Shown here piece after piece: positions 1 through 24,811 of a stretch of DNA of 24,811 bases. Both the position numbers and the translations under genes were made by a program. Numbering within the stretch: the first letter of the stretch is position 1; each line of letters begins with the position of its first letter. Source of the DNA: a virus; IMG/VR virus record IMGVR_UViG_3300030110_005530, positions 1 through 24,811 of that record; one strand, given 5' to 3'. The notes below the pieces were generated by a model. It did not search any database. It was given only the letters and a program-made list of their open reading frames with translations, and was not told where the DNA came from.

Positions 1-2
1 AC

Positions 3-62
3 TTACAATTTAAAAAAATAGCAGGTGATGATATAGATAGGTACTTAGATGAAAATATGTAG
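3..62 (+). CDS. 3' end of an unidentified rightward gene (partial)
   Basis: An open frame enters from the left edge and stops at TAG 60-62, giving the last 19 residues of a protein that ends in RYLDENM. The fragment is charged and looks like the C-terminal helix of a soluble protein, but it is too short to identify. It overlaps the start of the next gene by 14 bases, as is usual in compact phage operons, and this overlap is the main reason to believe it is coding. The start and the function lie outside the window. Confidence 0.4.
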   Translation, partial: LQFKKIAGDDIDRYLDENM

Positions 63-213
63 AAAATGTGATAAGAAAATTACTTATGAAAATAGAGTTA
101 AGTATCACAACTATCCTGGAATACAAAAAATATGTAAGCCTTGCAAGTTAGAAGAGTCAAGAAAGCATAATGCTAAGAAGTATAAAGCTATTAAAGAAAA
201 TCCTATTTGGTAA
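49..213 (+). CDS. Small zinc-finger protein with two CxxC pairs (54 aa)
   Basis: The ATG at 49-51 opens a 54-residue frame that stops at TAA 211-213. It has CRKC at residues 4-7 and CKPC at residues 29-32, a four-cysteine pattern that can hold one zinc ion. The rest is rich in Lys, and a basic helix follows the second pair. The layout resembles the N-terminal zinc module of phage HNH or endonuclease VII-like proteins, but no nuclease residues are present, so a nucleic-acid or protein-binding role is only inferred. It overlaps the previous gene's stop, so translation may be coupled. It ends one base before the stop codon of the convergent tail gene, so the two transcripts meet with no spacer. 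Confidence 0.72.
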   Translation: MKICRKCDKKITYENRVKYHNYPGIQKICKPCKLEESRKHNAKKYKAIKENPIW

Positions 214-1311
214 CTACCAAGTTTCCACTATCTTGACAGATATATCATAGACTTTATAAGCAGATTGAGATACTCTTAAAGAGTTCTGATCAAACCTACA
301 AATATAAAAGTCATCATTGTCATTGCTATTAGGCTGGAATATAAAAGGCAAAGCACCTCCTAATGTTTTATTCCATACCTGTGCATAGAATGAATCATCT
401 GTTTCTATGTTAAATGCTAATGTGTTTTCTGAATGTTGTGTTCCTGAAGATAAATCTCCATTATTATAAGTAGAGTCAGCAGGATGCTCAGTATAATTAC
501 CACCTTTAGGGTTAGATGAAAATAAATCTGTTTCACTTATATAAGAGAATTTAAGATTCCAGGACTTTCTACCATTTCTTCTAGCTCCTGTTTGTGTAAC
601 ATCTAAAGTATCTTCATATACATCAAAACAATTTGTCTTATTGTCACCATTAACCCATAATGGATTTCCTGTATATTTAACATTAGATATAGTTCCACCA
701 CCTGATGTAGTTGTAGTATCAATGCCATCCATTTCTATTTCCATGCTTAATTTTAAATCAGGAGAATGAGGCATAGTGTATTGAATGCCTGTGCTAATTG
801 CTCCAACCCTTAGATTTGGATTGTTAAGTAAACCTAATTTAAAATTTTCACCTTCAATTGGATCAGAACCTGTTACTATGCTAGAACCTGGTAAAGGTTG
901 ATACCAAGTTCCATCATTCTGTCCATTTAAAACTTCTACAGCATTAGATTGAGAAACATTATGTTGAAAGTGTTTATTATTTCCATATTGAGCCTCTACA
1001 TATCCCCACCCACAATTAGTTGCACCATTGTGATTTAAAACAGCAATATAAGTCTTCATATTTCCTGTAAGGTCGTAATCCATAAAAGAAGATGGCATTG
1101 GGATATGTATAGTATTATCACCATCACCAGTAATGTCAGACAATTGCCTAGCTATAGCAGGATTAAGTGTAAATAACTCAGGTGCAATATCAGGTGTTAT
1201 AAAGCCAAAGATACTGTCATAACCAATCGTGGTCATCGTAGTTCCTATTGTCTTGTGATACAAATAATTATCTATATAAAATACTGGTCTTCCTACACTA
1301 CTATATGCCAT
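214..1311 (-). CDS. Distal tail / baseplate structural protein (365 aa)
   Basis: This is the last gene of the long leftward operon. It starts at ATG 1311 after a strong Shine-Dalgarno (GGAGGAAG) and shares one base with the upstream stop (TAATG). The protein has no signal peptide or membrane segment and is rich in Gly, Asn, Thr and aromatic residues, as virion proteins often are. The C-terminal third (about residues 245-365) contains a WNLKFSYI stretch, then a segment around GGALPFIFQP, and ends in a beta-rich strand pattern finishing VETW. From memory, this ending resembles distal-tail-like proteins of marine siphoviruses. Its place after the tape measure and the tail hub supports a tail-tip role. 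It could instead be a receptor-binding or adhesin subunit; the exact role is inferred. Confidence 0.62.
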   Translation of the reverse strand: MAYSSVGRPVFYIDNYLYHKTIGTTMTTIGYDSIFGFITPDIAPELFTLNPAIARQLSDITGDGDNTIHIPMPSSFMDYDLTGNMKTYIAVLNHNGATNCGWGYVEAQYGNNKHFQHNVSQSNAVEVLNGQNDGTWYQPLPGSSIVTGSDPIEGENFKLGLLNNPNLRVGAISTGIQYTMPHSPDLKLSMEIEMDGIDTTTTSGGGTISNVKYTGNPLWVNGDNKTNCFDVYEDTLDVTQTGARRNGRKSWNLKFSYISETDLFSSNPKGGNYTEHPADSTYNNGDLSSGTQHSENTLAFNIETDDSFYAQVWNKTLGGALPFIFQPNSNDNDDFYICRFDQNSLRVSQSAYKVYDISVKIVETW

Positions 1312-1769
1312 TAAATTCTTCCTCCTTTAGGTCTAAAGCTCAAAATTTCTCCACTTGTGCCTATTATATTTTCATTGTTTTGAATATTTTCTTTAGTATA
1401 TGATGGTGTTTCTTTGTCAGCCATTATACTTGCACTTCCCCAATTATAAACTTTAACAAGATAAAATTCATTTATAATACCTTTGTACTTTAGCAAACTC
1501 ATACCATCAAGGTTTAATTTTTTACGATTATTTATATTAATTTTTTTAGTTCTGGGGTTATGAACAAAAGAAATGCCTCTTGCTGCTAAAACAAGATCAT
1601 AAACCTCTCCAATATAACTTATTTCTATAGACTTTACAATTCCATTAACTTCAAAGTCAATTGTAGATATTTCATCATTTACAATTTCTGTTTTAATTGT
1701 TGCCTCTGTAACACTAGTTGTGTTTTTGAAGTTGTTTTTTCTTATTCTCATGTTTCGTTTAAATGACAT
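1311..1769 (-). CDS. Small tail-region protein, function unknown (152 aa)
   Basis: I chose the ATG at 1769 because AAAAGGAT lies just upstream and the preceding gene stops at 1780-1782, leaving a short gap. The frame stays open upstream to an ATG at 1865, but that extension lies inside the hub gene and is probably an artefact. The product starts with a very basic stretch (about residues 1-15), followed by an all-beta-looking region with VNGIVKSIEISYIGEVYDLV in the middle. The C-terminus ends FRPKGGRI. No known domain is recognised. Its position between the tail hub and the last tail gene suggests a small tail-tip or baseplate component, which is inferred from order only. The stop overlaps the next start by one base, so translation is probably coupled. 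Confidence 0.66.
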   Translation of the reverse strand: MSFKRNMRIRKNNFKNTTSVTEATIKTEIVNDEISTIDFEVNGIVKSIEISYIGEVYDLVLAARGISFVHNPRTKKININNRKKLNLDGMSLLKYKGIINEFYLVKVYNWGSASIMADKETPSYTKENIQNNENIIGTSGEILSFRPKGGRI

Positions 1770-1779
1770 TTTTATCCTT

Positions 1780-4700
1780 TTAAATTTCTCCTGAAGAAGG
1801 TTCTCCACTATATATAAAAACTTCATCGCCTGAATTATGTGTTTCTGTTTGTGTTCCAAGAACACCTCTCTCTACATAAAGTATAATTCCAAGTGTATCA
1901 TTAGAATATGTCATTGTAGTAGAATCTGTTACTCGAATCCATTCATTTCCTATTTTCATATGCCAACCTACATATATACTTTCCAATCCACCCCCTGTTC
2001 CTGTATAATAATTAAGAATGTTTGGAGTAAGTTTGCTCATAACATTATTGTTATCAGATAAAACAGTATCATTATAGTTAAATACATCTGGGTTATTTAA
2101 AAAAATATTACGACCAATTCCTGTTTCAAAATTATCAAAACCATTTCCTTCTCCTGCTGCACTAGAAATAGTCCAATTAGGCAAAGCTTGAGTAATATCT
2201 TCATAAAAATTATTTGACCAATATTTTGTTACACCTAAAACACAAGATTGATTATCATTTCTTAATATAGCTCTCCAATCAAGTCCTAACCTATTTAATA
2301 CTCCTGAAGATGCACCTGTAGGCAATCTTAAAACACCTGCCCCTTCATAATTGTATGCATCAACAATAACATCTTCTTCTTCTTCAGAAATAAGGTCAGG
2401 ATTTAAAACTTCATTTAAAATAGCTAAGTCGTTGCTATCTATAACTTTATCTCCATTCATATCACAGCTATATAATTGCCCTTCGGATATATATTGATTA
2501 GGGTAAAGTAAATGTTGATTTAAATCTTCATAATCTTGCTGGTCTGTAGCCCCTGTTAGATTAAAATCGCCACTTGCTCCTGATAAAACATTGTCATTTC
2601 TATTTAAATTGTGCATCTGTATACACTCTATATTTACATATTTTATATCTTTAGTTATATTTGTTATCATAAAATAAGGATAAATTTCTTGACCATTTCT
2701 AGTAAAAGACTGTGTATAATCTTCTCCATACAATTTCATATTTTCTATTAAAGAATCAAATCTGATTATATCTGTAACTTCAAGATTAGCATATTTTATA
2801 GGAACTCTAAATTTAATAATGTTATGCTGATTGCAATTATATGCTAAAGTAAAATCTCTTAATTTTTCAGGGGTTGATGTACCAAAATATTCTCCTGTAT
2901 ATCCAACAGGGTATCTTGTGTATTTGCTTTCAAATTCTAAAACAGAATCTCCTGCATTATTTTTGTCTAATCCATAATATTCTTTTTTATATCCACTAGG
3001 GTAACCTTTATCACCATTTCCATAAAAATCATAAGCACTAACATAAGATGTTTTCTCATATGAATCAGTTTCATAATCTCTTGTATGTTTTACTGAAACC
3101 ATCGTTTTAACATTTTCAATCTTTGTTCTGTCAAAAGATGATTTTATAATATCTGAAGATAGTATTGTAGCACTAACATCTTCTCCTGTGTAGTCATTTT
3201 TAATAATAGCCATGCTTAATGTTGAGTTAGATCTAAACAATGGAATTACAGGTGAGTTTTTAGCTATTTCTTGTATAAGTTTTTTAGCTTCCATTTGTTT
3301 TGTTTGTGAAAAAGCCATACTCCAATTACCACCACTTAAAAAACTGTCAATATTATTAAATCTTTCAGTATCTAAAGATACCTGTAGTCCTAATTCTTCT
3401 TCTATAATATGTCTAATAACTGAAGTGGGAGGACTTCCTTCTAATATATTGTCAGCCATTCTACCTTTTGTTTCTAAATAAAAGTTTTTATCAAATATAT
3501 TATCTATTTCAAAAACATGTTTCATACTCATTCTACTAGCTTCTATTCTAAAGTTTACACTATCTTCTCTGTCTGTATAATTAAAAATAAAACCAATCAT
3601 TGTAGCATTAAATCTACTAGGAATATCCCACTCTAAATCAGTATTTACTTGATCACTCCAATTTTGAATGCCTAATGGTTCGTTAGTATTATAAATAGGG
3701 TATAATCCATCAATGCCATCTATAGTGCTTAAGGATGCTGTACTTAAATTTCCTAAATCAATAATCTCTGTACTTCCATCTGAACCTGCTTCAGGAAGGT
3801 CTACTCCAAAATGAATTAATTTAACAGAGTTGTTTCCAAGATTGTCTACAATAGGTATGTTGTTATCTTTTTCAAAATAAATTTCTGCATCTAAATAACT
3901 AAATCCTGAACCTTCTATAGCATCATCTACTTCAGAACTTAAGGTAGTTAAAAGACCAAATGTAGTTAATGTATTCCCTGTTAGGTTCATATTGAAGTAA
4001 TTACTCCCTGCCTCACTCATAACTATACCTGGAGTTTTATCTTTTGAAACAACTCTCATTCCTGGTCTATTATTTCTTTCTTCTGTCATATAGGTTCTTT
4101 GACCATTCCAACTATTAAGGTCTTTTAAAATTGGCATACCTATTGCTCCTGGCATCATCAAACCTTTAGGTGCTGTAACACCTGAGTTCTCAAATTGGTG
4201 ACTCTCTGTAAAATGCATATGCCACCCACTTCCACAAAAATAATTGTGCCATCCTTGTGCTTCTCTTTTTATCCCTCCATCATTATTCCCTGTAAGATAC
4301 CAATCATAATAACCTCCTGCTACAAACCCCATGCTAGCACCACCATTGTAAGCATCCCAAGTTTGATTCATTCCTGACACTTCACCTGTGTTTTGCCAAA
4401 AATTAGAATCAATTCCATTCCATTCTACTTGCAAATCATCTTTAAAATGAGATATATCGTATGGAGTGCTATTAAAATATTGATGTCTGTTAGTTAATCC
4501 TGTAATTCTATACCTTGGAAAATCATCATATGTAAATCCATGGTATTCCATTAACTCCCAAAAGTCTATATAAATAGGATCAGGTTCTATGGGATTGTCA
4601 TTTAAAACATTTCCATCAGGATCAATGTCGGTAGTTTTAGGAAGTCCATTTAAGTCATAGCCATTAATAAAATCTCCATTAAAATCTTTAGAAAATGTTA

Positions 4701-6495
4701 AAAAGGCACTTAAATTGTAATCTAAAAAATCAACATTACTAAGATCTCTTGCAAATCCATATAAATAATTAGGAACATAAGTTTGGCTATAATCGTCTGA
4801 CAGGTATTCATCGTCTTCAAAATCTGTCATTTGCAACCTCCAACCTGAAGTAATAATATTGCCATATTGCCCATGAGGTCTTTGAAAAAAATCTGTAGGA
4901 GTTCCCCAAAAATGATTAAATAAATTAGCTCTTCTATTAAATTGATTTGTATTGCTAGGATCAACTGTTTGTAATTGATTTTCAAATGGATTAAAACTTT
5001 TATAATCACCCACAGTAGCCCAAGAACTCCAAGGTCGTAATGGTCTTGAGCTATCAGTTTCGTTTTCATACCATATTGAAAATAAATCATATAGTTTTTT
5101 AGCATCAGGCATACATATAAATTCAACCTTATTAGCTAAATCAGAACCTAGTAATCTATTTGCATTTCTGTGCCAATGCCAATATTTTTCATTATCAGAT
5201 ATTTCAGGATTTTCTTCATCCCAATCGCCTTGCATTGCACTAAGTGAAAAAGTTTCAGAACTATTAAATGAACTGCTAGTGTAAGAACCATTATAGAAAT
5301 GATTCATAAGAAAAAAACCATCATCTGTGGTTGCCAACTCAGTTAAATTAGAACTATCATATGGTGGGAAGTTAGCATATGTGTTAGAATTACCATCTAT
5401 TCCATATTCAGGGTTTGTTATAGAAAAACCTTCATCTTCATATTGCCAATTTATACCTATATTAGCATAATTAGACTCATTTGCTCCTGAAAAATGTATT
5501 CCTGATGCTCCTACATTTCCTAGACTTAAAGATGTTGGTTTGTTATTATAAACAACTTGCATTATCCCCATAGATATTGTGTTTGTAGGTACTAAACCAT
5601 CATATGTAGCTCTAAGATATGTTTTTGATTGCAAGGAAGAAGCATTGAAATCTCGACCTATTTGGATTGAAGGATTTTGAGGGGAAGATGTGTTTACTCC
5701 CTCATCTAAATTAGATTGTATTGATAAATTTTTCATTACTTTTAAATAAGTTCCTGAGTAAACATATAAATAATCAGAAAATCCTGAATAATTTCCACTA
5801 ACAACATTGTAACCATCTAAAGCATTCACAGTTCCTTGTTTTACAGGAATCTCAAACCTATCAACCAAAGTATATATTTTTTTAAGGTTAGCTAAATCTA
5901 AACTTATATCTTTATATAGAACACAAGGTGCTTTTTCAATCTCACCAAATACCATAGGTATTGTTTTATTTATATCTTCTTCTTTATATGCATTTTCAGA
6001 GTTTAGCACTCCAATAGGTACTTTTTTGTGCATAACAGATTCTGTAAGATCTTCTAATATAATTTTAATGTTGTTGTAATCGTGAGAAACCCTTTTAATA
6101 ATAGCTCTATATATAGGCAAGCATTGCACAAGAGTTGTACAAGATTGAGATTTCCAATATATTTGAACATCGGTGTTTAAAAAATTCACCTCATTAAATA
6201 AATCACTAAACAAAATTCTATTCCCATCATTTGTAAAGTAATCTGTGTTTGACAATGTGAGAGTCACATTATTTATTTTAAAGTTTCTGTTTTCTATATC
6301 AATAGATTCTTTAATAGAAGGTATTTTAAGATTTAATGTTTGGAAGTTTACAATTTCTCCATTATCCTCTAATACTTCTGCATTTTGAGATAAATAAATA
6401 GGAGGATTTGTGTTTATCTTAACAATAGGATGTATATTAGTAGCATTACCTTGTATATCTGATTTAAATTCAGGAAAATTGTCTAAATTAAGCAA
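1780..6495 (-). CDS. Large tail-tip / baseplate hub protein with dockerin-like module (1571 aa)
   Basis: The start is TTG at 6495, supported by an excellent GAGGAGG site five bases upstream and an 8-base overlap with the tape measure gene. The N-terminal ~260 residues look like a hub beta domain. Residues ~370-830 form an unusual insertion rich in Trp, Tyr, His and Asn. Residues ~1080-1300 resemble the hub region of tail-tip proteins (gpJ or gp27 type), with the segment FRVPIKYANLEVTDIIRFD. Residues ~1308-1363 hold two EF-hand-like loops in dockerin arrangement (DxNxTGxxD and DMNGDKVID). The C-terminus (1510-1562) has an IRVT...ERGVLGT module also seen in the 519-aa structural protein. It follows the tape measure, the usual place for the protein that closes the tail tube and contacts the cell. 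The hub call is firm by position and moderate by sequence. Confidence 0.8.
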   Translation of the reverse strand: MLNLDNFPEFKSDIQGNATNIHPIVKINTNPPIYLSQNAEVLEDNGEIVNFQTLNLKIPSIKESIDIENRNFKINNVTLTLSNTDYFTNDGNRILFSDLFNEVNFLNTDVQIYWKSQSCTTLVQCLPIYRAIIKRVSHDYNNIKIILEDLTESVMHKKVPIGVLNSENAYKEEDINKTIPMVFGEIEKAPCVLYKDISLDLANLKKIYTLVDRFEIPVKQGTVNALDGYNVVSGNYSGFSDYLYVYSGTYLKVMKNLSIQSNLDEGVNTSSPQNPSIQIGRDFNASSLQSKTYLRATYDGLVPTNTISMGIMQVVYNNKPTSLSLGNVGASGIHFSGANESNYANIGINWQYEDEGFSITNPEYGIDGNSNTYANFPPYDSSNLTELATTDDGFFLMNHFYNGSYTSSSFNSSETFSLSAMQGDWDEENPEISDNEKYWHWHRNANRLLGSDLANKVEFICMPDAKKLYDLFSIWYENETDSSRPLRPWSSWATVGDYKSFNPFENQLQTVDPSNTNQFNRRANLFNHFWGTPTDFFQRPHGQYGNIITSGWRLQMTDFEDDEYLSDDYSQTYVPNYLYGFARDLSNVDFLDYNLSAFLTFSKDFNGDFINGYDLNGLPKTTDIDPDGNVLNDNPIEPDPIYIDFWELMEYHGFTYDDFPRYRITGLTNRHQYFNSTPYDISHFKDDLQVEWNGIDSNFWQNTGEVSGMNQTWDAYNGGASMGFVAGGYYDWYLTGNNDGGIKREAQGWHNYFCGSGWHMHFTESHQFENSGVTAPKGLMMPGAIGMPILKDLNSWNGQRTYMTEERNNRPGMRVVSKDKTPGIVMSEAGSNYFNMNLTGNTLTTFGLLTTLSSEVDDAIEGSGFSYLDAEIYFEKDNNIPIVDNLGNNSVKLIHFGVDLPEAGSDGSTEIIDLGNLSTASLSTIDGIDGLYPIYNTNEPLGIQNWSDQVNTDLEWDIPSRFNATMIGFIFNYTDREDSVNFRIEASRMSMKHVFEIDNIFDKNFYLETKGRMADNILEGSPPTSVIRHIIEEELGLQVSLDTERFNNIDSFLSGGNWSMAFSQTKQMEAKKLIQEIAKNSPVIPLFRSNSTLSMAIIKNDYTGEDVSATILSSDIIKSSFDRTKIENVKTMVSVKHTRDYETDSYEKTSYVSAYDFYGNGDKGYPSGYKKEYYGLDKNNAGDSVLEFESKYTRYPVGYTGEYFGTSTPEKLRDFTLAYNCNQHNIIKFRVPIKYANLEVTDIIRFDSLIENMKLYGEDYTQSFTRNGQEIYPYFMITNITKDIKYVNIECIQMHNLNRNDNVLSGASGDFNLTGATDQQDYEDLNQHLLYPNQYISEGQLYSCDMNGDKVIDSNDLAILNEVLNPDLISEEEEDVIVDAYNYEGAGVLRLPTGASSGVLNRLGLDWRAILRNDNQSCVLGVTKYWSNNFYEDITQALPNWTISSAAGEGNGFDNFETGIGRNIFLNNPDVFNYNDTVLSDNNNVMSKLTPNILNYYTGTGGGLESIYVGWHMKIGNEWIRVTDSTTMTYSNDTLGIILYVERGVLGTQTETHNSGDEVFIYSGEPSSGEI

Positions 6496-8614
6496 TAGAA
6501 CCTCCTCTTCTAAGTGCTTCTTTTATTTGTGGAACTATTTCATCTTCTATAGTATCTTTACCTAATATAGGATTGTTTATAATAATACTAGCTCCACCTC
6601 CACCACCTAAACCAGTGTTCATTCTATTTAAGTTTTCTATGCCTACAGCTTCAACAGCATCTCTACTCATAACAAACTCGCCTTGCTCTGCTTCAATCAT
6701 AGTCCCACCTTGAGAATGTCTATTGCCACCAACCATACCACCATATTGGTATTTCTGTGCTTTAATTGCTTTGATTTGCATTGCACCTGAAGCAGCTATA
6801 AGACCAGCTAGCATAACATTTAAAGGAAAAGGCTCATCCCAAGCAGCAGTTATACCCAATGCAGTATTAGATATAGCTTCCATAACCTTAACATCTTTCA
6901 TTTTTTCTTTATGCTTTCTTGTTTTTTCAGCATATTTAGCTTCAATTTCTGCAATTTTATCAGTTCTAATTCTTTCATTTCTTATGCCTTTAACAGTATC
7001 AAGCTCTGCTTGTTTAGCTTGATTGATTTGTTGCATTTTGACTTTATCATAGGCATTTCCTACATTGGCTATAGCATTAACTACTTTATCAACATTAGTT
7101 AATAACTTCTCCATTTCCTCTTGTTTTGAAAATTTGCCAAATATTCTTGAGAAAAATCCACCTTCTTCATCATCATCACCCCCTGTAAGACTAGCTATTA
7201 AAGCTAATTGTTTTTCATATTCTACTAAAAACTGCAACATTTCTTTATTTTTTTCTTTGTCTTTATCTTTATTAGCCAAAGATGCATCTTCATCATCTAA
7301 TCTTTTCTTAAATTCTTTAGCTACTTTTTGGAAATGTTCTATATCTGCAATTCTAGCTTTTACATCTTTTACATCTTGAGATTCTGTTTGCTGTGCAAAT
7401 TCACTAGCAAACATAGTTTCCTGAGCATGCCTTCTTTCTAATTCATCTCTATAATTTTTAAGAGAATTAAGTTCTTCTTTCATAAGCTTTCCAGAGAAAG
7501 TTTGGACTTGTGCTCTTGATATACCTTCTTTAGCCATTTCATTTTCAATAGCAGCTCTTGTTCTTAATATTTCTACTCTTTCTTTGTCAATATCATTCAT
7601 TTTCTGCAAGGCTTCTTTAGAAGAATTTAAATCATCAGGCATTGATTTAAATTGATCTTCCATGTTTATCTTTGTCATTTCTGCAAAAGATAACTTTAAG
7701 TCATCTGCATTTCCTCCTGCTTCTTCTATTTGTCTAACAGTTTTTTCAAAATCAGTTTCAGCAAATTCTAAGAAAAACTCTCTAGCTGAACCTGCTGCTT
7801 CTGTTAAAAACCCTGAAAGTTTTTTTATTACAGGAGCAAATGCCTTACCAATAGCTTCATTTGCATCTCCCATAGCATTAGTCATTTGTTCAACTGAACC
7901 CCCAAGAGTATCTGCTGCTGCTGCTGCTTGACCTCCAAATAACTCAGCAATATTTGTAGTTAAAGATTCAAGTCTTTGAGAAGAGCCTACAGCACCTTTA
8001 ACCTCCACTCCATATCTTGAAAGAGAATTTGTAGAAGAACCAAATGTTTTAGAAACTAAATCTGCTGCTGAAGATAAATCCATTCCTTTAGCTTCTGCTA
8101 AATCTAAAGTAGCAGCAGTTAATGTTTTTATTTGCTCTTCATCTTTAGTAAAAGCACCTATAAGAGCTTGAACTTCTATAATAGCTTCATCTCCAAAAGT
8201 AGTAGTTTTTTGAAGAGCAGAAGCATAATTTAATAATTGTGTACTTGTCTTACCTAATGTTGTTGAAAGTTTTTTCTCAGCTTTTTCTTGTTTTATAGAA
8301 GCATCAAATAACCTTTTAAATCCTACTGAAACTAAACCTATACCAAAAGAAACAAGCAATAACTTAGAACGAAGTGTTGCAAAAGAATTACCTAAAAGCC
8401 TATTATTTTTAACACCCAAAATACTTGTTTTATTTTGCTTAGTTAAAAACAGAGTAACTTGTTTTTGAGTTAAACCCATAGATTTCAACTCTTTTTCGTA
8501 AATTGAAGTTGTTCTTTGTAATTGATTAGTAACTACATCTAAATTTCTTATAGCCTTAACTAGGGCTTTATCGCCTTTAGGTTTAAACTCAATTATTAGC
8601 TGTTTTCGTGCCAT
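6488..8614 (-). CDS. Tail length tape measure protein (708 aa)
   Basis: This protein sets tail length and occupies the tail lumen before DNA ejection. It is long and mostly helical, with a hydrophobic segment at about residues 84-99 (LLLVSFGIGLVSVG). Residues 105-270 are Ala/Thr/Ser-rich helices typical of tape measures, followed by a charged coiled-coil region (about 290-460). A second hydrophobic stretch lies near 600-635, and a glycine run precedes the C-terminal tail ending RRGGSIA. The segment EAEQGEFVMSRDAVEAVG near the C-terminus is a common tape-measure ending. It follows the tail chaperones directly, overlapping the second by 26 bases. Using the family rule of roughly 0.15 nm per residue, the tail would be near 100 nm; this is an estimate. 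Confidence 0.93.
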   Translation of the reverse strand: MARKQLIIEFKPKGDKALVKAIRNLDVVTNQLQRTTSIYEKELKSMGLTQKQVTLFLTKQNKTSILGVKNNRLLGNSFATLRSKLLLVSFGIGLVSVGFKRLFDASIKQEKAEKKLSTTLGKTSTQLLNYASALQKTTTFGDEAIIEVQALIGAFTKDEEQIKTLTAATLDLAEAKGMDLSSAADLVSKTFGSSTNSLSRYGVEVKGAVGSSQRLESLTTNIAELFGGQAAAAADTLGGSVEQMTNAMGDANEAIGKAFAPVIKKLSGFLTEAAGSAREFFLEFAETDFEKTVRQIEEAGGNADDLKLSFAEMTKINMEDQFKSMPDDLNSSKEALQKMNDIDKERVEILRTRAAIENEMAKEGISRAQVQTFSGKLMKEELNSLKNYRDELERRHAQETMFASEFAQQTESQDVKDVKARIADIEHFQKVAKEFKKRLDDEDASLANKDKDKEKNKEMLQFLVEYEKQLALIASLTGGDDDEEGGFFSRIFGKFSKQEEMEKLLTNVDKVVNAIANVGNAYDKVKMQQINQAKQAELDTVKGIRNERIRTDKIAEIEAKYAEKTRKHKEKMKDVKVMEAISNTALGITAAWDEPFPLNVMLAGLIAASGAMQIKAIKAQKYQYGGMVGGNRHSQGGTMIEAEQGEFVMSRDAVEAVGIENLNRMNTGLGGGGGASIIINNPILGKDTIEDEIVPQIKEALRRGGSIA

Positions 8615-9023
8615 CTTGTTTCGCCTTATTAATTTGTTTTTTCTCTAACTTTGCAAATGCATTTCTTATAACAAATGCTTTATCTACCCATAAACATGGC
8701 TGTTCGCCATAATCACCCTTATATGCAGGGACATTAAACTTTTCACAATACAAATACCTTTGTATATCTTTTTGATCCTTTTTACTGTGTACTGCATTAC
8801 TGCATGTAAAAAAAGGCAATTGTGCTTGTATTGATGGTACAATATCAAACTCATTGCCTTTAGAATTAGACTCATTTATTTCCTCTATTATTAAATCTAT
8901 AACCTTCCAGACATCTTCATCACTTTCAAATTTCCAAACTGGTCGGCTTCCATTAACCAATACAGGTATCTGAGCTTCGTAAGGATATTCTTCGTATTGA
9001 CATCCTTGGCAAGCCTCAAACAT
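8589..9023 (-). CDS. Tail assembly chaperone, T part (made by -1 frameshift from the upstream gene)
   Basis: This frame sits between the G-like chaperone and the tape measure, the position of lambda T. An ATG at 9023 gives 144 aa, but no Shine-Dalgarno precedes it. The frame is open further upstream to the GGGGG run at 9055-9059, where it is exactly -1 relative to the upstream gene. A slip there would give a fused protein of 85 + 155 = 240 residues, adding GRRSLRLALNV before this Met. The protein has CQGC near its start and further Cys residues at FTC, YLYC and QPC, so a metal-binding fold is possible. Its C-terminal ~20 residues are basic and helical. By analogy with lambda gpGT, it would bind the tape measure during tail assembly. 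Confidence 0.78.
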   Translation of the reverse strand: MFEACQGCQYEEYPYEAQIPVLVNGSRPVWKFESDEDVWKVIDLIIEEINESNSKGNEFDIVPSIQAQLPFFTCSNAVHSKKDQKDIQRYLYCEKFNVPAYKGDYGEQPCLWVDKAFVIRNAFAKLEKKQINKAKQDGTKTANN

Positions 9024-9059
9024 AACATTTAAAGCTAGTCTGAGGCTTCTTCTTCCCCC
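9011..9059 (-). promoter_or_regulatory. Programmed -1 ribosomal frameshift site with stimulatory stem-loop
   Basis: On the leftward mRNA the zero frame reads CTG GGG GAA. Slipping back one base at GGG re-pairs perfectly with GGG and enters the frame of the second chaperone. That frame has a TAA just upstream of the slip point (in CTT AAC) and the zero frame has TAG 24 bases after the G run, so the window for a shift is narrow. After a spacer of six bases beyond the G run, AAGCCTCA (9048-9041) and TGAGGCTT (9018-9011) form a perfect 8-bp stem, extendable by a G-U pair, around a ~20-nt loop. The heptamer is not a perfect X-XXY-YYZ match, because the A-site Glu codon would re-pair as GGA. Confidence 0.72.
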
Positions 9060-9310
9060 AGGTTAAGTAGATCTCCTTGTATAAGTTGAAAGATTTCGCT
9101 TTTATCAGCAAAAGTTAATGATTTTATAAATTTATCATCAGAACCTTTAACACCCATCCTAATAAACTTTGTCATTGTAGAGTGTACCATCTTTATTTTA
9201 ACACCATCATCTGTGGTGTTATAATCAACAGAATCTAATAATTCATCTCTTTCATCTACTGTAAGGTCGTTTAAAACAACCTCTTTACCTGACTTGAGTT
9301 TGATTTTCAT
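9035..9310 (-). CDS. Tail assembly chaperone, G-like (91 aa)
   Basis: The ATG at 9310 follows a GGGGGAG Shine-Dalgarno. The 91-residue acidic helical protein lies between the tail tube gene and the tape measure, the place of lambda G. Its N-terminus (MKIKLKSGKEVVLNDLTVDE) resembles the start of many small siphovirus tail chaperones, with a short beta strand pair followed by helices. It ends LNLGEEEASD. The GGGGG run in codons 84-86 is the proposed slip site that yields the longer G-T fusion with the next gene. In the lambda system both short and long forms are needed in a fixed ratio, to coat the tape measure and recruit tube subunits. The role is inferred from order, size and the frameshift arrangement. 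Confidence 0.8.
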   Translation of the reverse strand: MKIKLKSGKEVVLNDLTVDERDELLDSVDYNTTDDGVKIKMVHSTMTKFIRMGVKGSDDKFIKSLTFADKSEIFQLIQGDLLNLGEEEASD

Positions 9311-9331
9311 ACTGCTCCCCCTTTAATTTAA

Positions 9332-10363
9332 TTATTCATTACAATCAAATGTAACCAATACTGTACTTCCATCACTTGTAGCTTTACCTGATACATCAAG
9401 CATCATTAAATCGCCTTCACTATAAGCAACATTAGTTAGCACACCATTGTCAATATCAACACCAAAAGCATTATTATTAGTAAATTCAAATAAATTAGCT
9501 GCTGTTGGAGCTGATTGTGTGTCAAATGTATGAACAAGGTCTTTAGTTACAGAATCATATTTAACTTGTGTATCAAAAGTAACTGCAAACTCTGCACCTC
9601 TAGTCACACCTTCATAACCACTAGCATACATTCCATAGAAAGTAGCAGGATTATCTAAAGTTACAGTAAAGTTACCCATAACAACTTCTAGCCCTGCACA
9701 TAAATGCTCGCTTGAAGTATTAAATGATTTTGTATCTGTTCCTACATAATATGTACCACCACATGCAGTTGCATCATTAAGTGTTGGCTTCTTTCCTGAT
9801 TGTAGAGTAGCTGAAAATTTAACTCTTCCACCTTCTGTTCCTGCATCTGCACTTAAAACAAAATTAGTACATATCATTCCAGGGAACACTAAGTTTCTTG
9901 TGTTAGATAATTGCACATTGCCTGTACCTGGGTTTGTTTCATCAGCCCCTGCTATAACTAAAGTCATAGTATCTCCTGCTGTAGCATTAGTGCTTGCTGC
10001 TCCATCACCATCTTCGTAAGATATATCAGGTGGAGTATATGTAGCAGACACAGCAGGATTAGCAGCATAATCATTACAAATATTTTGCATTAATAATTGG
10101 TGACCTGCATCTTCGTGCATTGTTCCTGATATACCTAGCTCCACTACTCTTAAAGTATTATCTTGAAAAAAATCTGCATCTTTTAAAACTCTACTGCCAT
10201 TTCTAAGATCAAGTGCTTGTGTTATATTTAAAGATGGATAACTAACAGAATCAACATCTAATTGCAACATAGAAGTACCTAATACACTTGTACCTGCTGC
10301 TGACTCTGCCTTAACCCAACAACTAAATTCTTTAGGCGAAAAAGCCTTTGCTGATTTTGACAT
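9332..10363 (-). CDS. Major tail tube protein (343 aa)
   Basis: This is a beta-rich protein of 343 residues directly upstream of the tail chaperones and downstream of the tail terminator, the standard slot for the siphovirus tail tube subunit. The start at ATG 10363 has a strong GGAG site and overlaps the previous stop as TAATG. The sequence is rich in Thr, Ser, Asp and Gly, with no membrane segment. An early segment (residues ~28-60) and the VTFDTQVKYD region (~260-270) fit tube-like beta sheets. Residues ~110-150, rich in Ala/Gly/Asp/Thr, may be an inserted loop or small surface domain. No sheath gene is seen, which fits a non-contractile tail. The call rests on context and general composition. 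Confidence 0.82.
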   Translation of the reverse strand: MSKSAKAFSPKEFSCWVKAESAAGTSVLGTSMLQLDVDSVSYPSLNITQALDLRNGSRVLKDADFFQDNTLRVVELGISGTMHEDAGHQLLMQNICNDYAANPAVSATYTPPDISYEDGDGAASTNATAGDTMTLVIAGADETNPGTGNVQLSNTRNLVFPGMICTNFVLSADAGTEGGRVKFSATLQSGKKPTLNDATACGGTYYVGTDTKSFNTSSEHLCAGLEVVMGNFTVTLDNPATFYGMYASGYEGVTRGAEFAVTFDTQVKYDSVTKDLVHTFDTQSAPTAANLFEFTNNNAFGVDIDNGVLTNVAYSEGDLMMLDVSGKATSDGSTVLVTFDCNE

Positions 10364-10560
10364 TATTTATCTCCTTCTTTCTTCTTTGTAGAAACTGCTT
10401 TAGGTTTATCTAAAACATCTACTTTATTTTTGATTAATTTATGGACAGAGCTTACATCTATTGTTTTGCCTTCTTTTAAATCAGACCAATCTGATACAGA
10501 GCAACCACAGCTTTTCCAATTGTTTGACAAACTCTCTCCTGCTTTTAGTTTTATTTTCAT
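10363..10560 (-). CDS. Small tail-region protein (65 aa), unknown function
   Basis: The ATG at 10560 follows TTAGGAG, and the stop overlaps the tail tube start (TAATG), so the two are probably translated together. The protein begins MKIKLKAGESL, similar to the first residues of the G-like chaperone (MKIKLKSGKEV). It contains SCGCS at residues 17-21 and a Lys-rich C-terminus. From memory, small proteins of this kind occur next to tail tube genes in marine siphoviruses. The position suggests an accessory role in tube assembly, but nothing in the sequence shows a function. Confidence 0.7.
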   Translation of the reverse strand: MKIKLKAGESLSNNWKSCGCSVSDWSDLKEGKTIDVSSVHKLIKNKVDVLDKPKAVSTKKKEGDK

Positions 10561-10567
10561 AAATCTC

Positions 10568-11005
10568 CTAACTTACATTCCCTAAATGTTGGCATTTCCA
10601 ATCCCACTCTGTTATATAAATTCCAGACTCTTCATCTGCATTTAAATCTGTGCTTTCAAATCTACAGTTAAATGCATTGGTACTATCTGTTAAAGCCATA
10701 CTAACATTACTGTGTATTAATGCTTCAATGCGAGAAACATACCTAAGTATATGATCTAATGCAGTTTCTTTAACATTAACCTCTGCAAATATAAATCTTA
10801 TTGTAATAGAAAATTCTCTTGTTTCAGAGGTTGCATTATACTCGTTTAAAACACTTCCTGTAGGTATAAGCTGTAATGCTTGATTTACACCTTTAGGTAC
10901 AGTATTTCCTTTATAGACAGGTAGAGCACCTTTAAATTCTGTTTCCAAAACAGACTCTAACTTGTCTAAAATATTCTTCCAATTGTTTGTGAAATTTACT
11001 GCCAT
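10568..11005 (-). CDS. Tail terminator / tail completion protein (145 aa)
   Basis: A 145-residue protein beginning MAVNFTNNWKNILDKLES, with an amphipathic N-terminal helix, followed by strand-rich segments (REFSITIRFIFAEV) and a helix (LDHILRYVSRIEALIHS). This alpha-beta pattern and length match lambda gpU and HK97 gp10-like tail terminators, which cap the tail tube and join it to the head. It lies between the head-tail adaptor and the tail tube genes, the expected position. The ATG at 11005 lies three bases after the upstream stop region (11008-11010), so translation is probably coupled. The assignment is by context, size and predicted secondary pattern. Confidence 0.7.
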   Translation of the reverse strand: MAVNFTNNWKNILDKLESVLETEFKGALPVYKGNTVPKGVNQALQLIPTGSVLNEYNATSETREFSITIRFIFAEVNVKETALDHILRYVSRIEALIHSNVSMALTDSTNAFNCRFESTDLNADEESGIYITEWDWKCQHLGNVS

Positions 11006-11007
11006 TC

Positions 11008-11982
11008 TTAATATTTTCCAAATCTGACAGTTCTAGTTCCACCTCGTGTCATTTTAACTGAATTTATCGAAGAATTATCTACTTCTTCTCTCCATCCTGC
11101 TACTTCCATTTCCCATTCATTGTCGGCAGTAGCAACACTATCGTCTGCTGATCCACCAAATCTTATTTCTATGCCATTAGCAATATGTTGATAATCTCCT
11201 GTAATCTTTTCAGCAGTTACGACTTGTCTGTTCTTTAAACTTTCTCCATCTTTAACCCAAACAGAATAAGTGGCAGTTCCAAGAACACCTCCACCTATAA
11301 CCTTAATCTTTATTAAGTCCCAAGAGCCTGACCATCTTCCTCTTGTATCTACTGGTCTTATGCTTCCTGATGTATAAGTAACATCTCTTATAACTCCTTT
11401 TGATGAGTCTCCAGTTGTTTGCCATGATAGTGCTGCTCCTCCTTTGTTTAAAGCATCTATGTTACCCATTGCATCTTCCATCATTGCTGTTGCAACTTCT
11501 GAAGTCGGGTCATGGCTTCTAATAAGAAAGGTTGCTGCTAATAATGCAGTTGTTCTTACTATTATATAATCATAATTACCTTCTTTATCCTTTAATTGTT
11601 CTTTAGGTAAATTAGGGTCTAGCTTAGCATCTAAATATCTACTAGCATTTTCTGTTATTCTTGTAATTAAAGTAGAAAATTCTTCCCCTGCTTCCATAAG
11701 TTTGTCGCTTGGGGTACTTGCCGAATAATAATAAGTTATATCTTCAGCACTATTATAAAACCATTCCCCTTCAACATTTAAATCAGTATGTGCAGATTGA
11801 GCTGAACCTAAGTCTTCTCCATCAGCAAATAACTGAGTTGTTAATCCACTATTATGTGCAGCATATTTATTTGTTGTTACTTCTTTCCATCCATATAATG
11901 CTCTTTTGTTATCAAATGAATCTAATTGAGGAAATACATCCTTTAATTGTCTGTGTGTACAGTATGTTGGTGCTGTTGCCAT
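11008..11982 (-). CDS. Head-tail adaptor / head completion protein (324 aa)
   Basis: The start at ATG 11982 follows AGGAGGAAGA. The N-terminal segment (YCTHRQLKDVFPQLD, about residues 7-21) and the helical region at about 100-180, with VRTTALLAATFLIRS, are like head-tail adaptors of the gp6 / DUF1320 kind, which pack as helices on the portal. Residues ~190-324 are beta-rich and would be an extra C-terminal domain, making this longer than usual adaptors (about 100-150 aa). It is followed by the tail terminator and tail tube genes, which supports the adaptor call. Alternatively it could be a fusion of an adaptor and a decoration domain. Identity is moderate, context good. Confidence 0.62.
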   Translation of the reverse strand: MATAPTYCTHRQLKDVFPQLDSFDNKRALYGWKEVTTNKYAAHNSGLTTQLFADGEDLGSAQSAHTDLNVEGEWFYNSAEDITYYYSASTPSDKLMEAGEEFSTLITRITENASRYLDAKLDPNLPKEQLKDKEGNYDYIIVRTTALLAATFLIRSHDPTSEVATAMMEDAMGNIDALNKGGAALSWQTTGDSSKGVIRDVTYTSGSIRPVDTRGRWSGSWDLIKIKVIGGGVLGTATYSVWVKDGESLKNRQVVTAEKITGDYQHIANGIEIRFGGSADDSVATADNEWEMEVAGWREEVDNSSINSVKMTRGGTRTVRFGKY

Positions 11983-11990
11983 TCTTCCTC

Positions 11991-13550
11991 CTATTTAACT
12001 AAAGGATAACCTTTAACTTTAATATTTATTATTGTGTCTAACAAGTTATTAAGACTACGAACTGAAATGTCATCTATTGTGTTAGAAGATCTTGTAGTAA
12101 CCTTGCCTGTCATAACACTTCCATATCTAGCTGAAACGACAAATTCTGCATTAGGTTTTGCTGTAAAATCAACAGCTCCTGTTTCGTAGTTTATAGTTCC
12201 TGTTCCCATGCCTACTAGCCTTCCTTCTCCATCGTCAAACATAAATGCACTTTCATTGACCATTGATTCGCCAGTTTTAGCAATAGGAACTGTATCATCA
12301 GGAAGTTTAGCAGCTATTGCTGTTGCTAATTTTGCTACAGTAGGAAATCTTCCAACTCCCCAAACATCTGTACTTGCTCCCGAAGAATCAGTTAGAGCTA
12401 TAGAAGATGTAGAAAGACATTGCCCTGAAGTAAACCTTACATCTCCATTAACTATACCTACAGTTACTTTCTTTTCAAATAAATTACCTGATGCATAATA
12501 AGCATCATTAAATACTTGTTGTATTCTACTTAAAACACCATTACGACCACCCCAATTAGTATTATTAGCATCTACTGTGAATTGCACATCGTAATCTCCT
12601 GCTCCATCTACATTTATGTCAAATTGATATGTAGTTCCTGCTGTAAGACCTGTGTTAGTTCCAGGTGTTATACCTGAAAGACCTAATTCTTGATAACCTG
12701 CATTATAGAATTTAAAAGAAACAGAGCTTGGCAATATACCTGAACTATGCAATGTGTTAGCTCTTCCATATCCAAAGAAATTCATTGCTTTAAATTTACC
12801 ATCATTATCTGTCTGAGGAACATCATAACCACCTGTTGCAGCAGTAAAATTATGATAAGCATTAAAGAAAGGAAGTCTAATCGCAGCATCATCTGCATGG
12901 TCTGAAGCAGCAGTTGATCCATGAGTACCTCTAATAACAGTTAAGTTAGTATTAGCAGCATCAGAATCATCTCCCACAGCAGTAACTTCCATAATTTCAT
13001 TATTAACTCGTATTAAGTCACCAACATGAAAAAAGTTTGTATCATTGTCAGATTCTAATATTAAATTTGTAACTGATGCAGAACCTGTTATATCATCTCC
13101 TGTCCCATCATTAGAATCTACTGTTGAATCTATATACATGTTAGAATTAGGTGCTGCTTGATCTAATTTAGTTCCATTATACATAGTGTTTGCATCTTCA
13201 GATATTATAACTCTTGACATAGGAAAGCTTACAGTTTCTCCTGCCCCAATTAAAAATTGCAAGTATTGTGATGTTCCTTTTGTATTACCATCTGTCCAAT
13301 AACTAAGTTTCATTAATACTGATGCACCTGCACCACCTGTATTTGAAATTTCTAAAGATTCTGGAGCAACTAGAACCCCTTTTGCTGCTGTTATACTAGA
13401 TGAATAAATAGATGTTACTGTACTACCTACTTTAAGTGTTTGGTCAATCATCTCTGATACCCTACCATTTCCAGTAGTCAAATTATTGTTATTTGCACTT
13501 TCAACAGGTAGATTTATATTTGTCCCTGCTGGATTGCTGTAGTCTGCCAT
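11991..13550 (-). CDS. Structural protein, possibly fibre or head decoration (519 aa)
   Basis: A 519-residue protein, low in Lys and rich in Ser, Thr, Asn, Gly and Asp, starts at ATG 13550 after AAGGAGAAAG. No signal peptide or membrane segment is present. Residues 174-229 carry a module with VGDLIRVNNEIMEVTAV, then LTVIRGTHGST and an H-x-D-D pattern. A similar module ends the 1571-aa tail hub. Residues ~300-330 form a likely beta-sandwich (TYQFDINVDGAGDYDVQFTV). It lies between two fibre-like genes and the head-tail adaptor. It is almost surely a virion protein, but whether it belongs to the head, neck or tail cannot be read from the sequence. Confidence 0.65.
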   Translation of the reverse strand: MADYSNPAGTNINLPVESANNNNLTTGNGRVSEMIDQTLKVGSTVTSIYSSSITAAKGVLVAPESLEISNTGGAGASVLMKLSYWTDGNTKGTSQYLQFLIGAGETVSFPMSRVIISEDANTMYNGTKLDQAAPNSNMYIDSTVDSNDGTGDDITGSASVTNLILESDNDTNFFHVGDLIRVNNEIMEVTAVGDDSDAANTNLTVIRGTHGSTAASDHADDAAIRLPFFNAYHNFTAATGGYDVPQTDNDGKFKAMNFFGYGRANTLHSSGILPSSVSFKFYNAGYQELGLSGITPGTNTGLTAGTTYQFDINVDGAGDYDVQFTVDANNTNWGGRNGVLSRIQQVFNDAYYASGNLFEKKVTVGIVNGDVRFTSGQCLSTSSIALTDSSGASTDVWGVGRFPTVAKLATAIAAKLPDDTVPIAKTGESMVNESAFMFDDGEGRLVGMGTGTINYETGAVDFTAKPNAEFVVSARYGSVMTGKVTTRSSNTIDDISVRSLNNLLDTIINIKVKGYPLVK

Positions 13551-13565
13551 AAAACTTTCTCCTTT

Positions 13566-14363
13566 TTACCTTAAATGATATTTAACCATAACAGATACAG
13601 AGTAGTCACCTGTCACATCTGTTGTTAAAAATGTTGCTAAAATTACTTTATTACCTGCTACATCAGCACTATCTACTGTCCATGTGCTTTTATAGGCTTG
13701 TTCACTACCTGCATTAGTCACATCTGAATTATGTGCTAATAATGTCCCATCTGCTAAAGCTGATGTAGAACCTGAATTAAATGTATAAGACATAAGATGC
13801 ATACGAGTTGTAGCACCTGTTGCATTATCACCACCTTCTAAAGAATATACTGCATCAATAGTTACATTGTCAGGCACAAGCCACATACAAGGAACAACTA
13901 CAGAAGCATCTGTTCCTGCTCCATCTGCTGTTGTAAATGATGTGTCAGGATCAGTTCCTGTGCCTAATTGAAAGTTGTCTGCTAAAGCATCAGTTTGAGT
14001 GTTGCCTCCAAATGACAACACATGATGTCTGTTATTTACATAATTAGCACCTACCCCTGATGATACACCAAAATAAGCATATTGTGTATTCACAGTATGT
14101 TGTCCTATTCCTGCTTTAACTAGATCATTAGTAGAATCTACAGTTAATAATGCATTTCCATCAGCATCACATATAACACTGTTAGTAGTTGAATCAGTTG
14201 ATGGTTGTGCTTTTAAGTTTCTGTCAGATAAATATAATGCACTTGTATCTCCATCTCCACATTTAATTTGTTTTATAGTAGAAGAAATACCAGTATTAGA
14301 ATTGTCAGTATGAAGTATGTCTTTATAAACCTCACTTAATTTCTTATCTGTAAAACTAGCCAT
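13566..14363 (-). CDS. Virion fibre-like structural protein (265 aa)
   Basis: The protein begins MASFTDKKLSEVYKDILHTD with a short helical anchor. It continues with repeats of short strands (ALYLSDRNLKA, NALLTVDSTNDLVKAGIG) like the shaft of trimeric phage fibres. The C-terminal ~140 residues look like a globular beta domain, ending YSVSVMVKYHLR. From memory, this N-terminal pattern is common in fibre genes of marine siphoviruses. The start ATG 14363 overlaps the upstream 47-aa gene stop (TAATG). It is one of three structural genes in a row, so it may act in receptor binding or as a head or tail fibre. The call as virion fibre is moderate. Confidence 0.62.
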   Translation of the reverse strand: MASFTDKKLSEVYKDILHTDNSNTGISSTIKQIKCGDGDTSALYLSDRNLKAQPSTDSTTNSVICDADGNALLTVDSTNDLVKAGIGQHTVNTQYAYFGVSSGVGANYVNNRHHVLSFGGNTQTDALADNFQLGTGTDPDTSFTTADGAGTDASVVVPCMWLVPDNVTIDAVYSLEGGDNATGATTRMHLMSYTFNSGSTSALADGTLLAHNSDVTNAGSEQAYKSTWTVDSADVAGNKVILATFLTTDVTGDYSVSVMVKYHLR

Positions 14364-14506
14364 TATTTACCTTTATCTTTCTTCCCCTCTTCAGCTTTTT
14401 TCTTTTCAGCTTTTAAATATTCTATAGTGCCCATGCACTTTATATAAGCAGTTTCAATGCCTTTTAATTGTTGTTCTAACTCTTCTATCTTTTTATCGTA
14501 TTCCAT
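14363..14506 (-). CDS. Small coiled-coil protein (47 aa)
   Basis: A short frame between two fibre genes encodes 47 residues starting MEYDKKIEELEQQLKG and ending in a Lys/Glu-rich tail. It looks like a single amphipathic helix suited to a coiled coil, with one Cys at residue 24. The start at 14506 has GGGAG about six bases upstream; an in-frame ATG at 14518 is an alternative that would add MGAI. The stop overlaps the next gene's start as TAATG. Small coiled-coil genes next to fibres in phages can be chaperones or trimerisation helpers, but the function here is not known. Confidence 0.65.
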   Translation of the reverse strand: MEYDKKIEELEQQLKGIETAYIKCMGTIEYLKAEKKKAEEGKKDKGK

Positions 14507-14526
14507 TATTGCTCCCATTGTTATTT

Positions 14527-15219
14527 TTATGTCCCATCGTAAATTGTCGAAGGCAATGCTGTTGCTTTCATTATAAAAGGATGATATGCTAACCCATTGC
14601 TTGATCTATAACCATATTTTATAAAAACAGCAGTAGCATCACTAGATTTTAAGCCTAAATAATAAGTGATAGATGCTCCCTTTTCCAATCCTTTCACACA
14701 CCATTTAAAAGTTATAATCTCATCATCTATTTCATCATCTGACTTAACACCACCATAGTCATATTCGTATGTATTGCCTACTGAATTATAAGTAGAACTA
14801 TCACTCAGACCTGCAAACACAGTAACATCAGATGTACTTGTTCTGTCAAAATATCCTATAAATTCTATTTCTACATTACCACTAGGTGGTGCAGTAAAAG
14901 TAACTTTATGACCTGCATCTTCTACAGTAAAAGATGTTTCTAAATAATGTACTGCATAATCATCAATGCAAGTATAACCTAAAATCTTTCCTGCATCTAC
15001 TTCTGTTTGAACTGATGCCCCATCTACTGTTATAGCTGAGGCATCTATAGTTCCTCTTACTTTTAATTCATCATTAGAAAGCTCTAAAATACTGTTTTTA
15101 TCGCCTATTTTAACAGGCTTGAGGTTTGTATCTATATTAGAATCATCGCCTAATTTTATAGGGTTTTTTCTTTTAGACTCAAATCTATCTGCTCGTATTT
15201 CAGTTCTTCTTGATGCCAC
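14527..15219 (-). CDS. Virion fibre-like protein with GTG start (230 aa)
   Basis: The start is GTG at 15219, with AAAGGAAAG upstream; it directly follows the stop of the 49-aa gene. The first ~20 residues are basic (RRTEIRADRFESKRKNP). They are followed by short strand repeats (IKLGDDSN, VKIGDKNSILELSNDELKV, TIDASAITVDG) typical of fibre shafts. The rest (about 75-230) is a beta-rich head domain. Shaft repeats of the kind IxIGD...LEL are common in phage fibres that trimerise. Together with the 265-aa and 519-aa genes it forms a structural cluster. It may be a receptor-binding fibre, or a head fibre given its distance from the tail-tip genes. The exact location is not determined. Confidence 0.62.
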   Translation of the reverse strand: MASRRTEIRADRFESKRKNPIKLGDDSNIDTNLKPVKIGDKNSILELSNDELKVRGTIDASAITVDGASVQTEVDAGKILGYTCIDDYAVHYLETSFTVEDAGHKVTFTAPPSGNVEIEFIGYFDRTSTSDVTVFAGLSDSSTYNSVGNTYEYDYGGVKSDDEIDDEIITFKWCVKGLEKGASITYYLGLKSSDATAVFIKYGYRSSNGLAYHPFIMKATALPSTIYDGT

Positions 15220-15369
15220 TTACTTTCCTTTAATCTTATCTACGATAGGTTTTAATACCATATCCCATACCAAATCATCTTTTTTAGATGGACTTAGCTT
15301 AATACCTTTTTCTAATACATATAAAGCCAATAAAAACCATTCCCAGTTACTTGTTAGCATTGATAGCAT
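15220..15369 (-). CDS. Small membrane-active protein candidate (49 aa)
   Basis: The ATG at 15369 has AGGAG upstream (AGGAGAAGTAA before ATG). The product (49 aa) has a hydrophobic N-terminal half, NWEWFLLALYVLEKG (residues 8-22), then a charged C-terminal half ending DKIKGK. The hydrophobic part is short for a full membrane span, so it may be a peripheral or monotopic helix. It follows two other tiny membrane or coiled-coil genes and could belong to a lysis cassette (holin-like) or act in assembly. No family is recognised with confidence. The stop TAA at 15220-15222 is followed immediately by the GTG start of the fibre gene. Confidence 0.6.
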   Translation of the reverse strand: MLSMLTSNWEWFLLALYVLEKGIKLSPSKKDDLVWDMVLKPIVDKIKGK

Positions 15370-15600
15370 TTACTTCTCCTTTTTTAATTTTTTTATTTCT
15401 TTTTTTAAAATAGCAATTTCTTTTTCATTGCTTTCTATTGTTTTACCTTGTTTATCAATTAGCTTATATGCTTGTTTCATTTGCACATCAAGCTCATTGT
15501 CTTCTTCTACATACTTGTTAATCTTATTTAAATCAAATTGTTTAAAGATTTGCTTTAAGACAAGATCTAAAACTTTTTTAACTAAAATACCTTGTAGCAT
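15370..15600 (-). CDS. Small amphipathic / coiled-coil protein (76 aa)
   Basis: The ATG at 15600 has a good AGGAG site within the previous gene's end. Residues 1-25 (MLQGILVKKVLDLVLKQIF) form an amphipathic helix with alternating Lys and aliphatic residues. Residues ~30-76 form a heptad-like coiled coil ending KKEIKKLKKEK. There is no signal peptide or lipobox. It sits between two very small hydrophobic proteins, with an outer-membrane-type protein and endolysin further upstream in the same operon. A role in membrane disruption or a small structural coil is possible; nothing proves either. Confidence 0.63.
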   Translation of the reverse strand: MLQGILVKKVLDLVLKQIFKQFDLNKINKYVEEDNELDVQMKQAYKLIDKQGKTIESNEKEIAILKKEIKKLKKEK

Positions 15601-15684
15601 TTATTCTCCTATTATTCCAGTAGCATAAAATAATAATAAACCACCCAAAAAAACAACCCAGAAACCTAACCAAAATGCTGTCAT
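15601..15684 (-). CDS. Very small single-pass membrane protein (27 aa)
   Basis: A 27-residue frame runs from ATG 15684 to TAA 15601-15603. It is almost entirely one membrane helix (FWLGFWVVFLGGLLLFYATG, residues 4-23) with only one charged residue, Glu27, at the C-terminus. An AGGA lies just upstream of the ATG, closer than ideal. It fills the space between the outer-membrane-type gene and the 76-aa gene, where the operon otherwise has no gaps. That fit and the clean transmembrane pattern support it. It might be a holin or antiholin-type peptide, but it is unusually short for one. Confidence 0.5.
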   Translation of the reverse strand: MTAFWLGFWVVFLGGLLLFYATGIIGE

Positions 15685-15693
15685 TTCCTGCAC

Positions 15694-16764
15694 TTAGAAC
15701 CTCCAATTAACTCCTGTAGAGATATACTCTTCATTTTTACCATAAAAACTTGCTTTTGTTCCTTCTAAAAACAGACCTATTTTATCTGTTAAAATCATAC
15801 CAAATAACATACCTATATCATATTGGTTTTCTTTTCCTTTATATGATTTATCTGTTAAACCATAAGATTGTGGAAATATATTAAGCCAAATATGTGAGTA
15901 AAATTTAGTATCTCTTGTTCCCATTAATACATCTAACCCTATAACTTGATATAATTCTGCTTGGTATTCTTTAATTTTATTGTCTTCATTATATTGATTT
16001 ATGATGCCTGGCATATGATATTCGTAAAACTCTGAATCAGAATATGCAACTGCAATGGAGTCAGAGTTTTCCCAATAATAACTAGCTTCTTCATAATACA
16101 TTTCCCAATAACCTTCTTCAGTAATTGGGTCAGTTTCAATAAAAACATAATAACTATCAATTTCTTCATTTCCATTTAAATCATGTAGAGGTACTAAAAA
16201 ATCTGTATATCCATACTCATATGCAAGATACCACCAAGGATCTTCATAATCATCATAAGCAGGGTGTCCATATACTGGATGACCTTTGATTGTGAACCCT
16301 GTTGTAAAGTCAATAAACCAAAAGTGTTTTCTGTATCTTATGTCAAGTTCTGCAAACTCTAAATCTCTACTTTCTTTGTTAGTGTACTTACCTTTAACTA
16401 CATACTTATCATTTGACCATTTAAGCCACACTTCTGCATCTTTAAACTCGTTATTTCTATTTCTAACATCTGAATACTTAAATAGATATTCCCAACCATT
16501 TACTGCACCTATAACTGCTTTATCTGCTAATGACGATTCATTACCTTTATAAAATCTACTTCTTGATTGGTATGGAAATAGTGCAATCTTTCTTAAGCCT
16601 ATAGTATAATTGTAATCATTTTTTAACACTTGGTTACCTTTTACATAGGGTGTGCCCATTGTGCCACTAAGATATAAAGTCGAATAATCAAAGAAACCAC
16701 CAAAGACCAAACTAAAAGTCGCAACCACATAAACAATATAATTTTTAAATCTTCCATGCATCAT
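15694..16764 (-). CDS. Phage-encoded outer-membrane beta-barrel protein (356 aa)
   Basis: The N-terminus has a basic start (HGRFKN) and a hydrophobic core (IVYVVATFSLVFGG, residues 10-23), fitting a Sec signal peptide cut near residue 23-25. The mature part is rich in Tyr, Trp and Phe in alternating strands, lacks Cys, and ends STGVNWRF. A C-terminal Phe after alternating residues is the usual signal for the BAM outer-membrane assembly machine. Around residues 190-210 there is an acidic loop DLNGNEEIDSYY that could bind calcium. AAGGAG lies nine bases before ATG 16764; a second ATG follows at once. Its role is unknown: blocking re-infection, changing host surface permeability or helping release are all possible. 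The beta-barrel call is from sequence pattern, not a family match. Confidence 0.72.
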   Translation of the reverse strand: MMHGRFKNYIVYVVATFSLVFGGFFDYSTLYLSGTMGTPYVKGNQVLKNDYNYTIGLRKIALFPYQSRSRFYKGNESSLADKAVIGAVNGWEYLFKYSDVRNRNNEFKDAEVWLKWSNDKYVVKGKYTNKESRDLEFAELDIRYRKHFWFIDFTTGFTIKGHPVYGHPAYDDYEDPWWYLAYEYGYTDFLVPLHDLNGNEEIDSYYVFIETDPITEEGYWEMYYEEASYYWENSDSIAVAYSDSEFYEYHMPGIINQYNEDNKIKEYQAELYQVIGLDVLMGTRDTKFYSHIWLNIFPQSYGLTDKSYKGKENQYDIGMLFGMILTDKIGLFLEGTKASFYGKNEEYISTGVNWRF

Positions 16765-16777
16765 TACTATTATCTCC

Positions 16778-17035
16778 TTACCATTTCTTGCAAGACCAAT
16801 ATCTTGCTGTTGTTTTGTCTTTAGCAGTAGAACATCTATGCCTAGCTCTAAAAGATTTTCTCCTAGCAGGACTAGACTTCTTTATCCTCATGTTAGGATC
16901 ACCAAACATAACTTTTTTTACTTTACTACCACTTTTAACAAATACTTTAAACTTTTTGCGACCATAACCTGGTTGCCCTTTACTTATACGAGATGGCTTG
17001 TTCAATCTAACTGATTTACCTTTATATTTAGCCAT
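16778..17035 (-). CDS. Small arginine/lysine-rich protein with conserved C-terminal Cys motif (85 aa)
   Basis: An 85-residue basic protein beginning MAKYKGKSVRLNKPSRI. The middle contains FGDPNMRIKKSSPARRKSF and the end RARHRCS...TTARYWSCKKW, with two Cys that could hold a metal or disulfide. From memory, closely similar small proteins occur widely in marine phages, usually with structural genes, but their function is not established. The strong positive charge suggests nucleic-acid binding, possibly with packaged DNA. It is followed at a 13-base gap by the outer-membrane-type gene and preceded, with a one-base gap, by a 30-aa basic peptide. The stop TAA is at 16778-16780. Confidence 0.82.
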   Translation of the reverse strand: MAKYKGKSVRLNKPSRISKGQPGYGRKKFKVFVKSGSKVKKVMFGDPNMRIKKSSPARRKSFRARHRCSTAKDKTTARYWSCKKW

Positions 17036-17036
17036 T

Positions 17037-17129
17037 TCACTTCTTCTTTCTTTTATATTTTTTCATACCTTTTTTCTTTTTAGCAGGCCTTCCTTTTTTC
17101 TTGCCATAAGTTCCTTTTCCATAAGGCAT
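17037..17129 (-). CDS. Tiny lysine-rich peptide with AT-hook-like core (30 aa)
   Basis: ATG 17129 follows GGAAGG at a spacing of seven. The 30-residue product starts MPYGKGTYGKKKGRPAKKKK and continues Lys-rich to the end, with 16 of 30 residues Lys or Arg. KKGRPAK resembles the GRP core of AT-hook motifs, which bind the minor groove of AT-rich DNA; the usual Pro-Arg before GRP is replaced by Lys-Lys. From memory, short MPYGKGTYG peptides are common in marine phage genomes. It fits exactly between the 214-aa and 85-aa genes. It may coat or condense DNA, but this is inference. Confidence 0.72.
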   Translation of the reverse strand: MPYGKGTYGKKKGRPAKKKKGMKKYKRKKK

Positions 17130-17130
17130 A

Positions 17131-17775
17131 TTAGAACCTTCCTTTCGAGTTTTTTTCTACCTTAGTTAATCTTTCTTCAAATGAACTTATCTTAGCTGAT
17201 AATGCATCTAACTTATCTTTGCAATCGTCAATGCCTGACAGATCAACTTCAGGTATATCTATCTTTTTATTCTTTAATTTATCTAATTCTGTTTTTATAT
17301 ATGTTAAGTCACTAGCTAAAGGTGTAAGTTGAGTAGACAATGTTTTTAAATCTTTAAATGTTTCATCATACTCATCTAACTTGTAAGATATAATTTTTAA
17401 ATCACCCATAGACTTAATGTTGTTAATCTCTTTAGTATTGTCTTCTACTGCACCTGTTAGTGTAAAATAAACACCAACTCCTGACACTACTACAAACATA
17501 ATAGTAACAAGGAATTTTAAATCCATCTGAAATGCTGTATTCTCGCCTATTTTATGAGCCATTGGGGTATCCTCTTTAATATTTACATTTATTTGTTGGT
17601 CATTTAAAGCCTCTGCAACCTCATCTATAGTTACATGACCTTCTTCTACTAATACTTTACCAAGGGGAACTGATCTATTATAATTTATAGCTTCATCAGC
17701 TTGCTTACTTAAAGCTGCTGTGAGTTGTTTTTTATTTATATAACCTTTAAGTAATAATAAATCACCTATTTTCAT
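17131..17775 (-). CDS. MshEN-like domain, one membrane helix and periplasmic-type coiled coil (214 aa)
   Basis: Residues 2-25 and 37-60 are two copies of the 24-residue MshEN motif, L/I-G-x2-L-x3-G-x6-L/V-x3-L-x2-Q, found in type II secretion and pilus ATPases where it binds cyclic di-GMP. In this protein the leading Arg is Lys in the first copy and Pro in the second, so ligand binding is uncertain. A single hydrophobic helix spans about 87-107 (FLVTIMFVVVSGVGVYFTL). Residues ~108-214 are a charged coiled coil with one Cys at 185. No ATPase domain follows. The gene overlaps the metallophosphoesterase by ATGA and lies in the endolysin neighbourhood. Cytoplasmic N-terminus and periplasmic coil are expected from the charges. 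The function is unknown. Confidence 0.75.
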   Translation of the reverse strand: MKIGDLLLLKGYINKKQLTAALSKQADEAINYNRSVPLGKVLVEEGHVTIDEVAEALNDQQINVNIKEDTPMAHKIGENTAFQMDLKFLVTIMFVVVSGVGVYFTLTGAVEDNTKEINNIKSMGDLKIISYKLDEYDETFKDLKTLSTQLTPLASDLTYIKTELDKLKNKKIDIPEVDLSGIDDCKDKLDALSAKISSFEERLTKVEKNSKGRF

Positions 17776-18551
17776 CCTTCAATTAACTCTCCCCATAAAC
17801 TAGTTTTTCCATTTATAATCTGTATAATATGAACTGTAAATAAACCACCTTTAAAAAAATCGACTATTGCAAATGCATGTGACCAATTTATAGTTCTGTT
17901 GTCAAGCCAAGCATTTTTCTCTGTAGACATATCTTTTAAACAACCTATACTCCAGGCTGATTTAGCTCCATCCATATGAGTAGCTGAATGTTGCTGTAAG
18001 TCATGCCAATGTCCATACATTATATTACAACCTAACTTTCTAAGGTGGTTTGATGCATGATACTGACCTCCATACTGATGTCCATGATAAAAATACAACT
18101 TGCCTATTTTAAGATGACTACCAAAAGGATAATATGTGTATCCTCTTTCATCAAGTTTTACTGCATCTTTAAACATATACCCATCTAAATAAGGATAGCT
18201 ACCTACGAACATATTAAGCCAATTGTCGTGATTGCCTTCAGTAATGTATTTCTCATCACATCCAGCTTTATCCAAAGCCTCATCTATTTGATCCATACCT
18301 TTATTAACATCTTTTACATCTTTTTCTAAGGTAGGTAATATATATTCTAATGGTGGTTTCTTCTTTCTCTTCCACTTCCAATGCGAAAATGCTTCCCATT
18401 CACCTACATCTCCAAGATCTACATATATATCTGGTTTAACTATTTCTATAGTCTTACATAATATATTTATAGACTTGACATCATGTAGAGGAAAATGTTT
18501 ATCAGGAGTTACGATTGCTCGTTTAACGACTCCTTTATCCCTCAAAGCCAT
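17772..18551 (-). CDS. Calcineurin-like metallophosphoesterase (259 aa)
   Basis: The five metal-binding blocks of the family are present in order: D17-K-H19 (in TPDKHFP), D45-L-G-D48, G-N-H-D at 106-109, H-G-H at 156-158 and G-H-W-H at 180-183. This indicates a complete two-metal phosphoesterase of normal length. The substrate cannot be read from the sequence; family members act on DNA ends, cyclic nucleotides, nucleotides or protein phosphates. ATG 18551 follows AAGGAAAA. It sits right after the endolysin and overlaps the MshEN-like gene, so it is co-expressed with late genes rather than with replication genes. A link to cyclic di-nucleotide breakdown is tempting but unproven. Confidence 0.88.
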   Translation of the reverse strand: MALRDKGVVKRAIVTPDKHFPLHDVKSINILCKTIEIVKPDIYVDLGDVGEWEAFSHWKWKRKKKPPLEYILPTLEKDVKDVNKGMDQIDEALDKAGCDEKYITEGNHDNWLNMFVGSYPYLDGYMFKDAVKLDERGYTYYPFGSHLKIGKLYFYHGHQYGGQYHASNHLRKLGCNIMYGHWHDLQQHSATHMDGAKSAWSIGCLKDMSTEKNAWLDNRTINWSHAFAIVDFFKGGLFTVHIIQIINGKTSLWGELIEG

Positions 18552-18602
18552 ATATTTTCCTTGTATTTTTAATATTAATTTAGTATAAAGGGAGGAAATT
18601 TC

Positions 18603-19013
18603 CTAATTTGAGGCTACTGCTTTTACTTCTTGACTTAGCTCTTTAGCACGATTTGGGGTTTGTTTAGCCCAAAGACTATCGAGCATCTCAATGGAAGCCT
18701 CTTCGTACTGCTCTGTTTCTAATAAGTATATTGTTTTTTTGAATTTAGAAAAGCCATTAACACCTAATTGATAACACATATCAACCACAACATCTTGTAT
18801 TTCAGTAGGAGCATCTTTTACCCAAGGAAATGTCTTTTTAATCCTCTCAACCAAAAGTGCTAAGTTTCTAACAAGGATAAGCTCTGCTATATCTTCGTCT
18901 AAGAATAGATCTTTAATAGCAAAGCCATATCCGATTGTGTCATAACCTTCGGTGCATTTATAAACAGTAGATTTAAAACCTTCGTGCTTTTTAATCTTCT
19001 TTAATAAAGTCAT
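18603..19013 (-). CDS. Endolysin, T4-type lysozyme (GH24, 136 aa) with Cys in the catalytic Asp position
   Basis: This protein cleaves the peptidoglycan sugar backbone at the end of infection. The GH24 catalytic block is clear: E11 in KKHEGF, C20 in YKCTEGY, and T26 in DTIGYG, with the spacing of T4 lysozyme (E11, D20, T26). The Asp20 equivalent is Cys, a replacement known to be tolerated in T4 lysozyme and natural in other GH24 enzymes. The C-terminal part carries DVVVDMCYQLG and the PNRAKELS region, as in full-length family members. There is no signal peptide, so release through a holin is expected. The Shine-Dalgarno is weak (GAAG); translation is probably coupled to the upstream gene, whose stop is 6 bases away. 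Confidence 0.92.
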   Translation of the reverse strand: MTLLKKIKKHEGFKSTVYKCTEGYDTIGYGFAIKDLFLDEDIAELILVRNLALLVERIKKTFPWVKDAPTEIQDVVVDMCYQLGVNGFSKFKKTIYLLETEQYEEASIEMLDSLWAKQTPNRAKELSQEVKAVASN

Positions 19014-19019
19014 TTTATT

Positions 19020-19523
19020 TTAATCTTCAAATCCAAAGTAAATATCCATGCTATCTGTAGCACCTGTTGAGGCTGGATCGCCTCTCCATATTCCTGCAAC
19101 AAAAATTGAAGTAGTGTCAGTACCACCTTGCATAATTAAACCAATGTTGGATTTTGTAATAACATAAGCATTTACTAAATCTCCTTCAGATAAAGTCATT
19201 TGCACACTTCCAAAAAGACCTACTGCTTGTGCTTCTGCTCCTGTTATGTCTACTGCCCCACTTCCTGATCCTAATGCTTGAGCTCCTGCTGGTGAAGAGC
19301 CTATTTCAAGCCTACCTTTGCAAAAAACTAACTCTAAAGGTGCTGCTGAATCATCTGCATCTAATATCACTACACTTTGAAGCATTGTTGCTAAACCTTT
19401 TTCTGAAGCAGCTCCAGGTATTTCTGTCCAATTAAAAGCTACATCATTATCAGCATTATCATCTGCTGTCATTGTAGGTTGAATTTTTACAACTCTCCTG
19501 AGATTTCTTTTTATCTCACTCAT
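19020..19523 (-). CDS. Probable virion structural protein (167 aa)
   Basis: ATG 19523 follows GGAGAAAGAATA and shares one base with the previous stop. The product begins MSEIKRNLRRVVKIQP and is then rich in Ala, Gly, Ser and Asp with beta-type strands (LATMLQSVVILDADDS, LVNAYVITKSNIGLIM). It lies just downstream of the major capsid gene and before endolysin, a place often used by head decoration or head completion proteins. No family is recognised. The composition suits an exposed virion protein. A capsid decoration role is plausible, but neck or tail accessory roles are not excluded. Confidence 0.6.
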   Translation of the reverse strand: MSEIKRNLRRVVKIQPTMTADDNADNDVAFNWTEIPGAASEKGLATMLQSVVILDADDSAAPLELVFCKGRLEIGSSPAGAQALGSGSGAVDITGAEAQAVGLFGSVQMTLSEGDLVNAYVITKSNIGLIMQGGTDTTSIFVAGIWRGDPASTGATDSMDIYFGFED

Positions 19524-19714
19524 TATTCTTTCTCCTTCTTAGATTTTGGTGCTTTTTTAGGTTCTGCTTTAGCTTTAGGCATTTCAATTTCCATGTCAAA
19601 ATTTTTATTTTTCTTCCATTGGTCTACTCTCGCTTTTCCAGCCATGTATTGCACACCTGTTCTTTTGCCTGATGGAGCAAAAGCTCCTTTAAATTTTACT
19701 TTTATATCTTTCAT
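19523..19714 (-). CDS. Small basic protein downstream of the capsid gene (63 aa)
   Basis: The ATG at 19714 follows GGAGAATGA. The protein has a short folded-looking N-terminal half (KVKFKGAFAPSGKRTGVQYM) and a Lys/Pro/Ala tail from about residue 45 (PKAKAEPKKAPKSKK). It has no membrane segment or Cys. It is separated from the capsid gene by a strong hairpin and overlaps the next gene's start by one base. A small head component is possible, but nothing in the sequence identifies it. Confidence 0.62.
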   Translation of the reverse strand: MKDIKVKFKGAFAPSGKRTGVQYMAGKARVDQWKKNKNFDMEIEMPKAKAEPKKAPKSKKEKE

Positions 19715-19729
19715 TCATTCTCCGAGTTG

Positions 19730-19759
19730 TTATAAGGGGAGCAAAAACTCCCCTTATAA
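19730..19759 (-). terminator. Strong 12-bp hairpin after the major capsid gene
   Basis: TTATAAGGGGAG (19730-19741) and CTCCCCTTATAA (19748-19759) are perfect inverted repeats around a 6-base loop. It lies in the 68-base gap after the capsid gene, the largest gap in the leftward operon. No U-run follows on either strand, so it is not a classic intrinsic terminator. It more likely makes a partial stop or protects the 3' end of capsid mRNA, which could set capsid expression above that of the downstream genes. Confidence 0.6.
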
Positions 19760-19782
19760 TGTTAAGATAAACTACTTGCTTA

Positions 19783-20724
19783 CTACCAAGCAGTTGTGCC
19801 TTCTTCAACAATACCCCAAACTTTAGTTTGAGAAGCATCTTGAATTAATTTAGATCCATAAATCATATCACCAACTAATTTGTGTGCGATATAATCAATA
19901 TCATATTCAGATTGAACTTCAGGCTGTTTGCTGAAAGCATAACCTAAACCTGAATTATGAACTACGAATCCACCAAGAACATTTGCATTATTTAATGCAC
20001 CATCATCAGAATCAACAGCATCATTATGATTTGTTGATGAGATGTTGTTAGAAAGAACCACATCCATACCCATAACTGTACCAACTAAGCCATTTTGAAT
20101 ATCAGCTGTGTTAGTTTTAGAAATATGAATAAAGTCATCTATTCTAAACAATGAAGCATATAATGTTGGATTTAAAACTAATGTGCACTCATTAAGAGGG
20201 CAATCGTTTTCCATCACAACTTTTGATATATGTGCTAATGTTAAGGCATCAATAGTTTTTGCAACTGTGTTACCTGCTATATTGATACATTCAGTTGTCA
20301 ATGCTAAAGTAGCTTCTAATGAAACATCGAAACCTAAAGCCATTTTATAACCGATTGAATCTGCATACATAGATAATAGATCAGAGTTTGATTGCACTTT
20401 TCCCATGTCATCTATCATTGCTGAAGCATAACTATGAGATGTTACATCCAATGCAATTTCATCTTCTGTTGCATTAGTATAGTTCACAGGAACATGAGGG
20501 TCTTTTGTTGCGATATTTGCCACATCAGCGACTGATGGAATATGAACCTTATCTCCACCAGCAGACACTAGACCTGAATAATCTGTTCCTAGATTTGCTA
20601 ATACTAGATTTTTTTTGAATGAAGCTCTTACTGCCTGTGCCCATACTTCAGGTATAAATACAGCTAATTCTGTATCTGAAGCATATGAAGCAGCAGGGTT
20701 AGCTAGTCCTGTACTTGTTGCCAT
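19783..20724 (-). CDS. Major capsid protein (313 aa)
   Basis: The second gene of the leftward operon, just after scaffold. ATG 20724 follows AAAAGGAG. The segment FIPEVWAQAVRASFKKNLVLANL at about residues 23-45 is the typical N-terminal arm start of phage capsid proteins of the HK97 fold. It is followed by VHIPSV (about 80-85) and an E-loop-like segment. The middle has LAHISKVVMENDCPLNECTLVLNP (about 160-185), a spine helix followed by a strand. The C-terminal part has GFVVHNSGLGYAFSKQPEVQ, as seen in many P22 or N4-like marine phage capsid proteins. The N-terminus looks like that of the mature protein, and no protease gene is seen nearby, so cleavage is not obvious. Confidence 0.9.
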   Translation of the reverse strand: MATSTGLANPAASYASDTELAVFIPEVWAQAVRASFKKNLVLANLGTDYSGLVSAGGDKVHIPSVADVANIATKDPHVPVNYTNATEDEIALDVTSHSYASAMIDDMGKVQSNSDLLSMYADSIGYKMALGFDVSLEATLALTTECINIAGNTVAKTIDALTLAHISKVVMENDCPLNECTLVLNPTLYASLFRIDDFIHISKTNTADIQNGLVGTVMGMDVVLSNNISSTNHNDAVDSDDGALNNANVLGGFVVHNSGLGYAFSKQPEVQSEYDIDYIAHKLVGDMIYGSKLIQDASQTKVWGIVEEGTTAW

Positions 20725-20736
20725 TTAAATCTCCTT

Positions 20737-21276
20737 TTAAGATTTTTGCTTCTGAGGCTGTTTTTTGTACTGACTTAGAATAGTTGTCCAGTTTTGCTTT
20801 AAATTTTGTCTATCAGACCAATCTATAGGTTTTTCTGGAACAGCTTTCCTTGCATTACCAACAACTTCAGGAGCATTTTGTTTTGTGTTATTAATTTTAC
20901 TCGTTACATACTCAAGAGTTTCTAAGTCTAATTTAGTCAAAGATTCTCTTTCATCTTCAGGATGGTTTTCTAATAAAGAAGTTCTTTTTGCCTCTTCATA
21001 TTTAGCCCACTTACTAGCATTAGAAGTCAAACTTTCAATTTCAGAAGAAGCCTTTTCATATAAGGTTTTAAATTCTTCTTTCTCTTTTAGCCTACCTTCT
21101 TCTGCTTTAGCTTTAGCTTTTTCGTATTCAGCTAATTTAGCTTCTGCATCCTGAGCTCTTTTTCTATACTTCTTGCTTTCTGCAATATACTGATCATTCG
21201 AGCTATCTTGAACAGTTTCTGTAGCAGGACTTTCACTAACTGTTTCTGTCTTTGCTTGTGTTTGTTCTTCGGACAT
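20737..21276 (-). CDS. Capsid scaffolding protein (179 aa)
   Basis: A 179-residue highly charged protein directly upstream of the capsid gene, the usual scaffold position. The N-terminus (residues 1-28) is acidic, Thr/Ser/Glu-rich and likely unfolded. Residues ~35-100 form a long coiled coil (KKYRKRAQDAEAKLAEYEKA and onward). The C-terminus is basic (KKQPQKQKS), as expected for the part that touches the capsid protein. ATG 21276 follows AGGAGG at a good spacing and is the first gene of the leftward operon. Scaffolds direct prohead assembly and leave or are cleaved before packaging. The call rests on position and composition, both strong. Confidence 0.83.
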   Translation of the reverse strand: MSEEQTQAKTETVSESPATETVQDSSNDQYIAESKKYRKRAQDAEAKLAEYEKAKAKAEEGRLKEKEEFKTLYEKASSEIESLTSNASKWAKYEEAKRTSLLENHPEDERESLTKLDLETLEYVTSKINNTKQNAPEVVGNARKAVPEKPIDWSDRQNLKQNWTTILSQYKKQPQKQKS

Positions 21277-21373
21277 ACTGTCCTCCTTTTTATATTAAAA
21301 TAAATGAATAATGCATAATTTTGCATAATTCTTATAGATAACTTAAATTAAAAGCAGGTAAAAATGCAAATTT
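21277..21373. promoter_or_regulatory. Divergent promoter region between scaffold and terminase
   Basis: This 97-base AT-rich gap separates the leftward capsid operon from the rightward packaging genes, so it should carry promoters for both. It has a direct repeat TGCATAATT at 21312-21320 and 21322-21330, ten bases apart. On the + strand each repeat contains CATAAT, a 5/6 match to the -10 box. On the leftward side TATAAG and TATAAAA stretches are possible -10 boxes. No clear -35 boxes were seen. Either repeat might be an operator bound by a regulator. The precise promoter positions are not established. Confidence 0.4.
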
Positions 21374-22687
21374 TTGGATAATTCACTACAAAATTATAAA
21401 GAAAAGTGGTTTGACTACATGGATTACAAGCCACACTTAGGGCAAAGCAAACTGCATTACCCTACGAAGGACACTGCAAGGTTTTTTGTCATGGTTTGTG
21501 GGAGAAGGTTTGGTAAGACAACTGCATCTGCTATGGAAGCAACATATTATGCTTCTCAACCCAACAAAAGGATATGGCTGGTTGGCTTATCCTACGATAA
21601 AGCAGATTTAATGTTTAGGGAAATTTGGAAAACAATGGTAGTTGGGCATCCAAATGACATTAAGAGAGCTTCAGAAAAAGACAGGTTTATACATTTTAAA
21701 TGGGACACAGTAGTTGAGGCTAAATCAGCAGACAATCCAGATTCTCTGGTTGGAGAAGGATTAGATCTATTAATAGTTGATGAGGCTGCCAAAGTTAAAA
21801 GTAAAATATGGGATATGTATTTATCTCCCACTTTGTCTGACCGAAAAGGGAAGGCTATTTTTATCACAACACCTGAAGGGTTTAATTGGATTTATGACTT
21901 ATATCTCCTTGGGCAAAGCGATGAATTATGGGAATCTCACCAAGCTCCCTCTTGGGATAACCATTATGCCTTCCCTAAAGGTAAACAAGACCAATTTCTT
22001 CTTGAAAGAAAAAGAAATATGGCTAAAGAAGTATATCAGCAAGAGTATGGAGCAGCTTTTACTTCATTTGCTGGTAAAGTTTATCCGATAGAAAGAAGTT
22101 TAGATGTAGGTAATTATAAATATAATCCAAACTTACCTACTTACTGCTCTATAGATTTTGGTTACAGGATGCCAGCAGTTGGTTGGTTTCAAATATATAG
22201 AGTTGGTGGTTTTTACCACATAAATATGATTGACGAAATAATACATAAAACAAATGTCAAAACAGATGAATTAGCCTTAAATATTAAGGCAAAGAAGTAT
22301 AATGTAGTTAAATATTTTGGTGATCCTGCTGGAATGCAGGCACAAGGGCAGTCAGGTTTAGGAGATATAGAGATTTTTAAGAAACATGGCATAAATGTTC
22401 ACACTAAAAGAGATAAAGCATCAAGAAGCATAGCATCAGGTATATCTCATGTAAGAGGTTTTATAGAAAATGCCCAAGGCGAAAGATTTTTTCATATAAA
22501 TGAGAAATGTGTAGGAATAATAACAGATTTAGAGAATTATCGTTATCCTGAAGTAAAACAAGGAGCAGATTTAAAACCTGAGCCTGTAAAAGATGGTTTT
22601 CACGACCATGGTTGCGACATGATAAGATATTTTTTTATAAACAAGTTTCCAATTAAACAAAGAGAATTTAAAGTGAGGACAAGATGA
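21374..22687 (+). CDS. terL: Terminase large subunit (packaging ATPase/nuclease, 437 aa)
   Basis: This protein pumps DNA into the prohead and cuts it. The ATPase part has Walker A GRRFGKTT at 43-50, Walker B LLIVDE at 132-137 and the coupling motif ITT at 165-167. The nuclease part has SIDFGY with Asp261, GDPAG with Asp317 and DHGCDMIRY near 411-419. Length is normal. The start is uncertain: TTG 21374 has no well-placed Shine-Dalgarno, while ATG 21364 has AGG five bases upstream but is out of frame by +1 and stops after five codons. The first in-frame ATG is 21419, four codons before the conserved HLGQSKLHYP segment. The gene overlaps the portal by ATGA. Confidence 0.95.
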   Translation: MDNSLQNYKEKWFDYMDYKPHLGQSKLHYPTKDTARFFVMVCGRRFGKTTASAMEATYYASQPNKRIWLVGLSYDKADLMFREIWKTMVVGHPNDIKRASEKDRFIHFKWDTVVEAKSADNPDSLVGEGLDLLIVDEAAKVKSKIWDMYLSPTLSDRKGKAIFITTPEGFNWIYDLYLLGQSDELWESHQAPSWDNHYAFPKGKQDQFLLERKRNMAKEVYQQEYGAAFTSFAGKVYPIERSLDVGNYKYNPNLPTYCSIDFGYRMPAVGWFQIYRVGGFYHINMIDEIIHKTNVKTDELALNIKAKKYNVVKYFGDPAGMQAQGQSGLGDIEIFKKHGINVHTKRDKASRSIASGISHVRGFIENAQGERFFHINEKCVGIITDLENYRYPEVKQGADLKPEPVKDGFHDHGCDMIRYFFINKFPIKQREFKVRTR

Positions 22688-24006
22688 CAAATATGACAGT
22701 AGAAGAAATTATAAAGCAATCAGTATCTGATTCTAAGTTAATGAATCAGAAAAATAGAAGAGAATGGGTTCGTAAAATGCTCGACTATTATGGAGGGAAT
22801 GGAACACACAACTATATAGAAAGTTACTTTGCTGCTGATGCTTTTAGAGAAATCCCCTGTTATAATGCAAACTTTACTAGAAGATTTGTTAATAAAATGA
22901 GCAGAATCTACACAGTAGGGGCTAATCGTAATGTAAGTAACGAATATGACCTACTGACTATTAAAAAAGATGCTAGAATGAAGCATGTAGAAAGAATGAC
23001 TCGTTTAATGGGAACTGTTGCTACACAAATTATATATAAAGAGGTGAATGGGATGCCATTTTTTGATTATAGACCTGTTTATTACTTTGATGTGCATTTA
23101 AAAGACCCATTTACACCTTCTGCTATCATGTATCCACTATTAATGCAACCTGAAGACATAAATAATACAGAAAAATGTGAATGGGCTTACTGGGATGAGT
23201 CAATTTATGTTCATTATGACGAAACAGGCAGTATAATTGACGAATATGAGCATGGGTATGGTGTTTTACCATTTTTATTCACTCATAGAGAGGAACAAAT
23301 AGACGAATTTTTCGTAGATGGTGCTAATGACATCGTAGATTGCAATGAACAAGTTAATATTGCTATGACAGAGATGCAATTAGGTCTAAGATTCCAAATG
23401 TTCGGTCAGCCATTTATGACAGGAGTAGATTCTGACAAAAGAATTGAAAGAGCAGGTTCAGATCAAATAATTGACCTACCTGAAGGTGCAAGCTTTGGAA
23501 TTGTATCACCAGCAGGCAATATTGAGTCAGTTATTGAGAATATTAAGTTCCAAGTGGACTTAGTAGCACAAAATAACCACTTATATGTTCAATTTGCACA
23601 AGATGGTGGCGAAACTCCATCAGGAATTGCACTTAAAATCAAAGATTTAGAGAGATTTGAGGATTATCAAGACGATATAGAGCTTTGGAGGATGTATGAG
23701 CATGAATTATACTATGTTGAAAGAGAAATTGCTGCTTATAACAATATAAACCTTCCAGAAAAGCTAATGTTAGACTTTAACGAGCCTGAATATCCAAAAA
23801 CAGTACAAGACCAGATATTATTAGACGAACATAGACTAAAACATCATATGTTAGATGAAGTAGATCTATTAATGGAGTATAATAAAGACTTATCTAAAGG
23901 TCAAGCTGAGAAAATTATAGAAAAAAATAAAAAAGCTATGGAAGATAAGCACTTGCAAGCTATGGAAGCTGGTGAATATGAGGAAGTAGAAAATGTGGAA
24001 GATTAA
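22684..24006 (+). CDS. Portal protein (440 aa)
   Basis: A 440-residue protein overlapping the terminase stop by four bases, with GAGGACAAG upstream of ATG 22684. The N-terminal segment (RREWVRKMLDYYGGNG, about 21-36) and RRFVNKMSRIYTVG (about 64-77) match the start of marine phage portals. Residues ~180-230 give a beta region (VHYDETGSIIDEYEHGYGVLPF). Around 295-325 lies QFAQDGGETPSGIALKIKDLER, typical of the portal stem and loop. The C-terminal ~90 residues are charged helix. The portal forms the dodecameric ring at the capsid vertex through which DNA passes. Order with the terminase confirms the call. Confidence 0.92.
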   Translation: MTNMTVEEIIKQSVSDSKLMNQKNRREWVRKMLDYYGGNGTHNYIESYFAADAFREIPCYNANFTRRFVNKMSRIYTVGANRNVSNEYDLLTIKKDARMKHVERMTRLMGTVATQIIYKEVNGMPFFDYRPVYYFDVHLKDPFTPSAIMYPLLMQPEDINNTEKCEWAYWDESIYVHYDETGSIIDEYEHGYGVLPFLFTHREEQIDEFFVDGANDIVDCNEQVNIAMTEMQLGLRFQMFGQPFMTGVDSDKRIERAGSDQIIDLPEGASFGIVSPAGNIESVIENIKFQVDLVAQNNHLYVQFAQDGGETPSGIALKIKDLERFEDYQDDIELWRMYEHELYYVEREIAAYNNINLPEKLMLDFNEPEYPKTVQDQILLDEHRLKHHMLDEVDLLMEYNKDLSKGQAEKIIEKNKKAMEDKHLQAMEAGEYEEVENVED

Positions 24007-24514
24007 AACTAAAATTAATTTTGATTTTTCTAAGGCTGTCAAAAAACTAGATAAGATTTTCGAGAATATGTTTGATAAAATTGGAGAAAAATCTATAAAA
24101 TCTATGAGAGAAACAATTGATAATCATGGATATGGTCAATATAGTGCTCCGAACCAAGGAAGATTGTCAGATGTAAGAAGAATTAACAGGCAAAGAGGTA
24201 TTGGGTTTCCTGACCCACCAAAAGGAAGACTTGTAGCACCTACTTCTGATGATACTCCTCTAAAACAAACAGGAAGATTATATAAAAGCATGCAAGTTAA
24301 AAAAGATGGTATTCATATGATGGATTATGGAGAAGCACACAATGATGGCAGAAAAGATAAAGTTTATCCTAATGTAGGAAATATGCCTAAAAGAGAATTT
24401 ATTGACATAGGAATAAAAAATGCCCTAGAAGATCCAGACAGAGAATCTGTTTATAATCAGGTATTAGATGCTATTTTTAAATCAATAGAATCTAAATGGA
24501 AGATGTCTAAATAA
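23993..24514 (+). CDS. Neck / virion morphogenesis protein (173 aa)
   Basis: ATG 23993 overlaps the portal end by 14 bases and follows GAGGAAG. The first ~40 residues form a helix with KAVKKLDKIFENMFDKIGEKS. The segment DTPLKQTGRLYKSMQVKKDG (about 83-102), then EAHNDGRK and MPKREFIDIGI (about 131-141), is the signature pattern of the Mu gpG-like / phage virion morphogenesis family, which helps join head and tail. It is therefore on the packaging operon while the adaptor, terminator and tail genes are on the opposite strand. The family call is by pattern from memory and is reasonably firm. Confidence 0.7.
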   Translation: MWKIKTKINFDFSKAVKKLDKIFENMFDKIGEKSIKSMRETIDNHGYGQYSAPNQGRLSDVRRINRQRGIGFPDPPKGRLVAPTSDDTPLKQTGRLYKSMQVKKDGIHMMDYGEAHNDGRKDKVYPNVGNMPKREFIDIGIKNALEDPDRESVYNQVLDAIFKSIESKWKMSK

Positions 24515-24711
24515 TGTCAGACGAAGAATATAAAAAAATGCTAAAGATGTATTCAGTTCTTGAGAGAATTATGGATAAGTATATAAAAGAGTTCTCAGAG
24601 GAACAAGAGCTAGAGAATACAGATAGCCCAATTATGATACCAACTGAAATATATGATGAGATTTGTTACGAGATGGGAACTGACGAGATAGGTTTAATGG
24701 GAATTAGTTAA
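24514..24711 (+). CDS. Small acidic protein, unknown (65 aa)
   Basis: ATG 24514 shares one base with the upstream stop (TAATG), so translation is coupled to the neck gene. The protein is acidic and mostly helical (MSDEEYKKMLKMYSVLERI), with a Pro-containing turn near residue 40 and a short ending MGIS. No motif is recognised. A T-rich stretch (GTTTTTCTTTTTAT) follows the stop, without a clear hairpin. It overlaps the 3' end of a leftward gene by 18 bases. Confidence 0.65.
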   Translation: MSDEEYKKMLKMYSVLERIMDKYIKEFSEEQELENTDSPIMIPTEIYDEICYEMGTDEIGLMGIS

Positions 24712-24810
24712 GTTTTTCTTTTTATATGCTCTTCTTTTGTGCTTTCCAGTCCCTATAACACACTTATACATATTCTTAATTTCATTCTTTTTAAATTTAT
24801 AACCTTCAGG
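24694..24810 (-). CDS. 3' end of an unidentified leftward gene (partial)
   Basis: A leftward frame enters from the right edge at codon CCT (24810-24808) and stops at TAA 24696-24694, giving 38 residues that start PEGYKFKKN and end in a basic tail with GKHKRRAYKKKNLTNSH. The basic C-terminus suits a DNA-binding protein. The frame has no internal stops in an AT-rich region, which gives moderate support. It converges with the small rightward gene, overlapping by 18 bases. Confidence 0.42.
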   Translation of the reverse strand, partial: PEGYKFKKNEIKNMYKCVIGTGKHKRRAYKKKNLTNSH

Positions 24811-24811
24811 A

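Follow-up and report, generated by a model that had tools for sequence, protein, structure and literature searches.

In MshE of Vibrio cholerae, c-di-GMP is contacted by leucine triads, by the glycine and glutamine of the MshEN motif and by a leading arginine (PMC5013675). The GSPII-B domain of Thermus thermophilus PilF binds c-di-GMP (6 nM) with lysine and leucine at the leading positions, and GSPII-C, with proline at motif II, is a binder too (PMC11731258). The periplasmic part of the spanin Rz has a helix-linker-helix form, and in a survey of 677 phages 91 had no spanin that could be found (PMC6139136). In the literature that we searched there was no report of a phage MshEN protein, nor of an MshEN domain in any phage protein for lysis or the envelope, and it did not describe a gene for a phage inner-membrane coiled coil alongside one for an outer-membrane beta-barrel, or a lysis partner of the barrel type. 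The locus described here may bring these elements together. With somewhat less than even confidence, we tentatively read it as encoding a two-product inner-membrane coiled-coil protein and an outer-membrane barrel in a spanin-like layout, equipped with a swappable cytosolic regulator.

The window, by which we mean the whole stretch of DNA analysed (24,811 nucleotides), is a 24.8-kb virus record; its genes for a terminase, a tape measure and a lysozyme mark it as a tailed phage. The gene under study is on the minus strand, starting at 17,775, and the plus strand across 17131-17775 carries many stops; the features considered are collected in Table 1. The terminase, the next large open reading frame and two small genes (21374-24711, plus strand) run opposite to the other late genes. 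Viral contigs carry relatives of the MshEN gene at 55 loci. No homologue came up in two scans that covered contigs from bacterial and archaeal genomes, and searches for cultivated relatives of this gene and of the barrel gave nothing useful.

Table 1. Features of the MshEN gene and its surroundings in the window
Feature	Position	Strand	Basis or remark
Full gene, long form: MshEN-like head, membrane helix and coiled coil, 214 aa	17131..17775	minus	ORF
MshEN-like head, predicted cytosolic, residues 1-64	17584..17775	minus	profile search, AlphaFold2, Foldseek, motif scan
Motif I, residues 2-25, KIGDLLLLKGYINKKQLTAALSKQ	17701-17772	minus	
Motif II, residues 37-60, PLGKVLVEEGHVTIDEVAEALNDQ	17596-17667	minus	
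Shine-Dalgarno GAGGA of internal start	17570..17574	minus	-5.8 kcal/mol in window
Internal start ATG, codon 72, predicted start of 143-aa short form	17560..17562	minus	78/78 homologues, which share ancestry
Membrane helix, about residues 86-108	17452..17520	minus	hydropathy, AlphaFold2
Helix-linker-helix coiled coil, residues 109-214, predicted periplasmic	17134..17451	minus	AlphaFold2; topology inferred
Partner: predicted outer-membrane beta-barrel, 356 aa, C-terminal STGVNWRF	15694..16764	minus	AlphaFold2, Foldseek
30-aa single-TM ORF MQEMTAFWLGFWVVFLGGLLLFYATGIIGE, holin candidate	15601..15693	minus	same position in many relatives
76-aa amphipathic/coiled-coil protein	15370..15600	minus	in conserved block
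49-aa single-TM ORF MLSMLTSNWEWFLLALYVLEKGIK..., holin candidate	15220..15369	minus	conserved block
T4-type phage lysozyme (endolysin), upstream	18603..19013	minus	PF00959 5.4e-9, phrog_7 8.5e-17
Metallophosphoesterase; stop overlaps MshEN-gene start	17772..18551	minus	phrog_221 3.1e-24

The two 24-residue MshEN motifs that a preliminary description had placed in the first 60 residues are indeed present, no ATPase is attached to them, and the leading positions are, as was stated, not arginine (Lys2 and Pro37). Motif I is a full match to the relaxed MshEN motif and motif II has one mismatch (His47). Since the pattern occurs in only two of 3,919 other open reading frames (614,000 residues from the window and related loci), and twice in none, the tandem motif is not a matter of chance. 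Single-sequence Pfam and PHROG scans of the gene product gave coiled-coil-type or weak matches only, with Pfam MshEN unreported; a profile of 21 homologous N-domains, run against PDB sequences, matched PilF (2.3e-9), MshE (1.3e-4) and PilB (5e-3), and all 13 of the matches listed up to E=10 are MshEN-type. The head is modelled by AlphaFold2 as four helices (residues 3-9, 15-31, 38-45 and 50-64; pLDDT about 80 over the first 64 residues), and a Foldseek search with the model ranked highest the MshE and PilF domains of structures with bound c-di-GMP (61-62 columns, 1.0-1.7 A), at E values of only about 0.1 and with no match below 0.001. For the protein as a whole the model is weak (pTM 0.27), so the arrangement of its domains is not readable from it. 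Purifying selection acts on the codons of the N-domain (median dN/dS about 0.1). A relationship between the head and MshEN domains is thus supported by profile comparison and by modelling.

Within the window's clade (clade A), the head has in common with MshE and with PilF GSPII-B and -C the two 24-residue motifs, the four-helix fold and most of the leucine, glycine and glutamine contact positions, Ile3 and Val53 being conservative changes. It differs from them in lacking both the ATPase and the C-terminal MshEN subdomain, in having lysine and proline rather than arginine at the leading positions, and in sitting on a single-TM coiled-coil protein; the spacer between the motifs is 11 residues in clade A, compared with 5 in MshE. 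The doubt about binding that had been raised over Lys2 and Pro37 is weaker than supposed because both residues occur in PilF domains that bind c-di-GMP, and the proposal that they mean loss of binding is contradicted by PilF. Both residues are thus compatible with binding of c-di-GMP.

The same membrane and coiled-coil part (the C-part) also occurs behind another type of head, clade B (MNIGDYLLKTNKITQKQREKA...), which is related to the window-type head (hhalign probability 92, 7e-7) and is degenerate as an MshEN domain. In motif I of the clade B heads, arginine and glutamate occupy positions that require leucines, so these heads are unlikely to bind c-di-GMP in the manner seen in MshE and PilF and, to judge from these residues, have probably lost the ability. 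Loss of the motif in homologues, which the preliminary description had named as evidence against its reading, is therefore seen in clade B and not in the window's clade. The well-supported branches of the C-part tree require a switch of head type on at least four occasions, and the head has been lost once, at locus L072, which encodes the C-part alone. A metallophosphoesterase gene often lies directly upstream of the MshEN gene (in the window and at L014, L023 and L100), the L014 and L100 enzymes being of an unrelated class (394 aa) whose N-terminus resembles a zinc ribbon. We rejected as unsupported the idea that the metallophosphoesterase serves as a c-di-GMP hydrolase; it is also found next to clade B heads.

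The single membrane helix and following coiled coil, also part of the preliminary description, are borne out by hydropathy (peak 2.28 for the 19-residue window starting at residue 88) and by AlphaFold2 helices at residues 86-169 and 180-209. Residue charges around the membrane helix give a weak indication of orientation, and the arrangement of one TM helix followed by a periplasmic helical domain is a prediction. The C-terminal G-R-F end of the coiled-coil part is conserved. The single cysteine that had been pointed out in the coiled coil is present but incidental; it is missing from many homologues, and we ruled out a functional role on that ground.

This protein is encoded close to a predicted outer-membrane partner. 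The barrel protein, 356 aa in the window and about 350 aa in general, has a signal-type N-terminal helix and a STGxNWRF-like C-terminal end; its AlphaFold2 model consists mostly of beta strands (mean pLDDT 77) and resembles, in Foldseek, outer-membrane barrels such as FapF, OmpG and NanC (5e-6 to 5e-5). The TM-coiled-coil gene lies upstream at 69 of 71 barrel loci, many of the pairs overlapping or at most 12 bases apart; of the two unpaired loci, one ends short upstream and the other belongs to a second phage family. In the window the two genes are separated by an 85-aa basic gene and a 30-aa basic ORF. The latter (MPYGKGTYGKKKGRPAKKKKGMKKYKRKKK, 17037-17129, minus strand), situated between the MshEN gene and the 85-aa gene, is very basic, contains an AT-hook-like GRPAKKKK and had no match in a PHROG search. 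Beyond the barrel, the 30-aa TM ORF has no family match and the 49-aa TM ORF matches phrog_38127 (function unknown) weakly (0.005). The lysozyme is found upstream in the window and in many first-family relatives, and was undetected at some loci. Very long repetitive fibre-like proteins with AxGxxAGxxxTTG-type units are also encoded upstream at two loci (L044:1298-4636, 1,112 aa; L098:2330-5548, 1,072 aa).

Lambda Rz/Rz1 offers a close layout, in that adjacent genes near an endolysin encode a predicted inner-membrane helix-linker-helix protein and an outer-membrane partner. The partner here, however, has a signal-type N-terminus and is predicted to form a beta-barrel, whereas that of the spanin is a lipoprotein, and the inner protein has a cytosolic MshEN head; a spanin function is proposed by us for this pair. 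The barrel counts against the spanin-like reading, and because of it we do not assign the pair to the spanin family. Within the 24.8-kb window, itself a genome fragment, we saw no convincing candidate for a lipoprotein o-spanin or lipobox ORF; a spanin may lie elsewhere in the genome.

The same pairing recurs in the second family, on other virus contigs, whose barrels are homologous to those of the first (hhalign 1.5e-64). In all 36 testable cases the barrel is followed by a headless TM-coiled-coil protein of 91-92 aa, and the alignment of its profile to the C-part begins at the internal start (probability 96.7, 4e-10). Loci with 3 kb of flank carry an M15 endolysin (phrog_894, 4.5e-34) in 20 of 29 cases and a GTA-type 3-TM holin (phrog_3427, 9.8e-29) in 22 of 29. 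This form is widespread, one scan giving 544 candidate relatives. Among the best 80 of these loci there is no MshEN-like head, and a barrel was found at 53; short flanks explain part, not all, of the 27 without a detected barrel, and we rejected the notion that pairing is obligatory in this family. A thioredoxin-like protein with a signal-type N-terminus (L216:7292-7660 and relatives) follows the TM-coiled-coil gene at nearly all second-family loci and is more constant there than the barrel. Four loci (L336, L348, L354 and L390) have two TM-coiled-coil paralogues, the second immediately preceding the M15 endolysin.

It might instead be that the single-TM protein, with its N-terminus in and C-terminus out, is itself the hole former, a class III holin like T4 T. 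The long form would then be the regulated or antiholin version, the larger analogue in the manner of lambda S105/S107, and the barrel would have a separate job. The upstream lysozyme lacks a signal peptide and so requires a holin, the dual start is as in lambda S, and T4 T likewise combines a single TM helix and short cytosolic N-terminus (in our case, that of the short form) with a large periplasmic part. The C-part also has weak similarity to phrog_1296 'holin' (2.4e-4 for the window, 3.8e-4 for L072), a match that we rejected as too generic to class the protein as a holin; a TM helix followed by a coiled coil resembles many unrelated families. The periplasmic part here is a predicted coiled coil and, unlike T4 T, the protein has a barrel partner, a strong pairing that the holin reading leaves unexplained. 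The second family, moreover, has a separate holin beside the same protein, and the window's conserved block holds two other small TM ORFs. We consider this account rather doubtful. Small XhlA-like or single-TM proteins encoded upstream at other loci (L100:4358-4552, L095:4793-4993, L072:3122-3382) are possible separate holins.

A role in superinfection exclusion or pilus interference, in which the head would bind host type IV pilus, type II secretion or PilZ-type partners and the barrel would mask or alter the surface, appears quite unlikely. The fold is that of the N-domain of pilus assembly ATPases, including PilB bound to PilZ, and the barrel would be exposed at the surface, but the genes lie in a late module close to the endolysin, and the head is swapped, can be lost and was undetected at the second-family loci inspected.

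To return to the two-product reading, a start lies within the gene, at the junction of head and helix. An in-frame ATG or GTG is present there in each of the 78 distinct DNA versions of the homologues, though shared ancestry means that these are not 78 independent trials. The mean Shine-Dalgarno energy of 62 distinct linkers is -7.0 kcal/mol, compared with -4.5 +/- 0.31 kcal/mol in synonymous codon shuffles, none of 500 shuffles reaching the observed strength; the annotated starts in the window span +0.4 to -10.0 kcal/mol, a range that includes the value for the internal start. Six linkers have GTG at the junction, a codon that makes up 6.6% of valine codons in homologues of the MshEN gene, and linkers of wholly unlike peptide sequence retain both the start and the Shine-Dalgarno signal in their DNA. 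Both the GTG and the linker-replacement cases are derived. At L072, stop codons, AGGAGG and an ATG precede the C-part, and the locus nests among fused clade B relatives on the tree, so the short form has outlived loss of the head. From these patterns it seems that a short form is also made from the internal start, and the MshEN part looks to be an add-on in front of an older C-part. A plain fusion, making the long protein only and carrying the start and Shine-Dalgarno as relics of two genes or as by-products of a Glu/Lys-rich linker, is the least probable reading, for while the frame is open across the junction in every first-family member found except L072, the only unfused one, the signal exceeds that of synonymous shuffles, survives replacement of the linker peptide and keeps its start as GTG where methionine has been lost.

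A second in-frame start with a ribosome-binding site is a feature of dual-start membrane lysis genes. As in lambda S105/S107, one membrane-protein gene has two in-frame starts, the inner with its own Shine-Dalgarno; the extension here, however, is a whole folded domain of 71 residues, where that of lambda is two residues, and a holin function is putative here.

We propose the following for the two-product reading. The core would be an inner-membrane protein with a short N-terminus inside, one helix and a coiled coil in the periplasm, and the neighbouring barrel would pair with it to span the envelope, within the late lysis module or next to it. The short form, from the internal start, would be the older, self-sufficient protein, and MshEN-type heads would have been added upstream of this older pair with the original start retained, such that both forms are made, the long form adding the cytosolic head. 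Long and short chains would be mixed in one oligomer, and the head would tune the timing of the pair's action by way of a ligand or of a partner in the cytosol. The whole suggests an adjustable device bridging or opening the host envelope. The membrane sensor of the preliminary description thus stands as regards its MshEN relationship, and is an incomplete picture given the clade B head, the internal start and the barrel partner.

For phage biology, the barrel and coiled-coil pair would represent a concrete, testable candidate for the missing outer-membrane disruptors, and its core protein is common. To judge from the comparisons made here, the conserved internal start may be a clean case in which a regulatory domain was added to an old gene and the old product was kept. 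A new kind of phage envelope or lysis device, in which the pair is tuned by its swappable c-di-GMP-receptor-type head via the ratio of long to short translation products and exit follows the second-messenger state of the host, is an unlikely reading; if the head does bind c-di-GMP, phage exit would be coupled to the second-messenger signalling of the host.
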